DNA of 64,000 nucleotides from Pedobacter polaris. Its GTDB lineage: Bacteria > Bacteroidota > Bacteroidia > Sphingobacteriales > Sphingobacteriaceae. Position numbers and translations under genes: made by a program. Under the pieces are notes generated by a model. It ran no database searches, was not told where the DNA came from, and worked only from the letters and a program-made list of their open reading frames with translations. Position 1 is the first letter of the stretch; every line of letters begins with the position of its first letter. The stretch covers positions 248,001-312,000 of the forward strand of contig NZ_SWBR01000001.1 in assembly GCF_005116505.1 (NCBI RefSeq), written 5' to 3'. Positions 1-64,000 of this stretch are shown here, piece by piece.

Positions 1-2
1 TT

Positions 3-1091
3 AATCCGCTTTGGGCACAAAAAAAACTGATTCAAAAGTTACTATCTAATGAGAAAGACACTACTCGGAAAGCTAGTTTTATGCCGATTCCTGTATTAGG
101 TTATGCACAAGAAACAGGGTTTGAATTTGGCCTAGGTGCACTTTATTCATTTTATATGGACAGGAAAGATACCACTAACCGTAGCTCTAATTTTTCTGGA
201 ACGGCATCTTATTCTACTAAAAAAACATACAATATATCTTTAAAGGGTGATGCTTGGACACCAGGTAATAAATACCACTTCATAGGTGAAGTAAGATTTA
301 AAAAAATGCCTTTCAATTTTTATGGGCTTGGAAACAATACTTCTAAAGCCGATGAAGATCAGCTTGTACAACAACAATTCAAAATTCAGCTAGATGCGGA
401 AAAAACATTTATTAAAAATGCTTATACAGGTGTTTCTGTAGGATTTGAGAATTACAGTTTTACCGATAAGGTTACTGGAGGCATTTACAGTTCATCACCA
501 ATAGTATATGATAGAGCTGGGGGCTCGGTATTATATATTGGAGTATCTCAAAGTTATGACACTAGAAATTCTAACAATTACCCAACTAAAGGCTTTTTTG
601 GGAGAATAACCTATCAATATGCTCCAGATATTTATGGCGGCAGCAATTTTACTGGTAGTCAGATAAAAGTAAATGTTCGAAATTTCTGGTCATTGGCACC
701 AAAAGTAGTATTAGGTGTTCAAGGTTTGTACCATACAGTACAAGGCACACAAACTCCTTTTTATTTACTACCTCAATTGGGTAATGATGAAATGATGCGT
801 GGTTATTATACTGGTCGTTACCGCGATGAGAATTTAATCGCTGCCCAAGCTGAGCTTCGTTATCGTTTTATGAATAGATTTGGTATTGTAGCTTTTGCTG
901 GTGGAGGAAAGGTTTTCGCTAATGGTAATTTATCTTTAGACGATTTAAAACCTAATTATGGTCTTGGCGGAAGGTATTTCTTTGATACCGCCAAAGGTTT
1001 AAGCGTACGCTTAGATTATGGTGTTGGTGAGAAAAAAGCAAACGAGAAACGCCAAAGTGGTTTTTACATTAGTTTAGCTGAAGCTTTTTAG
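3..1091 (+). CDS. Outer-membrane beta-barrel protein, BamA/surface-antigen type (5' end missing)
   Basis: The reading frame is open from base 3, so the gene begins before the window. The first visible residues (NPLWAQKKL) look like the end of a signal peptide cleaved A|Q, so probably only a short N-terminal piece is missing. The body is rich in alternating aromatic and polar strands, with YQYAPDIYGG, GYYTGRYRDENLI and AQAELRYRF, and a C-terminus ending in a final strand and Phe. The GYYTGRYRD-type motif recalls the conserved strand of Omp85/surface antigen (D15) barrels. No POTRA domain is visible, so this resembles the short BamA/TamA-like barrels common in Bacteroidetes rather than BamA itself. 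The role in the outer membrane is unknown. Confidence 0.7.
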   Translation, partial: NPLWAQKKLIQKLLSNEKDTTRKASFMPIPVLGYAQETGFEFGLGALYSFYMDRKDTTNRSSNFSGTASYSTKKTYNISLKGDAWTPGNKYHFIGEVRFKKMPFNFYGLGNNTSKADEDQLVQQQFKIQLDAEKTFIKNAYTGVSVGFENYSFTDKVTGGIYSSSPIVYDRAGGSVLYIGVSQSYDTRNSNNYPTKGFFGRITYQYAPDIYGGSNFTGSQIKVNVRNFWSLAPKVVLGVQGLYHTVQGTQTPFYLLPQLGNDEMMRGYYTGRYRDENLIAAQAELRYRFMNRFGIVAFAGGGKVFANGNLSLDDLKPNYGLGGRYFFDTAKGLSVRLDYGVGEKKANEKRQSGFYISLAEAF

Positions 1092-1125
1092 AGTAGCCAC
1101 AGATGCGCTGATTACCTTAGTATTT

Positions 1126-1197
1126 GTCATTCCGACTTTGGAGGAATCTATGGGATGGAATTCTAATTATTAGATTCCTCACTGCGCGCTGAATGAC
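1126..1197. repeat. Dispersed imperfect palindrome (GTCATTCCG...GAATGAC type)
   Basis: The element begins GTCATTCCGACTTTGGAGG and ends with the inverted arm AGATTCCTCACTGCGCGCTG then AATGAC, forming an imperfect stem. Related copies or half copies occur in this window at 6692-6760, 28602-28659 and around 39561. All are intergenic. It behaves as a REP-like interspersed element. Function is not visible; it sits between the barrel gene and the acylase gene and has no T-run. Confidence 0.6.
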
Positions 1198-1315
1198 AAA
1201 AACAAGAATGCTTTTGCGCAACAAATAGGATATTTATTCTCAACTTCTAAAAATATTTCACAATTTAGCCTTTACTGCAGCTAGTTAAAATCAGCTATGC
1301 TAAATCCATCCTTTT

Positions 1316-3490
1316 ATGAAGAAATTATTCCTTTTGCTTTTATTGCCATTACAACTTTTCGCTCAAAAATTTACACCAGCAGAAATTGCAGCTTACGAAG
1401 CGCAAGCTAAAAAGGTAAATATTATAAGAGATAATTGGGGTATTCCACATGTGTATGGTAAAACTGATGCAGATGCTGTATTTGGCTTGTTATATGCACA
1501 ATGTGAAGACGACTTTAAACGTGTTGAATTAAATTACATTGAAAAATTAGGTCGGCTTTCAGAAATTAATGGAGAAAAAGATTTATTTAATGATTTACAA
1601 ATTAGATTATTAATTGATACCGCAGAAGCAAAAACTGATTACGCCAAAGCTCAACCTTGGATGAAGAAATTATTAGATGCGTATGCTGCCGGAATTAATT
1701 ATTATCTCTATAAAAACCCAAAAGTAAAGCCTGCTTTGCTAACAAGGTTTAAGCCTTGGTATGCACTATTATGGACAGATGGAAGTATTGGTGCGATCAA
1801 CACTGCAGATTTAACGATTGGAGAATTAAAGAAATTCTATACAGGCGACCACTCTCCTACGGCATATGTTCCAGTAATTAAAGACCAGCAAAGTGGCTCT
1901 AACGGTTTTGCATTTGCCCCAAGCATTACAGAATCTGGCAATGCTATTTTATATATCAATCCGCATACTACATTTTACTTTAGACCAGAGGTACAAATGC
2001 AAAGTGAAGAAGGCCTAAATGCTTATGGGGCGGTAACTTGGGGGCAATTTTTTGTTTACCAAGGCTTTAATGAATATTGTGGTTGGATGCATACTTCAAA
2101 CAATGTTGACATTGCAGATATGTATGCCGAAAAAATTACCAAAACCGATAAAGGTTTATTTTACGAATACGACAAAAAGAAATTTCTTGTCGTTCAGAAA
2201 AAAATGACCATCCATTATCTTGAGGGCAGTAGTTTAAAATCTAAGATTTTTACAACTTATTTCACCAATAATGGCCCTGTTATGGCAATAAGAGAGGGTA
2301 AATGGATCAGCTTAAAATCTAAAAACAGAAACACACAAAGTTTAGTGCAAAGCTGGGTACGTACCAAGGCCAAAAGTTTTGAAGATTATCAAAAAGCAAT
2401 GGATTTAAAAGCAAATGCATCTAACAATACGGTTTATGCAGATGCAAAAGGAAACATTGCATATTGGCATGGAAATTTTATTCCTATAAGAGATAAAAAT
2501 TACAATTGGAGTGAAGTTGTAGATGGCTCTACCTCGGCAACTGCTTGGAAAGGTTTGCACAATGTAAAAGACATGGTTCACATTTACAATCCGGTTAATG
2601 GTTGGCTACAAAATTGTAATTCTACCCCATTTAGTGTAGCAGGCAAAAACAGTCCAATTAAGGCAAATTACCCAACTTACATGGCGCCAGATGGAGAAAA
2701 CTTTAGAGGAGTTGCCGCTACCAAACTTTTAAGTATTCCAACTAAATACAATTTAGACAAAGTAATAGCTACGGGTTACAATACTTATCTACCCGCTTTT
2801 GAAATACTAGTTCCGGCATTATTGAAAGCCTATACAGAATTACCACAAAGTGACCCTTTAATAGCTGAATTAAAAGAACCAATTGCAATTTTAAAGGCTT
2901 GGAATTATCAATCAAGTGAAAGCTCTGAAGCCACAACTTTAGCTTTTGAATGGGCACAAAAATTAAATCCAATTATTCAAAGAGTATATATCAATCCTGG
3001 AGAGAAAGATCAGGTAGAAAACACCATAGCATTTGCAGCTAGTGCAAGACCAAATGAATTGCTAGATCCATTAAAAGCCACTTTAGCAGATTTGACCAAA
3101 CGTTTTGGCAAATGGCAAATTGCTTGGGGTGAGATTAATCGTTATCAACGTTTAACAGGTGCTGTGAATGAAAAATATGATGATGCTTTACCTAGCATTC
3201 CTGTTGGCTTTGGTTCTGCATTATGGGGACAGCTTTCTTCTTACCGCAGCAATCCGTTTAAAACTAACAAACGATATGGTTTTAGTGGCAATAGTTTTGT
3301 TTGTGCAGTTGAATTTGGCAAAAAAATAAAAGCCAAATCTATCTTAGCTGGTGGAAATATTGGGGATCCAAGTTCTAAACACTTTACAGACCAAGCATTA
3401 ATGTATAGTAAAGGGCAGTTTAAAGATGTGCTATTTTACAAAGAAGATGTGGTTAAAAACGCCGAAAGAAGTTATCAGCCAGGTCAGTAA
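1316..3490 (+). CDS. Penicillin acylase family protein (Ntn hydrolase; possible acyl-homoserine-lactone acylase)
   Basis: This 724-residue exported protein has a clear signal peptide cleaved after LFA with Gln next. Near residue 35 it has the family's opening motif IIRDNWGIPHVYGKT. GSNGFAF at residues 194-200 is the expected autoprocessing site, where Ser195 would become the N-terminal nucleophile of the beta chain. The overall length fits the alpha-spacer-beta layout of penicillin G acylase and PvdQ/QuiP-type acylases. Family members hydrolyse amide bonds of acylated substrates in the periplasm; the substrate cannot be told from sequence. It stands alone between intergenic repeats. A typical 'accacatag' dispersed word follows the stop. 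Confidence 0.85.
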   Translation: MKKLFLLLLLPLQLFAQKFTPAEIAAYEAQAKKVNIIRDNWGIPHVYGKTDADAVFGLLYAQCEDDFKRVELNYIEKLGRLSEINGEKDLFNDLQIRLLIDTAEAKTDYAKAQPWMKKLLDAYAAGINYYLYKNPKVKPALLTRFKPWYALLWTDGSIGAINTADLTIGELKKFYTGDHSPTAYVPVIKDQQSGSNGFAFAPSITESGNAILYINPHTTFYFRPEVQMQSEEGLNAYGAVTWGQFFVYQGFNEYCGWMHTSNNVDIADMYAEKITKTDKGLFYEYDKKKFLVVQKKMTIHYLEGSSLKSKIFTTYFTNNGPVMAIREGKWISLKSKNRNTQSLVQSWVRTKAKSFEDYQKAMDLKANASNNTVYADAKGNIAYWHGNFIPIRDKNYNWSEVVDGSTSATAWKGLHNVKDMVHIYNPVNGWLQNCNSTPFSVAGKNSPIKANYPTYMAPDGENFRGVAATKLLSIPTKYNLDKVIATGYNTYLPAFEILVPALLKAYTELPQSDPLIAELKEPIAILKAWNYQSSESSEATTLAFEWAQKLNPIIQRVYINPGEKDQVENTIAFAASARPNELLDPLKATLADLTKRFGKWQIAWGEINRYQRLTGAVNEKYDDALPSIPVGFGSALWGQLSSYRSNPFKTNKRYGFSGNSFVCAVEFGKKIKAKSILAGGNIGDPSSKHFTDQALMYSKGQFKDVLFYKEDVVKNAERSYQPGQ

Positions 3491-3539
3491 TTTTTCTATT
3501 TTACCACATAGGACATAGTTTACATAGATTTTAGCTTAT

Positions 3540-3567
3540 AAAAAAAGCGGTCTGTGTTTCACAGACC
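3540..3567 (-). terminator. Rho-independent terminator of the blaR1-like gene
   Basis: Read on the minus strand, a perfect 8-bp stem GGTCTGTG/CACAGACC with a 3-nt loop is followed by a run of seven T (A at 3540-3546 on the plus strand). It lies 27 nt past the stop of the leftward M56 peptidase gene. Confidence 0.75.
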
Positions 3568-3593
3568 ACCGAGCAATTAATTAACTAAAACCT

Positions 3594-6194
3594 TTATTTA
3601 GATGTTGATGTTGTAACTCCAAAAAGAACTCCCTTTAATGTGTTGATATTCATGTACATTGAATCTGCTTTAACCATTGTTTTCAATTTTTTATCATATA
3701 TACTTGCTCCATTAACTTTAATTGTATTTGTTTTTTTGTTAAAAGCTATACTAGAGCCTTGAAAAGAATTGTCCTTTGTAGAAACCTCTGCTTTACCATA
3801 TAAATAGACGATTTGATTAAGTCTATCAAATTTTGTGGAATCTTTAGCACTATAAGAAATTTCATTTTTTACCTTAACTATATCCCCTTTTGCTTGAATT
3901 GCTTTATAGGTTCCTTTTTTCAAGTCATATATAATTGATTCCGAAGAAATAATTCCTGCTTTTGACGTTATACTAGCATTTTTTGAGGTAATGGTTTCAT
4001 TTATTTTATCCCAAATAATTTCATCTGCTTGCAATTGATTACCACCTATTTGCATTATTACATTTCTGGCATAAACGATATCAGATTTTGTATCAACGGT
4101 TAAGCTTGTAGATTTAAGTAGCTTTGGTTTAACACTGCTTCCAATTTCTTTTGAAGATGATTTATTATTCTCTGCAATTTTTTGCGTTCCATCTATTTCG
4201 TAAAAACGATTATATAATGTATTATTTCTAAGTTCATATTTCTTTGGCCAAGAGTAAAGCACAATCATTTTATCTGTAGTATAGGTATTTTTAGCAACCA
4301 GTTTTTCTCCAAAAAACTTAACAATAACAGAATTACCTACTTTAAAATCTTTTGATTTAAACTTTTGAGCTGCAACATTAAGATTAATGGTAAAACCATT
4401 ATCATTCAGCACAATTTTTTTAATCGTTCCATCACTATTTTTATCGATTGCTTTGATTACGGACCAAGCATAGCGAGCTTTATTTGCTTCATATAAAAAT
4501 GCATATTGTTTTGGAGTTGGTCTTGCTGGTGCAGTATATAGCAACTTCCCATCTTTGGTTATGGTTTTTGGAGCAACCATAAGATATGGTATATCTTTAT
4601 TAAATGAACTATAATCCACCTTTACTTCAATCTTATCATTTTTGGCAATTGATTTAAAAATATCTTGCTTTGCAAAACCTTTCTCCAAAATGTAAACGGT
4701 ATTTCCAACAGTAAAAAGCTTTCCTTTTCCGAATATACCCCTCCCATTATCATAATCATCACCCACTACGCCTGTGAATGTTTTGCCATTCACATCTTTC
4801 ATCTCTTGCACTTTTTTAGCATACTCAGGCGATTTTCTAAAAGCTTCGAATTCCCTTTTTCGTTCTAGGTTTTTTTGCTTTTGAGTTTTGATGGTATCTT
4901 GGGCATTTAAATTTGAAGCCTCTGTATGCAAAGAATCTGCTTTTATTGCTGGAGTTTTAATTTGATACAAAATTGTTCCATCTAACCTAGATAACTCCGA
5001 CATTAAATAGCATGGTTTTTCAAGTTTCCTGATGAAATTCCCCTTTTTATCAGTTACTGTTATGTCATTTACTGTTCCGCTTATTGTAACTAACAATTCA
5101 TCTCCTACTTTGACTTTACCAAGGGCATGATTATATATCTCAACAGTAGTTTCGCCATATTTAAAGTTCAATATTTCACCAACTTCAGTTTTCAAAATAC
5201 TTTTTACTTTTCCCTTTAGAGACTTGCCCCACAAGTGCTTACTTAATGGTACTTTATTTATAGCAACCAATTTTTCCTTAGTAACCTTTGGAGGATTACT
5301 AACATTAACCACTTTTACAGTGAAACCCCAAAGCAATCCCAATCCTATTGGTAGTGCCAACAAGTACATCATTTTTTTCATATTCTTTGACTTAGAATTA
5401 AACAACATTTTTATTCTTTCCTTAATTGGACTTTTAACGAAATTGTGCACCAATGGCATCTCACTTTTCGCAATGGCAAGCCTCAACAATAAATTGGCAT
5501 ATTGTTCTGTGCCAAAGCTTTGTGAGGTTGCCTCATCGGCTTCGTATTCATGTGCTTGCTCCAGTGCTTTATCATATAGGTAAACAACAGGATTGAACCA
5601 AAGAAATGCTTTTATGATGATGAGTAAAACCTTGTCTATTGAATGTAACTGCTTTGCATGAACCTGCTCATGTTTCAGTAAAACCTGAAGCTCTGCCGAT
5701 GTTAGGCTTTCGTTATCTATAAACACATAGTTAAAGAAGGAGCAATTGGTAAAGCCTGCTGTTTTTGGGACGATTTTAAGTCCATTTATTCGTTCTGCAC
5801 CATTTTTTGTATATTTTACTAGCTGCAATATCCTCCAGATAGCGATAGATAAAAGACAGCCAACAATACCAAAATAGAGATAGGTTAAAGGTGAATACCA
5901 GTCAAAATCTTCTTCAACTGCCGGTGCAAAATCTAGCTGCTTTGAGAGTGGTTGTTGTGCAACTTCAATTTCATTACTTAAAGCCTCAATTGGGGTATAA
6001 ACGGTTGGGATCTCTGCTACCTCTCTTTCAATCGTAAATTTTAGCGTTGGAATTGCAAAACTCAACAATAAAGTAAATAGCAAGTAAAAACGATTGATTT
6101 TAAAGAAGGTTAATCTTCTTAATACCAGTAAGTAGAATGCAAAGAACAATACCGTGCAGGCACTTACTTTTAAAAGGTAGGTTATCAATTCCAT
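3594..6194 (-). CDS. BlaR1-type M56 membrane metallopeptidase with OstA-like C-terminal domain
   Basis: 866 residues. The N-terminal part has membrane segments at about 5-25, 34-52 and 102-122. The gluzincin site HEQVH is at 175-179, with the downstream EYEADE segment (216-221) supplying the third zinc ligand. Another membrane segment lies at about 275-296. This is the BlaR1/MecR1 signal-transducing protease layout. The C-terminal 570 residues are not the usual penicillin-binding sensor. They comprise three roughly 60-residue beta-rich modules ending in VGDELLV- or VGNSVIV-like strands, then from about 690 to 860 a run of short strands (DIVYARNV, LQADEIIWD, IVYLYGKAEV) resembling the OstA/LptA jellyroll. 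It follows blaI with 2 nt between stop and start, so the pair is an operon. The inducing signal is unknown. Confidence 0.8.
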   Translation of the reverse strand: MELITYLLKVSACTVLFFAFYLLVLRRLTFFKINRFYLLFTLLLSFAIPTLKFTIEREVAEIPTVYTPIEALSNEIEVAQQPLSKQLDFAPAVEEDFDWYSPLTYLYFGIVGCLLSIAIWRILQLVKYTKNGAERINGLKIVPKTAGFTNCSFFNYVFIDNESLTSAELQVLLKHEQVHAKQLHSIDKVLLIIIKAFLWFNPVVYLYDKALEQAHEYEADEATSQSFGTEQYANLLLRLAIAKSEMPLVHNFVKSPIKERIKMLFNSKSKNMKKMMYLLALPIGLGLLWGFTVKVVNVSNPPKVTKEKLVAINKVPLSKHLWGKSLKGKVKSILKTEVGEILNFKYGETTVEIYNHALGKVKVGDELLVTISGTVNDITVTDKKGNFIRKLEKPCYLMSELSRLDGTILYQIKTPAIKADSLHTEASNLNAQDTIKTQKQKNLERKREFEAFRKSPEYAKKVQEMKDVNGKTFTGVVGDDYDNGRGIFGKGKLFTVGNTVYILEKGFAKQDIFKSIAKNDKIEVKVDYSSFNKDIPYLMVAPKTITKDGKLLYTAPARPTPKQYAFLYEANKARYAWSVIKAIDKNSDGTIKKIVLNDNGFTINLNVAAQKFKSKDFKVGNSVIVKFFGEKLVAKNTYTTDKMIVLYSWPKKYELRNNTLYNRFYEIDGTQKIAENNKSSSKEIGSSVKPKLLKSTSLTVDTKSDIVYARNVIMQIGGNQLQADEIIWDKINETITSKNASITSKAGIISSESIIYDLKKGTYKAIQAKGDIVKVKNEISYSAKDSTKFDRLNQIVYLYGKAEVSTKDNSFQGSSIAFNKKTNTIKVNGASIYDKKLKTMVKADSMYMNINTLKGVLFGVTTSTSK

Positions 6195-6196
6195 AT

Positions 6197-6559
6197 TTAT
6201 AGATTTTTATTGATTAGTGCTTTCAACTCTTCTATATCCTTTTCACTTAATTTTTCTTCTTTTACCATAAACGATAGTAGACTTGTAGGCGAATTATCAA
6301 AATACCCTGAAAACATTTTGGAGAATGTTGTTTTGGTATAGTCTTCTTTACTAATGGCTGGGAAATACTGATAGGTTTTACCATAAGCTTTATAACTTAC
6401 GTAACCTTTCTTTTCTAAAAGTCTTACAATAGATGAGATGGTGTTATAAGGAGGTTTAGGTTCTTCATCTAGTTCATCAATGATATCTTTAACAAATGCA
6501 TTTTGCAGTTTCCACAAAACCTGCATGATGCGCTCTTCTGTTTTAGTTAACTCTTCCAT
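6197..6559 (-). CDS. BlaI/MecI/CopY-family transcriptional repressor
   Basis: 120 residues. An N-terminal winged helix opens with LTKTEERIMQVLWKL and continues with PPYNTISSIVRLLEKKGYV, the recognition-helix region of BlaI/MecI. The C-terminal part is the helical dimerisation segment. In this family the partner M56 protease triggers cleavage of the repressor and derepression of the operon. Here it is the first gene of the blaI-blaR1 pair (2 nt spacing), consistent with autoregulation. No beta-lactamase gene is adjacent. A class-C-type serine hydrolase at 24113 is 18 kb away, and there is no evidence of linkage. Confidence 0.88.
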   Translation of the reverse strand: MEELTKTEERIMQVLWKLQNAFVKDIIDELDEEPKPPYNTISSIVRLLEKKGYVSYKAYGKTYQYFPAISKEDYTKTTFSKMFSGYFDNSPTSLLSFMVKEEKLSEKDIEELKALINKNL

Positions 6560-6563
6560 AAAC

Positions 6564-6598
6564 TAAAGATATAACTAAGTTTTCAGTTTTACAACTGT
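6564..6598 (-). promoter_or_regulatory. Putative promoter and BlaI-like operator of the blaI-blaR1 pair
   Basis: On the minus strand TTG (6594-6592) is followed after 20 nt by TATCTTTA (6571-6564), near the Bacteroidetes TTG/TAnnTTTG consensus. Overlapping the -33 element is TACAACTGT (6590-6598, plus strand), a half-palindrome like the TACA/TGTA core of BlaI/MecI boxes. The -7 element ends 4 nt before the ATG, so the transcript may be leaderless. Only motif similarity supports this. Confidence 0.35.
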
Positions 6599-6691
6599 TT
6601 TTTAAGTTATATAATTGAAAAAGCAGTTTAAAATACACAATCAATTGATTTACAGATTAATAAAATTATTTCTAAAGAAAATTTACTTATC

Positions 6692-6760
6692 AGATTCCTC
6701 CGAAGTCGGAATGACAAAAAATAGGATAGATTTCTCGTCGCTATGCTCACTCGAAATGAC
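6692..6760. repeat. Dispersed GGAATGAC-type repeat, two half copies
   Basis: Positions 6692-6715 hold AGATTCCTCCGAAGTCGG then AATGAC, and 6729-6760 hold AGATTTCTCGTCGCTATGCT ending CTCGAAATGAC. Both belong to the same family as 1126-1197 and 28602-28659. They lie just downstream of the leftward methyltransferase gene. Confidence 0.55.
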
Positions 6761-6772
6761 GTAATGTAAAAT

Positions 6773-7555
6773 TTAAAACTTGATCTTGAAATGTTCTTTT
6801 GCCTGTCCTTTTTTAAAATAAACTAGTCCAATCCAAAATAGATCTATGGTAAGGGCAACTTGAGGATGATTTTTAATTTCAGACCAAGCCTCTTTCATCC
6901 CTGCGCTCCAATAAATATCATCAAATATTAACAATGAATTTTCGTGAATTTTCGGCAAGCACCAGTTAAAATAGTTTAGTGTAGCCTCTTTAGTATGGTT
7001 ACCATCAATATAGACGAAATCTAATTTTTCTGCATCACTGATTGCTTTTGGTAAAAGATCATTAAAATTACCTACTTGTAATTCTACATTTTCTAAATCA
7101 AGTGCTGTAAAATTTTGATGTGCTACAGCTGCAGTTGCTGGGCAACCTTCTATGGTTAACACATCTGCTGCCGGTTGTGCTTTTGAGAGGTAAGCCGTTG
7201 TAATACCTAAGCAAGTTCCAAGTTCTATGATGTTGTTTAGTTCTTGATTAGCGGCTAATCTATAGATCAACTGGGCTAAACGTGGCGTTTTTAATGCATT
7301 TTTTGCAATCTGACTAATCTTTTTTGTTCGATTTTTATTGAGATGAGAGCCTGCACCTAAGTCGGTAACGGTAATTAATTTATCGTCATGCAAAAGTTTT
7401 TTTCGCTGCGCTTCAATATCATCATATACTTTTTTAGTAGAAAAGTCGTAAATTACCTCATCAGTAAGCTTATAAACGAAAGGCGAATGAGTGCCATGTC
7501 TACTTTTTGCAGTAATACGATGCTTAAGATAATCGGCAATAAATTGAAAAACCAT
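6773..7555 (-). CDS. Class I SAM-dependent methyltransferase (O-methyltransferase-like)
   Basis: 260 residues from the preferred start. The fold signature is visible as NNIIELGTCLGITTAYLS (motif I), VLTIEGCPATAA (acidic end of strand 2) and LDFVYIDGNHTKEATLNY (motif with the metal/substrate Asp), as in the Methyltransf_24/catechol-O-methyltransferase-like group. The N-terminal HGTHSPFVYKL motif is characteristic of the Bacteroidetes members. A start 39 nt further upstream (7594) is possible, but it would leave only 4 nt to the divergent gene at 7599. The start at 7555 begins at the family-typical MVFQFIADYL. The methyl acceptor is unknown. Confidence 0.78.
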   Translation of the reverse strand: MVFQFIADYLKHRITAKSRHGTHSPFVYKLTDEVIYDFSTKKVYDDIEAQRKKLLHDDKLITVTDLGAGSHLNKNRTKKISQIAKNALKTPRLAQLIYRLAANQELNNIIELGTCLGITTAYLSKAQPAADVLTIEGCPATAAVAHQNFTALDLENVELQVGNFNDLLPKAISDAEKLDFVYIDGNHTKEATLNYFNWCLPKIHENSLLIFDDIYWSAGMKEAWSEIKNHPQVALTIDLFWIGLVYFKKGQAKEHFKIKF

Positions 7556-7598
7556 AGCCACAAAAATAGGTAAACAGAAAATTGTAATTTGCATTTTA

Positions 7599-8456
7599 AT
7601 GGAAAATCTTGCAGAAATTAATGCCTTAGTGAAATTATTAGATGATCCAGATGAAGGAATCTACCAACATGTACAGCAACGACTGCTAGAATACGGCAAT
7701 GAAGCAGTTACCTATTTAGAAAGCGCATGGGAACAATCTTTAGATACATTACTGCAAGAGCGTATTGAGAATATAGTTCATACCATCCAATTCAATAACG
7801 TTAAAGAAGATTTGAATTTATGGTATCAAAGTGGTGCATTTGATTTATTACAAGGTGCTTTGGTAATTAATCGCTATCAGTATCCAGATTTGGATGAGCA
7901 GGCTGTTATTAATCAGATAGAAGAAATTAAAAGAGAAATTTGGGTTGGTTTACAATATGAAATGAGTTCTATTGAGAAAATTAAACTTATTAACCATGTT
8001 TTTTACGGACAATACGGTTTTGGTGGAAATACAAAAAACCATCACGACCCACAAAATTCTTATTTAAATCAGGTTTTAGAAAGCAAAAAAGGCAATCAAA
8101 TTTCTTTAGCCATTATTTATGCTACGCTTGCCCAAAAACTAGATATTCCAGTTTACGGGGTTAATCTTCCACAACATTTTATTTTAGGTTATATAGATGA
8201 AAGCAATGCAGAAAAAGAATATGGCGTATTATTTTACATTAATGCCTTTAATAAAGGTGCTATTTTTGGCAAGCATGACGTTGATCAATTTTTACGTCAG
8301 CTAAACTTAGAGCCTCAACCTGGGTTTTATTCTCCTTGTAGCAATACAGAGATCATCCGTAGAATTATTCGAAATTTAATCTCTGCATATGAAAATCTAG
8401 GTGCAGCAGATAAGGTTGAGGAATTGAAGCAATTGCAGGAAATTTTATCAGAATAG
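7599..8456 (+). CDS. SirB1-like transglutaminase-like protein
   Basis: 285 residues, cytoplasmic. The N-terminal helical region is followed by INHVFYGQYGFGG and NSYLNQVLESKKGNQISLAI, then IYATLAQKLDIPVYGVNLPQ and HFILGY. This is the pattern of the SirB1 N-terminal/Transglut_core2 domain, which lacks a clear catalytic Cys at the usual place. The C-terminal tail is a short helical repeat (IRRIIRNLISAYENLG, then AADKVEEL). The molecular role in Bacteroidetes is not established. It is divergently arranged with the methyltransferase gene and the intergenic space is very short. Confidence 0.75.
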   Translation: MENLAEINALVKLLDDPDEGIYQHVQQRLLEYGNEAVTYLESAWEQSLDTLLQERIENIVHTIQFNNVKEDLNLWYQSGAFDLLQGALVINRYQYPDLDEQAVINQIEEIKREIWVGLQYEMSSIEKIKLINHVFYGQYGFGGNTKNHHDPQNSYLNQVLESKKGNQISLAIIYATLAQKLDIPVYGVNLPQHFILGYIDESNAEKEYGVLFYINAFNKGAIFGKHDVDQFLRQLNLEPQPGFYSPCSNTEIIRRIIRNLISAYENLGAADKVEELKQLQEILSE

Positions 8457-8510
8457 TTATTTGAGAAGCAGGATAATGTTAGTCCTGTTTTACATTACAG
8501 GTTTGTCAAT

Positions 8511-8539
8511 GGGTCTTCGACAAGCTCAGACTGACGATC
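8511..8539. repeat. Short dispersed intergenic word (TCTTCGACAAGCTCAGACTG)
   Basis: The stretch matches a common interspersed word of this lineage (CTTCGACAAGCTCAGAC). A related word, CCCTTCGACTACGCTC, is at about 32599. It lies between two convergent genes. There is no strong hairpin and its function is unclear. Confidence 0.35.
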
Positions 8540-8588
8540 AACAAAAATTTTTCACTTCAATCGGGTTTAAATAATAAATCTAAAGACA

Positions 8589-9497
8589 CTACAACCAATT
8601 GTTTGCTGTCATCCAATTCTTTAAAGTATCAAACCACACTTCTTTTGTTGTTTTGTTATTTAAACCAAACCCATGTCCACCTGCCTGATAGATATGCATC
8701 TCTGCAGGGACTTTGAATTTAGCTAAGTTCTCATTATACATTAAGCTGTTCTTAACCGGTACGGTAACATCATTATTTGCATGAACTAAAAATGCTGGTG
8801 GTGTTTGTGCATTAATGTGGTTTTGGTTAGAGAAATAATTTCTTTGTGCTTGTGTAGGTTCATCGCCCAATAACCTCTTTACAGAACCAGCATGAGTTAC
8901 TGTCCCGAAACTTATTACCGGATAAACTAGTACAGAAAAATCTGGACGTAGGCTTACGTTTTCTTGGTTATCAATTTTCATATCACCATAATGAACGCTT
9001 AAGCTTGAAGCTAAATGCCCACCTGCAGAGAAGCCCATAATGCCAATTTTATTAGTTTGAATGCCCCAAACACTCGCATTTTTACGTACCAAATAAATAG
9101 CCTGTAAGGCATCTTGTAAGGGAGCCATGGTTTTATCAACCATAATAGTATCATTTGGTAAACGATATTTTAATACAAAAGCAGTTACACCAACTTCAGC
9201 AAACTTTTTGGCTACATCATATCCTTCTTTTCCAATAGCTAAAATGCTATAGCCCCCGCCTGGACAAATAATTATTGCTGTACCATTTGGTTTAGCTGGA
9301 GCAAAAACAGTTAGTGTAGGATCTGTAACACGACTAACCCTTGAAACACCATCTTTACCTGTAACTATATTTTCTTTAAAATTAGCAGGAGGTGTTTTTG
9401 AACCCGGTATTGTACCTTTATAAAGTGGAATTACTTCTTGCGCATTAGCATTTAACACCACAAAAAGCAAAGTTGTCAAAATCAATAATCTTTTCAT
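8589..9497 (-). CDS. Secreted alpha/beta hydrolase (acetyl-esterase / BD-FAE-like)
   Basis: 302 residues with a signal peptide cleaved after ANA and Gln next. The oxyanion motif CPGGGYSILA is near residue 78, the nucleophile elbow GFSAGG is near 155, and AFLVHANNDVTVPVKN and GGHGFG carry the acid and His of the triad. The sequence resembles the xylan acetyl-esterase/endo-1,4-beta-xylanase-B-like esterases of Bacteroidetes. The likely action is deacylation of carbohydrate esters in the periplasm; the exact substrate is unknown. There is no carbohydrate-utilisation locus (SusCD) next to it. Confidence 0.82.
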   Translation of the reverse strand: MKRLLILTTLLFVVLNANAQEVIPLYKGTIPGSKTPPANFKENIVTGKDGVSRVSRVTDPTLTVFAPAKPNGTAIIICPGGGYSILAIGKEGYDVAKKFAEVGVTAFVLKYRLPNDTIMVDKTMAPLQDALQAIYLVRKNASVWGIQTNKIGIMGFSAGGHLASSLSVHYGDMKIDNQENVSLRPDFSVLVYPVISFGTVTHAGSVKRLLGDEPTQAQRNYFSNQNHINAQTPPAFLVHANNDVTVPVKNSLMYNENLAKFKVPAEMHIYQAGGHGFGLNNKTTKEVWFDTLKNWMTANNWL

Positions 9498-9554
9498 TTA
9501 ATAATTTATTACAATTTAAAAGTATTAAAAATATTGTTGAATTCTATGAATTAC

Positions 9555-9613
9555 CGTCACCCTGATTCACTCAGGGTCTTTCCTGTATTACATGCTGAAA
9601 ATTCAGCATGATG
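9555..9613. repeat. Double-hairpin dispersed repeat
   Basis: Two stems follow each other: ACCCTGA/TCAGGGT at 9558-9576 and CATGCTGA/TCAGCATG at 9591-9610. The layout CGTCACCCTGA...CAGCATGATG is a recurrent intergenic element type in Bacteroidetes. It lies just past the stop of prfB, so it may also affect 3' ends, but there is no T-run. Confidence 0.5.
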
Positions 9614-9626
9614 ATTATTTCACGAT

Positions 9627-10704
9627 CTAACTAAACTCCATCAAATATGCTTTCAAGAAATCATTAATATCTCCATCTAACACTGCTTGGGGATTAGAAG
9701 TTTGAAAATTTGTTCTATGATCTTTTACTCTCCTATCATCCAAAACATAGCTTCTAATTTGCGAGCCCCATTCAATCTTCTTTTTAGAACCTTCAATTAA
9801 TGCCGTCTCTTCATCACGTTTACGTTGCTCTATTTCATACAATTGAGATTTTAATAGGCGCAAAGCGTTCTCCTTATTTTGTAATTGAGAACGTGATTCT
9901 TGATTTTTAATGATAATGCCAGATGGTTTGTGGTATAAACGAACAGCAGTTTCTACTTTATTTACATTTTGTCCGCCAGCACCACCAGCTCTAAAAGTTT
10001 CAAACTCTACATCAGCAGGGTTAATGTCTATATGAATCGTGTCATCAACCAATGGATAAACATAAACTGAAGCAAAAGAAGTATGTCTACGAGCATTTGA
10101 ATCAAATGGAGATATCCTTACCAAACGATGAACACCATTTTCTCCTTTTAGATAACCATAGGCAAACTCGCCTGCAATTTCTATCGTTACAGATTTAATT
10201 CCTGCAACCTCACCTTCGTTATAATCTTGCTCTGTTACTTTGTAGCCATTTTTTTCTGCCCACATCAAGTACATTCGCATTAACATGTAAGCCCAATCGC
10301 AACTTTCTGTTCCGCCTGCGCCAGCTGTAATTTGAACCACAGCATTTAAAGAATCTTGTTTGGTTTTGAGCATATTCATCAGCTCTAAACCCTCTACTTC
10401 TTTTAAACTTAAATTAAATTGTTCTTGTAGTTCCTGCTCAGTGGCATCGCCATTTTGGAAAAATTCATAAAGCACTTCAGCATCTTCTACAGCTGCATTA
10501 GCCTTTTGCCATCCATCTGTCCATATTTTTTTTGAATTGATTGCTGCAATATGTTTTTCGGCTTTTTTCGGGTCGTCCCAAAAATTTGGTTGCAAGGTTA
10601 GTTCTTGCTCTATACGAATATCTTCTAGTTTATCTTCAACGTCAAAGATACCTCCTCAGCGACGTAACTCTGTCCCTTAAATCCTGTACTTGTTCTTTAG
10701 TCAT
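9627..10704 (-). CDS. prfB: Peptide chain release factor 2, with programmed +1 frameshift
   Basis: The gene starts at ATG 10704, reads 20 codons ([20 protein letters not shown]), meets TGA at 10644-10642, and continues in the +1 frame from GAC at 10643. The product is 358 residues, the usual RF2 length. [15 protein letters not shown] carries the SPF stop-codon recognition tripeptide. [18 protein letters not shown] carries the GGQ motif that triggers peptidyl-tRNA hydrolysis. RF2 reads UGA and UAA, so shifting at UGA is autoregulatory. An in-frame TTG at 10595 could be mistaken for the start, but the upstream part is clearly coding. It is transcribed alone. Confidence 0.95.
10641..10656 (-). 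promoter_or_regulatory. prfB recoding site: AGGAGG, TAT, CTT-TGA-C slip site
   Basis: On the minus strand AGGAGG (10656-10651) is followed by TAT and CTTTGAC (10647-10641). This is nearly the E. coli arrangement, in which an internal Shine-Dalgarno pairs with 16S rRNA and helps tRNA-Leu slip from CUU to UUU at the UGA. It is notable because the start codons in this window do not carry such sequences. Confidence 0.92.
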
Positions 10705-10901
10705 AATGGCAAATATATGTAAATAGAAGGTTAAAGACTAAAGCTTAAAGTAGAAAGTGATAGAATTTGAAGCGCAAGGTAATTGCAAATATTAGAGTAC
10801 AGTCCCGCCATACACTTTATTTCGCCCTTCGTAAACTTCGGGCTACATGCTCGTTTCTGTCGGGGCTAAAATTAATGGTTTCTTCAGTGATAAAAGAAAA
10901 A

Positions 10902-11504
10902 TTAACTGAGTTCAACTTCAGTTGTTTCAGTTTCTAAAATTCTACCATCTGATAAAGTAATTCTAACTTTAAATTTATGCTTTTTACTACTGGTTGGTTT
11001 AACTTGTAAAAAAATGCCTTCGTAAAAAGCACTTACCGAACTACCGTTAAAATCTTTTAAAGATTTAATGTAATCAGCTATTGAAACCATTTCAGTATAT
11101 CTTTTTGCCTTGAAATATAAACTGAGATCGGTATTTTTTGGATGACTAGCATCAAAATCATTATTTGAAAATATTTCTATAGATAGGATGTCCTCCTTGG
11201 CTATAAAATTATCCTCTGAGCAACTGCAAGCATGAGCGGTTTGCATCAATCCCCAGTTTATTCGTTGTTTCCTTAAGGCAATTTGCTCAGTAAGCAACTG
11301 AATCTGAATACCATAATTAGCACTAGAAATTATTCCAGCATTTGTAACCATGGGCTGTGGCAAAGAAGCATCCATATTTTTAAGAGACAATCCCTTTTTG
11401 GTAAAATAAATTGTTTTAATTGGTCCACAATTACAATCTACACATCCAGAAATAAGCTGTAAAATTAGAGCTAATGCGAAAACAAAAAATATCTTTTTTA
11501 TCAT
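10902..11504 (-). CDS. Predicted lipoprotein of unknown function
   Basis: 200 residues. The lipoprotein signal peptide ends in LISGC (Cys at about residue 21), followed by the Cys-rich start VDCNCG. A further pair CSCSE lies near residue 113. The C-terminal part (KFKVRITLSDGRILETETTE) looks like a beta-sandwich edge. I do not recognise the family. It is transcribed leftward and preceded by a long inverted repeat (11542-11608). Lipidation and periplasmic location are inferred from the lipobox alone. Confidence 0.6.
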   Translation of the reverse strand: MIKKIFFVFALALILQLISGCVDCNCGPIKTIYFTKKGLSLKNMDASLPQPMVTNAGIISSANYGIQIQLLTEQIALRKQRINWGLMQTAHACSCSEDNFIAKEDILSIEIFSNNDFDASHPKNTDLSLYFKAKRYTEMVSIADYIKSLKDFNGSSVSAFYEGIFLQVKPTSSKKHKFKVRITLSDGRILETETTEVELS

Positions 11505-11541
11505 TATGAATATTAATTAATTTAAAATGTCTCGTTTACTC

Positions 11542-11608
11542 CCATGGTCTGTGGCTAACAGAACAAAATTCAAAACCCTATAAGTGTTCTGTTAGCCACA
11601 GACCACGG
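11542..11608. repeat. Long near-perfect inverted repeat, 24-nt arms
   Basis: The arms 11542-11565 and 11585-11608 pair at 23 of 24 positions around a 19-nt loop. The core arm is GGTCTGTGGCTAACAGAAC. It lies between the stop of the M20 peptidase and the start of the lipoprotein, both leftward. There is no T-run on either side, so it is not a standard intrinsic terminator. The GGTCTGTG/CACAGACC portion also makes the stem of the terminator at 3540-3567. Confidence 0.7.
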
Positions 11609-11654
11609 TTAAAGATAAGTGAAATGATGGTTATGGTCTATTACATTGGCCACT

Positions 11655-12959
11655 TTACCTCTTCATCCCCATATAATCCAATGTTAAATTACACAAAGCT
11701 TTTACGCCTAAAGTAAATCCACTCTCGTCTAAAAAGAAATCTGGTGTATGGTGTGATGGCGCTTTCAAAGGGTCTTGGTCTTTTGGCATTCCTCCTAAAA
11801 AGAAGAACAAGCCAGGAACTTTTTCTTGATAAAAAGAGAAATCTTCGGCACCTGTAACTGGAGCTTTTAATTTCACATTGGCAGCACCAGCCGTAGATTG
11901 TAGACTTGGCAGCATCTTTTCGGTTAAAGCAATATCGTTAAACGTTACTGGATAATGTGCGCTATAAGGAATAACCACTTCAACTTTTGCCCCAGCAGCT
12001 TCTCCTGTTTTTACAGCAATTGTTTTAATGCGTTCGATGAACATCTTTTCATCCTCAGGTGTAAAATTCCTTACTGTACCTAACATTTCTACTTTCTCAG
12101 GAATGATGTTAGAACGAACTCCACCTTGTATCATCCCTATGGTAACTACACCAGGATTTTCTGTAATATTTAAGTTTCTACTCACAATTGTTTGTAAACT
12201 ATTAATGATTTGTGCAGAAACTACAATTGGATCTACACTACTCCAAGGATAAGCACCATGCGCCTGTTTTCCAGTAACAGTAATTTTCATATCGTTAACA
12301 GCAGCCATTGTACCCCCTGGACGATAAGTAATTTGACCAACTGGCGTTTGAGAATTGATATGTAATCCAAAAATCACGTCTACTTTTGGATTTTGTAGAA
12401 CACCTTCCTTCACCATTAATTCAGCCCCACCCTCTTCACCTACTGGCGCTCCCTCTTCTGCAGGCTGAAAGATGAATTTTACCGTTCCAGCTAAATCCTT
12501 TTTCATGCTTGATAAGACTTCGGCAACACCCATTAAAATTGCCATATGACTATCATGTCCACATGCATGCATTACCCCAACTTCTTGACCATTATAGGTT
12601 GTTTTAGCTTTTGAGGTAAAGGGCAATTGAATCCTTTCTGTAACAGGAAGCGCGTCCATATCTGCCCTTAAAGCTACAACCGGACCCGGTTTACCCCCCA
12701 CTAAAATACCAACCACACCAGTTTGGGCAACTCCAGTTTTTACTTCTATACCTAAAGATTGTAAGTGTTTAGCAATTATTGCTGCGGTTCTATTTTCTAA
12801 ATTCCCTAATTCTGGATGTTCATGAAAATCCCTTCGCCAGCCGATCACTTTTTGAGAGAGTGCATCAGCTCTATTTGACACATCGATTTTTTGCTTTGTG
12901 TTTTGCGCTTGTAAAAATATTGGAAATATTAAAAGACTTATCAAGCAGAGTTTTTTCAT
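11655..12959 (-). CDS. Exported M20 family amidohydrolase (hippurate hydrolase-like)
   Basis: 434 residues from ATG 12959. A TTG 18 nt upstream is in frame, but the ATG gives the cleaner signal peptide MKKLCLISLLIF, cleaved LQA|Q. Metal and catalytic motifs are ADMDALPVTE, HACGHDSHMA, PAEEGAPVGEEGG, GLHINSQTPVG and GAEDFSFYQ, diagnostic of the M20D aminoacylase/carboxypeptidase group with a dinuclear metal site and a swivelling dimerisation domain. Substrates are typically N-acyl amino acids; the exact one is unknown. A cytoplasmic paralog is at 26844-28025, so the cell has both an exported and a cytoplasmic version in this neighbourhood. Confidence 0.88.
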   Translation of the reverse strand: MKKLCLISLLIFPIFLQAQNTKQKIDVSNRADALSQKVIGWRRDFHEHPELGNLENRTAAIIAKHLQSLGIEVKTGVAQTGVVGILVGGKPGPVVALRADMDALPVTERIQLPFTSKAKTTYNGQEVGVMHACGHDSHMAILMGVAEVLSSMKKDLAGTVKFIFQPAEEGAPVGEEGGAELMVKEGVLQNPKVDVIFGLHINSQTPVGQITYRPGGTMAAVNDMKITVTGKQAHGAYPWSSVDPIVVSAQIINSLQTIVSRNLNITENPGVVTIGMIQGGVRSNIIPEKVEMLGTVRNFTPEDEKMFIERIKTIAVKTGEAAGAKVEVVIPYSAHYPVTFNDIALTEKMLPSLQSTAGAANVKLKAPVTGAEDFSFYQEKVPGLFFFLGGMPKDQDPLKAPSHHTPDFFLDESGFTLGVKALCNLTLDYMGMKR

Positions 12960-12994
12960 TATCAATTGGTTTTTCAACTAATATAATGAAAATC

Positions 12995-13033
12995 AATTAA
13001 GCTGCATTTATTCTAAACAAACACAGCTTAATT
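12995..13033 (-). terminator. Stem-loop after the DUF937-like gene
   Basis: A perfect 10-bp stem AATTAAGCTG/CAGCTTAATT encloses a 19-nt loop, directly past the stop of the leftward gene at 13035. On the minus strand the following bases are only moderately T-rich, so termination is plausible but not certain. Confidence 0.45.
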
Positions 13034-13034
13034 A

Positions 13035-13553
13035 TTAGTTAAACAAACCTTTTAATTTATCTAGCATGCCGCCACCAGCTACCTCACCACTTTGAGCCTG
13101 ATTCTGATTCCCGCCATTAAACATTTCCATTACATCAGTTAAGTCAAATTTACCATCACTCCCGCCTGCTAATTTCCCTAGTACATCTTGTATGTTAAAA
13201 GAACTGTCATTAGGATCGTTAGTCTTACCAGCAAGTTTACTAAGGATTACAGGAATAATTGAAGCACCAATACTTTTAGCTGTTTCAGCGTTGATCCCGA
13301 AGCCTGCTAATTTCTCAGTTAAACTAGAAGTTGCTTGTTGTACTACCGGGCTACTTTCGGTTGCCTCTCCCTTGTTAAAAATATTGGCAACTTCAGCAGC
13401 ATTTCCTGAAGTTAGCTGTTCTTTTAACGTATCAAAGATTGAGCTTGATGCTGCTTGTATTGCATTATCGTTTTGTTCATTTGGCACTGCTGCATTGTTT
13501 ACAATTGCATCTTTTGCGTTATCTCTTACTAACTGTTCTAAATTTTCTAACAT
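13035..13553 (-). CDS. DUF937/YidB-like small protein
   Basis: 172 residues, soluble. Low-complexity helical segments rich in Ala, Asn and Gln are followed by LAGFGINAETAKSIGASIIP and VILSKLAGK. A glycine-rich hinge (GGSDGKFDLTDVMEMFNGGN) precedes the C-terminal MLDKLKGLF amphipathic helix. The pattern fits DUF937 and related Bacteroidetes proteins. Function is unknown. It is divergent from pgi with about 50 nt between the starts. Confidence 0.6.
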   Translation of the reverse strand: MLENLEQLVRDNAKDAIVNNAAVPNEQNDNAIQAASSSIFDTLKEQLTSGNAAEVANIFNKGEATESSPVVQQATSSLTEKLAGFGINAETAKSIGASIIPVILSKLAGKTNDPNDSSFNIQDVLGKLAGGSDGKFDLTDVMEMFNGGNQNQAQSGEVAGGGMLDKLKGLFN

Positions 13554-13603
13554 GATTTTTGGTTCTGGTTAATTTTGTACTTTTACATATTAAACAATCA
13601 ATT

Positions 13604-15250
13604 ATGCTACCAAAAATAAATTTCACAGAAACTACTGCATATAAATATCTTACTGACCATTTTATAGATATTAGCCAAACCGACATTAAGCATTTATTTA
13701 CTCAAGATGGGGAACGTTTCAAAAAATTTTCCATCCTTTTTGAAGATATTTTAGTCGATTTCTCTAAAAACCGTATCAATGACACAACCTTTGCTTTGTT
13801 AATTCAATTGGCTAAAGAATGTAAGTTGGCTGATGCTATTAAGGCAATGTATAGTGGCGATCAAATTAATCAGACCGAAGGTAGGCCTGTGTTACATATC
13901 GCTCTGCGTAACCAAAGTAATAAAGCAATTTTAGTTGATGGAAAAGATGTAATGCCTGATGTAAATGCGGTATTAGCTAAGATGGAGAAATTTAGCAATG
14001 CGATTATTTCAGAAGAATGGAAAGGATATACTGGTAAGGCAATTACAGATATTGTAAATATTGGTATTGGTGGTTCAGATTTAGGCCCTGTAATGGTTAC
14101 AGAAGCTTTGAAAGCTTATAAAACTAGGTTAAACCTACATTTCGTTTCTAATATTGATGGGACTCACTTAGCTGAAACATTAAAAGGGGTTAATCCTGAA
14201 ACTACTTTATTTTTAGTGGCTTCTAAAACTTTTACTACACAAGAAACCATGACTAATGCCCATAGCGCAAGAGAATGGTTTTTAAAAAGTGGAGCTAAGA
14301 AAGAAGATATAGCTAAACATTTTGCAGCACTTTCTACCAATGCAAAAGATGTTGCTGAGTTTGGGATTGATACGGAGAATATGTTCGAGTTTTGGGATTG
14401 GGTAGGTGGTAGATATTCTTTATGGAGTGCTATTGGATTATCGATCTCATTAGGTATTGGTTTTGCTAATTTTAAGCAACTTTTAGCTGGTGCACATGCT
14501 ACAGACCAACATTTTGAAAATACTCCTTTTGAAGAAAACATTCCTGTAATATTAGGTCTATTGGGTATTTGGTACATTAATTTTCATGGTGCAGAAACAC
14601 AAGCCATTTTACCATACGATCAGTATATGCATCGTTTTGCAGCCTATTTCCAGCAAGGAGATATGGAAAGTAATGGTAAACATGTAGACCGAAATGGCAA
14701 TAATGTTGATTATGAAACTGGCCCTGTTATTTGGGGAGAACCAGGTACAAACGGACAGCATGCTTTTTACCAATTGATACATCAAGGCACTAAATTAATT
14801 CCTTGTGACTTTATTGCTCCTGCACAAAGTTTAAATCCATTAGGAGAACATCATCCAATTTTATTGTCAAACTATTTTGCACAAACTGAGGCCTTAATGA
14901 ATGGAAAAAGTGAAGACGAAGTAGAGAAAGAGTTAAAAGAGGCAGGGAAATCCGAAAGTCAGGTAAAGGAACTTGCTCCATTTAAAGTGTTTGATGGTAA
15001 TCGTCCAACGAATTCAATTTTACTTAAAAAAGTAACTCCTTATACTTTGGGTAGTTTAATTGCGGTGTATGAACATAAAATATTTGTACAAGGTATAATT
15101 TGGAACATTTTCAGTTTTGACCAATGGGGAGTTGAACTAGGAAAACAATTGGCCCAAAAAATACAACCAGAATTAAAAGATGATGCTGAAATCACTACAC
15201 ATGATTCATCTACAAATGGATTAATTAATCAGTACAAGAGCTGGAGATAA
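13604..15250 (+). CDS. pgi: Glucose-6-phosphate isomerase
   Basis: 548 residues from ATG 13604. A longer in-frame opening from 13559 adds a non-homologous stretch and would overlap the divergent promoter region. The enzyme interconverts glucose-6-phosphate and fructose-6-phosphate in glycolysis and gluconeogenesis. Visible signatures are [18 protein letters not shown] (phosphate loop), [17 protein letters not shown] (PGI signature 1) and [13 protein letters not shown] (PGI signature 2, with the catalytic Lys). The length matches the long bacterial/eukaryotic PGI class. It is monocistronic, ended by a terminator at 15315. Confidence 0.96.
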
Positions 15251-15314
15251 GAATTGTTCATTAGTCATTGGTTCATTTGTTGAGTCATTTAACTAATAAC
15301 TTAACACATATTAT

Positions 15315-15360
15315 AAATCGCCATATAGTTGAAACTCTCAATTAAATGGCGATTTTTCTT
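15315..15360 (+). terminator. Rho-independent terminator of pgi
   Basis: The arms AAATCGCCAT (15315-15324) and ATGGCGATTT (15346-15355) form a perfect 10-bp stem, followed by TTTCTTT. It lies 65 nt past the pgi stop. Confidence 0.75.
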
Positions 15361-15458
15361 TATAAGAAATTTTTATTCATAAATTTCTTTACCCAAGCAA
15401 CCTTTCTTAAAAAGTATCCGTAACTGCAAATATCAAACAACTCCTAATTGAGAATATT

Positions 15459-16010
15459 TTGCTAACACCCGAACTCATCAATGGCTGTATAGATAAAGAT
15501 AGAAAGAGTCAAAAAGAACTCTATCGGCAGTACTATGGCTATTCAATGCGAATTTGCTTGCGTTATGCAAAAAGTAAAGATGAAGCAGTTGAAATGGTAA
15601 ATGACGGATTTATGAAAATGTTTATGAATATGCACAAATATGACAGGCTGCGCTCATTTAATGCATGGATTAGTACCATAATGATTAACACATCGATAGA
15701 TTATTATAGAAACCGAATAAGAAAAATAGAAATGGAAGAACTAAATGCTAATCACGAAGTGGAAGATAGTGAAAACATTCTTTCTCATTTAAATTATGAG
15801 GACCTTATTAAACTGGTTCAAAAACTCTCTACTGCTTACAGAACGGTATTTAACCTATTTGCAATTGACGGTTTTACACATGAAGAAATTTCAGAGATGC
15901 TATCTATTTCTATTGGCACCTCTAAATCTAATCTTTTTAAGGCTAGAGAAAATTTAAAAAAAATGTTGGCTGATGCACCTATTTCAGATCAACGAAAAAT
16001 TAATTATTGA
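15459..16010 (+). CDS. ECF-family RNA polymerase sigma factor
   Basis: 183 residues. Region 2 is visible as YGYSMRICLRYAKSKDEAVE and FNAWISTIMINTSIDYYR. Region 4 is LSTAYRTVFNLFAIDGFTHE followed by EISEMLSISIGTSKSNLFKA. The best start is a TTG at 15459, since no in-frame ATG lies upstream before a stop, and it gives the family-typical opening MLTPELINGCIDKDRKSQKE. It heads a tight operon with a membrane-anchored barrel protein, YceI, DUF5777 and a Rieske lipoprotein. The next gene starts 1 nt after its stop. Regulation by that neighbour, as an anti-sigma-like partner, is inferred from context. Confidence 0.88.
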   Translation: MLTPELINGCIDKDRKSQKELYRQYYGYSMRICLRYAKSKDEAVEMVNDGFMKMFMNMHKYDRLRSFNAWISTIMINTSIDYYRNRIRKIEMEELNANHEVEDSENILSHLNYEDLIKLVQKLSTAYRTVFNLFAIDGFTHEEISEMLSISIGTSKSNLFKARENLKKMLADAPISDQRKINY

Positions 16011-16011
16011 G

Positions 16012-17196
16012 ATGAAAGAGTTGAATGATAATGATTTTGATCAGGCTTTTAAAACTAGGATAACTGAAGAGTTTCCTGAGTTTGAGGAAGAGTCATGGTT
16101 AAAGATGGAGAAGAAGTTACGTAAAAGAGAAAGGGTTACATTTTTAAGATATGCAAGTATCTTATTACTGTTGTTATCATTTGGCGCTACATTTTATATT
16201 TTAAATAGAAAGAATGAAGCTAAAACAGATACAGTTGTAGTAGAAAACATCAAAAATAGAACTAAAGTTAGCCCGCAATTAACTAAACCATCACAAGAAG
16301 AAGTGGCATTAGATGATAAATCAATAGCTAAAAACATTAAACAAACTCCTAATGTGGTTAATCAAGGTTTTGAAGTTATTCAATCTAATATTGCTCCTGC
16401 TAAAAATCCAATACCAATAGCAAATACTCCTGTTCAAAATTCATCAAATGCTAATATCAAGAACAATCAAGAAGCAGTAGTTGTATCACAAGGGCAACCT
16501 GCAGATCAAGCTCAACAAGATGTAATTGCTAGTTCAGATCCTGTAATAAAAGGAATAGATTTAGTAAAACCAAAAACTGAAATACAAACAAAAGTTAAAA
16601 GAAAAATCCCAATTAGTGTAGCCATATTAGCAGGGCCTGATTTTAGCTCTACAAGTTCACTTATTGGTGGTAAAAGTGGAGTAACTATTGGATTTACAGT
16701 TGGAATTGGTTTAACCAAGAAACTAAGTTTACAAACCGGAATGAGTTACGGAAGTAAAAATTATTCTGCCAGTGCTTATGATTATACATTTAATAATCCT
16801 ACTGCCAATAAAGCAAATTTCTCTGGAATTAATGCAGCCTGTAAGGTTATTGAAATTCCACTAAGGGCTTCTTATAATATAAGTGAAAACCAAAAAAGAA
16901 GCATTGAGCTTAATGCCGGCCTCTCTACTTATTTGATGACAAAGGAAAATTATGTTTTTAAATATAATCAGACATTAAATAGAGCAGATAGAATTACAAA
17001 TGTCTCAAATGCTAATCAACATTATTTAGGCGTAATAGACTTGTCAGCAACCTATAATATTAAATTAAAGAATAAAAAATTCGCTTTTGGTATGGAACCC
17101 TACATCAAAATTCCTTTAACTGGCATAGGAGAAGGTAGCGTTCCATTAAAATCAAGTGGTATATCATTAAAACTTCGTTATGATTTCAATAAATAA
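16012..17196 (+). CDS. Single-pass membrane protein with C-terminal outer-membrane-barrel-like domain (candidate anti-sigma partner)
   Basis: 394 residues from ATG 16012 (an earlier in-frame ATG at 15973 lies inside the sigma gene). Residues 1-42 are charged and presumably cytoplasmic. A membrane segment spans 43-64 (LRYASILLLLLSFGATFYIL), followed by a long Asn/Gln/Pro-rich linker to about 195. A domain of alternating strands from about 200 onward (SVAILAGPDFSS, VGIGLTKKLSLQTGMSYGSK, GVIDLSATYNIKLK, ISLKLRYDF) resembles the OMP_b-brl_2 barrel fold. There is no cleavable signal peptide. Its position after an ECF sigma gene and its topology suggest a sigma regulator. That is inference, since no ZAS or FecR motif is seen. 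Confidence 0.65.
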   Translation: MKELNDNDFDQAFKTRITEEFPEFEEESWLKMEKKLRKRERVTFLRYASILLLLLSFGATFYILNRKNEAKTDTVVVENIKNRTKVSPQLTKPSQEEVALDDKSIAKNIKQTPNVVNQGFEVIQSNIAPAKNPIPIANTPVQNSSNANIKNNQEAVVVSQGQPADQAQQDVIASSDPVIKGIDLVKPKTEIQTKVKRKIPISVAILAGPDFSSTSSLIGGKSGVTIGFTVGIGLTKKLSLQTGMSYGSKNYSASAYDYTFNNPTANKANFSGINAACKVIEIPLRASYNISENQKRSIELNAGLSTYLMTKENYVFKYNQTLNRADRITNVSNANQHYLGVIDLSATYNIKLKNKKFAFGMEPYIKIPLTGIGEGSVPLKSSGISLKLRYDFNK

Positions 17197-17740
17197 GAAC
17201 AAATTCATATTGCTGGTGCTAGTCTGTTTGACATGTATATACAATGTAAATGCACAAACATTTATTAGTCGAAACGTTAAGATTAACATATTTTCATCAA
17301 CCCCTGTTGAAGATATTAAAGCAGCTAGTAATGGTGGAAATGCTGTTTTAATAACATCAACACAAGAAATAGCCGTACAACTGGCCATTAAAAGCTTATC
17401 ATTTGATAAAAAGTTAATGCAAGAGCATTTTAATGAAAACTACATGGAAAGTGATAAGTATCCATTAGCAAAGTTTAAAGGAAATTTTGAGCCAAAGATT
17501 GATTGGAGCAAAGATGGTGAATATACTGTTGCTGCAAAAGGAATCTTATCTGTTCATGGTATAGATCAACCGAGAACAATAACAGGAAAAATAGCCATCA
17601 AAAATGGAATGATAACTCTCAATTCTAATTTCGATGTTGCCTGCGCTGCTCATAAAATTAAAATCCCAAGTTTAGTGTTTACCAAAATAGCTGAAGTGAT
17701 AAAAATAAATATACAAGCAACATTAACCTCCCTAAAATAA
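17180..17740 (+). CDS. YceI-like family protein (exported)
   Basis: 186 residues. The signal peptide is cleaved VNA|Q. The body has the YceI lipocalin-like pattern: VKINIFSSTPVEDIKAAS, then AIKSLSFDKKLMQEHFNENY, SDKYPLAKFKGNF and KGILSVHGIDQPRTITGKI. YceI proteins bind amphiphilic isoprenoids such as polyprenyl quinones in a long barrel. It overlaps the preceding gene by 17 nt, so the two are probably translationally coupled. Next to a Rieske protein, a quinone or redox-related role in the periplasm is plausible but inferred. Confidence 0.85.
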   Translation: MISINKNKFILLVLVCLTCIYNVNAQTFISRNVKINIFSSTPVEDIKAASNGGNAVLITSTQEIAVQLAIKSLSFDKKLMQEHFNENYMESDKYPLAKFKGNFEPKIDWSKDGEYTVAAKGILSVHGIDQPRTITGKIAIKNGMITLNSNFDVACAAHKIKIPSLVFTKIAEVIKINIQATLTSLK

Positions 17741-17746
17741 ATTATT

Positions 17747-18694
17747 ATGACAAAGAATAAACTACTTATTTATCTCTTTTTAATAATGACCCTATTGGCA
17801 TTAAGAGCGAGTGCTCAAACAACAGATTCATTATTAAATTCTTTAGATAGCAGTAAAAAATATAACAAAGTTGAATCTACTTTTAAGGCGACTCATATTG
17901 TTTTATCACACTCTACAGAGACCCAGAAAAAGCATGATTTAGATTTAAGAATTCGTCATCATTTTGGAGATATAGGTGGGGAGTTTGGGAGTGCACATAC
18001 ACTTTATGGGCTTGATGTTGCCACAGACCTATTTATAGGATTAGATTATGGGGTAAGTGATAAATTAACTATTGGTATTGGGAGAAGCAAACACGATGAA
18101 CTGTTCGATTTATACATCAAACAAAAATTAATACAACAGAAAAAAGATAGCGGAATGCCATTTAATTTAACCTTTTTGGCTCAAATAGGATTAGTTGCTA
18201 GAGCACCTTTCGCTACCACAGAATTTGCCAATTATAGTGATAGAATAACTTATTTAATACAACCTATCCTATCTAGAAAATTCTCATCTAGAATTTCATT
18301 GCAAGTTATGCCATCTTATTTATTGCGTTCGGTAAGTGCAGATCAAAATGATCCTGAAAATATATTTTCTATCGGTTTCGCTGGCAGAGTTAAGCTTACC
18401 AAACGACTTTCTTTTGTTGCGGATTATACCATGGTTAGTGGCTTATCCAGACCAAATAATTTAACAGTTCCCTTATATAATCCATTGGGTGTAGGGTTAG
18501 AAATTGAAACTGGTGGGCATATTTTTTCGCTCAACTTTATGAACTCAGAATATATAACAGAAAATAATTTCATCGCCAATACAAAAAAATCATGGACAGA
18601 AGGTGGGGTTCGTTTTGGGTTTACGATCTCTAGAAATTTTAGTCTTTTTAAATCCAAGAACAAGGATCCTAATACAAAATCAACTATTTACTAA
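17747..18694 (+). CDS. DUF5777-like beta-barrel protein
   Basis: 315 residues with a signal peptide cleaved ASA|Q. The N-terminal part (ATHIVLSHSTETQKKHDLDL, IRHHFGDIGGE) and repeated amphipathic strands (KLTIGIGRSK, FSIGFAGRVKLTKRLSFVAD, GVRFGFTISRNFSLF) match the DUF5777 barrel family of Bacteroidetes. It is probably in the outer membrane; function is unknown. It follows yceI by 6 nt and precedes the Rieske gene by 12 nt, so it is part of the same operon. Confidence 0.7.
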   Translation: MTKNKLLIYLFLIMTLLALRASAQTTDSLLNSLDSSKKYNKVESTFKATHIVLSHSTETQKKHDLDLRIRHHFGDIGGEFGSAHTLYGLDVATDLFIGLDYGVSDKLTIGIGRSKHDELFDLYIKQKLIQQKKDSGMPFNLTFLAQIGLVARAPFATTEFANYSDRITYLIQPILSRKFSSRISLQVMPSYLLRSVSADQNDPENIFSIGFAGRVKLTKRLSFVADYTMVSGLSRPNNLTVPLYNPLGVGLEIETGGHIFSLNFMNSEYITENNFIANTKKSWTEGGVRFGFTISRNFSLFKSKNKDPNTKSTIY

Positions 18695-18706
18695 AAATTA
18701 AATTTT

Positions 18707-19168
18707 ATGGAACGTAACGAATTTATCAAATCATTAGGGCTTGGTATAGCCCTCGTATGCACTGGAAGTTGCATGACAGGATGTGGCAGCAAAGGTGATG
18801 ACCCTACCCCTGCGCCTGGTGGTGGAGGTGGAGGTGGCGGCTCAGCTGGCACAAAAGTTAATGTAGATTTAGGTTCACAGCTATTAACTGTTGGTGCATT
18901 TCTAGCATCAGGTGGTGTTTTATTTATCAGAACTGCAACTGGCAATGCAGCAAGTTCTTTTGTTGCTACGCAAGCTTCTTGCCCACATCAGGGAGGTGCG
19001 CTTAATTGGGTACAGGCAAGTAATGTTATTCAGTGTAGTTTGCACAGCTCTAAATATACTACTACCGGTAGCATTGTAGCACAACCTAATGATGGCGGAA
19101 CTACATCGGCATTAAAAGTATATGCATTAGCTGTATCTGGAACAACATTAACAGCAACAATATCTTAG
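18707..19168 (+). CDS. Rieske [2Fe-2S] domain lipoprotein
   Basis: 153 residues. The export signal is followed by Cys residues at 22 and 26 that could be lipidated (the TGSC and MTGC context). A spacer of eight consecutive glycines lies at about 38-45. The Rieske cluster motifs are CPH (91-93) and CSLH (109-112), giving the two Cys and two His ligands of a [2Fe-2S] cluster. The domain is small, as in arsenite-oxidase-type or Bacteroidetes stand-alone Rieske proteins. The disulfide Cys pair typical of bc1 Rieske proteins is absent. It is the last gene of the ECF-led operon; the electron partner is unknown. Confidence 0.85.
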   Translation: MERNEFIKSLGLGIALVCTGSCMTGCGSKGDDPTPAPGGGGGGGGSAGTKVNVDLGSQLLTVGAFLASGGVLFIRTATGNAASSFVATQASCPHQGGALNWVQASNVIQCSLHSSKYTTTGSIVAQPNDGGTTSALKVYALAVSGTTLTATIS

Positions 19169-19169
19169 T

Positions 19170-19211
19170 TTAGCCTTGGTCAGGTACATTTATGTATTTG
19201 ACCAAAGCTAA
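19170..19211 (+). terminator. Stem-loop ending the ECF-Rieske operon
   Basis: TTAGCCTTGGTCA (19170-19182) pairs with TGACCAAAGCTAA (19199-19211) at 12 of 13 positions, directly after the Rieske stop. The following T-run is weak (TTTC). Confidence 0.55.
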
Positions 19212-19387
19212 TTTCGCAAACGTTATACATCAGCCATTTAAACACTTTAAATTTGTATCTTATAATAAATACATTAACATTTATGGATTCTGGCATAAAA
19301 TTTAATCATATTCTTGAAAAGCAGGAACGTGACTTATAATAAGCTTAAGTTCGGCTTAGTGATTATATTATTTTAAATAAGGATAAG

Positions 19388-19906
19388 ATGAAAGTGTTTA
19401 AAAAATTAGTGCTATTAGTTTTGGTCTTCGTAACTTTTAAAGCAAATGCACAAACAGATAAAGCAACTACGACTAAAATTGTAGAAGAAAAGAATTATGT
19501 TTTTGTAGCTACATCAGCTACTCCATTAAATAGTGCAGATATTAATAAAATAATGAGTAGAATGCCCGGAAATATGAATGGTGGTAATATTAACTTATCT
19601 GGAAGTTCTTACGATGTTCGTGTGGTTAAAGATAGCGTTATAGCTTACCTTCCTTATTACGGACGGTCTTATTCTGCATCAATGAATCCAGATGAACAAG
19701 GTTATAAGTTTACGTCTACTGACTTTATTTATGATTCTAAAAAGAATAAAAGGGGCTGGAACATCAACATTAAAACTAAAGATGTTAGAGATAATGTACA
19801 AATGAATTTGAGCATCTCGCAAGGCGGATACGCCACATTGAGTGTAGTGAGTAACAATAAACAGTCAATAACTTATAATGGTTATTTGAGCGAGGTTAAA
19901 AAGTAG
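19388..19906 (+). CDS. DUF4251 domain exported protein
   Basis: 172 residues with a signal peptide cleaved ANA|Q. The body matches the DUF4251 layout: KNYVFVATSATPLNS, YDVRVVKDSVIAYLPYYGRS, GYKFTSTDFIYDS, then repeated strands to SITYNGYLSEVK. This is a small periplasmic beta-rich protein common in Bacteroidetes, function unknown. About 220 nt separate it from the Rieske gene. No clear promoter is recognised in that gap. Confidence 0.75.
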   Translation: MKVFKKLVLLVLVFVTFKANAQTDKATTTKIVEEKNYVFVATSATPLNSADINKIMSRMPGNMNGGNINLSGSSYDVRVVKDSVIAYLPYYGRSYSASMNPDEQGYKFTSTDFIYDSKKNKRGWNINIKTKDVRDNVQMNLSISQGGYATLSVVSNNKQSITYNGYLSEVKK

Positions 19907-19933
19907 TTAGGATTAGAATACATCCTAAAATTT

Positions 19934-19969
19934 AAAAATGGTTCATTATTAACTTAATGAACTATTTTT
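19934..19969. terminator. Bidirectional terminator overlapping the glutaminyl cyclase stop codon
   Basis: AAAAATGGTTCATTA (19934-19948) pairs with TAATGAACTATTTTT (19955-19969), a 15-bp stem with one G-U, flanked by A and T runs on both strands. The right arm encodes the last four codons (KIVH) and stop of the leftward gene. It serves the convergent DUF4251 and cyclase genes. Confidence 0.75.
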
Positions 19970-21027
19970 ATTTCATACAATTTAGGCCACTTTTTACCTC
20001 CAACAAAAAGACGTTTTCCATTTGCATCCCAAGCAATCCCGTTAAGCACATTATTTTGGATCTCATCTGAAGTTTTAAAGAAGTCTTTAGGCACTAAGGC
20101 AGTTAGATCTAATTGAGACTCCACAGCTCCTGTCAAAGGATTAATAATTACAATTTTATTACTTAGGTAAACATTTGCATAAATTTTACCATTAATAAAT
20201 TCGAGTTCATTTAAACTATCAACTGGACCATTGTTGTCGTAAATCTCAATATAGCTTTCTTCTTTCAAAGTGTTCGCATTCATTAACCAAATACGATTTG
20301 ATCCATCAGAGCGAAGTATATTTTTACCGTCAAAAGTTAAGCCCCAACCTTCCCTGCTATTTTGATAAGGGAAACTACCCAACTGTTTAAAAGTCTTTGC
20401 ATCGAATATGAAACCCATATTTTCTTTCCAGGTTAACATGATAATCTTGTCACCAATTTTTAAGGATCCTTCGCCAAAATATTGTGGATCTAATTTGGTT
20501 CTCTGCAAGGTTTTGCCAGATTTTAAATCAATATATTTTAGTTCTGAACGACCATTCTCTCCTGTACTCTCTAACAATTTGCCATCTACATAACTTAAAC
20601 CTTCTGTGTAAGCACTTGTATCATGAGGAAATGTGTTTACGATTTTATAAGTTAATTGTTTTGGAACCTGGTTCGTTTTTAGAACGACATTCGTATTGAT
20701 TGTATCTTTTTTATCAGCTATAGTAACGATGGCGGTAATCATTCTATAACCTAATAGCAAGTTTTTAGTCGGCAATAAAATAGAATCAGCATTTATGTGT
20801 TTACTTATTAATTTTCCATCTAACATATAAACAACAGAGTCGATCTTTATATTTTTTGGTACATCAAGTTTAATTTTCACTTCATCACCAACATTAAAAT
20901 TATCTCCCTGATTAGGTGTACTAAAAGTGATTAAGACATTTTCATCATCTCTACAACCAAAAGCTAAGACTACTAAAAAAGCTATGGTGATTAATTTAAT
21001 TGATTTGTTAAGAAGGCCAAAATGCAT
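19954..21027 (-). CDS. Glutaminyl-peptide cyclotransferase (bacterial/plant beta-propeller type), lipoprotein
   Basis: 357 residues from ATG 21027 (a TTG 6 nt upstream is in frame but less likely). The lipobox is VLAFGC with Cys at about 25. A small Ig-like domain is followed by the cyclase propeller: NTFPHDTSAYTEGLSY, STGENGRSELKYIDL, YFGEGSLKIGDKIIMLTWKE, NREGWGLTF-like and LNELEFINGKIYANVY, ending in NVLNGIAWDANGKRLFVGGK. The enzyme converts N-terminal Gln to pyroglutamate. In Bacteroidetes the natural substrates are exported proteins with Gln after the signal cleavage site, and most secreted proteins in this window fit. It overlaps the upstream yraN-like gene by 20 nt. Confidence 0.88.
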   Translation of the reverse strand: MHFGLLNKSIKLITIAFLVVLAFGCRDDENVLITFSTPNQGDNFNVGDEVKIKLDVPKNIKIDSVVYMLDGKLISKHINADSILLPTKNLLLGYRMITAIVTIADKKDTINTNVVLKTNQVPKQLTYKIVNTFPHDTSAYTEGLSYVDGKLLESTGENGRSELKYIDLKSGKTLQRTKLDPQYFGEGSLKIGDKIIMLTWKENMGFIFDAKTFKQLGSFPYQNSREGWGLTFDGKNILRSDGSNRIWLMNANTLKEESYIEIYDNNGPVDSLNELEFINGKIYANVYLSNKIVIINPLTGAVESQLDLTALVPKDFFKTSDEIQNNVLNGIAWDANGKRLFVGGKKWPKLYEIKIVH

Positions 21028-21370
21028 CTTCAATATGGTTTATGGTGTAATTATTTTGTTTATCAAATAATACTGAAACAATGTCAAATCGGATTTCTCC
21101 TTTATGATTCATTAATTCAATATATTCATTTGCAGCCAAATCCATTTGCTTTTGCTTAGTTTCGCTCACAAAGTCTTCGGGCATTCCATACGCAACGGAA
21201 GTTCTTGTTTTAACTTCTACAAAGATGATTTGTCTATTTAAGTAAGCAATTAAATCTACTTCTGCTTTACCGTGAACCCAATTTTCATCTAATATTTCGT
21301 AGCCTTGTTTTTCTAAAAATGCTTTTGCAATAGCTTCACCTTTAAAGCCCAAATCGTTATGACTTGCCAT
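21008..21370 (-). CDS. YraN family (UPF0102) putative endonuclease-like protein
   Basis: 120 residues with the restriction-endonuclease-like core of UPF0102: LGFKGEAIAKAFLEKQGYEI, AEVDLIAYLNRQIIFVEVKT, then RTSVAYGMPEDFV and IRFDIVSVLFD. The D...EVK residues (D/EVDLI, FVEVKT) are those of the nuclease fold. Cellular function is unproven. It overlaps the glutaminyl cyclase start by 20 nt and follows dnaG closely in the same direction. Confidence 0.9.
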   Translation of the reverse strand: MASHNDLGFKGEAIAKAFLEKQGYEILDENWVHGKAEVDLIAYLNRQIIFVEVKTRTSVAYGMPEDFVSETKQKQMDLAANEYIELMNHKGEIRFDIVSVLFDKQNNYTINHIEDAFWPS

Positions 21371-21417
21371 GTATCAGTATCGGGTAAATCGAATTGCAAA
21401 TTGAGATTTATTCATGC

Positions 21418-23364
21418 TTATTTTACTATTACAGAACCTAAGAATTTTGAAATCTCTTTTTCTACATTTTTAATAAATGCGTATCGCTGCATTAAAATCT
21501 CTTGGTTAGTTGCATCGTTTTCTGTTTTAATTTCTTTTAGTAAATCCAACAAAATGCGATCCACTTTTCGTTTTTTAAGATGGTACAATCCACCTAAAAT
21601 AGTGGCTTTAAGATTTACAGTTTCATCTCTAACATAGATGTTGTGTTTATTGTACCAATTTTCGCTTAAGGTATATGGCGAGCTTGAAAGTGTAATGGCC
21701 AAATCTGCAATATCCCTATCTTCACTCTTGATAAATTGGTTTGCAGTAGGTAACTGGCCATTTTCTATCTCAATCCTATAATGGTCTATTATTTTCTTGC
21801 AAAGTTTATTCTCGAAAGTAACATCAGTTAAATTCTGCATAATAAATGAACCGATATACATGTTATCAATCTTATCCCAACTTACCAATTCATGCCCAAA
21901 TGCCAATAATAAGCGTACAATTTCTTGTTCTTGTAATTCATCATTTGCTATAGTCTCGGCTTGCACAACTGCAGTTGGTGCATCATCTGCAAAAAGGTTG
22001 TCTGGTGGTAAATCTTGGTGTTGCGGCTGTCTACTCTGTGTAGTGTTAGATTTTTTGAGCTTTGCAGCTCGCATTGTATTTAGTTCACTCAGTAAAATTC
22101 GCTCCTCAATCTGTAATAAACTACTACATTCGCGAATAAATACAGAGGCTTTGATATTATCAGGAATTTTAGCAATACTTTCTACAATATCACGAATAAT
22201 ACCTGCTCTTTTAATTGGATCGTTACCAGCCTCTGCCAAAAGGATGTTAGCTTTATATAAAATAAAATCCTTGCGGTTTTCTTCTATATAGGTTTTAAAG
22301 GCTCCAGCACCAACTTTATGCATGTAAGAATCAGGGTCGTCTCCTGCCGGAAAAGAAACTACTTTTACATTTAGTCCTTCCTCCAAAATCATATCTAATC
22401 CACGTAAAGAGGCTTTGATACCAGCCGCATCTCCATCATAAAGAATAGTTACATTTTGCGTAAAACGACCAATTAATCGAATTTGCTCAATGGTTAAAGA
22501 TGTACCTGATGAAGCAACAACATTTTCGATATTGGCTTGGTGAACAGAAAGTACATCGGCATAACCTTCAACTAAATAACAATTGTCTAAATCTCTAATT
22601 GCTTTTTTGGCATGAAACAAACCATATAAAACATTCGATTTATGATAGATCTCGCTCTCTGGTGAGTTTACGTATTTCGGAACATTTTTATCAGTTTTAA
22701 GAGTTCTCCCCCCAAAACCAATTACTCTACCTGTAAAGTTGTGGATAGGAAACATTACACGACCACGGAACCTGTCGTAAAGTTTACCCTTATCATTTCT
22801 GATGGCTAAACCAGTTTTTTCTAGATACTCTTCAGCGTGTTTATTTTTAACAGCATCTTGCGTTAATGCATCCCAAACATCAGGTGAATAACCTAGGTTA
22901 AATTTTTTAATGATGTCTTCACGAAATCCTCGTTCTTTAAAGTAGCTTAGTCCAATTGCCTTGCCCTCATCACCATTCCACAATTGATCTTCGAAATAAG
23001 TTGCTGCAAACTGAGAAACGATGTATAAACTTTCCCTAGCATTTTGAGCTTCTACATCTTGAACAGTTTCTACAGTTTCTTCTACTTCAATGTTATATTT
23101 ATTGGCTAAAAACTTAAGTGCTTCTGGATATGAATACTTTTCATGCTCCATAATAAAGCGAACTGCATCTCCACCTTTACCACAACCAAAACATTTATAG
23201 ATGCCTTTACTTACAGAAACGTGAAATGAGGGTGTTTTTTCACCATGAAATGGGCAATTACCTATTAAACTTGTTCCGCGTTTTTTTAAGTGCACAAAAT
23301 CACCAACCACCTCTTCAATGCGGGCGGTTTCAACAATCTTGTCTATGGTTTCGCGGTTTATCAT
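21418..23364 (-). CDS. dnaG: DNA primase
   Basis: 648 residues. The CHC2 zinc-binding domain has Cys37, His40, Cys58 and Cys61. The catalytic core starts at FKERGFREDIIKKFNLGYSP, with the Toprim domain at EGYADVLSVHQANI and ILYDGDAAGIKASLRGLD (metal-binding acidic residues). The C-terminal DnaB-interacting region is diverged, as usual. It makes RNA primers at the replication fork. The leader between the preceding stop and this ATG is filled by a repeated element (23369-23439). It is followed by the yraN-like gene 47 nt later. Confidence 0.96.
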   Translation of the reverse strand: MINRETIDKIVETARIEEVVGDFVHLKKRGTSLIGNCPFHGEKTPSFHVSVSKGIYKCFGCGKGGDAVRFIMEHEKYSYPEALKFLANKYNIEVEETVETVQDVEAQNARESLYIVSQFAATYFEDQLWNGDEGKAIGLSYFKERGFREDIIKKFNLGYSPDVWDALTQDAVKNKHAEEYLEKTGLAIRNDKGKLYDRFRGRVMFPIHNFTGRVIGFGGRTLKTDKNVPKYVNSPESEIYHKSNVLYGLFHAKKAIRDLDNCYLVEGYADVLSVHQANIENVVASSGTSLTIEQIRLIGRFTQNVTILYDGDAAGIKASLRGLDMILEEGLNVKVVSFPAGDDPDSYMHKVGAGAFKTYIEENRKDFILYKANILLAEAGNDPIKRAGIIRDIVESIAKIPDNIKASVFIRECSSLLQIEERILLSELNTMRAAKLKKSNTTQSRQPQHQDLPPDNLFADDAPTAVVQAETIANDELQEQEIVRLLLAFGHELVSWDKIDNMYIGSFIMQNLTDVTFENKLCKKIIDHYRIEIENGQLPTANQFIKSEDRDIADLAITLSSSPYTLSENWYNKHNIYVRDETVNLKATILGGLYHLKKRKVDRILLDLLKEIKTENDATNQEILMQRYAFIKNVEKEISKFLGSVIVK

Positions 23365-23368
23365 ATCG

Positions 23369-23439
23369 GTTGTGGGTTGCGAGTTATGGGTTGCAGGTTA
23401 TGAATCCAGACCTGTAACTTATAACCTGTAACTCGTAAC
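23369..23439 (-). repeat. Leader repeat element, copy A (upstream of dnaG)
   Basis: Read on the minus strand, this stretch fills the gap between the GDSL stop and the dnaG ATG. It has a GAGTTACAGGTTATAAGTTA left half, a TCTGGATTCATAAC core, and a right half of repeated CATAACT/GCAACCCA words complementary to the left half. Copies B (47088-47158) and C (48697-48766) have the same order and orientation relative to the downstream gene. Confidence 0.7.
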
Positions 23440-23440
23440 A

Positions 23441-24106
23441 TTATTTTATAAAAGGCAACATGGTATCGGCAACTAATTTGTTGCCAGCATCATTTAAATG
23501 TACCCTATCAGTAGTTAAAACTCCTTTTTCTTTATCTTCTGTATTGTTAGCATTTTCATAATCAACAAAAGCTTTTCTTAAATCACACAGTGGAAGATTA
23601 TTTTTTACAGCTAAGCCCCTTACGCCTTCAGCATATTTATTTAGATCTGCATCTACTTCATTAGCATTGTTTTTCTTTTCGCCAATTACAGTTGGTGTGC
23701 ATAAAACCACTTTGCTGCCGTTAGCTTGTATTTTATTGATTAACGCTTGATAGAACTTTAAATATTTATCGTAATCCGTTCCTGTTTTAGCACCTAATTT
23801 ATGCCAAACATCATTAATACCAACGTAAATAAATACCAAATCAGGTTTTTTATTTAAAACGTCATCTTCCATTCTCAAGTAAAGATCGTATACTTTATTA
23901 CCTCCTATACCAGCTCCAATTAACTGAAATTTTGATGAGTCTAAAGTTTTCTTTAGTAAATTGATGTAGCCATTACCTTTTACCCCAGCTTGAGTAATAG
24001 AATCACCAAAGAAAATTACTTTTTTAGGTTTTGGTTTCATCGCCATACTTAAGATAATAATTGCGGTTGCAGCAACTAGGCTGATTGATTTAATGTAAGT
24101 TTTCAT
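23441..24106 (-). CDS. Exported SGNH/GDSL hydrolase
   Basis: 221 residues from ATG 24106 (a TTG two codons upstream is in frame). An N-terminal hydrophobic export segment is followed by block I, IFFGDSITQAG (Ser36), block II Gly in LIGAGIGGNKVYDL, block III in FIYVGINDVWH, and block V TDRVHLNDAG with the Asp-His pair. These are typical of the lysophospholipase L1-like/rhamnogalacturonan acetylesterase-like SGNH group. Substrate unknown. It follows the serine hydrolase gene by 6 nt in the same direction, so the two are probably co-transcribed. Confidence 0.88.
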   Translation of the reverse strand: MKTYIKSISLVAATAIIILSMAMKPKPKKVIFFGDSITQAGVKGNGYINLLKKTLDSSKFQLIGAGIGGNKVYDLYLRMEDDVLNKKPDLVFIYVGINDVWHKLGAKTGTDYDKYLKFYQALINKIQANGSKVVLCTPTVIGEKKNNANEVDADLNKYAEGVRGLAVKNNLPLCDLRKAFVDYENANNTEDKEKGVLTTDRVHLNDAGNKLVADTMLPFIK

Positions 24107-24112
24107 GTTCAA

Positions 24113-25678
24113 TTATTTATTATTGGCTAGTTTAAAATCTAAATCTTGGAAATCAAAGCTAAAATCTGTTAACGGTGATATTGCTGCCATTTTAAATCCA
24201 TCGGCTTTGCCATTATTATCTAAGCTAAAGTTTACAAAAGCATCTGCATCTAAGCTTCTATCGTACCATTTTACAATAAAAGTATTGCCTTTATAAAAAG
24301 TCATATCCCCTTTTAATTTTGGTGCATTTTTAGCCTGAAAATGCATTTTACCATTCAATTCACTAACTGTCACTTCACCAAACCATGCATCTTTGAAAGT
24401 TCCATAAAAGTTCTTTACTTCAGGTTTAACTGTATTTGCTTTTTGAGCAGTGCTAATATCTGCCCAAGTTTTGTCTACAATTTCTTGAGCTTGTTTTTCG
24501 TTTCTTAGCCTGTTATCATTATGGATCTTAATTCGATCCATCCCTTTGATATTCAAATAACCATCTTTAATGGAGTTGGTAATCGAATTAAAAGCTGCGC
24601 CAGATTGTTGGTTGGTCAATACAATAATTCCTAGTTTCAAATCTGGCAGAATAGTTACTTGGGTAACGATGCCTGATAACCCACCTGTATGTGTTGCTTG
24701 GAAATTTCCATTTACATTGCTTAAAAACCAGCCTAATCCGTAGCTACTAAAATTAGCTGGATTACCGCCTGCAATGATAGTTTGAGGTGTCCAAAGCTCT
24801 CTATGTATGGCTGGGCTAAATAGTTTCTTTTCTAAATTATCACCATACTTACCTGTGTTCATCATGGCGATTACCCATTTACTCATATCTATAATATTAG
24901 AATAAATTCCACCTGCTGCATTTGCGATTTCACCAAAACTTAAACCTACAGGAAGTAATTTTCCTTCATATGGAGCATGACCATCAATCACATTCGTTTT
25001 ATCTTTTAAACGATACCATGAAGCTACAGTTTTAGTCATTCCCAAAGGTTTGATAATCCTTCCCTCAATGAAATTTTCATATGTCATTCCCGAAACTCTT
25101 TCTACAACTTCTCCAGCCACAATGTACATTAGGTTGTCATAATCATATTTAGTACGAAATGAAGAAACTGGCTTTAAAAAGCGTAAATTATGAATGAGTT
25201 GTTTTTTATTAACTGTTGATGAATCTGGCCAAATCATTAAATCGCCAGCTCCTAAACCTAAGCCACTTCGGTGTGTTAACAAATCTTTAACTGTAAATTC
25301 GCTAGTTACATAAGCATCGTACATTTTAAACTCTGGAATTACATCTGTTACTTTGGTATCCCAAGTGATTTTTTTCTCATCAACCAACATTCCTAATGCA
25401 GCTGCTGTGAATGCTTTAGTGTTAGATGCCACTCCAAAAAGCGTATTTTCATCTACTTTTAAATTGGTTTTGATAGAACGAACACCATAACCCTTTGCGT
25501 GGATAACCTTACCATCTTTAATAACTGCGACAGCAACACCAGGCACATTAAAAGTGCTTAATGTTTTTTCTGCTACACTATCAATTTGTTTTGAGGTTAA
25601 TATTTGTGCATTTAAACTCGTTACCGAGAACAATAATGCAACCAAGCAAAGCTTAAATAAGCGAAAATAGATTTGCAT
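24113..25678 (-). CDS. Exported serine hydrolase, class-C beta-lactamase/D-Ala-D-Ala peptidase fold
   Basis: 521 residues with a signal peptide cleaved LNA|Q. SNTK (85-88) is the SxxK nucleophile motif. YDYDN near residue 180 gives the YxN motif and HTGG near 333 the KTG/HxG motif. After the catalytic domain a C-terminal region (from about 400; NFYGTFKDAWFGEVTVSELN) matches the DUF3471-type beta domain found in Pab87-like peptidases. It probably acts on peptides or esters in the periplasm. It should not be read as a beta-lactamase without testing. Operon with the downstream GDSL hydrolase. Confidence 0.85.
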   Translation of the reverse strand: MQIYFRLFKLCLVALLFSVTSLNAQILTSKQIDSVAEKTLSTFNVPGVAVAVIKDGKVIHAKGYGVRSIKTNLKVDENTLFGVASNTKAFTAAALGMLVDEKKITWDTKVTDVIPEFKMYDAYVTSEFTVKDLLTHRSGLGLGAGDLMIWPDSSTVNKKQLIHNLRFLKPVSSFRTKYDYDNLMYIVAGEVVERVSGMTYENFIEGRIIKPLGMTKTVASWYRLKDKTNVIDGHAPYEGKLLPVGLSFGEIANAAGGIYSNIIDMSKWVIAMMNTGKYGDNLEKKLFSPAIHRELWTPQTIIAGGNPANFSSYGLGWFLSNVNGNFQATHTGGLSGIVTQVTILPDLKLGIIVLTNQQSGAAFNSITNSIKDGYLNIKGMDRIKIHNDNRLRNEKQAQEIVDKTWADISTAQKANTVKPEVKNFYGTFKDAWFGEVTVSELNGKMHFQAKNAPKLKGDMTFYKGNTFIVKWYDRSLDADAFVNFSLDNNGKADGFKMAAISPLTDFSFDFQDLDFKLANNK

Positions 25679-25797
25679 AAAATGAATTTAATTGAAAGTT
25701 AAAGATAATAATCTTTTGGCGTTTGGAGTATAACGATCTTGATTTCTCCCATTGCCATTGCTAGTTTCGCAGGTAAAAAGGATTTAAAGCAAAAAGA

Positions 25798-26742
25798 TTA
25801 CTTGCCTTTCCCGAGCTTATAATCTTTATGAACAATCAAGAAACTGGCTCTTTCTTCTTTTTTGAATGGATAATCCCAATTACCTTGGTAGGTAATTTTT
25901 GTAGGTAATTTTACTTCATTAAAATAGCTCATCTCTATGTTCATTTGCACATCAAAATCGAAGAGCATATTACTGTATTTCATATCCACGTAACGCCCTA
26001 AAATTTCAAAAGTTCTTTTATCAAATATGGTAACCAATTCTTTAATCATTAGCCCATCTTTTGTCCAACTGCTTAACCCTGGTTTTACTGAAACTTTAAA
26101 TCTATAAACGGGGATTGAATCTAAATAGGTAGCACTGTAAAATGAATAATCGTAATATTGGCGCATGTTAGCAGTAAAAATTTCGGTTTTGCTCCCAATA
26201 AAGGGTAAACCTTTTATTGGTTTACCCGGATTAAATATTAAAGTCTTTAATTTATCCTTGTAGCTTTCATTCGTCCCTCCCTTTCCATCACCAGCTGGGG
26301 CATTTGGAACAAAATCAGTGTTATAGGCATTCATAAAAATGTAATCGAACATTTCTATAGTATATAATTGATATTTACCATTTTTCTTGAAAATATTTCC
26401 GCTATTTTCTTTTACTAAATATTCCATTTTGTAAGGTCCATCGTTGTTATGCTTTATTTTACGATAAACCTTACCATCAACTTTGTTATTTTTATCATAA
26501 GAAAAAATGCGATTTTCGGCTATGAAAGTATACTTCTTCATATTTCTAAACGCCTGATAAAAACTGGTGTCGTTAATAATGGCATTTATAAATGTTTCAA
26601 TTCCGAATTTTTGAGCTGTAATCTTTACTACAGAATCCAGTTGAATTGTTTTAATGGTATCAGGATTAAAACGTGGAATTTCTTGACTATTGGCTTTTAA
26701 AAACAGTATGGTCGAAACTATAAGTAGGATTATTCTTTTCAT
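25798..26742 (-). CDS. Exported protein of unknown function
   Basis: 314 residues. The signal peptide is cleaved at about ANS|Q. The mature part is rich in Tyr, Lys and beta-strand patterns (KKYTFIAENRIFSYDKNNKV, SATYLDSIPVYRFKVSV, RTFEILGRYVDMKYSNMLFD, TKITYQGNWDYPFKKEERAS), suggesting a LolA-like or DUF5686-like half-barrel. I cannot assign a family. It lies between two leftward genes, 119 nt before the serine hydrolase, with no strong terminator in between. Confidence 0.55.
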   Translation of the reverse strand: MKRIILLIVSTILFLKANSQEIPRFNPDTIKTIQLDSVVKITAQKFGIETFINAIINDTSFYQAFRNMKKYTFIAENRIFSYDKNNKVDGKVYRKIKHNNDGPYKMEYLVKENSGNIFKKNGKYQLYTIEMFDYIFMNAYNTDFVPNAPAGDGKGGTNESYKDKLKTLIFNPGKPIKGLPFIGSKTEIFTANMRQYYDYSFYSATYLDSIPVYRFKVSVKPGLSSWTKDGLMIKELVTIFDKRTFEILGRYVDMKYSNMLFDFDVQMNIEMSYFNEVKLPTKITYQGNWDYPFKKEERASFLIVHKDYKLGKGK

Positions 26743-26843
26743 TTTTGGTAGAAAGTTCGTTGCTTAAATTGTTATATTGCTTTATTGTTGCATATTACAC
26801 TATCAATTGCAAATACCCTGCCTAAAGGTTAAAAATTCACAAC

Positions 26844-28025
26844 TTAATTACCAAGCTGTTTCAATGCAATGTAAGCCATTAAGCCGGTTGAAGTTTTTAA
26901 TGCATCTTCATCTATATCAAAGTTTGGAGTATGCACGGAATACATTGTTCCTTTTTCTGCATTACCAGTTCCTAAACGATAAAAGCATGCATCAGTTACT
27001 TGAGAATAATAAGCAAAATCTTCTGCGGCCATCCAAATGTCTAAATCTATAACGTTTTCCTTGCCTAAATAGTCTTCTGCGAACTCACGAGCGTTCGCTG
27101 TTAGTTTTTCTTCATTAATTAAAAATGGATAACCTCTATGAATATCGAAGTCGCAGCTTCCGCCCATGCTTTCGGCAATTCCTTCAGCCATTTTTTTCAT
27201 CAGTCTATGGGCCTCATTTCTCCAATCCTCATTTAAGGTTCTAAAAGTTCCCTCTAGCTTTACTTCATTAGGGATGATATTTGTAGCACCATTTGCATTA
27301 ACTTTTCCAAAAGAAAGTACAGATGGTAAACGTGGGTCAGCATTTCTACTTACAATTTGTTGTAAAGCCACAATGATATGGGCAGTAATTAAAACAGGAT
27401 CGATATTTTGATGAGGTTGAGCACCGTGTCCACCCTTTCCGGTAACAGTTACATATAGCTCATCAGTTGAGGCCATATAAATACCTGAGCGGAAACCAAC
27501 TTTACCAGTTTCAATCATTGGCATAACATGCTGTCCAACAATAGCTTGAGGCTTAGGGTTTTCTAGCACGCCTTCTTTAATCATGATACTCGCCCCACCG
27601 GGCAAAAGTTCTTCAGCAGGTTGAAAAACTAATTTAATGGTACCAGCAAACTCATTTTTAAGCTGACTTAAAATATAAGCAGTTCCTAAAAGCGATGAAC
27701 TGTGCACATCATGTCCGCAGGCATGCATTACCCCATGGTTTTTAGAACGGTAAGGTTTGTCATTAGCCTCATGAATAGGCAAAGCGTCCATATCTGCACG
27801 CAAGGCGATAATTTTATCTGATGGAATAGCTCCTTTAATTAAACCCACAACACCAGTATTTGCCATAGCGATGTATTCGATACCCCATTCTTCTAATTTC
27901 TCCTTTATAAATAAAGAAGTTTGGAATTCTTTAAAAGAAAGCTCTGGATTGGAATGGATATGATGGCGATAACCAACTACATCATTATATATTTTACCTG
28001 CTAGTTCTTGTATTTTATTTTTCAT
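26844..28025 (-). CDS. Cytoplasmic M20 family amidohydrolase
   Basis: 393 residues with no signal peptide. Motifs are ADMDALPIHE, HACGHDVHSSSLLG, PAEELLPGGA, GQHVMPMIETG and AAEDFAYYSQ, the M20D metal-site set, as in N-acyl-L-amino-acid amidohydrolases. It probably deacylates N-acetyl amino acids or related amides; the exact substrate is unknown. It is related to the exported enzyme at 11655-12959, which has a different GAEDFSFYQ variant. It follows the SPOR gene by 26 nt in the same direction. Confidence 0.88.
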   Translation of the reverse strand: MKNKIQELAGKIYNDVVGYRHHIHSNPELSFKEFQTSLFIKEKLEEWGIEYIAMANTGVVGLIKGAIPSDKIIALRADMDALPIHEANDKPYRSKNHGVMHACGHDVHSSSLLGTAYILSQLKNEFAGTIKLVFQPAEELLPGGASIMIKEGVLENPKPQAIVGQHVMPMIETGKVGFRSGIYMASTDELYVTVTGKGGHGAQPHQNIDPVLITAHIIVALQQIVSRNADPRLPSVLSFGKVNANGATNIIPNEVKLEGTFRTLNEDWRNEAHRLMKKMAEGIAESMGGSCDFDIHRGYPFLINEEKLTANAREFAEDYLGKENVIDLDIWMAAEDFAYYSQVTDACFYRLGTGNAEKGTMYSVHTPNFDIDEDALKTSTGLMAYIALKQLGN

Positions 28026-28051
28026 AACCGTTTGTGCTCAACTAATTTGGC

Positions 28052-28486
28052 CTATTTATTTACATCTAGATCTGGTGCATTTATTTTTTCTCTAAAAATA
28101 AATAAGGTTGGAAAAGTTCCTTTTAGTTCGTTTAACATTGCTTGTGCCTCCATCCTTGTTCTAAAATCGCCAATTCGCAAATAATAGTTGGGCTCTTTAT
28201 ATGTGATGTAAGTTCTAATTGTTGGATAAGCTGTTTTAAACCTATTTTGTTCATTAAACGCTTCTTTTCTATCTGATCCGTAAAAAACCTGAACTCGATA
28301 ACCCATATCAGATACGATTGCCTTGCTTACTGGGTTTGTTACTGTTGGTTTCTGCTTATATAATTCAATCCGCTTTGCGATTAAACTATCTATTAGCGGG
28401 TCTTTTATTTCAGTAACTTCTCCTCTAGTTTGAGCAAAGGTTTGCTGTAGGCAGAGCAAAAAAACAAACACAAGGTATATTTTCAT
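28052..28486 (-). CDS. Exported SPOR-domain protein
   Basis: 144 residues from ATG 28486 (an in-frame TTG lies 9 nt upstream). The signal peptide is cleaved TFA|Q. The C-terminal SPOR fold is visible as GYRVQVFYGSDRKEAFNEQN, TYKEPNYYLRIGDFRTRMEA and QAMLNELKGTFPTLFIF. SPOR domains bind denuded glycan strands of peptidoglycan, so a septal or wall-associated location is likely. The short size suggests a single-domain periplasmic protein. Confidence 0.85.
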   Translation of the reverse strand: MKIYLVFVFLLCLQQTFAQTRGEVTEIKDPLIDSLIAKRIELYKQKPTVTNPVSKAIVSDMGYRVQVFYGSDRKEAFNEQNRFKTAYPTIRTYITYKEPNYYLRIGDFRTRMEAQAMLNELKGTFPTLFIFREKINAPDLDVNK

Positions 28487-28540
28487 AATTATCAAGATAG
28501 ATTGCCAGTTGTATTCTCGGCAATGACATCGGCTTTAAAT

Positions 28541-28576
28541 AATAATGCCGAACTTTTTACAAAATTCGGCATTATT
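28541..28576 (-). terminator. Stem-loop downstream of secA
   Basis: A perfect 12-bp stem AATAATGCCGAA/TTCGGCATTATT has a 12-nt loop. It lies between the secA stop and the SPOR gene start, both leftward. A second small hairpin ATTGCC/GGCAAT is at 28501-28524. There is no strong T-run. Confidence 0.5.
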
Positions 28577-28601
28577 GATGGGCTATGCAAACTATAATTT
28601 T

Positions 28602-28659
28602 GTCATTCCGAGTAACGAGGAATCTGTTTAAAGAGATTCTTCACTGCCTTCAGAATGAC
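28602..28659. repeat. Dispersed imperfect palindrome (GTCATTCCG...GAATGAC type)
   Basis: GTCATTCCGAGTAACGAGG at the left and AGATTCTTCACTGCC...GAATGAC at the right form the same inverted-repeat layout as 1126-1197. It lies between secA and the stem-loop at 28541. Confidence 0.6.
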
Positions 28660-28670
28660 AAGTTCTATAT

Positions 28671-31600
28671 TTATACATTTGCACCATGGCAGTTTTTAAA
28701 CTTTTTACCACTTCCACAAGGGCAAGGTTCGTTTCTACCAACAGTTGCTTCTTTGCGAATTGGTTGTGGTGGAGCCATTTCCCTGGTGTCTTCCATTGGC
28801 ATTGCACTACTGCTTGATTGTGCAAATTCTGGTTTAGACATTTGTAATTTGCTTTGGGTACGTTTTGGAGCTTGAACTTCTCTAACATCTTCAGCCTCTT
28901 GCTGCACTGGAATACCACCTTTATATAAGAAACTTACAACTTCTTTATTTACAACATTTAACATGCTTTTAAACAAGTTAAAGGCTTCCATTTTATAAAT
29001 AATTAACGGATCTTTTTGCTCGTAAACCGCATTTTGTACTGATTGTTTCAATTCATCCATTTCACGTAAATGCTCTTTCCAACTATCATCAATTAAAGCG
29101 AGAATAATCGTTTTTTCGAAGGCTTTAGTAACCTCACGACCATTATTGGCAATTGCTTTTTTCAAATCAACCGGAACTTGGATGTGACGCATACCATCAG
29201 TAAATGGAACAACAACCTGCTCAATGTGCTCACCTCGCTCTGCAAAAACCTGTTTTAAAACAGACATTGATTGATTGATGATTGCATCTGATTTACGGGC
29301 ATAAAATGATGTTACTTCTTCAAATAAGATATCAGTTAATGTATGGATGTTCTTAGTATTGAAATCTTGCTCTGAAATTGCAGTATCAGAAGAGAAATTT
29401 TTGATTACTTCTAGTTTGAAACCTTCATAATTACCCTCTTCTTTGTATTCTGTTACAATATCTTCTGCAACATCAAATACCATATTGTTCATGTCAACAT
29501 CTAAACGCTCACCAAATAAAGCATTCTTACGTTTAGCATAAATTACAGTACGTTGCGAGTTCATTACATCATCATACTCTAATAAACGTTTACGAACACC
29601 AAAGTTATTTTCTTCTACTTTTTTCTGAGCACGCTCGATAGAATTAGTAATCATAGAATGCTGAATTACTTCACCTTCTTCGATACCCATTTTAACCATA
29701 ATATTAGAGATACGCTCTGAACCGAATAAACGCATTAGGTTATCTTCTAATGATACAAAGAATTGCGATGTACCTGGATCACCTTGACGACCAGCACGAC
29801 CACGTAACTGCCTATCTACGCGACGAGACTCATGGCGCTCTGTACCTACAATAGCTAAACCTCCAGCTTCTTTAACGCCAATGCCTAATTTAATATCTGT
29901 ACCACGACCAGCCATGTTGGTTGCAATTGTAACCTGACCAGCCTGCCCAGCTTCTGCAACGATATCTGCCTCTTTTTGGTGCATCTTCGCATTTAAAACA
30001 TTGTGTTTAATACCACGAAGTTTTAACATACGACTTAACAGTTCAGAAATCTCAACTGAAGTTGTACCAACCAATACCGGACGCCCGGCCTCTGTTAATC
30101 TTACAATTTCTTCTGCAACTGCATTGTATTTTTCACGAATGGTACGGTAAACATAATCTTGTTCATCTTTACGTGCCATTACCCTATTAGTAGGGATCTC
30201 TACCACATCTAATTTATAGATAGACCAAAACTCACCTGCTTCGGTAGTTGCAGTACCCGTCATACCGCAAAGCTTGTGGTACATACGGAAGAAGTTTTGT
30301 AAAGTAACCGTAGCGTAAGTTTGAGACGCATCTTCTACTTTAACATTTTCTTTAGCTTCAATTGCTTGATGCAAGCCATCAGAGTAACGACGGCCATCCA
30401 TGATACGGCCGGTTTGTTCATCAACAATCTTAATTTTCCCTTCATCGATGATATATTCTACATCAATTTCAAATAAAGTATAAGCTTTTAACAATTGATT
30501 TACAGAATGAATACGTTCTGCTTTTACAGAATAATCACGCATTAACGCATCTTTTTGAGCGATTTTTTCTTCGCTGCTCAAACTAGACTTTTCAATTTCG
30601 GCAATTGCTGAACCCACATCTGGTAAAACAAAGAAACTCGCATCTTCACCCTGTTGGGTAATTAATTCAATACCTTTTTCTGTTAATTCAACTTGATTAT
30701 TTTTCTCATCTATGTAAAAGAACAATTCAGAATCTACCTTAGGCATATTCTTAGACTGCTCTGCCATATAATGATTTTCGGTTTTTAATAAAGTTTGTCT
30801 AACACTACCTTCACTTAAAAACTTAATTAATGCTTTACTTTTTGGCAAACCACGATGGGCACGTAATAATGCTAAACCACCATCGCCTTCTTCTGTACCT
30901 GTATTACCGCTATTAATTAATTTCTTAGCCTCATTTAAAGCTGAAGAAACAAATGTTTTTTGCGCATTAACCAAACGTTCAATGCGTGGTTTTAATTCAT
31001 GAAATTCGTGTTGATCGCCAAAGGGCACAGGTCCAGAAATAATTAATGGTGTACGAGCATCATCAATTAAAACTGAATCGACCTCATCTACCATAGCAAA
31101 ATGCAATTTGCGTTGCACCAATTGATCTGGTGTTTGAGACATGTTATCACGAAGATAATCGAAACCGAATTCGTTGTTTGTTCCGTAAGTAATGTCTGCT
31201 AAATAAGCGTTTCTACGTTCTTGTGAGTTTGGTTCATGTTTATCAATACAATCTACACGTAACCCATGAAACTCAAATAATGGTCCATTCCACTCACTAT
31301 CACGACGAGCTAAATAATCATTCACTGTTACAATATGTACACCTTGACCGGCTAAAGCATTTAAATAAGCTGGCAATGTACTTACTAAGGTTTTACCCTC
31401 TCCAGTAGCCATCTCGGCAATTTTACCGCTATTTAAAACCATACCACCAATTAACTGCACATCGTAGTGAATCATGTTCCATACTACCTCAGTTCCTGAT
31501 GCATCCCATTTATTGGCCCAATACGCTTTGTCGCCAACAATTTTTACATTGCTTTTACGAGCAGCGTAATCTCTATCAAATTGTGTAGCTGTAACCTCTA

Positions 31601-31979
31601 AACTTTCATTTTCACTTAAACGGCGAGAAGTTTCTTTAACAACTGCGAATGCAGATGGCATAATTTGAAGTAAAACTTTTTCTAATTCTACATCACGCTC
31701 TTTACCTAAAGCATCAACTTCATCATATAAAGCAGTTTTTTCTGTTAATGATAACTCTTGATTTTCTGCTTTTAACTTGATATCTGCAACTTTTGTATCA
31801 ATATCTGCCAAAGCCGTAGCAATGGTTTCTTTAAATTCTACAGTTTTATTACGTAATTCATCGTTACTTAGTGATGAAAGTTTTGCGTACTCTTCATTAA
31901 TTTGGGTTACTAAAGGCTGTAATACTTTAATATCTCTTTCTGATTTGCTTCCAAAAATTTTGGCTAAAAATCCTAACAT
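28671..31979 (-). CDS. secA: Preprotein translocase ATPase SecA
   Basis: 1102 residues. The Walker A-type motif is [17 protein letters not shown] and the DEAD-like box is [30 protein letters not shown] and [14 protein letters not shown] are the second helicase motifs. The zinc-binding tail [17 protein letters not shown] is at the end. It is about 200 residues longer than E. coli SecA because of extra segments in the cross-linking domain (around the [13 protein letters not shown] stretch), a known feature of Bacteroidetes SecA. It drives SecYEG export and serves the many exported proteins in this window; secG is at 51807. Confidence 0.97.
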
Positions 31980-32126
31980 GTTTATTTTGTGTTTATATAA
32001 ATTCTAAAAATATTCAATTTGCAACAACCAAGCCACAGCATAATGCTGAGCCAACTTGGCAGTTAAGGAATAAAATTCCTTCCCATATCTGATTAGACAA
32101 GGATTTAAATTATAAATTGGGAATTA

Positions 32127-32429
32127 CTAAGGGCTATTATTTTTTGGCTTTTTCCTAATCGTTAAATCTGCAACGATATGATTATGCGCCATGTGTTTTG
32201 AAACTTTAACCTCAGGCAATATGCCAATTAAAGTCAATTCACTATAGGTTAAGAAGAAAGGATTTCTCTGGTCATTTAGCTGATCTGTATCAGAACTGAT
32301 AACTTGAGAATCGATTTGAGTTTTGTTGCAATAACGTTCTGTTAATAGTTTTAACCTACCAACATCTTCCGCTTTTGCGAGATGGGTAAGGCTAAAAAAG
32401 ACTAGCGATATGGCTACAACGTGTTTCAT
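32127..32429 (-). CDS. Small exported protein of unknown function
   Basis: 100 residues with a signal peptide ending AKA|E, the one clear case here without Gln after the cleavage site. The mature part is short and polar (RLKLLTERYCNKTQIDSQVI, PEVKVSKHMAHNHIVADLTI) with one Cys. No family recognised. It is transcribed leftward, alone, between secA and the purD intergenic region. Confidence 0.45.
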   Translation of the reverse strand: MKHVVAISLVFFSLTHLAKAEDVGRLKLLTERYCNKTQIDSQVISSDTDQLNDQRNPFFLTYSELTLIGILPEVKVSKHMAHNHIVADLTIRKKPKNNSP

Positions 32430-32773
32430 TCTTGCGGCAAATCTAATTTTAATCTTTTACATACCGAAATATGAAGTGATTTAATAGCTTTTAACTCAAA
32501 AATCTATCCAAATATTTATGAATAGTCACTTTTTTTTGAAAAGCAATTGCAACCCTACTTTGAAAGCTAGTCGGGCTTTTCGTTTCAATCTTTTTTGCCC
32601 TTCGACTACGCTCTATGACAAAAAAGGATTTCCCCTCCAATTCCGTTTAAAAAACTAAAGTTTGTACTCGTATTAAGGCGTTTAGAAAATGAATGCCACT
32701 CTTTGGGATGATGCCAATGAACTATTGAGCCAATGAACTATAGACTATTGACTATTTTAATATCTTTGCTTCC
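32430..32773. other. Intergenic region upstream of purD with dispersed words
   Basis: 344 nt between two divergent genes hold no supported gene. Seen here: a weak stem around TCTTTTTTGCCC...GACAAAAAAGGA (about 32588-32628) containing the dispersed word CCCTTCGACTACGCTC; a run of near-repeats of CAATGAACTAT/GACTATTGACTA at about 32714-32756; and TATCTTTG (32761-32768), a perfect -7 TAnnTTTG element 5 nt before the purD ATG, with no TTG at the right spacing. Confidence 0.4.
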
Positions 32774-34045
32774 ATGAATATTCTATTGTTAGGTTCTGGC
32801 GGAAGAGAATGTGCTTTTGCTTGGAAGATGAGCCAATCTGCTCAATGCTCAAAACTATTTATTGCCCCTGGTAATGCGGGTACAAGTGCTTATGGTAAAA
32901 ATGTAAACATTAACCCAAATGATTTTGAAGCCGTAAAAGCTTTTGCTTTAAAAGAAAGTATTGAACTTTTAGTAGTTGGCCCAGAAGAACCTTTAGTAAA
33001 TGGAATTCACGATTTTTTCGCAAATGATGAAGCTTTAGTAGGCATTCCAGTTATTGGCCCGAAAAAAGAAGGTGCTATTTTAGAAGGGAGTAAAGATTTT
33101 TCTAAACAGTTCATGGAGCGTCACGGCATTCCAACGGCAGCTTCTAAATCTTTTACCAATGAAAACTTGGCAGAAGGATTAGCTTATTTGCAAAACCATG
33201 CAACTCCTATTGTGTTAAAAGCTGATGGATTAGCTGCTGGCAAAGGAGTTTTAATTTTAGATAATGTTGCCGAAGCACAAAAAGAATTAAAATTAATGCT
33301 TGGTGGCAAATTTGGCAATGCCGGAAGTACGGTAGTTGTTGAAGAATTCTTAACCGGAATAGAACTTTCTGTTTTTGTATTAAGCGATGGAAAAAACTAT
33401 GTGATTTTGCCGGAGGCGAAGGATTATAAAAGAATTGGCCAAGGTGATACTGGTTTAAATACAGGTGGAATGGGTTCTGTTTCTCCTGTTCCTTTTGCAA
33501 ATGAGACTTTTTTAGCAGAGATCAAAAGAGACATTATTCAACCAACCATTGATGGTTTGTTAAAAGATAACATTGATTATACAGGTTTCATTTTCTTTGG
33601 CTTAATTAAAGTTGGAGATAAACCTTATGTGATAGAATACAATTGCCGTATGGGCGATCCAGAAACTGAAAGTGTTATCCCACGTATAGAAAGTGATTTA
33701 GTTGAATTATTTAAAGCTTGTGCAGATAAGAAGTTAGACAGCTATCGGTTAGCAATTAGCCCTAAAAATGCCGCTACGGTGATGATTGTTGCTGGTGGTT
33801 ATCCTGGAGATTATGAAAAAGGAAAAGCAATTTCTGGTATTGATAACTTACGCAACTCATTTGCTTTCCATGCCGGAACAACTTTAGAGGGGGGACAGGT
33901 TAAAACTAATGGCGGAAGGGTTATAGCTATTACTAGTTTACAGGATGATCAGTTTACAGCTTTACAATGCGCAACAGCAGATGCTGGCCGTATTTATTTT
34001 GATGGTAAATACTTTAGAGAAGATATCGGATTTGATTTGATGTAA
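32774..34045 (+). CDS. purD: Phosphoribosylamine-glycine ligase (GAR synthetase)
   Basis: 423 residues. The N-terminal domain opens NILLLGSGGRECAFAWKM. The ATP-grasp core shows IVLKADGLAAGKGVLILD, GDTGLNTGGMGSVSPVPF and the metal-binding EYNCRMGDPETESVIPR. The C-terminal domain ends with the DAGRIYFDGKYFREDIGFD segment. It catalyses ATP-dependent joining of phosphoribosylamine and glycine in purine synthesis. No other purine gene is adjacent. A decayed partial copy is at 35451-35843, in the same orientation. Confidence 0.96.
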   Translation: MNILLLGSGGRECAFAWKMSQSAQCSKLFIAPGNAGTSAYGKNVNINPNDFEAVKAFALKESIELLVVGPEEPLVNGIHDFFANDEALVGIPVIGPKKEGAILEGSKDFSKQFMERHGIPTAASKSFTNENLAEGLAYLQNHATPIVLKADGLAAGKGVLILDNVAEAQKELKLMLGGKFGNAGSTVVVEEFLTGIELSVFVLSDGKNYVILPEAKDYKRIGQGDTGLNTGGMGSVSPVPFANETFLAEIKRDIIQPTIDGLLKDNIDYTGFIFFGLIKVGDKPYVIEYNCRMGDPETESVIPRIESDLVELFKACADKKLDSYRLAISPKNAATVMIVAGGYPGDYEKGKAISGIDNLRNSFAFHAGTTLEGGQVKTNGGRVIAITSLQDDQFTALQCATADAGRIYFDGKYFREDIGFDLM

Positions 34046-34158
34046 TTAAACCATTATAACTCGTCACACTCAGCTTCCTGAAGTAAATTTAGAACAGGTG
34101 AATGGGCATCTAATGAGATAGGGGTTTTGGTACTCAAAAGGATGCTTTTATCGCTTTA

Positions 34159-34184
34159 CGATTCCCGTTTGCACGGGAATGACG
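34159..34184. repeat. Short perfect hairpin repeat (ATTCCCGT/ACGGGAAT)
   Basis: An 8-bp perfect stem ATTCCCGT-TTGC-ACGGGAAT is followed by GACG. The context CGATTCCCGTTTGCACGGGA then ATGACG is another common dispersed element type. It lies just before the purD/tlpA terminator. Confidence 0.5.
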
Positions 34185-34196
34185 ACTTACCTTTAA

Positions 34197-34231
34197 CATC
34201 AAAGGCTTCGAGAAACTCGAAGCCTTTGATG
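34197..34231. terminator. Bidirectional terminator, copy 1 (purD / thioredoxin-like gene)
   Basis: A 16-bp perfect stem CATCAAAGGCTTCGAG / CTCGAAGCCTTTGATG has an AAA loop, between the convergent purD and tlpA-like genes. A second copy at 35861-35895 has the same core but different, still complementary, outer bases. Confidence 0.85.
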
Positions 34232-34248
34232 TTTATTTAAGATTAAAA

Positions 34249-35388
34249 CTACTTAATTTTAGCATCTAATAATTCTGCTAATTTAGTTTGCAATGCTTCT
34301 CCACGAAGATTTTTAGCAACGATTTTTCCAGTTGGATCTACCAAAAAATTAAATGGAATACCCTGTACACCGTAACTTTTAGAAACCTCGTTATCCCACC
34401 CTTTCAAATCCGAAACATTTGTCCAAACTAAACCATCATCAGCAATTGCTTTTAACCAAGCATCTTTTTTACCAGGTTGATCTAAAGAAACACCTAAGAC
34501 TGTAAAGTTTTTATCTTTCCATTTATTAAAAGCAACTATCACGTTAGGATTTTCTGCCCTACAAGGACCACACCAAGAAGCCCAGAAGTCTACCAATACA
34601 TATTTGCCTTTAAAATCAGATAACTTAACCGGTTTGCCATCTGGATCATTTTGTGTAAAATCAGTAATCATACCAATTTGAGTTTTCTTAACACCAGCAA
34701 TCATAGTTGCAATCTCTTTACCTAAAGCAGATGCTCTATATTCAGCCGCATATTTTAAGAATTGAGGCTCCACAACTTTTGGATCAATGTCATATGGCAA
34801 TGAAAACCTATAAGCAAACAAACCCATGTAAGAATTCAGGTTTTCTTCAGCAAATTTCTTGTTTAAAGAATCAGCTTTATTAGCGGCGGCATATTTAGCC
34901 TTAAAAGGCTTCATGAATGTAGTATCCTTTTTTTGCTCTTGAGTATAGCCATTATATTCCTTCATCAAGATGTTTATTTGATCATAAATTGGCTTGAATA
35001 ACGCACTGTATTTTGCATTATCATCATTCACTTTAGAGCCAGTAATTTTTGCATATTTTATGGAATCAGCAGCATCTACATTAATGGTTGCTTTTTCAAG
35101 GTACATCTGAAGTAAGTCTGAAGGAACACGCTTTTTAGGGTCAATTGGTGTCGCATCGTGTTTAACTCTAATCGAGGCTGAAGTTACTCCGTCAACCGAA
35201 CCCTTAAATTCAAACACTCCATTTTTTAAGGTTGCAGAATCTGTAATGCTATTTGTGCCTACTTTATAAACTAAAAAAGCTTTTGCAGGTGCGTTTAGTG
35301 TGCCTACTTTACCTCTAATAGTAAAGTTTTGTTGTGCCATTAGGCCTATTGGTAATAGGCAAAAAGCAGATAAAATTAATTTTTTCAT
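34249..35388 (-). CDS. TlpA-like thioredoxin with N-terminal DUF4369, copy 1
   Basis: 379 residues with a signal peptide cleaved LMA|Q. The N-terminal DUF4369 domain (FTIRGKVGTLNAPAKAFLVY, then NGVFEFKGSVDGV) is followed by a helical linker and a C-terminal TlpA/AhpC-TSA domain with the redox site WASWCGPCRAENP and the cis-Pro region VQGIPFNFLVDPTGKIVA. It is probably a periplasmic thiol-disulfide protein; partner unknown. The paralog at 35914-37068 is closely similar over the full length. The two lie in a tandem duplication that also copied part of purD. Confidence 0.88.
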   Translation of the reverse strand: MKKLILSAFCLLPIGLMAQQNFTIRGKVGTLNAPAKAFLVYKVGTNSITDSATLKNGVFEFKGSVDGVTSASIRVKHDATPIDPKKRVPSDLLQMYLEKATINVDAADSIKYAKITGSKVNDDNAKYSALFKPIYDQINILMKEYNGYTQEQKKDTTFMKPFKAKYAAANKADSLNKKFAEENLNSYMGLFAYRFSLPYDIDPKVVEPQFLKYAAEYRASALGKEIATMIAGVKKTQIGMITDFTQNDPDGKPVKLSDFKGKYVLVDFWASWCGPCRAENPNVIVAFNKWKDKNFTVLGVSLDQPGKKDAWLKAIADDGLVWTNVSDLKGWDNEVSKSYGVQGIPFNFLVDPTGKIVAKNLRGEALQTKLAELLDAKIK

Positions 35389-35450
35389 GATAGGTGTTTT
35401 AAATACTATTTATCAAATATATAGTAAATCCCGAATTTTTAGTGAAATTC

Positions 35451-35843
35451 TATTGCAAATGCTTATGGTAAAATGTAAACATTAACCAAATGATTTTGAA
35501 GCTGTAAAAGCTTTTGCTTTAAAAGAAAGGTATTTAACTTTTAGTAGTTGGTCCAAAAGAATCTCTAGTAAATGGAATTCAAGATTTTTCTGCAAATGAT
35601 GAAGCTCTAGTAGGCATTCCAGTTATTGGTCTGAAAAAAAAAGGTGCTATTTTAGACGGCAGTAAAGATTTTTCTAAGCAGTTTATGGAGCGTCACGGCA
35701 TTCCAACGGCAGCTTCTAAATCTTTCACCAATGAAAACTTGGCGGAAGGATTTACAGCTTTACAATGCGCAACAGCAGATGCTGGCCGCATTTATTTTGA
35801 TGGCAAATATTTTAGAGAAGATATTGGTTTTGATTTGATGTAG
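35451..35843 (+). pseudogene. Decayed partial purD copy
   Basis: The stretch matches purD in two pieces. Bases from about 35458 to 35753 correspond to purD about 32885-33180, and 35754-35843 to the last 90 bases or so of purD (33956-34045). About 775 nt between them are deleted, with a 2-nt TT overlap at the junction. Single-base losses at GGTAAAATGTAAAC and ATTAACCAAATG and an insertion at GAAAGGTATTTAAC break the frame and create stops. The start region is mostly gone. It can make no enzyme. Its orientation and position relative to the second terminator and second tlpA-like gene mirror the intact unit upstream. Confidence 0.93.
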
Positions 35844-35860
35844 TAATTAATTCCTTATAA

Positions 35861-35895
35861 CAGAAAAGGCTTCGAGAAACTCGAAGCCTTTTCTG
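35861..35895. terminator. Bidirectional terminator, copy 2
   Basis: A 16-bp perfect stem CAGAAAAGGCTTCGAG / CTCGAAGCCTTTTCTG has an AAA loop, between the purD remnant and the second thioredoxin-like gene. Compared with copy 1 the outer pairs differ on both arms, so pairing is kept. Confidence 0.85.
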
Positions 35896-35913
35896 TTTAT
35901 TTAAAGATATGGA

Positions 35914-37068
35914 CTATTTAGATTTAGCACCTAAAAGTTCTTCTAGTTTTTTGTGCAATCCTTCACCTCTTAAACTCTTTCCTACAATTTTGCCTGTAGG
36001 GTCAATTAAAAAGTTTGCTGGGATACCTTGGATACCATATAGGTATCTAGCTTCATTTTCCCATCCTTTTAATTCAGAAACATGAGTCCAAGTTAATTTG
36101 TCTTTTTCGATTGCTTCTAACCACTTTTCTTTGGTGGTTCCTGTAGTACCTCCATCAAAAGATACACCAAAAACGGTAAAGTTTTTATCTTTGAATTTAT
36201 TAAAAGCTGCAACTACATTTGGATTTTCCTCTCTACAAGGACCGCACCAAGCTGCCCAAAAATCAACCAGCACATATTTGCCTTTAAAATCTGACAGCTT
36301 CACCACTTTCCCTTCAGGGTCATGTTGCGCAAAATCTGGCGCTATTACACCTATTTGAGTCTTTTTAGCACCTTCAATTGTACTGGCAATATTCTTTCCT
36401 AAAGCAGATGCTCTATATTCAGCAGCATATTTTAAAAATTGTGGTTCTACAACCTTCGGATCAATATCATATCCCATTGATGCTCTGAATGCAACTAAAC
36501 CCATGTAAGAGTTCAAGTTTTCTTCAGCAAATTTCTTAGTTAAAGGTCCTCTATCCTTATTAGCAGCAGTGTATTTAGCCATAAAAGGTTTCATAAAAGT
36601 TGTATCTTTTTTCTGCTCTGTTGTATAAGCATTGTATTCTTTCATGTAAATGGCAACCTGATCGTTCATTGGTTTAAACAATGCGATATATTTTGCATTA
36701 TCGTCATTCACTTTAGAGCCAGTAATTTTTGCATATTTGATAGAATCAGCTGCTTCAACTTTTATAGTTGCTTTTTCAAGAAATACCGTAATTAAATCTG
36801 ATGGAACACGTTTTTTGGGGTCAACTGGTGTTGCGTCATGTTTAACTCTAATAGATGCGGAAGTTACACCATCAACAGAACCTTTGAATTCAAATGTTCC
36901 ATTTTTTAATGTTGCAGAATCTGTAATGCTATTTGTGCCTACTTTATAAACTAAAAATGCTTTTGCAGGTTCATTTAAAGTACCAACCTTACCTTGAATG
37001 GTAAAAGCTTGCTGCGCCATTAAACCTAGTGGTAAAAGGCAAAAAGCAGATAAAATTAATTTTTTCAT
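35914..37068 (-). CDS. TlpA-like thioredoxin with N-terminal DUF4369, copy 2
   Basis: 384 residues with a signal peptide cleaved LMA|Q. It has the same domain order as copy 1: DUF4369 (FTIQGKVGTLNEPAKAFLVY), linker, and TlpA domain with WAAWCGPCREENP and a GIQGIPANFLIDPTGKIVG stretch. It differs from copy 1 by small insertions (GVSFDGGTTGTTKEKW in place of GVSLDQPGKKDAW) and by IPANF against IPFNF near the cis-Pro. The substitutions near the redox site suggest functional divergence after duplication. Copy 2 retains the DFAQHDPEG insertion region typical of the family. Confidence 0.88.
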   Translation of the reverse strand: MKKLILSAFCLLPLGLMAQQAFTIQGKVGTLNEPAKAFLVYKVGTNSITDSATLKNGTFEFKGSVDGVTSASIRVKHDATPVDPKKRVPSDLITVFLEKATIKVEAADSIKYAKITGSKVNDDNAKYIALFKPMNDQVAIYMKEYNAYTTEQKKDTTFMKPFMAKYTAANKDRGPLTKKFAEENLNSYMGLVAFRASMGYDIDPKVVEPQFLKYAAEYRASALGKNIASTIEGAKKTQIGVIAPDFAQHDPEGKVVKLSDFKGKYVLVDFWAAWCGPCREENPNVVAAFNKFKDKNFTVFGVSFDGGTTGTTKEKWLEAIEKDKLTWTHVSELKGWENEARYLYGIQGIPANFLIDPTGKIVGKSLRGEGLHKKLEELLGAKSK

Positions 37069-37152
37069 TATGTATTTAATTAGGGTTTAGGGGCTTAGAT
37101 TATAAGCAAATATAAAAAATCTGCACTTTAAAAAGATGCATCAAATGTAAAA

Positions 37153-38334
37153 TTATGATAGCTTTTGATAAGTTCGCCACCATAAATCGGGCATTTCTCC
37201 ATTAACAGCAGTATTATAATCATCATATCTGCAAGGAACTAGGTGATATCTTTCATTTTTTGAGATACCAGTTGGATAAGGAACTTGCATCCACCAACGG
37301 TCTGAACGTTTGCTTTTCACAAAATTCATTTCGCCAGAACCATCCTTTAAACTTGCCCTGTAAATGATATATTGAGATTTTGGCGTAAGCGGAAAATCTT
37401 GCTTGCGGTTATAATATCCATCTATAAAATACCAAACCATTTGTGCTAAAAGCATTGCTGTTTGCCCATTTCTATCAAAAGCTGGGTTAAATTCGTAAAA
37501 CCCTATAGAAGTCAGTTTATCATTCATTCCGGCATAACGTGTAATTCTGCAAGCGTCTTCACCATAAAAACCATTTGGACCAGCATTTACATTTGCACCA
37601 GCATCTGCAGAACGAATAGCGCCCAGATCAAAACTTATCATATTTGCATTGCGAAGTACTGGTTCTGTTAAAGAAATATCAGGCATAAACTCACCTAATC
37701 GATGTACATCAAAATATAGCTTATCCATTACTTTTAAGCTATCTTGATTTACAAAATAAGTTTGGTAACCAACATTACTAAAATTAAATAAATAGTTCGG
37801 TTGATGTAAAAAAATCTTGCTTAGGTATGAGCTAGAAGTTGTTGCAACTCCTTCTTCAGTATCTTCATCTAAATCAAATTTAGAATCGATTACCACCAAA
37901 TCCACTTTTTGCTCCAAGTTTTCATACGCCATATATTGGGCATAAGTAATGTCTTGTCCACCACCAATTATAATTGGCAAAATGTTCAATTTTATTAATT
38001 CAGCAACTGCAGTTTTAACAGCAAAATAAGTATCAGAAACTTCTTTGCCTGCTTTTATATTTCCAAGGTCGATTATTTTGCTTGTAAAAGAACCTTCATT
38101 TAAAGTATAAAACTGTTCTCTAAAATGTTCAGAGCCTAATGCACAGCCATTATTATTTACCGCTCCCCTATCATCTTTCACTCCAAAAATGGCAATATCG
38201 TATGTTTTTTCTTCCAATTCTGGAAAGCGATCTGTAAAAAAATTAGCCTTTAATCCTAGATGACTGGTTAAAAATCCTTGCTTAGGACTAAACTTATCTG
38301 GGTTAATAGGCGAAAAAAAATCGGATAAAGACAT
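37153..38334 (-). CDS. Arginase/formimidoglutamase-fold protein lacking several metal ligands
   Basis: 393 residues with the ureohydrolase fold order: IAIFGVKDDRGAVNNNG, LPIIIGGGQDITYAQYMAYE, VDLVVIDSKFDLDED, NMISFDLGAIRSADAGANVN and TSIGFYEFNPAFDRNGQTA. In active arginases the Mn-binding motifs are GGGHD, DAHxD and SxDxDxxDP. Here they read GGGQD, DSKFD and SFDLGAIRS. At least three of six expected ligands are replaced (His to Gln, His to Lys, Asp to Gly). Databases often label such proteins formimidoglutamase, but hydrolase activity is doubtful. No histidine-degradation (hut) gene is adjacent. Monocistronic, leftward. Confidence 0.75.
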   Translation of the reverse strand: MSLSDFFSPINPDKFSPKQGFLTSHLGLKANFFTDRFPELEEKTYDIAIFGVKDDRGAVNNNGCALGSEHFREQFYTLNEGSFTSKIIDLGNIKAGKEVSDTYFAVKTAVAELIKLNILPIIIGGGQDITYAQYMAYENLEQKVDLVVIDSKFDLDEDTEEGVATTSSSYLSKIFLHQPNYLFNFSNVGYQTYFVNQDSLKVMDKLYFDVHRLGEFMPDISLTEPVLRNANMISFDLGAIRSADAGANVNAGPNGFYGEDACRITRYAGMNDKLTSIGFYEFNPAFDRNGQTAMLLAQMVWYFIDGYYNRKQDFPLTPKSQYIIYRASLKDGSGEMNFVKSKRSDRWWMQVPYPTGISKNERYHLVPCRYDDYNTAVNGEMPDLWWRTYQKLS

Positions 38335-38570
38335 AAAAACGATATAAATGTTGGCATCAAATATCTATTTTTGGGCGGACATATTAATGAAACTGTTTGA
38401 ACTTTATGTTGTAAAATTGTTTTTAGCTCATTTTTGAGTTGAACGAGGCTTATTTTTGAAGAGATAGCGGAGTAACTACCTCAAAAAAACGTAACGAATT
38501 TAAAGCCAAAAAGAAGCACAAACAGTTATTAGATAAATTTCAAATAGTTTCTGAACCTAAAAAAAATACG

Positions 38571-39533
38571 ATGATACTGGTAACCGGCGCTACAGGATTT
38601 TTAGGTGCAGAATTAATTCATCAGCTAACTGCTCAAAATTTAAAAGTTAAGGCGTTAAAAAGAGAGACTTCTAAAATTCCAGTTTTATTAAAAGATAACC
38701 AGCTTATTGAATGGTTTCTTGCCGATATTAATGAACCCGAAAGCTTGGCAGATGCCTTCGAAAATATAACCCAAGTTTATCATTGTGCAGCATTCATTTC
38801 TTTTGATCCAAAAGACAAGACAAAATTATTAAAAGTAAACATCGAAGGAACTTCAAATATTGTAAACCTTTGTGCCGAGCATCAAGCTAGATTAGTTCAC
38901 GTAAGTTCCATTGCAGCCTTAGGTAATGCCAAAAAAGGAGCGCAAATTACTGAGAAAGATTTTTGGGAATATGATTCAAAAGTTCACGCTTATGCCATTT
39001 CAAAATATGAAGGCGAAATGGAAGTTTGGCGTAGCATTGCCGAGGGTTTAGATGCGGTAATTGTAAATCCGGCTGTAATTATTGGCAGAAACGCTGGCTT
39101 TGAAGGTAGTGGTGCTATTTTTAAATTGGTAAAAGAAGGTTTGAAATTTTATACCAATGGCGCAACTGGAATTGTAGATGTAGAAGATGTTGCCAAGAGT
39201 ATGATTGCCCTAATGAACAGCGAAATTACTGCAGAGCGCTATACTTTATCAGCCGACAACCTGAATTATAAAGATTTTTTTGCCGAAATTGCCAGTGGTT
39301 TTGGAATTAAGAAACCAGCTACTGAAGCTAAACCTTGGATGCTGGGCATTGCTTGGAGAGCTGCAAAAGTAGCCTCTATCTTTACCAGAAAAGCTCCTGC
39401 CTTAACAAGAGATGCTGCTCGAAGTAGTTTTAATTTGAGTTATTACAGCAATGAAAAAATTAGAAATGCTATAAATATTGACTTTAAACCATTAAAACAG
39501 AGTATTCGTGAAGTTTGCGAGGCTTTGAAATAA
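38571..39533 (+). CDS. NAD-dependent epimerase/dehydratase family protein
   Basis: 320 residues. The extended short-chain dehydrogenase fold has the nucleotide loop TGATGFLGAELIHQL at residues 5-19, the DINEPESLADAF acidic strand, the VSSIAALG serine region, and the YAISK catalytic Tyr-Lys pair. It resembles the dihydroflavonol reductase/3-beta-hydroxysteroid dehydrogenase-like subgroup. Substrate unknown. It is followed after 100 nt by the SerB-SerA fusion gene in the same direction. Confidence 0.85.
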   Translation: MILVTGATGFLGAELIHQLTAQNLKVKALKRETSKIPVLLKDNQLIEWFLADINEPESLADAFENITQVYHCAAFISFDPKDKTKLLKVNIEGTSNIVNLCAEHQARLVHVSSIAALGNAKKGAQITEKDFWEYDSKVHAYAISKYEGEMEVWRSIAEGLDAVIVNPAVIIGRNAGFEGSGAIFKLVKEGLKFYTNGATGIVDVEDVAKSMIALMNSEITAERYTLSADNLNYKDFFAEIASGFGIKKPATEAKPWMLGIAWRAAKVASIFTRKAPALTRDAARSSFNLSYYSNEKIRNAINIDFKPLKQSIREVCEALK

Positions 39534-39636
39534 CGCTAATGAACCCAACAGGATTAAGATTCCTCATTGAATGCGGAGTAATGATAATTTTATCCTCAAA
39601 GGCTCCAGCTACAATTAAAAACAAAAACACAACCAG

Positions 39637-40935
39637 GTGAAACCACAAAACTATTATATTATCGATTTCGACAGCACTTTTACACAAGTAGAAGCATTAG
39701 ATGAACTGGCCCGTATCTCCTTAAATAAACATCCCGATAAGGAAGCTATCTTTAAAAAAATTGAAGATTATACCAATTTAGCAATGGAGGGCAAACTTTC
39801 CTTTTCTGAAAGTTTAGCCAAACGCGTACAATTATTAGAAGCAAACGAAGATCATTTAAAGCAGCTAATTACCCGTTTAAAGAAAAAAGTTTCTGCTTCA
39901 TTTTCTCGTAATGCTGCTTTCTTTAAAAAACACGCTGATGAAGTTTTAATAGTTTCTGGCGGATTTAAAGAATTCATCACGCCTGTTGTAAGTCAATACC
40001 ACATTAAAAAAGAAAATATTTATGCCAACACTTTTGTAACCACAGGTGATGGAAAAATTATAGACTATGACCATGCCAATCCATTAAGTGAAGAAGGTGG
40101 GAAAGTTAAACTAATTGGTCAGATGGGCCTGCAGGGCGAATTGTATGGCATTGGTGACGGTTATTCTGATTATCAACTTCGCGAAAGTGGATTGATTAAA
40201 AAATTCTATGCTTTTACAGAAAATATTGCCAGAGAAAGCATCGTTTCAAAAGCCGACCATGTTACCCCAAGTTTTGATGAGTTTTTGTATGTTAATAATT
40301 TGCCAAGGGCAATATCTTACCCTAAAAACAGAATTCTTTGTTTAGTGGTTGGAGACATCCCAAAAGAAAGCATCGAGCTTTTGAAAAAAGATGGGTTTTC
40401 GATTAGACACAAAACTTCTTTCGAGGAAAAATATGTAGCAGACGTTGGAATGATTTTATTAGCTGACGGCGAGAAAATTGAGCAGGAAAAGCTAGAGCGT
40501 GCTGTTAAGCTAAAAACCATTGGTTATTTAGGAAGTGCCAAAAACAAACTTTCTTTCCAAATTTGTACTGATATGGGAATTGTGGTTTTCGACGATCCAA
40601 AAAGTAATCCAAGAAGTGCTTCTTTTATTCCAAAACGAGTAATTGATTTCATGAATAAAGGAACGACTTACATGAGTAGTAACTTCCCTAATTTGCAATT
40701 GCCAGCTATCGATAAATCGCATCGCTTAATTCACATCCACAAAAATGTTCCTGGTATTATGGCGCAGATTAATACTATTTTCGCCAAACACAATATCAAC
40801 ATTGTTGGGCAATTTTTAATGACAAACCCTACATTGGGTTACGCTATTACAGATATCAATGCAGAATACGACAAACAATTGTTTAAATCGTTAAAGAAGA
40901 TTGAGAATACAATTAAATTTAGAGTGTTGTATTAA
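39637..40935 (+). CDS. Phosphoserine-phosphatase-like HAD domain fused to a SerA remnant (substrate-binding half plus ACT)
   Basis: 432 residues, GTG start. Residues 1-205 form a SerB-like HAD phosphatase: DFDSTFT (Asp10 nucleophile, Asp12), VLIVSGGFKEFITPVV (motif II Ser) and GELYGIGDGYSDYQLRESG (motif III). Residues about 228-335 resemble the non-NAD half of phosphoglycerate dehydrogenase (ILCLVVGDIPKESIELLKKD, LKTIGYLGSAKNKLSF, GIVVFDDPKSNPRSASF). The last 80 residues are the SerA-type ACT domain (HRLIHIHKNVPGIMAQINTI, then the NIVGQFL and YAITDI motifs). The Rossmann NAD-binding domain between them is absent. It may be a serine-pathway phosphatase with an amino-acid-sensing tail, or a phosphatase for another substrate. 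Confidence 0.8.
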   Translation: MKPQNYYIIDFDSTFTQVEALDELARISLNKHPDKEAIFKKIEDYTNLAMEGKLSFSESLAKRVQLLEANEDHLKQLITRLKKKVSASFSRNAAFFKKHADEVLIVSGGFKEFITPVVSQYHIKKENIYANTFVTTGDGKIIDYDHANPLSEEGGKVKLIGQMGLQGELYGIGDGYSDYQLRESGLIKKFYAFTENIARESIVSKADHVTPSFDEFLYVNNLPRAISYPKNRILCLVVGDIPKESIELLKKDGFSIRHKTSFEEKYVADVGMILLADGEKIEQEKLERAVKLKTIGYLGSAKNKLSFQICTDMGIVVFDDPKSNPRSASFIPKRVIDFMNKGTTYMSSNFPNLQLPAIDKSHRLIHIHKNVPGIMAQINTIFAKHNINIVGQFLMTNPTLGYAITDINAEYDKQLFKSLKKIENTIKFRVLY

Positions 40936-41091
40936 ATATAAAGATGGAAGTAAACATGGATTTTAAAACCTGGAAATGGGCATCCTTCATTAGCGTAATT
41001 ATCGCTAGACCAAGTTAATTGATTAGTAAATAATTATTGTCGCAATTTATTAGCGAATACTATTTTCATTATTACTAATTTTAAATATGCC

Positions 41092-42057
41092 ATGGATTTT
41101 ACACCACAAATAAAAGACAAACTAGACAAGCTTCAAGAAAAATATGAAGCGATGGGTCAAGACATGGCCTCCTACCTTGACGGTCTCTTATACGCAGATT
41201 TTTTAACCTATTGGGATTACATCCACTTAGACACATTATTAAGCTTACAAAGCCCAAAAACACCATTTCCCGATGAAGAAATTTTTATCATGTATCATCA
41301 GATTACGGAATTGTATTTTAAACTGGCATTACATGAATGTAGGCAAATTGCAGAGCACCAAGAATTAACTGCAGAATTTTTTACAGTGCGTATAAAACGG
41401 ATTAACTCTTACTTTAATGCACTAACAACTTCCTTCGAGGTAATGGTTAACGGAATGGAAAAAGAGCAATTTCTAAAGTTCCGTATGTCTTTATTACCAG
41501 CAAGCGGTTTCCAATCTGGCCAATACAGAATGATAGAAATCACTGCTACAGATTTTACCCAACTGGTTGATAAAAGTCAGAGAGTGGCACTGGTAAACAA
41601 TACCATTGAAGAAAAATTTGAACACATTTACTGGAAGTTTGGCGCTACGGAATTATCGAGTGGCAAGCAGACCTTAACCTTAAAACAGTTCATTAAAAAG
41701 TACGCAGCGCAGTTTCTAGCTCTGGCTAAAGAACGTGAGCATACCAATTTTTCAGCATTATACCACAAACTAGTATCCAAGGGAGAAGATGTGAGCCAGT
41801 TAGCTGAAGAATTACGCAAGTTAGACCTTTACGTAAATGTAGAATGGCCTTTATCGCATTATAAATCAGCGGTGCGCTATTTAGAGAAAGACCCAACAGA
41901 TATTGCTGCAACAGGTGGCACTAACTGGCAAAAATATTTGCCTCCGCGTTTCCAAAAGCGGATTTTCTATCCTTTCCTTTGGACACCAGAACAAATGGAA
42001 GAATGGGGAAAGGGATGGGTGCTTAGTGTACTCCAAACACTTCGAAACGAAAAATAA
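41092..42057 (+). CDS. kynA: Tryptophan 2,3-dioxygenase family protein
   Basis: 321 residues, all-helical heme dioxygenase. MYHQITELYFKLALHE matches the active-site helix (HQxxELxFK) of tryptophan dioxygenase. RMSLLPASGFQSGQYRMIE is the conserved substrate and heme-edge segment, and DIAATGGTNWQKYLPPRF the C-terminal substrate loop. The reaction opens the indole ring of Trp to N-formylkynurenine. No other kynurenine-pathway gene is adjacent, so the symbol rests on the protein family only. It precedes ilvE by 54 nt, with its own promoter for ilvE in between. Confidence 0.85.
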   Translation: MDFTPQIKDKLDKLQEKYEAMGQDMASYLDGLLYADFLTYWDYIHLDTLLSLQSPKTPFPDEEIFIMYHQITELYFKLALHECRQIAEHQELTAEFFTVRIKRINSYFNALTTSFEVMVNGMEKEQFLKFRMSLLPASGFQSGQYRMIEITATDFTQLVDKSQRVALVNNTIEEKFEHIYWKFGATELSSGKQTLTLKQFIKKYAAQFLALAKEREHTNFSALYHKLVSKGEDVSQLAEELRKLDLYVNVEWPLSHYKSAVRYLEKDPTDIAATGGTNWQKYLPPRFQKRIFYPFLWTPEQMEEWGKGWVLSVLQTLRNEK

Positions 42058-42058
42058 A

Positions 42059-42089
42059 TTGGGTTTAAATGTGTTTTTTCGTACTTTTG
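42059..42089 (+). promoter_or_regulatory. Promoter of ilvE
   Basis: TTG at 42059-42061, a 20-nt spacer and TACTTTTG at 42082-42089 match the Bacteroidetes promoter (TTG, TAnnTTTG). It begins 2 nt past the dioxygenase stop and lies 22 nt before the ilvE start. Confidence 0.65.
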
Positions 42090-42111
42090 CATTAAATTAA
42101 TACTTAAGGCA

Positions 42112-43176
42112 GTGATAGATACTTTACAAATTAAGGTTACAGAAAATAGCAATCCAAGATTAGCTGAGACAGAATTTAAGGACATCCCATTCGGAAAGAT
42201 TTTTACAGACCATATGTTTATGGCTGATTTTGAAGATGGAGAATGGAAGAATTTACAAATTTTACCTTATGGCCCAATTGAAATGAGTCCTGCAATTTCT
42301 GCTTTACATTACGGACAAGCAATTTTTGAAGGAATGAAAGCTTATCGTTTGCCAAATGGCGATGTAAGTGTTTTTAGAGCGAACAAGAACTTTGAGCGTT
42401 TTAACATTTCAGCAGATCGTATGGCAATGCCTACAATTCCAGAAGAGATTTTTATGCAAGCTATTTCTGCGCTAATTAATATTGATAAAGGTTGGGTGCC
42501 AACGCAAGAAAATTACTCGTTGTATTTAAGACCAGTAATGTTTGCTACCGATTCTTCTTTAGGTGTAAAAGCGAGTGATACTTATAAATTCGTTTTGTTG
42601 GCAACACCAACTGGACCATATTACACTAAGGCTTTAAAAGTTAAAATAGAAACTAAATTTACCCGTGCAAATGAAGGTGGTGTTGGTTATGCCAAAACTG
42701 CCGGAAACTATGCTCGTTCTTTATATCCTTTTGCAGAAGCGCAAAAAGAAGGCTTTGATCAGTTAATTTGGACAGATTCTGCTACACATACATTGGTTGA
42801 AGAATCTGGTGCAGCAAACGTAATGTTTGTTTTAGATGGCAAATTAATTACTGCTGCTGTAAGTGAAACAATTTTAAATGGCGTAACTCGTGATACCATT
42901 ATCGCTTTAGCAAAAGATAAGGGAATTGCAGTAGAAGAAAGAAAAGTTACCGTTGCCGAAATTATTGAAGGTGCTAAAACCGGAAAATTAACTGAAGCTT
43001 TTGCCGTTGGTACAGCTGCAACAGTTACCCAAATAGGAGAAATTGGTTATCAAGGTGAGCTTTATAAATTAACTGATGCTAGTACTCGTACAATTTCTAC
43101 TAGTATTGCAAAAGAATTAAATGACATTAGAAACGGTTTAGTAGCTGATAGATTTGGCTGGAATTGGATAGTTTAA
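42112..43176 (+). CDS. ilvE: Branched-chain amino acid aminotransferase
   Basis: 354 residues, GTG start preceded by a clear promoter. Fold-type IV PLP aminotransferase: MSPAISALHYGQAIFEGMKA, the PLP Lys in GGVGYAKTAGNYARSLYP, DQLIWTDSATHTLVEESGAA and ETILNGVTRDTIIALAKDKG. The length and ALHYGQAIFEGMKAYR region match the class II BCAT (eukaryotic-like) common in Bacteroidetes. It transfers amino groups between Val, Leu or Ile and 2-oxoglutarate. Monocistronic, ended by a shared terminator. Confidence 0.93.
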   Translation: MIDTLQIKVTENSNPRLAETEFKDIPFGKIFTDHMFMADFEDGEWKNLQILPYGPIEMSPAISALHYGQAIFEGMKAYRLPNGDVSVFRANKNFERFNISADRMAMPTIPEEIFMQAISALINIDKGWVPTQENYSLYLRPVMFATDSSLGVKASDTYKFVLLATPTGPYYTKALKVKIETKFTRANEGGVGYAKTAGNYARSLYPFAEAQKEGFDQLIWTDSATHTLVEESGAANVMFVLDGKLITAAVSETILNGVTRDTIIALAKDKGIAVEERKVTVAEIIEGAKTGKLTEAFAVGTAATVTQIGEIGYQGELYKLTDASTRTISTSIAKELNDIRNGLVADRFGWNWIV

Positions 43177-43212
43177 AGAACTCATCCTGAACTTACCAAA
43201 GGATAAATAACT

Positions 43213-43246
43213 AAAGCCTTATATGCTAAAACATATAAGGCTTTTT
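43213..43246. terminator. Bidirectional terminator between ilvE and the AsmA-like gene
   Basis: AAAGCCTTATATG (43213-43225) pairs perfectly with CATATAAGGCTTT (43232-43244) around CTAAAA, with T-runs on both strands. It lies between the convergent genes. Confidence 0.85.
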
Positions 43247-43248
43247 AA

Positions 43249-45051
43249 TTACTCCCGCTCTCTTTCCTTTTTCTCTATTCTTATTTGCCTACGTCTTCTA
43301 CGTTCGTCCCTGTCATCTTTCATCTTTTCAAACTTGGCAACTTGGGCCTTAATTTCGGCTTCTTTTTGGGGTGTTACCCCAACACTATATTTCACACCTT
43401 GAAAGAGAGTTTTCCAAATGAAACTAAAAAATGAAGCCGTTGGTTCTCGTTTAAAGTTAATTGTTGCTGAAGTATATTTTCCATCAGCAGTGGGATTATC
43501 TGAATATAAAACCAAGGCATTTGCCAAGATAGAAAGCAAGCCTTTTTTCACTAGTCTTTGCTTACCCTCTTCTTTTTTTAATAAGGCCACAGAAAGATCA
43601 TTAAACATAAAATCTACCTTTCCCTTGGCAACATTATTATCGGTTTTAATATCAAAAGCCAGCTTTTTTATTATCCCCCTATTTACTTGTACCATTCCTA
43701 ATGGTTTTGTGATTTTATTTAGTTGTCTACCATCCAAATCTGTAATCGAACCTTTGTAATCAAAAGCCCCAGTTGGCGAGTTTAAATCGAACTTAAAATT
43801 GATAGCTAACTTACCCTGCCCCATTACATAGCTTATTAAATCGGCCTGCATAATTGGGTTTACATCTTTTACTTTTTTGGCGTTTGTAGCATTGTTTATA
43901 ATTCCAGATGTCTTTGCAAAAGTAATTTTTCCGATCTGTTTGCTTGTTTTATCAAATTCAGCATAACTTACATCTATATTACTGAGCTTTATAGTTTTAA
44001 TGGTTAATTGAGTGTTCAATTTTTGCAAAAGCTGATGTGGAAATCTACCTGTTTTAACTTTTTCTAACTTGGGATAAGTATTGTTATTGAATACTGCCAC
44101 ACCTCCATCAGCAATGTGCATCTGATTAGCAATTAGCTCTCTTTTTTGCAAATAAGCCGGCAAATCTATGCCATCAAGGCTGATATTATTAAGCTGGATG
44201 GCAAATCGATCTCTTGCATAACCATTAACTTTTGCAAAATTTACTTCGCTATACCTAGGCACCAAGGCAAACTGTTTAATATTCACTTTTCCGCTCGATG
44301 CGTTAAAATCTAATTGGTTAACATTGATGTGATACATACTATCTGGCGTAGCAAAACTGTAGTTATTTAAATTTATATGCACATCTTTTAAAAGATACAG
44401 CCTAGAAGTATCTTGCGCCGATAATGAATCTATTAGCCAATCCGTAAGTTTCACACTTAAATTATTCACAGAATCTACATCTGGAAAAGCGCCATTATTA
44501 TTTATGTATTTGAATTTAGCATTCCTAAAATCTACTGTTTCAACCCTTATAGATTTAAATAAATTCTTAATATAATCATAAGGAGATTTGCGTGGACGTG
44601 GAGGCCTATTGTCATTAAAATCGAAATGTTTGTTCACCATTTTAATTTCTGGCTTATCAAACAAAAGCAAATTCACTTCTACCTTTTTGTTAAAATAGAT
44701 ATTAAATGGGTGGAATCTTTTAATTGAAAGCTTCTTAAGTTTAATGTAATACAGATTGTTTGGTGCTTTTTTTTCAGCAATAAGCAATTTGTAAATATTT
44801 GTGTCTGGCACAATATTTACATCACTAATTGTGGCAGAGCCTGTAAGGAAATTGGTATGTAGCTCTGAAAATTCTATTTGATATAAACCATGGGTAGATT
44901 TAAGTACTAAGGCTTTTAGTTCTTTTTTTATCAACGGCTTAAGCTTGGCACTGATATACCAAGAGACAGAAACTAATACAAAAGAAACAAACAGTAGAAC
45001 ACCAACAATCCATTTTATAATTTTAAATTTGCGGGTCTTCTTTTCAGTCAT
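43249..45051 (-). CDS. AsmA-like membrane-anchored protein, copy 2
   Basis: 600 residues. One N-terminal membrane segment (about 10-33, WIVGVLLFVSFVLVSVSWYI) is followed by a long periplasmic part of short repeated beta strands, opening with LVLKSTHGLYQIEFSELHTN and SATISDVNIVPDTNIYKLL, and a basic tail (RRRRRQIRIEKKERERE). The pattern of anchored repeats with amphipathic strands resembles the AsmA/TamB superfamily that moves or organises envelope lipids. The family assignment is by architecture, not by a strong motif. The neighbour at 45203 is clearly paralogous (shared LFLDSI-like, FPHQLLQKL/YPHNALKRL and SFFSFIWKTLFQG/SFFSLMWKSVFTG segments). Confidence 0.6.
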   Translation of the reverse strand: MTEKKTRKFKIIKWIVGVLLFVSFVLVSVSWYISAKLKPLIKKELKALVLKSTHGLYQIEFSELHTNFLTGSATISDVNIVPDTNIYKLLIAEKKAPNNLYYIKLKKLSIKRFHPFNIYFNKKVEVNLLLFDKPEIKMVNKHFDFNDNRPPRPRKSPYDYIKNLFKSIRVETVDFRNAKFKYINNNGAFPDVDSVNNLSVKLTDWLIDSLSAQDTSRLYLLKDVHINLNNYSFATPDSMYHINVNQLDFNASSGKVNIKQFALVPRYSEVNFAKVNGYARDRFAIQLNNISLDGIDLPAYLQKRELIANQMHIADGGVAVFNNNTYPKLEKVKTGRFPHQLLQKLNTQLTIKTIKLSNIDVSYAEFDKTSKQIGKITFAKTSGIINNATNAKKVKDVNPIMQADLISYVMGQGKLAINFKFDLNSPTGAFDYKGSITDLDGRQLNKITKPLGMVQVNRGIIKKLAFDIKTDNNVAKGKVDFMFNDLSVALLKKEEGKQRLVKKGLLSILANALVLYSDNPTADGKYTSATINFKREPTASFFSFIWKTLFQGVKYSVGVTPQKEAEIKAQVAKFEKMKDDRDERRRRRQIRIEKKERERE

Positions 45052-45202
45052 ATTGGATAATCATTTGTGTCATCCAATATAGTAAAAATCTTGTTATGCT
45101 GAATTTTTCAGTAACACATAGTATTCTTTGTCTCCAAGATATTATGATCTTTAGTTTAGCATCTTTTGGAAAGTCTGAACAAGTTTAGCTTCACAAAGCT
45201 TA

Positions 45203-46963
45203 TCAATTCTTCTCTCTCTCGGCCTTACGTTCTGCTCGTTTTTTCTGACGTTCAGCTTTTTTACTAGATACAGGTTCTTTCATTGGTTTTACAGGTACCA
45301 TTCCAAGTCCAACTGTTTCTCTTATCCCTGTGAAAACACTCTTCCACATTAAACTAAAGAAAGATGCCTGGGGTACTCTTGTAAAAGCTACTCTAGAAAC
45401 TCTCATGTCTTCATTTTTAGTCGGATTATCATTTTTAATTAAAACAGTATTCGCAAGAAAAGACAATAAGCCTTTTTTCTCTTTTACACCATTCTCATCC
45501 TCTTTAAGTAAGTTAACTTTTAAATCGTTATAAGCAAATGTAACCGTTCCAGAGCTACCTCTTTCATTAGCCGAAATGTTAAAATCTACGCTTTTCACAC
45601 GACCACTTTCAATGGTAACTAGTCCTAAAGATTTAGAAACTGGATTTAATACTTTCAAGTTAAATGGGCTTACATGTCCAACATAATTAAACAGTGCATT
45701 TTTATCAGTTAAATTAAAATCTATTTTAACATTTAATTTTGCGGCACCCATTATGTATGTTGTAAGATTTGCATAAGCATGATTTCTCTTAATTAACCTT
45801 AAAGAATCGTTGGTAATATTTAATATCTCCCCACTTAAATTTTCAAGCCTCAAAGTACCTCGCTCTTTTGTTTTTTTATCAAACTCTGTATATGCAATAT
45901 CAATTTTGTTAATGCTTAAAGTATCTATTAAAGTTTCTATGGGCAATCTCTTTAACGCATTATGTGGATAGTTTTTTCCTTTATCAATATTAGGTGGTGG
46001 TAATTCTCTATTTAAGAATATAGCGACTTTAGCTGGCCCAATATTTAATTTTTTAGCGTGTAAATTTCCATCATTATATAAAGTAATGAAATCAACTCCA
46101 CTAAAACTTAAATTATCAAATTTTATATCGTAACGGTCTTTTTGCGAATTGTATTTTCTGCTGAAAGTTAAATCAGGGTACATTGGAATCAATTGAATAC
46201 CAACAACTCTTAAAGTTTTATAACTGATAGAGCCTTTAACTGTATCTACCTTTACGGTATACATTTTATCTGCAGATAAAGACTTATATCCACTCATCAT
46301 AAAAGCAATATCTTTAGTATGAAAAACTCTTGTGGTATCATACTGAGCAAGCGAATCAATTAAAACATCTTTTACATTAACTGATAGGTGCTTAATAGCA
46401 TTTAACTTTTTTAAGCCGTTATAATAATCAAAATCAGCATCAACTATTTTAATGTCTTTTACATGAATGGACTTTAATGATTTAGAAATTTGCTGATAAA
46501 GTGTACGTTCATCTTTTAAAGTATCTGTTCTTTTAGGTACTTTATTGTAAACCATATCAATAGAAGGATTGTCTAAAATAATAGCATTGATATCTATTTT
46601 CTTTTTAAAATAAGCGGTCAGGATACTCACTCTACTTATTTTTAAGTGAGCTAATCGCACACGAAATAAATGGGTAGGTGCTCTTTTAATTTCTTTTAGC
46701 TTAGCAAAAACTGCACTATCCGGATAAAGTGAAATGCTATCCAACACTACTGTTCCTGTTACTAAGTTTAAATGAATATTTTGAAAATCAATTTTATATA
46801 AGTGATTCGAGCCTTCATAAACACCCTCTTTAATTTTCTCTGTTAATAAAGGTTTCCATTTTGCGCTTAAATAAATTGCAGCCGAGCCGATGATCACAAT
46901 CAATCCTAACAAAATTCCGCCAACCCATTTAATTACTTTTCTTGATTTTTGATTCTTGAGCAT
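45203..46963 (-). CDS. AsmA-like membrane-anchored protein, copy 1
   Basis: 586 residues with the same architecture as the downstream paralog: membrane segment at about 12-33 (WVGGILLGLIVIIGSAAIYL), YEGSNHLYKIDFQNIHLNLV, GTVVLDSISLYPDSAVFAKL, SFFSLMWKSVFTGIRETVG and a Lys/Arg-rich end (KKAERQKKRAERKAEREKN). The 151 nt between the two genes contain eroded dispersed words but no clear terminator, so they may be co-transcribed. The last 80 residues are the best conserved between copies. The role is inferred to be envelope-related. Confidence 0.6.
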   Translation of the reverse strand: MLKNQKSRKVIKWVGGILLGLIVIIGSAAIYLSAKWKPLLTEKIKEGVYEGSNHLYKIDFQNIHLNLVTGTVVLDSISLYPDSAVFAKLKEIKRAPTHLFRVRLAHLKISRVSILTAYFKKKIDINAIILDNPSIDMVYNKVPKRTDTLKDERTLYQQISKSLKSIHVKDIKIVDADFDYYNGLKKLNAIKHLSVNVKDVLIDSLAQYDTTRVFHTKDIAFMMSGYKSLSADKMYTVKVDTVKGSISYKTLRVVGIQLIPMYPDLTFSRKYNSQKDRYDIKFDNLSFSGVDFITLYNDGNLHAKKLNIGPAKVAIFLNRELPPPNIDKGKNYPHNALKRLPIETLIDTLSINKIDIAYTEFDKKTKERGTLRLENLSGEILNITNDSLRLIKRNHAYANLTTYIMGAAKLNVKIDFNLTDKNALFNYVGHVSPFNLKVLNPVSKSLGLVTIESGRVKSVDFNISANERGSSGTVTFAYNDLKVNLLKEDENGVKEKKGLLSFLANTVLIKNDNPTKNEDMRVSRVAFTRVPQASFFSLMWKSVFTGIRETVGLGMVPVKPMKEPVSSKKAERQKKRAERKAEREKN

Positions 46964-47043
46964 CTCTAGTTTAAATAATAACTACAATTTTAAATACTAT
47001 TTGTTTGATTATTGTAAGGAGAGATAATTTTGACGCTGACAAT

Positions 47044-47075
47044 TTGTCATTTATACATTTTATTTTGTATTTTTG
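47044..47075 (+). promoter_or_regulatory. Promoter of the miaB operon
   Basis: TTG at 47044-47046, a 21-nt spacer and TATTTTTG at 47068-47075 match the Bacteroidetes consensus. It places leader element B (47088-47158) inside the transcript, between promoter and ATG. Confidence 0.6.
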
Positions 47076-47087
47076 AAACCCGATAAA

Positions 47088-47158
47088 TGAGTTAAAAGTT
47101 AGGAGTTGCAGGTTAAAGATCTGGGGCCATAACTTATAATTCATAACCCATAGCCCAA
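47088..47158 (+). repeat. Leader repeat element, copy B (upstream of miaB)
   Basis: The left half is GAGTTAAAAGTTAGGAGTTG then CAGGTTA, the core is TCTGGGGCCATAAC, and the right half is TTATAATTCATAACCCATAG. It ends about 3 nt before the miaB ATG. It has the same core and orientation as copies A and C. Confidence 0.7.
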
Positions 47159-47160
47159 TT

Positions 47161-48696
47161 ATGATTGATTTACAGCTTACCGATAAGAAACACGATGAAG
47201 AGCGCCAAGGAGAAGCACTAATTTTAGAGGCTCCAAAAGGCGATGGCAGGAAACTGTATATTGAAAGTTATGGTTGCCAAATGAATTTTGCAGATAGCGA
47301 AATCGTTGCATCTATTTTAGCAGAAACTGGATTTGAAACTACGGGAGACTATCATCAAGCTGATGTAATTTTCATTAATACTTGTTCTATCCGTGAAAAT
47401 GCTGAAACTCGTGTGCGCAACAGGCTTTCGCAATTCGGGGTAGAAAAACGGAGAAATCCTAAATTAATTGTTGGTGTTTTGGGCTGCATGGCCGAACGTT
47501 TGAAAGCAAAATTTTTAGAAGAAGAAAAATTGGTTGACGTGGTTGTTGGGCCGGATGCTTACCGTGATTTACCAGGTTTAATTAGTCAAGTAGAAGAAGG
47601 TCATAAAGCCGTAAACGTAATCTTGTCTCGTGAAGAGACCTATGCCGATATAAGTCCAGTTCGTTTAAATAGTAACGGAATTACAGCTTTTGTAACCATT
47701 ATGCGTGGTTGCGATAACATGTGTTCTTTTTGTGTAGTTCCATTTACAAGAGGAAGAGAAAGAAGCAGAGATCCTTTTTCTATTGTTAAAGAAGCTAAAG
47801 AGTTATTTGAAAATGGCTATCGCGAAGTTACTTTATTAGGTCAGAACGTTGATTCGTATCAGTGGAATCAGCCTAAAGCGGAAAAAGTTATTATTGATGA
47901 TTTGACTGATGAAATGAACACTTTAACTGGTGATGCTTTATTGGAAGCATTGAGCAACAAAAGCGAACTTCCAGAAAAGTTAGTGAAAAAAGAAGATGAA
48001 GATGGCTCTGTTAACTTTGCTCAATTGTTAGAAATGGTTGCTGCAATTAGTCCAGAATTACGTATTCGTTTTTCAACCTCACATCCAAAAGATATAACAG
48101 ACGAGGTTTTATATACCATTGCCAAACACGATAATATTTGTAATTACATTCACTTACCTGTTCAATCAGGCAATACAAGAATTTTAGCATTAATGAACCG
48201 TACTTACACACGTGAGTGGTATATGAATAGAATTGATGCTATTCGTCGCATTATTCCAGGTTGTGCAATTTCTGCAGATATTATTGCAGGATTTTGTACA
48301 GAAACTGAAGAAGAGCACCAAGATACATTGAGTATTATGGATTATGCGAAATACAATTTTGCTTATACTTTCTCTTATTCAGAACGACCAGGAACCTTAG
48401 CCGCTCGTAAATACGCTGATGATGTTCCTGAAGATGTAAAAGCTCGCCGTTTAGCAGAGATCTTTAAAAAGCAACAAGAAGATTCTTTAGCTTGCCTAGA
48501 AGAATTTATAGGCAAAACCGTGAGAATTTTAATTGAGGGTTTCTCTAAAAAATCTGATAAGGAATTTAGGGGTCGCAATGACCAAAATGCAATGGCTGTT
48601 TTTCCAGTAGTGGAAAATGTAAAGCCAGGCGAATATGTAAACGTTTATATAGAACGTTGTACATCAGCTACGCTTTTAGGAAGAATAGTGAAATAA
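47161..48696 (+). CDS. miaB: tRNA-2-methylthio-N6-dimethylallyladenosine synthase
   Basis: 511 residues. The auxiliary cluster Cys are at 39, 75 and 109 ([31 protein letters not shown]). The radical-SAM cluster is C184-x3-C188-x2-C191 in [20 protein letters not shown]-terminal TRAM domain is present ([20 protein letters not shown]). A segment of about 50 acidic residues after NVDSYQWN is the usual Bacteroidetes insertion. It methylthiolates i6A37 in tRNAs reading UNN codons. First gene of an operon with the sigma-54 activator, lptE and secG. Confidence 0.95.
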
Positions 48697-48766
48697 GTTA
48701 CCTGTTACGAGTTGTAGGTTACAAGTCTGGACACATAACACGCAACTCACAACCCATAACACTAAA
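48697..48766 (+). repeat. Leader repeat element, copy C (upstream of the sigma-54 activator)
   Basis: The left half is GTTACCTGTTACGAGTTGTA then GGTTA, the core is TCTGGACACATAAC, and the right half is ACGCAACTCACAACCCATAA. It fills the whole gap between the miaB stop and the next ATG. Confidence 0.7.
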
Positions 48767-48768
48767 AA

Positions 48769-50001
48769 ATGGATATACAAGATATTAAAAATAGGTTCGG
48801 CATAATTGGTGGTTCGCCATTGTTAAACCGTGCTATAGATACTGCCAGACAAGTTGCTCCTACAGACATGTCGGTTTTAATTACCGGAGAAAGTGGTAGT
48901 GGAAAGGAAGTTTTTTCTCACATTATACACCAAATGAGCACCCGTAAACATGGTGCTTTTATTGCGGTAAACTGTGGTGCAATTCCAGAAGGCACAATAG
49001 ATTCAGAGTTATTTGGTCACGAAAAGGGTTCATTTACCGGTGCACACGAGGCTCGTAAGGGTTATTTTGAAGTTGCCAATGGTGGAACGATCTTTTTAGA
49101 TGAAGTTGCTGAATTACCATTGGGTACGCAAGCTCGTTTATTACGTATTTTAGAAAGCGGCGAGTATTTACGTGTAGGTTCATCTAAAGTTCAAAAAACA
49201 GATGTGCGTATCATTGCAGCTACTAATGTAGATGTTTATAACCGCGTTAAATCTGGCAAATTCCGTGAAGATTTATATTATAGGTTAAATACTGTTCCTT
49301 TGCGCATTCCAGCATTACATGAACGCAAGGAAGATATTTATTTGCTGTTCCGTAAGTTTTCTGCAGATTTTAGTGATAAATACCGCAGCCCTGGTATTCA
49401 ACTAGAGCCAGAAGCTATTCAGATTTTAAGTAATTATAGTTGGCCAGGAAATGTTAGGCAGTTGAAAAATATTGCTGAGCAAATTTGCGTTTTAGAGAAG
49501 GATAGAAATGTCAATGCGCAAGCTTTGCTAAACTATATTCCGAATGAACAATCAACTAATTTGCCTATGGCGTTAAACGGAAATAGCAAAGAAGATTTTT
49601 CTGAAAGAGATATCCTTTATAAAGTGCTGTTTGACATGAAAAAGGACATGATGGAATTAAAGAAGTTGGTAGCAGAGATTATCCAAAATGGCGGTAATAC
49701 AGCGCATATCATTGCTGACAATCCCCAATATATCAACCAATTGTATCAAGATGTTGATTCATCAGGCCATAATAATGAACCTACTTTAACCATCAAACAT
49801 CCAGCGCAAAACATTCCAAATGAGTATAATTATGCACATGATGTAGAAGAAGTAGAAGAATCATTGTCTTTAATAGATAAAGAATCTGACCTTATTAAAA
49901 AGGCTTTGAAAAAACATAAAGGTAAACGTAAATTCGCTGCACAAGAATTGGGTATTTCTGAGCGTACACTTTACCGTAAAATTAAAGAACTTAACTTATA
50001 A
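48769..50001 (+). CDS. Sigma-54-dependent transcriptional activator (AAA+, no receiver domain)
   Basis: 410 residues. The AAA+ domain begins almost at the N-terminus: GESGSGKE (Walker A, 40-47), GHEKGSFTGAHEARKGYFE with GSFTGA (87-92) in place of the usual GAFTGA, and GGTIFLDEVAELPLGTQARL (Walker B). The sensor/arginine-finger region is SGKFREDLYYRLNTVPLRIP. The C-terminal Fis-type helix-turn-helix is KRKFAAQELGISERTLYRKI. There is no N-terminal receiver, GAF or PAS domain, so control must be by abundance or another protein. It lies in the miaB-lptE-secG cluster. A sigma-54-like motif before groES may be a target; that is a guess. Confidence 0.9.
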   Translation: MDIQDIKNRFGIIGGSPLLNRAIDTARQVAPTDMSVLITGESGSGKEVFSHIIHQMSTRKHGAFIAVNCGAIPEGTIDSELFGHEKGSFTGAHEARKGYFEVANGGTIFLDEVAELPLGTQARLLRILESGEYLRVGSSKVQKTDVRIIAATNVDVYNRVKSGKFREDLYYRLNTVPLRIPALHERKEDIYLLFRKFSADFSDKYRSPGIQLEPEAIQILSNYSWPGNVRQLKNIAEQICVLEKDRNVNAQALLNYIPNEQSTNLPMALNGNSKEDFSERDILYKVLFDMKKDMMELKKLVAEIIQNGGNTAHIIADNPQYINQLYQDVDSSGHNNEPTLTIKHPAQNIPNEYNYAHDVEEVEESLSLIDKESDLIKKALKKHKGKRKFAAQELGISERTLYRKIKELNL

Positions 50002-50004
50002 ATT

Positions 50005-50508
50005 ATGAAGAAAATCATTTTCATTTTAGCAGTTTTCGCTCTCAGCGGATGTGGTTATAAGTTTAATGGGGCATCAACTGATGGGTTAAAAACTGTTAGA
50101 GTTGAACTTTTTGAAAATAATGCACCTTTAGTGGTACCTAATTTAAGTAATTTATTTACTGAAGATTTAAAAGAACGTATTCGTACTCAAAGTAGATTAA
50201 GTATTACGCAAAATGAAGCTGATGTAGTTTTTACAGGGAATATAACTGGCTATGATATTAAACCTATTGCCATACAAGACAATAAGGCTCCAATTGCAGG
50301 CGCCAATCGTTTAACCATCACAGTTACCGTTAAGTACACTAATAATACAGAATTTAAGCAAAGTAAAAGCTTCGAAGAAAATTTTACCGCTTTTGAAGAT
50401 TTTTCTTTGGCGGGTCAAAGTTTAGAATCACAACAACAAAAGTTAATCAAAGCAGTAAATGTTAAACTTACCGAGAATATTTTTAACCGTGCTTTTGCAC
50501 AATGGTAA
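50005..50508 (+). CDS. lptE: LptE family LPS-assembly lipoprotein
   Basis: 167 residues. The lipobox is ALSGC (Cys16), followed by GYKFNGAS. The body matches the LptE-like family: TVRVELFENNAPLVVPNLSN, LFTEDLKERIRTQSRL, ADVVFTGNITGYDIKPIA, TITVTVKYTNNTEFKQSKSF. LptE plugs the LptD barrel that inserts lipopolysaccharide in the outer leaflet. Three nt separate it from the activator gene, so it is in the same operon. The symbol rests on family similarity; Bacteroidetes LptE is diverged from E. coli LptE. Confidence 0.85.
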   Translation: MKKIIFILAVFALSGCGYKFNGASTDGLKTVRVELFENNAPLVVPNLSNLFTEDLKERIRTQSRLSITQNEADVVFTGNITGYDIKPIAIQDNKAPIAGANRLTITVTVKYTNNTEFKQSKSFEENFTAFEDFSLAGQSLESQQQKLIKAVNVKLTENIFNRAFAQW

Positions 50509-50539
50509 GAAATGAGCTTTCAATTATTAACTTAGCGGC

Positions 50540-51793
50540 ATGGAGCTGGATTTAGAAACGAAACAACAACTGGCATATTTACTTGCAAAACCATCATTGG
50601 TTACACAAGCGCATGCTGGTATGTTGCAAAATCTGGTAAAAACGTACCCATACTACCAACCTTTACATTTGTTATTAGCAAAGGCTAGCTTAAACAGCGA
50701 AAACCAAAATACCAACTTAGCAACAGCTGCACTATACAACAATGGCAGTTTATTGCACCAGGTCATTCATCAACCAGAAACATTGACGCAAAAGCACTTA
50801 AATGTGGTATCTTTTGGCGCCATCAAGGCAGATGAGAAGCAAACTGAGCAGATTGAACCTGTAGAAAACGTCGAGTTTATTGAACAAAATCCTTCAGAAG
50901 ATTTAGTTACTGATGAGCAGGAAACTTTCGAAGAAATTGCAGAAATAGCTACAAGTCCTGTTGAGGCAAATAATGATGATGAGTTATTAGAGGAGATTAA
51001 TGAAGTAAATACTGCACCTGCTGAAGTTCATCAAGAAGATGAACAAGAAACATTCGATGAAATTATCGAGTTAAATGCAACAGAATTTATTCCAACTGAA
51101 GAATTAAAATCGGCCCCAGCTTTTGAAGAAGCAAGCAATCCAGAAGAGGCGTTACCAGATGAGTTAGCTATTGAAAGTATTGTAGCTTCAGATTTTTTTG
51201 CATTTGAAAAAAGTTTTAGCACAGAGGTAATTGCAAAAGAAGAAGCAAAATCCATTCCTGTAGTTGAGGAATACGACCAAGAAGCAGAAGCACAAACGGT
51301 TAGTAAATATGACGATGATAAATTGCCATATACCTTTTTATGGTGGTTGGCAAAAACACGTAAAGAACATGAGCAGATTTTTCAGCCTTATGTTAGCCCT
51401 AAAAAGAGCAATAATCAAAACCCTAGCGAGCTACAACAACAATATGTAGAGCATATTTTTCATTTGCAAACTCCATTTAATGTGGCAAATGAAGCAAGTA
51501 AAGGGCCAATAAATAAACACGTTGCACATAAAGGAACAGACATTATAGATTCATTTATTAAAAATGAACCACAAATTAGACCTCCAAAGGCAGAACAGAT
51601 CAATACAGAGAATAAGGCAAAGAAAAGTGCAGAAGATCATAACGACCTTGTTTCTGAAACTTTGGCTGCAATTTATATCGAGCAAATGCTTTATCACAAG
51701 GCGATAGACACTTATGAAAAATTAAGTTTGAAGTTTCCAGAAAAAAGCCGTTACTTTGCCGACCTTATTCAATCTTTAGAAAAGAAAATTTAA
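50540..51793 (+). CDS. Acidic helical protein of unknown function, TPR-like C-terminus
   Basis: 417 residues, soluble. Residues 1-85 are helical (AYLLAKPSLVTQAHAGMLQN). The middle (about 110-235) is strongly acidic and low-complexity, with Glu-rich repeats. The end, LAAIYIEQMLYHKAIDTYEK then LSLKFPEKSRYFADLIQSLE, looks like a tetratricopeptide pair. No enzyme motif seen. It sits between lptE and secG, a context recurrent in this lineage, so a scaffold role in envelope biogenesis is possible. Confidence 0.6.
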   Translation: MELDLETKQQLAYLLAKPSLVTQAHAGMLQNLVKTYPYYQPLHLLLAKASLNSENQNTNLATAALYNNGSLLHQVIHQPETLTQKHLNVVSFGAIKADEKQTEQIEPVENVEFIEQNPSEDLVTDEQETFEEIAEIATSPVEANNDDELLEEINEVNTAPAEVHQEDEQETFDEIIELNATEFIPTEELKSAPAFEEASNPEEALPDELAIESIVASDFFAFEKSFSTEVIAKEEAKSIPVVEEYDQEAEAQTVSKYDDDKLPYTFLWWLAKTRKEHEQIFQPYVSPKKSNNQNPSELQQQYVEHIFHLQTPFNVANEASKGPINKHVAHKGTDIIDSFIKNEPQIRPPKAEQINTENKAKKSAEDHNDLVSETLAAIYIEQMLYHKAIDTYEKLSLKFPEKSRYFADLIQSLEKKI

Positions 51794-51806
51794 CAACATA
51801 TTATAC

Positions 51807-52175
51807 ATGGTAACCTTATTAGTCATTTTATTAATTATTTTTTGCGTTGCATTGGCTTTATTCGTTTTAATACAAAACCCAAAAGGCGGTGGTTTAGCAA
51901 CCGGTGGATCAGGAAGTAACATGTTTGGCGTACAACGTACAGGCGATGTTTTAGAAAAAGGAACTTGGGTATTGTTAACTTTAATTGTAATTGCATCATT
52001 AGCAATTACTACTGTTGGCAAATCTGGTGCTGGCGTTACTAGTACTGGTGCAGCAGGTAAAGCTGATGAATTAATTAACAAAGCTGCAACTCCATCTGTA
52101 ATAGGTGGTGGTGCTCCAGCAAATTCTACTACTCCTGCAGCAACTCCTAAGACTGGAGATACTACAAAAAAATAA
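51807..52175 (+). CDS. secG: Preprotein translocase subunit SecG
   Basis: 122 residues. Two membrane helices: VTLLVILLIIFCVALALFVL at the start and TWVLLTLIVIASLAITTVGK near 53-72. Between them is the SecG loop IQNPKGGGLATGGSGSNMFG. The C-terminal tail is Ala/Thr-rich. Family members associate with SecYE and ease SecA-driven export; secA is at 28671. It follows the TPR-like gene by 13 nt and is ended by a terminator. Confidence 0.92.
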   Translation: MVTLLVILLIIFCVALALFVLIQNPKGGGLATGGSGSNMFGVQRTGDVLEKGTWVLLTLIVIASLAITTVGKSGAGVTSTGAAGKADELINKAATPSVIGGGAPANSTTPAATPKTGDTTKK

Positions 52176-52196
52176 TTTCTTCAAACGAAATAGTGA

Positions 52197-52230
52197 AAAA
52201 ACTCTTAAGCGAAAGCTTAGGAGTTTTTTT
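52197..52230 (+). terminator. Rho-independent terminator of the miaB-secG operon
   Basis: AAAACTCTTAAGC (52197-52209/10) pairs with GCTTAGGAGTTTT at all but one position around a GAAA tetraloop, followed by a run of T. Confidence 0.85.
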
Positions 52231-52310
52231 GTTTAAATACTTTTAGAAAAATAATTTTTATCCCGAAAACATACCTTCGTCCTGTTTTAATAGGGGTCTA
52301 TATAAAATAA

Positions 52311-52340
52311 TTTGCTTATGTTATTATTATTCTTACTTTG
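52311..52340 (+). promoter_or_regulatory. Putative promoter of the metallopeptidase-like lipoprotein cassette
   Basis: TTTG at 52311-52314 and TACTTTG at 52334-52340 with a 19-nt spacer resemble the Bacteroidetes -33 and -7 elements, with the -7 one base short of TAnnTTTG. It lies 20 nt before the ATG and after the secG terminator. Confidence 0.45.
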
Positions 52341-52360
52341 AAAGAAGTTAAAGCCATCTT

Positions 52361-53950
52361 ATGAAAAAAATTTTACTCTCAAGAAACTACCTTGCACTAG
52401 GCGCAATCATTCTTCTAATTACAAGTATTTATATCTCTTGTAAAAAATCAGCCAATAACGATTTACCTGCAACACAACTAGAACTCGTAGCAGAAGCTCG
52501 AAGTTATTTCGAGGATGAAGTTGTAAACCTACCTCAGCTAAACGACCACAACTTAAGGCATTCGCTTGACAAGACTCCCTTATGGGACAAGGCAAGTACA
52601 AAAAAAATATCAATTGGCGATGCCGTTATTGTACCCATTAAATATGAGCACAAAATAAAGATTGGTTATGAAGATGGTAAAGACCAGAAGGAACTTGAAA
52701 AAACGAGCTACCTAATGGTTTACAAGGACAAGAAACAAAACCTGCAGGCTGAATGGGTTGTTCTCTTGCCAACGGCCACATCAAATAGCAAAAAATTCGT
52801 TGGCAGCTTGGTAATTGAACATTGGAATGGTAAATTTAAACGTGGATATGCAATTGGTGATGAAGAGGAGATTTTTTCTATTGAACCAGCAAGTGAACAA
52901 ATTTTTAAGAAGATTACATATAAGCGAAGGGAATATTGCTTTACAATTAACCATTATGGATACATTAGTGTTGGTGGTTACAATGGACCTCAACAATTAT
53001 TGGGCTCAGAAAGCTTTTGCTCTGGAACAGCTAATAATGGCGAAACACAGAAGACTTATGGAAGTAGTGAAGGTGGTGGTGGTGGTCCTGAAGATTATAC
53101 CTATATAATAGATTGTAATAATATAATTAATGGGACTGCTGTATGGAGTGATGACTGTAAAACTTGTATTGGAGGTACTACGGGATTGGCGACTTGTCCA
53201 CAAGATGTAAAGAAAACGGACTCTTTAAAAACTAACTATCCTTGTTTAGATAAACTAATATTTAATAAACTTGCATCTGATTCTGCATTTAGAAAATTAT
53301 TATGGCCATTTATGGGAAAATTTACAGCATTACCAGATATAACTTATACTTATTCATCTCAGTCATGGGGTCCATCAAAATATAGTTTAGGGGAAACAAG
53401 AGGAAATAACTTAATGAGTTCAACTGTTTATTTAAATAAATCTGCTTTGACAAATGCCTCTAAATTATTTATAGCGGTTACTTTGATACATGAAACAGCA
53501 CATGCTTATTCAAAGTTTACCATTGTAAATGGAGTTTATGGAAATCCAATTCAGGTTACAAATTCAGCATGGTCAATAAGTATCTTAGATTATGTTAAAG
53601 CACGAGAAACTTATTTGGGAGGTGTTTCTAACTATACGGACCATTCTACTTTCTTGGAAAGTTATTTTGACAATATGGTAAATATGTTACAAAAATGGGG
53701 AGGAAATGATTATACCCTTAAAGAATACAGAATGGCGGCACTATATGGCTTGGATAATGCAGGTGAAGCTCCTCCAGCAACACAGCCTGCTCAGTTATAT
53801 GCATATAACGTTCTTAAATTAGATTTGTTAAATATATATGAAAATATAAAGTCTAAATATTCTATTACCTCGGCAGAGTTAAACACATTTAATTTAAATA
53901 ATACTATTAACATTCCAACGGCTAATAAATTACCATCAATTTGTCCCTAA
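52361..53950 (+). CDS. Lipoprotein with C-terminal HExxH metallopeptidase-like domain
   Basis: 529 residues. The lipobox SIYISC puts Cys27 at the membrane. The N-terminal domain (about 40-215: EARSYFEDEVVNLPQL, DAVIVPIKYEHKIKIGYEDG, SYLMVYKDKKQNLQAEWVVL, EHWNGKFKRGYAIGDEEE) is followed by a glycine-rich hinge (GSSEGGGGGPED). A short Cys motif (NGTAVWSDDCKTCIGGTTG) resembles Bacteroidetes cell-surface repeats. The C-terminal domain has LIHETAHAYSKF, with HETAH at 377-381, a zinc-peptidase-type HExxH. The third ligand is not certain. The conserved-head plus enzymatic-tail layout recalls exported toxin- or effector-like proteins. It is followed by two small secreted paralogs. Confidence 0.65.
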   Translation: MKKILLSRNYLALGAIILLITSIYISCKKSANNDLPATQLELVAEARSYFEDEVVNLPQLNDHNLRHSLDKTPLWDKASTKKISIGDAVIVPIKYEHKIKIGYEDGKDQKELEKTSYLMVYKDKKQNLQAEWVVLLPTATSNSKKFVGSLVIEHWNGKFKRGYAIGDEEEIFSIEPASEQIFKKITYKRREYCFTINHYGYISVGGYNGPQQLLGSESFCSGTANNGETQKTYGSSEGGGGGPEDYTYIIDCNNIINGTAVWSDDCKTCIGGTTGLATCPQDVKKTDSLKTNYPCLDKLIFNKLASDSAFRKLLWPFMGKFTALPDITYTYSSQSWGPSKYSLGETRGNNLMSSTVYLNKSALTNASKLFIAVTLIHETAHAYSKFTIVNGVYGNPIQVTNSAWSISILDYVKARETYLGGVSNYTDHSTFLESYFDNMVNMLQKWGGNDYTLKEYRMAALYGLDNAGEAPPATQPAQLYAYNVLKLDLLNIYENIKSKYSITSAELNTFNLNNTINIPTANKLPSICP

Positions 53951-53986
53951 AGTCATTTATTATTCCTATAATTAAAATTTATAACT

Positions 53987-54406
53987 ATGAATTGTATAAA
54001 GATATTTATTTTCGTATGCTGCTTTAACTTTCTTGCAAATACAGGTTATAGTCAAGAAACAAAGAAAAAAGTATACTTCTTAGTTGACACAATCAACATT
54101 TCAAAAAACAATAGAATTGCAGAAATAAAAGATGGATATTATGAAATCATGTACATCTTCTATTGTAGGTGTCTTCCTCCAACATATAAGGACTTGATTT
54201 TTTCATTTATAGTTTCCAAGGAAAAAAGAGTTGTTGTTGACAAGACACCACCATTTAACTACATGTCATGGAAAGAACTTTTGGAAATTACTTCAAACCC
54301 TTATCTTTTTAAAAAAAATTATGAATTATACATTACGGAAGTATTGCCCAAGAACAAGTATAGAACTAACAAAGTAGATCTTGGTGGCTATTCAATAACT
54401 CAATGA
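53987..54406 (+). CDS. Small secreted protein, paralog 1
   Basis: 139 residues with a signal peptide cleaved GYS|Q. The mature part opens KKKVYFLVDTINISKNN, with YIFYCRCLPPTYKDLIFSFI in the middle and SWKELLEITSNPYLFKKNYE and LYITEVLPKNKYRTNKVDL at the end. It shares these segments, in order, with the next gene. The paired Cys (CRC) is a visible conserved feature. Family and function unknown. It overlaps the next gene by ATGA (4 nt), so the two are translationally coupled. Confidence 0.6.
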   Translation: MNCIKIFIFVCCFNFLANTGYSQETKKKVYFLVDTINISKNNRIAEIKDGYYEIMYIFYCRCLPPTYKDLIFSFIVSKEKRVVVDKTPPFNYMSWKELLEITSNPYLFKKNYELYITEVLPKNKYRTNKVDLGGYSITQ

Positions 54407-54891
54407 GTTTGAAAGTAACACCAAACACTCTAATTATCAAACATTCAAAGATATTAATGTTAGTCTTCAGTTTACTTTGCAGCTCTATTTATAGCTATGC
54501 CCAAAAGGATAAGAAAAATGTTTATTTTCTTGTAGACACATTAAATATCCCAAAAAACCTACGTTCTATTGAGATTAAAGATGGTTATGAAGTTGGTTAT
54601 ACTTTTTTCTGTATGTGCCTTCCTGCTATTGATCAAAGCCGACCTTATGATAATCTAATTTATACCTTCTTAAATTCAAAATCAGCAAAACTTAATCTAA
54701 CTGATAAAAAGCCAAATGTGAGTTACATCTCATGGAAAGAATTTCTAAATTTAGCCACAAGGCCAAAATTTTTTGAAGATAATTACAACTTATATATAAC
54801 CGAAGCTTTGCCTGATAACAAGTATAGAACTAATAAAGTAGAATTACGACGTATTTCAATAACTAATACGACACAAAAGATAGAAAATTAG
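54403..54891 (+). CDS. Small secreted protein, paralog 2
   Basis: 162 residues with a signal peptide cleaved SYA|Q. It is paralogous to the preceding gene: KKNVYFLVDTLNIPKNLRSI, YTFFCMCLPAIDQSRPYDNL, SWKEFLNLATRPKFFEDNYN, LYITEALPDNKYRTNKVEL. It keeps the double Cys as CMC. An extra N-terminal stretch precedes its signal sequence. Coupled to paralog 1 by a 4-nt overlap and ended by a terminator. Partner or immunity-like role to the upstream metallopeptidase-like protein is only suggested by context. Confidence 0.6.
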   Translation: MSLKVTPNTLIIKHSKILMLVFSLLCSSIYSYAQKDKKNVYFLVDTLNIPKNLRSIEIKDGYEVGYTFFCMCLPAIDQSRPYDNLIYTFLNSKSAKLNLTDKKPNVSYISWKEFLNLATRPKFFEDNYNLYITEALPDNKYRTNKVELRRISITNTTQKIEN

Positions 54892-54935
54892 TTTACCGTA
54901 ATCTTTGCTGATTTTAAATACTAGTTTTAGTATTC

Positions 54936-54970
54936 AAAAATGCTCAAGCCTTTTGACTTGAGCATTTTTT
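54936..54970 (+). terminator. Rho-independent terminator of the 52-55 kb cassette
   Basis: A perfect 13-bp stem AAAAATGCTCAAG / CTTGAGCATTTTT has an 8-nt loop, continuing into T. It lies 45 nt past the last stop. Confidence 0.85.
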
Positions 54971-55053
54971 ATTTTCTGCCAGTCTGACACTTGAAATTAT
55001 TATCCCAAAACCAGAAACTGACAGCAAATGTAAATTTGACAAGCAAAACAGTC

Positions 55054-55070
55054 TTGGCACAAAAACTGTT
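55054..55070 (+). promoter_or_regulatory. Sigma-54-like motif upstream of groES
   Basis: TTGGCAC (55054-55060) followed by AAAAACTGTT resembles the -24 TGGCAC / -12 TTGC pattern: GG at 55056-55057 and, 10 nt later, GT where GC is expected. It lies 65 nt before the groES ATG. The cell has a sigma-54 activator gene at 48769. The -12 mismatch keeps this tentative. Confidence 0.35.
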
Positions 55071-55134
55071 TAATCCTATTCATCGTTTACATTACGAATT
55101 AATTCAATTACAAAAACTAAAAATAAAAGTATTT

Positions 55135-55428
55135 ATGGCTTTAAACTTTAAACCTAATGCAGACAGAGTAGTTGTTGAAACTGCTGCTGCAGAAGAAAAA
55201 ACAGCTTCAGGTATCTATATTCCTGATACCGCTAAAGAAAAACCACAACAAGGTGTTGTAGTTGCAGTTGGACCGGGTAGACATGCTGATCAAACAGGAA
55301 CACTAATTCCTTTAAGTGTACAAGTTGGTGATCAGGTTTTATACAGCAAATATGGTGGTACTGAAGTTACCATCGAAGGTAAAGAATATCTTATCATGAG
55401 AGATACTGATATTTTAGGAACTCTTTAA
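55135..55428 (+). CDS. groES: Co-chaperonin GroES
   Basis: 97 residues from ATG 55135; an extended in-frame opening from 54991 has no GroES homology. Visible segments are [49 protein letters not shown] and [20 protein letters not shown], ending in [11 protein letters not shown]. The mobile loop ([19 protein letters not shown]) contacts GroEL. It forms the lid of the chaperonin. It is followed by groEL after 85 nt containing a small hairpin element. Confidence 0.96.
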
Positions 55429-55454
55429 AAAATAAATCATTTAAAATTAGGTAT

Positions 55455-55508
55455 ATCTTGAGTTAGAGACGATTGTCTCAAATCTCAATTCTCATATCTC
55501 AAATCTAT
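55455..55508 (+). repeat. Hairpin word repeat in the groEL leader
   Basis: TTGAGTTAGAGAC-GATT-GTCTCAAATCTCAA makes an imperfect stem-loop (GAGAC/GTCTC at its top), followed by more ATCTCAAATCT-type words up to 6 nt before the groEL ATG. Its position is like the TCTGG leader elements, but the sequence is different. Confidence 0.5.
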
Positions 55509-55513
55509 AAATA

Positions 55514-57151
55514 ATGGCAAAACAAGTAAAATATAACGTTGAAGCACGTGACGCTCTGAAAAGAGGCGTTGACATTTTAGCGAATGCAGTAAAAGTAACA
55601 TTAGGTCCAAAAGGTCGTAACGTAATTATCGACAAAAAATTTGGTTCACCAGCAATCACTAAAGATGGTGTAACTGTTGCTAAAGAAATAGAATTAAAAG
55701 ACCCAATTGAAAATATGGGTGCTCAAATGGTTAAAGAAGTGGCTTCTAAAACTGCAGATATTGCAGGTGATGGAACTACAACAGCTACTGTTTTAGCGCA
55801 AGCAATTATCACTACTGGTATTAAAAACGTTGCTGCTGGTGCAAATCCAATGGATTTAAAACGTGGTATCGATAAAGCAGTTACTGCGGTTGTTGCTGAT
55901 TTAAAAAGACAGTCTCAAGCTGTTGGCGATGACAACAACAAAATTAAACAAGTTGCTTCAATTTCTGCTAATAACGATGACGTTATTGGTTCATTAATTG
56001 CAGAAGCAATGAGTAAAGTTGGTAAAGATGGTGTTATCACTGTTGAAGAAGCAAAAGGTACAGAAACTGAAGTTAAAACAGTTGAAGGTATGCAATTTGA
56101 TAGAGGTTATTTATCTCCATACTTTGTAACTAATGCTGATAAAATGGAAGCAGAATTAGAAAGCCCATACATTTTAATCTACGACAAAAAAATCAGCAAC
56201 ATGAAAGAATTGTTGCCAGTTTTAGAAAAAACTGTTCAAACTGGTAAGCCATTGGTTATCATTTCTGAAGATTTAGATGGAGAAGCTTTAGCTACATTAG
56301 TTGTTAACAAAATTCGTGGTTCTCTGAAAGTTGTTGCTGTTAAAGCTCCAGGTTTTGGTGATAGAAGAAAAGCAATGTTAGAAGATATCGCTATCTTAAC
56401 TGGCGGTATTGTTATCTCAGAAGAAAGAGGTTATAAATTAGAAAATGCTGATTTAACTTATTTAGGTTCTGCAGAAAAAGTTGTTGTTGATAAAGACAAT
56501 ACAACTATTATCAATGGTGCAGGTCAATCTGAAGATATTAAATCTCGTGTTGGTCAAATCAGAGCTCAAATTGAAACTACTACTTCAGATTACGATAAAG
56601 AAAAATTACAAGAGCGTTTAGCTAAACTTTCTGGTGGTGTTGCTGTACTTTATGTAGGTGCTGCAAGTGAGGTTGAAATGAAAGAGAAAAAAGACCGTGT
56701 TGATGATGCTTTACATGCAACTCGTGCAGCTGTAGAAGAAGGTATTGTTGCTGGTGGTGGTGTTGCATTTATTCGTGCAGTTGCTGCTTTAGCAGATTTA
56801 AAAGGTGTTAACGAAGACGAAAATACTGGTATCCAAATTATTCGTCGTGCTATCGAAGAACCATTACGTCAAATCTGTGAAAACGCAGGTATTGAAGGTT
56901 CTATCGTGGTACAAAAAGTAAAAGAAGGTTCAGCAGATTTCGGTTACAATGCTCGTACTGATGTTTACGAAAACTTAATTGGTGCTGGTGTTATCGATCC
57001 AACTAAAGTAAGTCGTGTAGCATTAGAAAACGCAGCCTCTATTGCAGCGATGTTATTAACAACAGAAGTTGTTTTAGCAGATGAGCAAGAAGAAGCTGGT
57101 GCTAGCGCACATCCTCCAATGGGTGGCGGTGGCATGGGTGGCATGATGTAA
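55514..57151 (+). CDS. groEL: Chaperonin GroEL
   Basis: 545 residues. [20 protein letters not shown] near the start and [14 protein letters not shown] are the ATP-binding motifs. [17 protein letters not shown] and [20 protein letters not shown] lie in the apical and equatorial parts. The C-terminal GGGGMGGMM tail is the cavity-lining repeat. Works with GroES to refold proteins. Codon use is strongly optimised (uniform GGT, GCT and AAA), as for a highly expressed gene. Confidence 0.98.
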
Positions 57152-57176
57152 GCTTTACGCTAAAAATACCCATATT

Positions 57177-57208
57177 AAACCCTCAGGACTATAAGTTCTG
57201 AGGGTTTT
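57177..57208 (+). terminator. Rho-independent terminator of groES-groEL
   Basis: AACCCTCAGGA (57178-57188) pairs with TTCTGAGGGTT (57196-57206), with one mismatch, followed by TTCTTAT. It lies 26 nt past the groEL stop. Confidence 0.75.
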
Positions 57209-57239
57209 CTTATATAATCACTATTTAATAAACTCTAGA

Positions 57240-57268
57240 TTGTACTTCATAGATATTTATTATATTTA
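57240..57268 (+). promoter_or_regulatory. Putative promoter of the type IX cargo gene
   Basis: TTG at 57240-57242, an 18-nt spacer and TATATTTA at 57261-57268 are close to the TTG/TAnnTTTG consensus. It lies 19 nt before the GTG start. An in-frame TTG at 57240 is therefore better read as the -33 element than as a start codon. Confidence 0.45.
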
Positions 57269-57287
57269 CGTACACTATTATTTTATT

Positions 57288-60200
57288 GTGAAATTAGCGC
57301 GACTATTGTTAGTAAGCATTTTGTGTGTTTTTGCATCTGTTGCATCTGCTCAACTAACTATGTCGACGGTCGACCCAGGACCTTATACTCCAGAATCAAC
57401 TATTTCTGCGCTTTTTACACTTGATCCTTCAACCTGCGTTAGACCAGGAAACGTTTTTGAGCTTTGGCTTTCTGATGCTAATGGCAACTTTACTTCTGAA
57501 GTACGAATTGGAACATATAACGGTTTCTACAGTGCTTTTGTTAATGGCGTTATCCCTGCTGGAACATTGCCTGGAACGGGATATCAAGTAAGGATCAAGT
57601 CGACGCTTCCACCATTGCTAGTCTCTGCGGTATCGAATACCTTTGAAATTAAAAATGGGACCCTAGTTACCGCAGCGGCGACAGCGCAAACGGCCGCACG
57701 ACTTACTCCAGAAGCATTTGGGTTTTGCTCTGCTAGGACAGGTCCCGGTGCAAACATCAACCTTACCAATCAATCGACCCCTACAAGTACGGTAACCGCA
57801 ACGATAACCAATCGCCTAAACCCTGCACCACCGACCGTTTTAGATATCACCAATACTATCCAAACTTTCAATCCCCAACCTGCACATTATACTGCATTTG
57901 TGAAAGCCGTAATGCCAGACGGAACTGTGGCAACACGAACCTACTTTATCATCAACAATAATGCGAATACATCGTTTACCACAAGTAATTCTTCAGTAGT
58001 TTGCTTACCTGGTGGTTCGTTACAATACTTTATTGATGTAAGCTCGTCCACTGGTATCCAAAATAATTTTCCGGGCAATACCTACACTATTAACTGGGGA
58101 GATAACACGTCAAACGTATATACATTTTGTGACCTCCAAGGCGGAACAGTAAATCACAGCTATACACAATCTTCCTGTGGACAGCCTAATAACGCTTTTA
58201 ATGTAAATATACAAACTGCTACCATTTGCGGAAATATTGGCAATGGCGTTACAGCCACTGCCACTGTGGTAGAAATTACAGAGAACAGAATAGGGGGTCC
58301 CTTGAATGGTTGTGTAAATGGCAATAATGTTTTTACAAATAATTCAATTTTAGGGCAGAGTCCTTCTAGCACGGCTCCGAACTGCCAAGATAATAATGTA
58401 AGATTTAACTGGTATGTAAACGGCGTGATGGTTTTAAATGACGTTCCATTTTCGACAAACCTTTTACGCACATTTTCGACTCCAGGAACGTATCGCATCA
58501 CACTCGAATCAACAAGTCTCACCAACTGTCAGGGGCCTCCAGTGGATCATTTTATTTGTATCCAAAATCGACCAACGCCGTCTTTTACCATCCCCCCTGC
58601 TACCTGCACAACAACACCGGTTACACCAATAAATACCTCGGTAGTAGATATATCCTGCAATAACAATGTCACTTATGTTTGGTCTGTAACACCTTCAGCT
58701 GGAGTTACTCCTACCTCTCCCATTACTACAACTTCTGCTACACCTCCAACTTTTACCTTTTCACAACCTGGAATATATAACATCAGTTTACGAATTACCA
58801 CACCAACATGTGGTACAACAACTGCTTTTACCCAACAGATTACTGTAAATGCAGCTAGAACGGTAACATTGTCGCCAGATATTTCCTTGTGCAACACAGG
58901 TACGTTTAATTTTTCTACCACACCTGGACCAACCGCAACTCAATATAGCGGAACTGAAACAGCATTAGACGATGTTTACGCTTGGACAGTAATGAGTGCG
59001 AATGGTGGTACTTATAACTTTGTTACTCCCCTCAATTCAAAATATCCAACGATTAGGTTCAATGACTTTGATACCTATACTGTTACGTCAACCGTAACGA
59101 ATGTTTGCGGCACACAATCAGACTCTCAAGTTATTACCTTCATCCAATCTCCAGTACCGACTGTTACTGCCGCATCAAATCCGATTTGTTATGATGCAAT
59201 TGCAAATTTAACAGGATCCATTTCTGGAACATATTCTTCCTTTCAATGGATCAATAGCGTTGGAACAACTGTTGGATTTTCAGATCCAAGCAATTTAACA
59301 ACAACCTATACCCCAACTACAGCCGAACGAAATGCTAGTGTTGCTAATGTGAGGTTAAGGGTTAATACCGGTCTTAGTGGCACATGTGCTATTGTTGACG
59401 AGCTTTTTAGCATCAATATTTACCCAGCGAATACAGGTACGAATACCACGCAAAGCATTTGTACTGGAGATTTTGCGACTTATACACCAACTTCTACAGT
59501 AGCAGGAAGTACTTACACCTGGACTGCAGTAAATGCCGATGGAAATGCCGTCGATTTTAGCCCAAGTGGGTCTGGTGCTATTAATGATGATATCAACAAT
59601 ACCAGCCCAAATGCAGCTGCGATAGTTGTTTATACAATTACGCCGACTAGTAATGGCTGTACTGGTACTCCCTTTACTTTTACAGTTACTGTAAATCCAA
59701 GACCCATTGCAACCGCTACAGCCGCCAATCCAATTATTTGTAGCGGCCAGGGGGCAGGCATAACTTTAGCCTCGAATCTAAATGGAACAACTTATACTTG
59801 GACAAGCGTAGCTACAGGATTGAGTGGGAATACAAATAATACAAACCCTAGTTCAAGCCTATCAATTAATGAAATTTTAACAAATACGGGAACAACACCC
59901 GGCACAGTAACTTACACCATTACTCCAATCACCAATGGATGTAACGGTCAGTCTGTAACAGTAACGCTAACCGTTAACCCTCAACCAACAATTGCCAATG
60001 CAGGACAAGACAGAAACATATGTGCACAATCAAGTTATACACTTGAAGGCAATACGGTCTTTGTAGGAACAGGGTTATGGACTCAGGTAACTACATTTTC
60101 TGGGGTAACCATTACGAATGATACCAGCCCTACAGCAACGGCCAATGGTTTACAGGCTGGTAACGTTTATATATTTAGGTGGACAATTACTGGTGGCCAA

Positions 60201-63200
60201 AATTGTGGAAGTAGTTTTGACGATGTAGCAATTACCGTGAGTCCGACTTCAGTAGGTGGAACAACTTCTGGAGACCAAGCTGTATGTGCGGGAGGCAATG
60301 CTGGACAAATTACTTTGAGTGGCCATACCGGAAATGTAATCAGATGGGAAAGCTCAACCGACGGGATCAGCTGGACTCCCATTTCCAATACGACAATAAC
60401 TTTAAACTATTCAAATTTAACAGTAACTACCCAATATCGGGCAGTAGTTCAGAGTGGAAGTTGCGCTATTGCCAATTCTACGATTTCCACTATTATTGTA
60501 AATCAACAAGTCACCACCGCTGATGCTGGCCCTGCGCAAGTACTTTGTAATGTAACTAGCACTACCTTAAATGGAAATACCCCTGGATCTAATACCGGCA
60601 TGTGGTCTGTTATACCTGCAAACCCAGCGATAACCTTTAACGATGCCTCTCTTCCTAATGCAATAGCAAATGGATTAACACCTGGACAAACGTATACCTT
60701 CCGTTGGACGATTTCAGGATCGCCATCATGTCCGCCAAGCACAGATGATGTTACGGTTCAGATTGATCTCCCTTCTAACGGGGGTACAACAGCAGGAAAC
60801 AACGCTGTATGCGCAGGTTCTAATGGAGGTACGATTACATTGAGTGGTCATATTGGAAATGTGATAAGGTGGGAAAGTTCAACAGATGGCATTGCTTGGA
60901 CATCAATAGCAAATACTACAACAACATTAACCTATATCAATTTGAACGCTACTACTCAATATAGAGCAGTGGTTCAAAGTGGCACATGCGCAAGTGCAAA
61001 TTCTACCATTTCTACTATAACTGTAAATCAAGGTGCAGTAGGTGCTAATGCAGGCATTGACCAAAATCTATGTAATGCAACTTCAACTACTCTCGCTGGA
61101 AACAACCCCGCTCCAAATAATGGTGAGTGGACATTAATTTCTGGACAAACAGGTGTAGTATTTACATCAAGTCAATATAACACAACAGTTACCAATTTAG
61201 TTGGGGGACAAACATATACCTTCCGCTGGACTATCTCTGGTACTGCTCCTTGTCCAGCAAGTTTTGACGATGTTGTCATCAACAATTTAGCTGCTTTACA
61301 AAACAATACGATCACTACATCAACACCTACAGCTTGTAATAGTCAAATTATTACCTTGTCTGGTAGTGTGCCAATTGGCGGAAGCGGAACTTATGCTTAT
61401 AGTTGGGAAAGTAGCCCAACAGGTAATGCACCCTGGACTGTAATAAATGGACAAACAGGTCGCGATTTAAATGTAACTGTAATAGGAAGTATGTCTTATC
61501 GTAGAGTAGTTTCAAGTGGGGTTTGTTTAACCACAAGCAATACCTTAAACATTATTGCCTTACCTGCCATTGCTAACAATACAATAGCAAGCGATCAAAA
61601 CATTTGCCTATCTACTACACCGAACGCTATTATAGGTTCACAGCCAACCGGCGGAGATGGCAACAACTACACCTATGGTTGGGAACAAAGTACAGATGGT
61701 GTGGTGTGGGTTTTTGTACCTAGTGCAACAAACAAAGATTATGCTCCGCCTGCCATTATACAAACTACCTATTACCGTAGACTAGTAAGTAGTGGCCCAT
61801 GCACAAATTCCTTACAAAACATAAGTAACGTAGTTAGGATAACTGTTAACCTGAATGCAAGAGCAAATTATACTTACACACAAGATGTTGGCTGTAGCCC
61901 ATTTACCATTAATTCAAGTAATATTCAAGCAACACCTGCTGCACAAAATGGCACTTATGAATGGTTTGCCAATGGGGTTTCAATCGGCACTGGAATTACC
62001 TTCCCTGGATATACCATTGTTGGCTACAATCAAACGGTAAGCATCTTGTTAAGGGTAACTAGTAATAATGGCTGCACGCCTCAAGATTTTTCACATAATT
62101 TTAGAACTAGGGAAAATATTGTATCACAATTTACACAAGATTTAAATTCGGGTTGTGGGCCTTTATCGGTTACTTTTACCAATGCTACCATTCATGATCC
62201 CGCCAATATTTATTCATGGAGCATTGATGGCATTGTGAGATCAAATGCAAGAGATTTCGGAACTATAACATTCGCTCCTGGTAACCAAGGTATTGATCGC
62301 CGATACGACATTACACTTCGGGTAATTTCTGGGTGCGGAGACAATAGTGTAACCCACTCGGTGATTGTAAACTCTATGCCTATTCCGGCAATTTCACCTG
62401 TGGTAGACCATGGATGCTCCACATTCTTAGCCGAGTTTACCAATAACACCCCAGGCAAAGAAACCAATACCTACGTCGTGAATTTTGGCGATGGTTCAGC
62501 TCCTCAGGCATACAATTGGGGTGATAGAATTACTCATCCTTACACCACAGCAATAGCTACAGACTTTCCTGTTACGATTACAGCAACCAATGCTTGTGGA
62601 TCGGTAACAAGTAATCCAATTTTTGTACGCGTAACGCCAAATACCATTACACCAATATTTTTTGCCCCTCCTGCCCAACAAACCATTTGTGCAGGTACAG
62701 AAGTTACTTTCACTAATAACTCAGAGGGAGCAACTAGGTTTACATACGATTTCAAAGATGGAACGCCAATAATTCCAAGTCCGACAGGAATACCAGAAAC
62801 CATTAGGCACGTTTTCACCCAACCAGGAACCTATGATGTATTAATGACCGCTTACAATGATTGTTCATCGCCAAGAACTGCCATTCAAACAATTGTTGTA
62901 CTAGCACAACCTACAGCAACATTTAATGCCAATGTAACAACCGGATGTCAAGGCCTAACTGTTGCCTTTACGCAAACCAGTGTTGGAGCTATTCGCTATG
63001 ATTGGGATTTTGGCGATGGTATAGGAACCTCAACTGATCCAAACCCTACCTATACTTATAACGGCCCTCCTGGTCAATATACAGTAACATTAAGGGTTAC
63101 AAATCAAGTTCGCTGTACACAACTCGTAACTAGGCCAAATTACATCACCATTGTTGGTCCACCAAGAGCGGCCTTTGCCATATCACCTGCGGCAGTAATC

Positions 63201-63734
63201 AGCATACCAGATTACACCTTTAGATTTACTGATGAAAGCACAAACAATCCGCAAACCTATAAGTGGAGCTTTGGCGACGGAGATATTTCATCATTAAGAG
63301 ATCCAACACATAAATATGCCGATACAGGGAGGTATTTGGTAACCATGAGAACGTATAACGAGTATGGCTGCGTAGATAGTTTGCAGAAATACGTTCAAAT
63401 TGTTGGCGTGCCAGGTTATGTGTATTTGCCAAACTCATTCATCCCGGGAGGTACGAGTTCTCCATTACAAAAGTTTATGGCAGTAGGTTCTGGCATTAAA
63501 TCTTGGCGTATGTCTGTATTTAATAAATGGGGCCAAGTTATATGGGAAACTACTAAGCTAGAAGATGGCAAACCCATTGAGGGATGGGATGGAACATACA
63601 ATGGCACGCCACAACCACAGGGAATTTATTTCTGGAAAGTTGATGTAGAGTTAATTAACGGTACAGAATGGAAAGGAATGACTTATGATAAAAAACCGCC
63701 TAGGCGAACAGGGGAAATATATTTAATTAGATGA
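57288..63734 (+). CDS. Giant type IX-secreted surface protein with PKD-like repeats and CHU_C sorting domain
   Basis: 2148 residues from the GTG at 57288 (signal peptide KLARLLLVSILCVFASVASA cleaved before Gln). The body is a chain of Ig/PKD-like beta domains rich in Thr, Ser and Asn, with two near-copies of a 175-residue unit (about residues 990-1340) and clear PKD repeats near the end (YDWDFGDGIGTSTDPNPTY, YKWSFGDGDISSLRDPTHKY). The last 90 residues (VYLPNSFIPGG, RMSVFNKWGQVIWETT, EGWDGTYNG, QGIYFWKVDVEL) are the gliding-motility-associated CHU_C domain, the type B signal of type IX secretion. Probably a cell-surface adhesin. It overlaps a PorP/SprF gene by ATGA. Confidence 0.9.
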   Translation: MKLARLLLVSILCVFASVASAQLTMSTVDPGPYTPESTISALFTLDPSTCVRPGNVFELWLSDANGNFTSEVRIGTYNGFYSAFVNGVIPAGTLPGTGYQVRIKSTLPPLLVSAVSNTFEIKNGTLVTAAATAQTAARLTPEAFGFCSARTGPGANINLTNQSTPTSTVTATITNRLNPAPPTVLDITNTIQTFNPQPAHYTAFVKAVMPDGTVATRTYFIINNNANTSFTTSNSSVVCLPGGSLQYFIDVSSSTGIQNNFPGNTYTINWGDNTSNVYTFCDLQGGTVNHSYTQSSCGQPNNAFNVNIQTATICGNIGNGVTATATVVEITENRIGGPLNGCVNGNNVFTNNSILGQSPSSTAPNCQDNNVRFNWYVNGVMVLNDVPFSTNLLRTFSTPGTYRITLESTSLTNCQGPPVDHFICIQNRPTPSFTIPPATCTTTPVTPINTSVVDISCNNNVTYVWSVTPSAGVTPTSPITTTSATPPTFTFSQPGIYNISLRITTPTCGTTTAFTQQITVNAARTVTLSPDISLCNTGTFNFSTTPGPTATQYSGTETALDDVYAWTVMSANGGTYNFVTPLNSKYPTIRFNDFDTYTVTSTVTNVCGTQSDSQVITFIQSPVPTVTAASNPICYDAIANLTGSISGTYSSFQWINSVGTTVGFSDPSNLTTTYTPTTAERNASVANVRLRVNTGLSGTCAIVDELFSINIYPANTGTNTTQSICTGDFATYTPTSTVAGSTYTWTAVNADGNAVDFSPSGSGAINDDINNTSPNAAAIVVYTITPTSNGCTGTPFTFTVTVNPRPIATATAANPIICSGQGAGITLASNLNGTTYTWTSVATGLSGNTNNTNPSSSLSINEILTNTGTTPGTVTYTITPITNGCNGQSVTVTLTVNPQPTIANAGQDRNICAQSSYTLEGNTVFVGTGLWTQVTTFSGVTITNDTSPTATANGLQAGNVYIFRWTITGGQNCGSSFDDVAITVSPTSVGGTTSGDQAVCAGGNAGQITLSGHTGNVIRWESSTDGISWTPISNTTITLNYSNLTVTTQYRAVVQSGSCAIANSTISTIIVNQQVTTADAGPAQVLCNVTSTTLNGNTPGSNTGMWSVIPANPAITFNDASLPNAIANGLTPGQTYTFRWTISGSPSCPPSTDDVTVQIDLPSNGGTTAGNNAVCAGSNGGTITLSGHIGNVIRWESSTDGIAWTSIANTTTTLTYINLNATTQYRAVVQSGTCASANSTISTITVNQGAVGANAGIDQNLCNATSTTLAGNNPAPNNGEWTLISGQTGVVFTSSQYNTTVTNLVGGQTYTFRWTISGTAPCPASFDDVVINNLAALQNNTITTSTPTACNSQIITLSGSVPIGGSGTYAYSWESSPTGNAPWTVINGQTGRDLNVTVIGSMSYRRVVSSGVCLTTSNTLNIIALPAIANNTIASDQNICLSTTPNAIIGSQPTGGDGNNYTYGWEQSTDGVVWVFVPSATNKDYAPPAIIQTTYYRRLVSSGPCTNSLQNISNVVRITVNLNARANYTYTQDVGCSPFTINSSNIQATPAAQNGTYEWFANGVSIGTGITFPGYTIVGYNQTVSILLRVTSNNGCTPQDFSHNFRTRENIVSQFTQDLNSGCGPLSVTFTNATIHDPANIYSWSIDGIVRSNARDFGTITFAPGNQGIDRRYDITLRVISGCGDNSVTHSVIVNSMPIPAISPVVDHGCSTFLAEFTNNTPGKETNTYVVNFGDGSAPQAYNWGDRITHPYTTAIATDFPVTITATNACGSVTSNPIFVRVTPNTITPIFFAPPAQQTICAGTEVTFTNNSEGATRFTYDFKDGTPIIPSPTGIPETIRHVFTQPGTYDVLMTAYNDCSSPRTAIQTIVVLAQPTATFNANVTTGCQGLTVAFTQTSVGAIRYDWDFGDGIGTSTDPNPTYTYNGPPGQYTVTLRVTNQVRCTQLVTRPNYITIVGPPRAAFAISPAAVISIPDYTFRFTDESTNNPQTYKWSFGDGDISSLRDPTHKYADTGRYLVTMRTYNEYGCVDSLQKYVQIVGVPGYVYLPNSFIPGGTSSPLQKFMAVGSGIKSWRMSVFNKWGQVIWETTKLEDGKPIEGWDGTYNGTPQPQGIYFWKVDVELINGTEWKGMTYDKKPPRRTGEIYLIR
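60258..61307 (+). repeat. Internal tandem 525-nt repeat of the surface protein
   Basis: Unit 1 starts at about 60258 (GTTSGDQAVCAG) and unit 2 at about 60783 (GTTAGNNAVCAG), a spacing of exactly 525 nt or 175 codons. Shared blocks are ITLSGHTGNVIRWESSTDGI, TQYRAVVQSGSCAIANSTIS, GQTYTFRWTISGSPSCPPS and DDV. A third, more diverged half unit follows, and DNA-level matches remain visible. Confidence 0.8.
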
Positions 63735-64000
63735 TGAAAAAGATTATTGCCGTGTTTTTAGGATTAGTTTTTAGTTTTGGCTTTTTTAATGCCAAAGCTC
63801 AGGATCATCTATTTTCTCAATTTTTTAATGCCCCAATTTATTTAAACCCATCTTTAACTGGTCAATTTGATGGCGATTTACGTGTAGGGATGATTTATAG
63901 GAACCAATGGAGTGCTTTAGGTGGTGATCTTTCTTATATTAATGCCGCAGCCGATGTGTATGTACCTAAACTATCTGGCGGTATTGGTCTATCTGCCACT
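63731..64000 (+). CDS. PorP/SprF family type IX secretion partner (3' end missing)
   Basis: The first 90 codons are present. The start is ATG 63731 (or the next ATG), overlapping the stop of the cargo gene as ATGATGA. The signal peptide is cleaved AKA|Q, then DHLFSQFFNAPIYLNPSLTG, the hallmark opening of PorP/SprF proteins, followed by DLRVGMIYRNQWSALGGDLS. PorP/SprF are outer-membrane barrels that hold or help export specific type IX cargo and are usually encoded right after their large partner, as here. The rest lies outside the window. Confidence 0.92.
   Translation, partial: MMKKIIAVFLGLVFSFGFFNAKAQDHLFSQFFNAPIYLNPSLTGQFDGDLRVGMIYRNQWSALGGDLSYINAAADVYVPKLSGGIGLSAT

Follow-up and report, generated by a model that had tools for sequence, protein, structure and literature searches.

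A predicted Dma-controlled ECF sigma operon encoding a YceI-DUF5777-Rieske envelope module in Pedobacter polaris

The 64,000-nucleotide stretch of the Pedobacter polaris genome analysed here (the window) contains an operon of five genes on the + strand, encoding an ECF sigma factor, a Dma-type (dual membrane-spanning) putative anti-sigma factor, a YceI-family protein, a DUF5777 protein and a Rieske lipoprotein. We consider it likely that this is an autoregulated sigma/anti-sigma operon producing an envelope redox module by the mechanism proposed below. What is new is the target of the sigma-Dma switch, the YceI-DUF5777-Rieske module, and not the type of switch. The pair found here has a predicted regulon that is compact and a promoter motif that is precise, and its target module is conserved in genera that can be cultured, Pedobacter among them; both the signal of Dma and the function of DUF5777 become directly testable within one strain.

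The five open reading frames lie in the place and order given in an earlier note on this DNA. The sigma factor (183 aa, TTG start; 15459-16010) ends 1 nt before the ORF of the 394-aa Dma protein (16012-17196), the gap that the note had reported. The gene for the YceI-family periplasmic lipocalin (186 aa; 17180-17740) starts at 17180 and overlaps the end of the Dma ORF (17196) by 17 nt, and is followed by genes for DUF5777, a predicted 12-stranded outer-membrane barrel (315 aa; 17747-18694), and the Rieske [2Fe-2S] lipoprotein (153 aa; 18707-19168). The stem-loop said to close the operon is present at 19170-19211 on the same strand (-22.4 kcal/mol, z -4.9); it lacks a strong T tract and was not reported by the terminator scan.

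A predicted operon promoter, GCAACC-N16-CGTA, is located 5' of the sigma gene (15397-15422, + strand; CGTA at 15419-15422) and was assigned by conservation. It is the only exact site in the window (0.06 expected), and the extended form of the motif was found without mismatch here alone in this genome. In the fetched regions, a spacer of 16 yielded 88 distinct matches, compared with 0-9 for other spacers. Allowing at most one mismatch at this spacer, the motif precedes the first gene in 26 of 27 sigma-first operons (9 exact) and 14 of 16 redox operons with the sigma-Dma pair encoded separately nearby (14 exact), as opposed to 10 of 39 redox operons whose region yielded no dma (8 exact; the ten include locus L141, which does carry a sigma gene). 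In the same operon tally, spacers 13-15 and 17-19 gave 0-3 matches each. The motif was spotted by eye in upstream sequences belonging to the scanned set, and the separate operons provide the independent test. On the strength of this distribution, the sigma factor very probably controls the envelope module directly, and GCAACC-N16-CGTA is probably recognised by the operon's own ECF sigma factor.

The two misses among the 16 separate operons and the single miss among the 27 do have a site, which falls just outside the scored stretch: in L144 and L172 it is exact and precedes a gene omitted from the operon walk, and in L161 it has one mismatch and lies within an over-long called start; no comparable site precedes the operons of L205, L250, L252, L271, L273 and L275. 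A second sample of 80 loci in named genomes (the best 80 of 578), which shares species with the first and is not independent of it, contained the motif in 13/16 sigma-first and 7/10 separate operons. The remaining 54 of these 80 DUF5777 loci lack dma in the region, only 10 of them carrying the motif, and the redox module therefore often runs without the switch. Dma matches were present elsewhere in all of 12 genomes examined (weak only in G394), 11 of which had been selected for a redox operon without a neighbouring sigma gene (G317 has one). The motif was found at the start of a Dma-associated sigma gene in 10 of the 12 (6 exact, 4 with one mismatch), four of these sites overlapping or falling within the earliest called sigma start. 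Genome-wide, the motif is not enriched (8 matches versus 13 for the reversed control; 15 versus 34 with one mismatch), and a candidate second promoter in this genome (G000:C12:78227) was rejected, as the site lies inside an opposite-strand ORF. A search of this genome for Lipoprotein_15 (PF03640) gave no match, as did the controls; in several relatives Lipoprotein_15 follows the motif.

The sigma factor itself matches PF04542 (46.9 bits) and PF08281 (52.1 bits), both above the Pfam cut-offs, and most of the relatives inspected have TTG, GTG or ATG close to the position of its TTG start codon. Among the 25 of 99 NCBIfam matches listed, the superfamily model TIGR02937 alone exceeded its cut-off, and a search of PMC8999054 for ECF21 yielded nothing usable. 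In the sigma tree, the window sequence falls inside a clade of 93 that contains 81 of the 82 motif-bearing sigma factors, the one outside being that of L141. A dma gene adjoins 98 of the 109 distinct sigma genes in the fetched loci, which were selected by matches to DUF5777, YceI or Dma; 18 of these 98 lacked the motif under the rule used. An apparent sigma-Dma fusion in L218 was discarded, the 718-aa ORF going out of frame past its sigma part, and a similar fault explains why L141 was scored as lacking dma in the motif tally.

The architecture described earlier for the second protein, with a cytoplasmic head, a single membrane helix, a long linker and a barrel-like domain, agrees with its AlphaFold2 model (mean pLDDT 71.7) and with a C-terminal match to PF13568 (33.4 bits; cut-off 27). 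The predicted cytoplasmic head (aa 1-46; 16012-16149) is short and helical, and its residues D10, F13, W29 and L36 are invariant in 23 sequences including that of the window. Model helices span residues 6-18 and 26-69, and the hydrophobic sequence within the latter constitutes the predicted inner-membrane helix (aa 47-64; 16150-16203). Residues 72-185 have pLDDT values below 50 with the exception of residue 177, which we took as disorder and hence as a long tether, and the outer-membrane barrel domain (aa 201-392; 16612-17187) resembles OmpA in a structure search (TMt 0.67). A sequence search of solved structures with Dma returned nothing meaningful. By its architecture, the putative anti-sigma factor probably spans the envelope from inner to outer membrane.

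One transmembrane helix, a long disordered tether, a C-terminal outer-membrane barrel and an adjoining ECF sigma gene are all present, and the protein thus matches the published Dma family by architecture, so that this kind of switch is already known. The earlier view of the protein as a sigma regulator is probably right; the suggestion that it represents a new kind is ruled out by the prior publication of the four-part architecture (PMC13088901). There, Dma proteins are described as combining an anti-sigma head, a membrane helix, a disordered tether and a barrel and as being encoded next to ECF21 sigma factors, with Dma1/Das1 and Dma2/Das2 as the systems of Bacteroides thetaiotaomicron (PMC13088901). 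Dma1 was identified in a gut species through a vesicle screen, deletion of Dma2 placed its own operon among the most induced genes, and the signal sensed by Dma2 was, according to this 2026 paper, still to be found. The protein analysed here shares with Dma1 and Dma2 one membrane helix, a long disordered tether, a C-terminal barrel and an adjacent ECF sigma gene, and its short helical head would correspond to their anti-sigma head. Contrastingly, the published systems are described as acting on vesicles and polysaccharide loci, whereas this operon encodes YceI, DUF5777 and a Rieske protein. The main text of PMC13088901 mentions neither YceI nor DUF5777, and a YceI-DUF5777-Rieske target of Dma with its conserved promoter was not found in the literature searched.

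The gene set is kept in other genomes, in line with the single co-conserved operon postulated in the earlier note, which had asked whether the genes occur together elsewhere. The five genes co-occur in several genera, in the order sigma-Dma-YceI-DUF5777-Rieske in Pedobacter, Mucilaginibacter and Arcticibacter and in a different order in Dyadobacter, and other genomes encode YceI-DUF5777 with a small haem protein and sigma-Dma alongside. Pedobacter paludis (L200) is an example of a redox operon located away from sigma-Dma. YceI adjoins 70 of 83 DUF5777 genes (82 in 80 fetched regions plus that of the window), and dma lies within 6 kb of 44 of these 70 versus none of the 13 others. The 82 derive from 111 listed matches, of which 29 were left out, among other reasons because the contig was short or fragmentary, because the match was weak or partial, or simply because they were not chosen. 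Of the 70 YceI-linked loci, 39 encode a Rieske protein without a small haem protein, 26 a small haem protein without a Rieske protein, 1 both and 4 neither, several of the haem calls being C-x(2-4)-CH motifs alone and only some backed by Pfam.

The YceI protein matches PF04264 (37.5 bits; cut-off 23.7), and its profile retrieved weak matches to solved YceI and polyisoprenoid-binding chains (best E 4.5e-7). Lipid or quinone handling, as previously suggested from its family, is plausible. DUF5777 (PF19089, 281 bits) was modelled as a 12-stranded barrel (pLDDT 90.3); a sequence search of the PDB gave no match up to E 1, and no paper on DUF5777 was found in the literature searched. The Rieske protein (PF00355, 31.5 bits; cut-off 20.3) matches b6f-type Rieske proteins by profile (best E 7e-20), and its ligands C92, H94, C110 and H113 (C-x-H ... 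C-x2-H) are invariant in all 16 aligned sequences, that of the window among them; a 4-residue insertion lies ahead of the second His in one sequence. C26, likewise invariant in 16/16, is probably the lipidated Cys. A crude count identified a lipobox in 58/61 Rieske and 72/84 haem proteins, some of the haem-protein hits falling wrongly on haem motifs, and is too rough for us to claim surface exposure of the carriers.

According to the mechanism we propose from architecture and family, the Dma barrel would sit in the outer membrane with its tether running through the periplasm, and the cytoplasmic head would keep the ECF sigma factor inactive until a signal at the outer membrane leads to its release. 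The freed sigma factor would act at GCAACC-N16-CGTA before its own gene and raise expression of the whole operon. YceI would serve as a periplasmic lipocalin, probably carrying isoprenoid quinone, DUF5777 as the outer-membrane barrel of the module, and the lipoprotein as a one-electron carrier, the Rieske protein of this operon having as its counterpart in relatives a small haem protein of the c type. Together, these products probably transfer electrons between quinone in the periplasm and some partner at the outer membrane. This redox reading is based on the interchange of Rieske and haem carriers (approximately 3 changes on the DUF5777 tree) and on one related DUF5777 cluster, which also encodes cytochrome c, a 4Fe-4S protein and NrfD; another encodes an ethylbenzene-dehydrogenase-type haem protein. 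The redox flavour attributed to the envelope module at the outset is retained.

Candidate functions are electron transfer at the outer membrane and detoxification of lipid radicals. The latter, which we regard as rather unlikely, would have the YceI quinol quench lipid peroxyl radicals of oxidised outer-membrane lipids, the Rieske or haem lipoprotein re-reduce it, DUF5777 provide access or an anchor and the Dma barrel sense membrane damage. It draws on the YceI lipocalin BcnA of Burkholderia, which together with the cytochrome b561 LcoA was reported to lower lipid peroxidation, quinone re-reduction being the proposed model (PMC9113575), and on the window protein belonging to the YceI family with conserved residues kept. 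However, the partners differ: both systems pair a YceI lipocalin with a redox protein, but a scan of the operon and of three ORFs close by gave no cytochrome b561 beside YceI, and an outer-membrane barrel, a lipoprotein carrier and ECF/Dma control are found instead. Furthermore, NrfD with 4Fe-4S and the ethylbenzene-dehydrogenase-type protein in the two related clusters point to respiration, not repair. YceI-type domains are also combined with cytochrome c in Cbp2D/Cbp2E of Cellvibrio, both with a YceI-like quinone domain and Cbp2D additionally with c-type cytochrome domains; as described, these are modular proteins with cellulose-binding domains and no barrel (PMC8981238).

Somewhat more doubtful is an assembly or transport unit, in which DUF5777 would be a small-molecule porin, YceI a carrier of isoprenoid lipid and the carrier protein merely redox-sensing. 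The DUF5777 model does resemble the porins KdgM and NanC as well as FapF (Z 17-18); a passive porin, however, needs neither a Rieske nor a small haem protein, and one or the other is present in 66 of the 70 YceI-linked loci. No electron-conduit barrel is among the structure matches listed for DUF5777, an absence that excludes nothing. That sigma and Dma are neighbours by descent only, exerting no control over the downstream genes, is very improbable: Dma linkage changes approximately 19 times on the DUF5777 tree, and the pair therefore comes and goes, but redox operons encoded apart from the pair have the same motif in front of them, and the linkage recurs in several arrangements.

Returning to electron transfer under sigma-Dma control, the porin-cytochrome conduits of Shewanella and Geobacter likewise join an outer-membrane barrel to redox proteins. 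Those conduits use multihaem cytochromes, whereas no multihaem cytochrome gene is among the five genes and the carrier here has one [2Fe-2S] centre or one haem. We tentatively raise the possibility, which we consider unlikely as it stands, that Dma directly reports the redox state of the outer membrane and controls a minimal conduit widespread in Bacteroidota, consisting of a 12-stranded barrel, a quinone lipocalin and an interchangeable single-centre lipoprotein (Rieske or monohaem) and free of multihaem cytochromes. Across the class, DUF5777 itself had matches in 220 of 247 sampled genomes, compared with 0 of 14 control genomes.

The 4.57 Mb genome of P. polaris encodes an ECF sigma factor (15459-16010), separated by 1 nt from the gene for a second protein (16012-17196), followed by YceI (17180-17740), DUF5777 (17747-18694) and Rieske (18707-19168) genes, all on the forward strand and as tightly spaced as the earlier note had described. 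The stem-loop proposed to end this operon corresponds to a stable fold 3' of the Rieske gene, but it has no textbook-terminator T tract and is absent from the list of the terminator scan. A DUF4251 gene lies directly 3' of the operon (19388-19906), as in two genus relatives (L068 and L069).

The second protein, previously considered a potentially new kind of sigma regulator, fits a class that is already known. In PMC13088901, Dma family proteins consist of an anti-sigma domain, a transmembrane helix, a long disordered tether and a barrel, and adjoin an ECF21 sigma gene. The second protein is modeled with helices at residues 6-18 and 26-69, a stretch of very low confidence (72-185) and an OmpA-like barrel (201-392), thus the same sequence of parts, likewise beside an ECF sigma gene. 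Because part order and gene context match, we place it as a putative Dma member. Residues D10, F13, W29 and L36 of its head are kept in 22 relatives. The same genome also contains, as read by eye, a split Dma (L317:951-3169, contig C9), where a sigma gene is followed by a 249-aa protein with a Dma-like head, helix and tether without barrel, and then by a separate 266-aa barrel-like protein. While the regulator class is known, its YceI-DUF5777-Rieske target is apparently unreported, since DUF5777 is not mentioned in the literature searched and the main text of PMC13088901 on Dma2 names neither DUF5777 nor YceI.

Co-conservation of the five genes is borne out by identical order in three relatives from the genus (L068-L070), in other genera of the family and in named species of Pedobacter, Mucilaginibacter and Arcticibacter. 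Dyadobacter (L255) differs in order (sigma-Dma-Rieske-DUF5777-YceI), and elsewhere YceI-DUF5777 is preceded by a small haem protein, with sigma-Dma divergent (e.g. L127, L130) or downstream (L080, L159). Of the 83 DUF5777 genes in the family sample (the window's own and 82 from 80 fetched regions), 70 adjoin YceI. A dma gene occurs within 6 kb of 44 of these 70 versus none of the other 13, at least one of which has a divergent YceI (L188). Of the 70 loci, 39 carry Rieske alone, 26 a small haem protein alone, one both and four neither. In the best 80 of 578 named loci, where the closest DUF5777 relatives are from Pedobacter, YceI shares a same-strand run in 77 (Rieske alone in 19, haem alone in 41, both in 5 and neither in 12), and dma lies within 6 kb in 25 of the 80.

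Sequences upstream of the sigma genes share, as read by eye, GCAACC and CGTA separated by 16 bases. This spacer gave 88 distinct matches in the fetched regions, compared with 0-9 for other spacers of 8-25 and 2-8 for the reversed pattern. Across 82 family operons, the site precedes the first gene (≤1 mismatch) in 26/27 sigma-first operons, 14/16 with sigma-Dma separate nearby and 10/39 without a dma found, including L141, which holds a sigma gene; wrong spacers gave 0-3. The same classes yielded 13/16, 7/10 and 10/54 in the best 80 of 578 named loci. At least one exact site is present in 28/30 loci fetched by Dma matches, the window's included. For the 98 sigma genes with adjoining dma, the site is exact in 55, has a single mismatch in 25 and is absent in 18 (wrong spacers 0-2). 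When 107 sigma factors were placed on a tree, 81 of the 82 site-bearing ones fell into a single 93-member clade (support 0.946), the exception being the faulty ORF of L141. Conservation lends good support to the proposed regulation. The motif is not enriched genome-wide in P. polaris (8 versus 13 for the reversed control, spacers 15-17). As the extended motif occurs without mismatch only at 15396-15424 in this genome, the operon probably constitutes most of the sigma factor's regulon. In L072 (5110-5955) and L132 (7387-8241), the motif also precedes a Pfam-checked Lipoprotein_15 (PF03640) gene oriented divergently to sigma-Dma; other loci have genes of similar size. Three papers in the literature searched mention this domain.

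With possible control in trans in view, Dma was also searched in 12 genomes, 11 of them chosen because their redox operon lacks a neighboring sigma gene. All 12 contain matches, that of genome G394 being weak. Next to the best match, the sigma gene start carries an exact motif in six genomes and a one-mismatch version in four, whereas G394 and G210 (site in opposite direction) lack it. In four of the ten motif-bearing cases (L292-L295), the site overlaps or falls within the earliest possible called ORF start. Weaker Dma matches from these genomes (L298-L300) lack a site.

Literature cited in PMC9113575 describes YceI proteins as binding isoprenoids, in many cases ubiquinone-8. The nearest matches to the Rieske protein are b6f-type Rieske domains. 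DUF5777 is predicted to form a 12-stranded barrel, for which sequence searches found no solved relative; its H71 and H258 do not vary across 68 sequences, which is of interest but no proof. Lipid-radical detoxification, by analogy with the proposal for Burkholderia BcnA/LcoA, is a real rival explanation for the module. Passive transport is less favored: the YceI, Rieske and barrel features, together with a DUF5777 cluster containing divergent YceI, a small haem protein, cytochrome c, a 4Fe-4S protein and NrfD (L188:4140-9482, possibly a respiratory form) and a related cluster adding an ethylbenzene-dehydrogenase-type haem protein (L184), favor electron transfer at the outer membrane as the module's likely function.

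The carriers of 164 DUF5777 genes are Rieske (60), haem (81, several called without Pfam support), both (5) or neither (18). This exchange of Rieske and haem is suggestive, but it comes to ~3 changes on the DUF5777 tree (mean of 45.7 for shuffled labels) and hence to few independent events. A tRNA_anti-like (OB-fold) protein (PF12869) lies between haem lipoprotein and YceI in L117 (6978-7421), and similarly sized proteins occur in many class-wide loci. The Rieske N-terminus (18707-18790; MERNEFIKSLG) resembles a Tat signal without twin arginine; R3, E5 and F6 are invariant in 16 sequences, and TatC is present. Furthermore, L053 (2347-2781) encodes a variant Rieske with C-x6-H in place of C-x2-H as second ligand pair, a spacing found in 18 of 19 loci flagged as variant, several being the same gene fetched twice, and all adjoining DUF5777-YceI.
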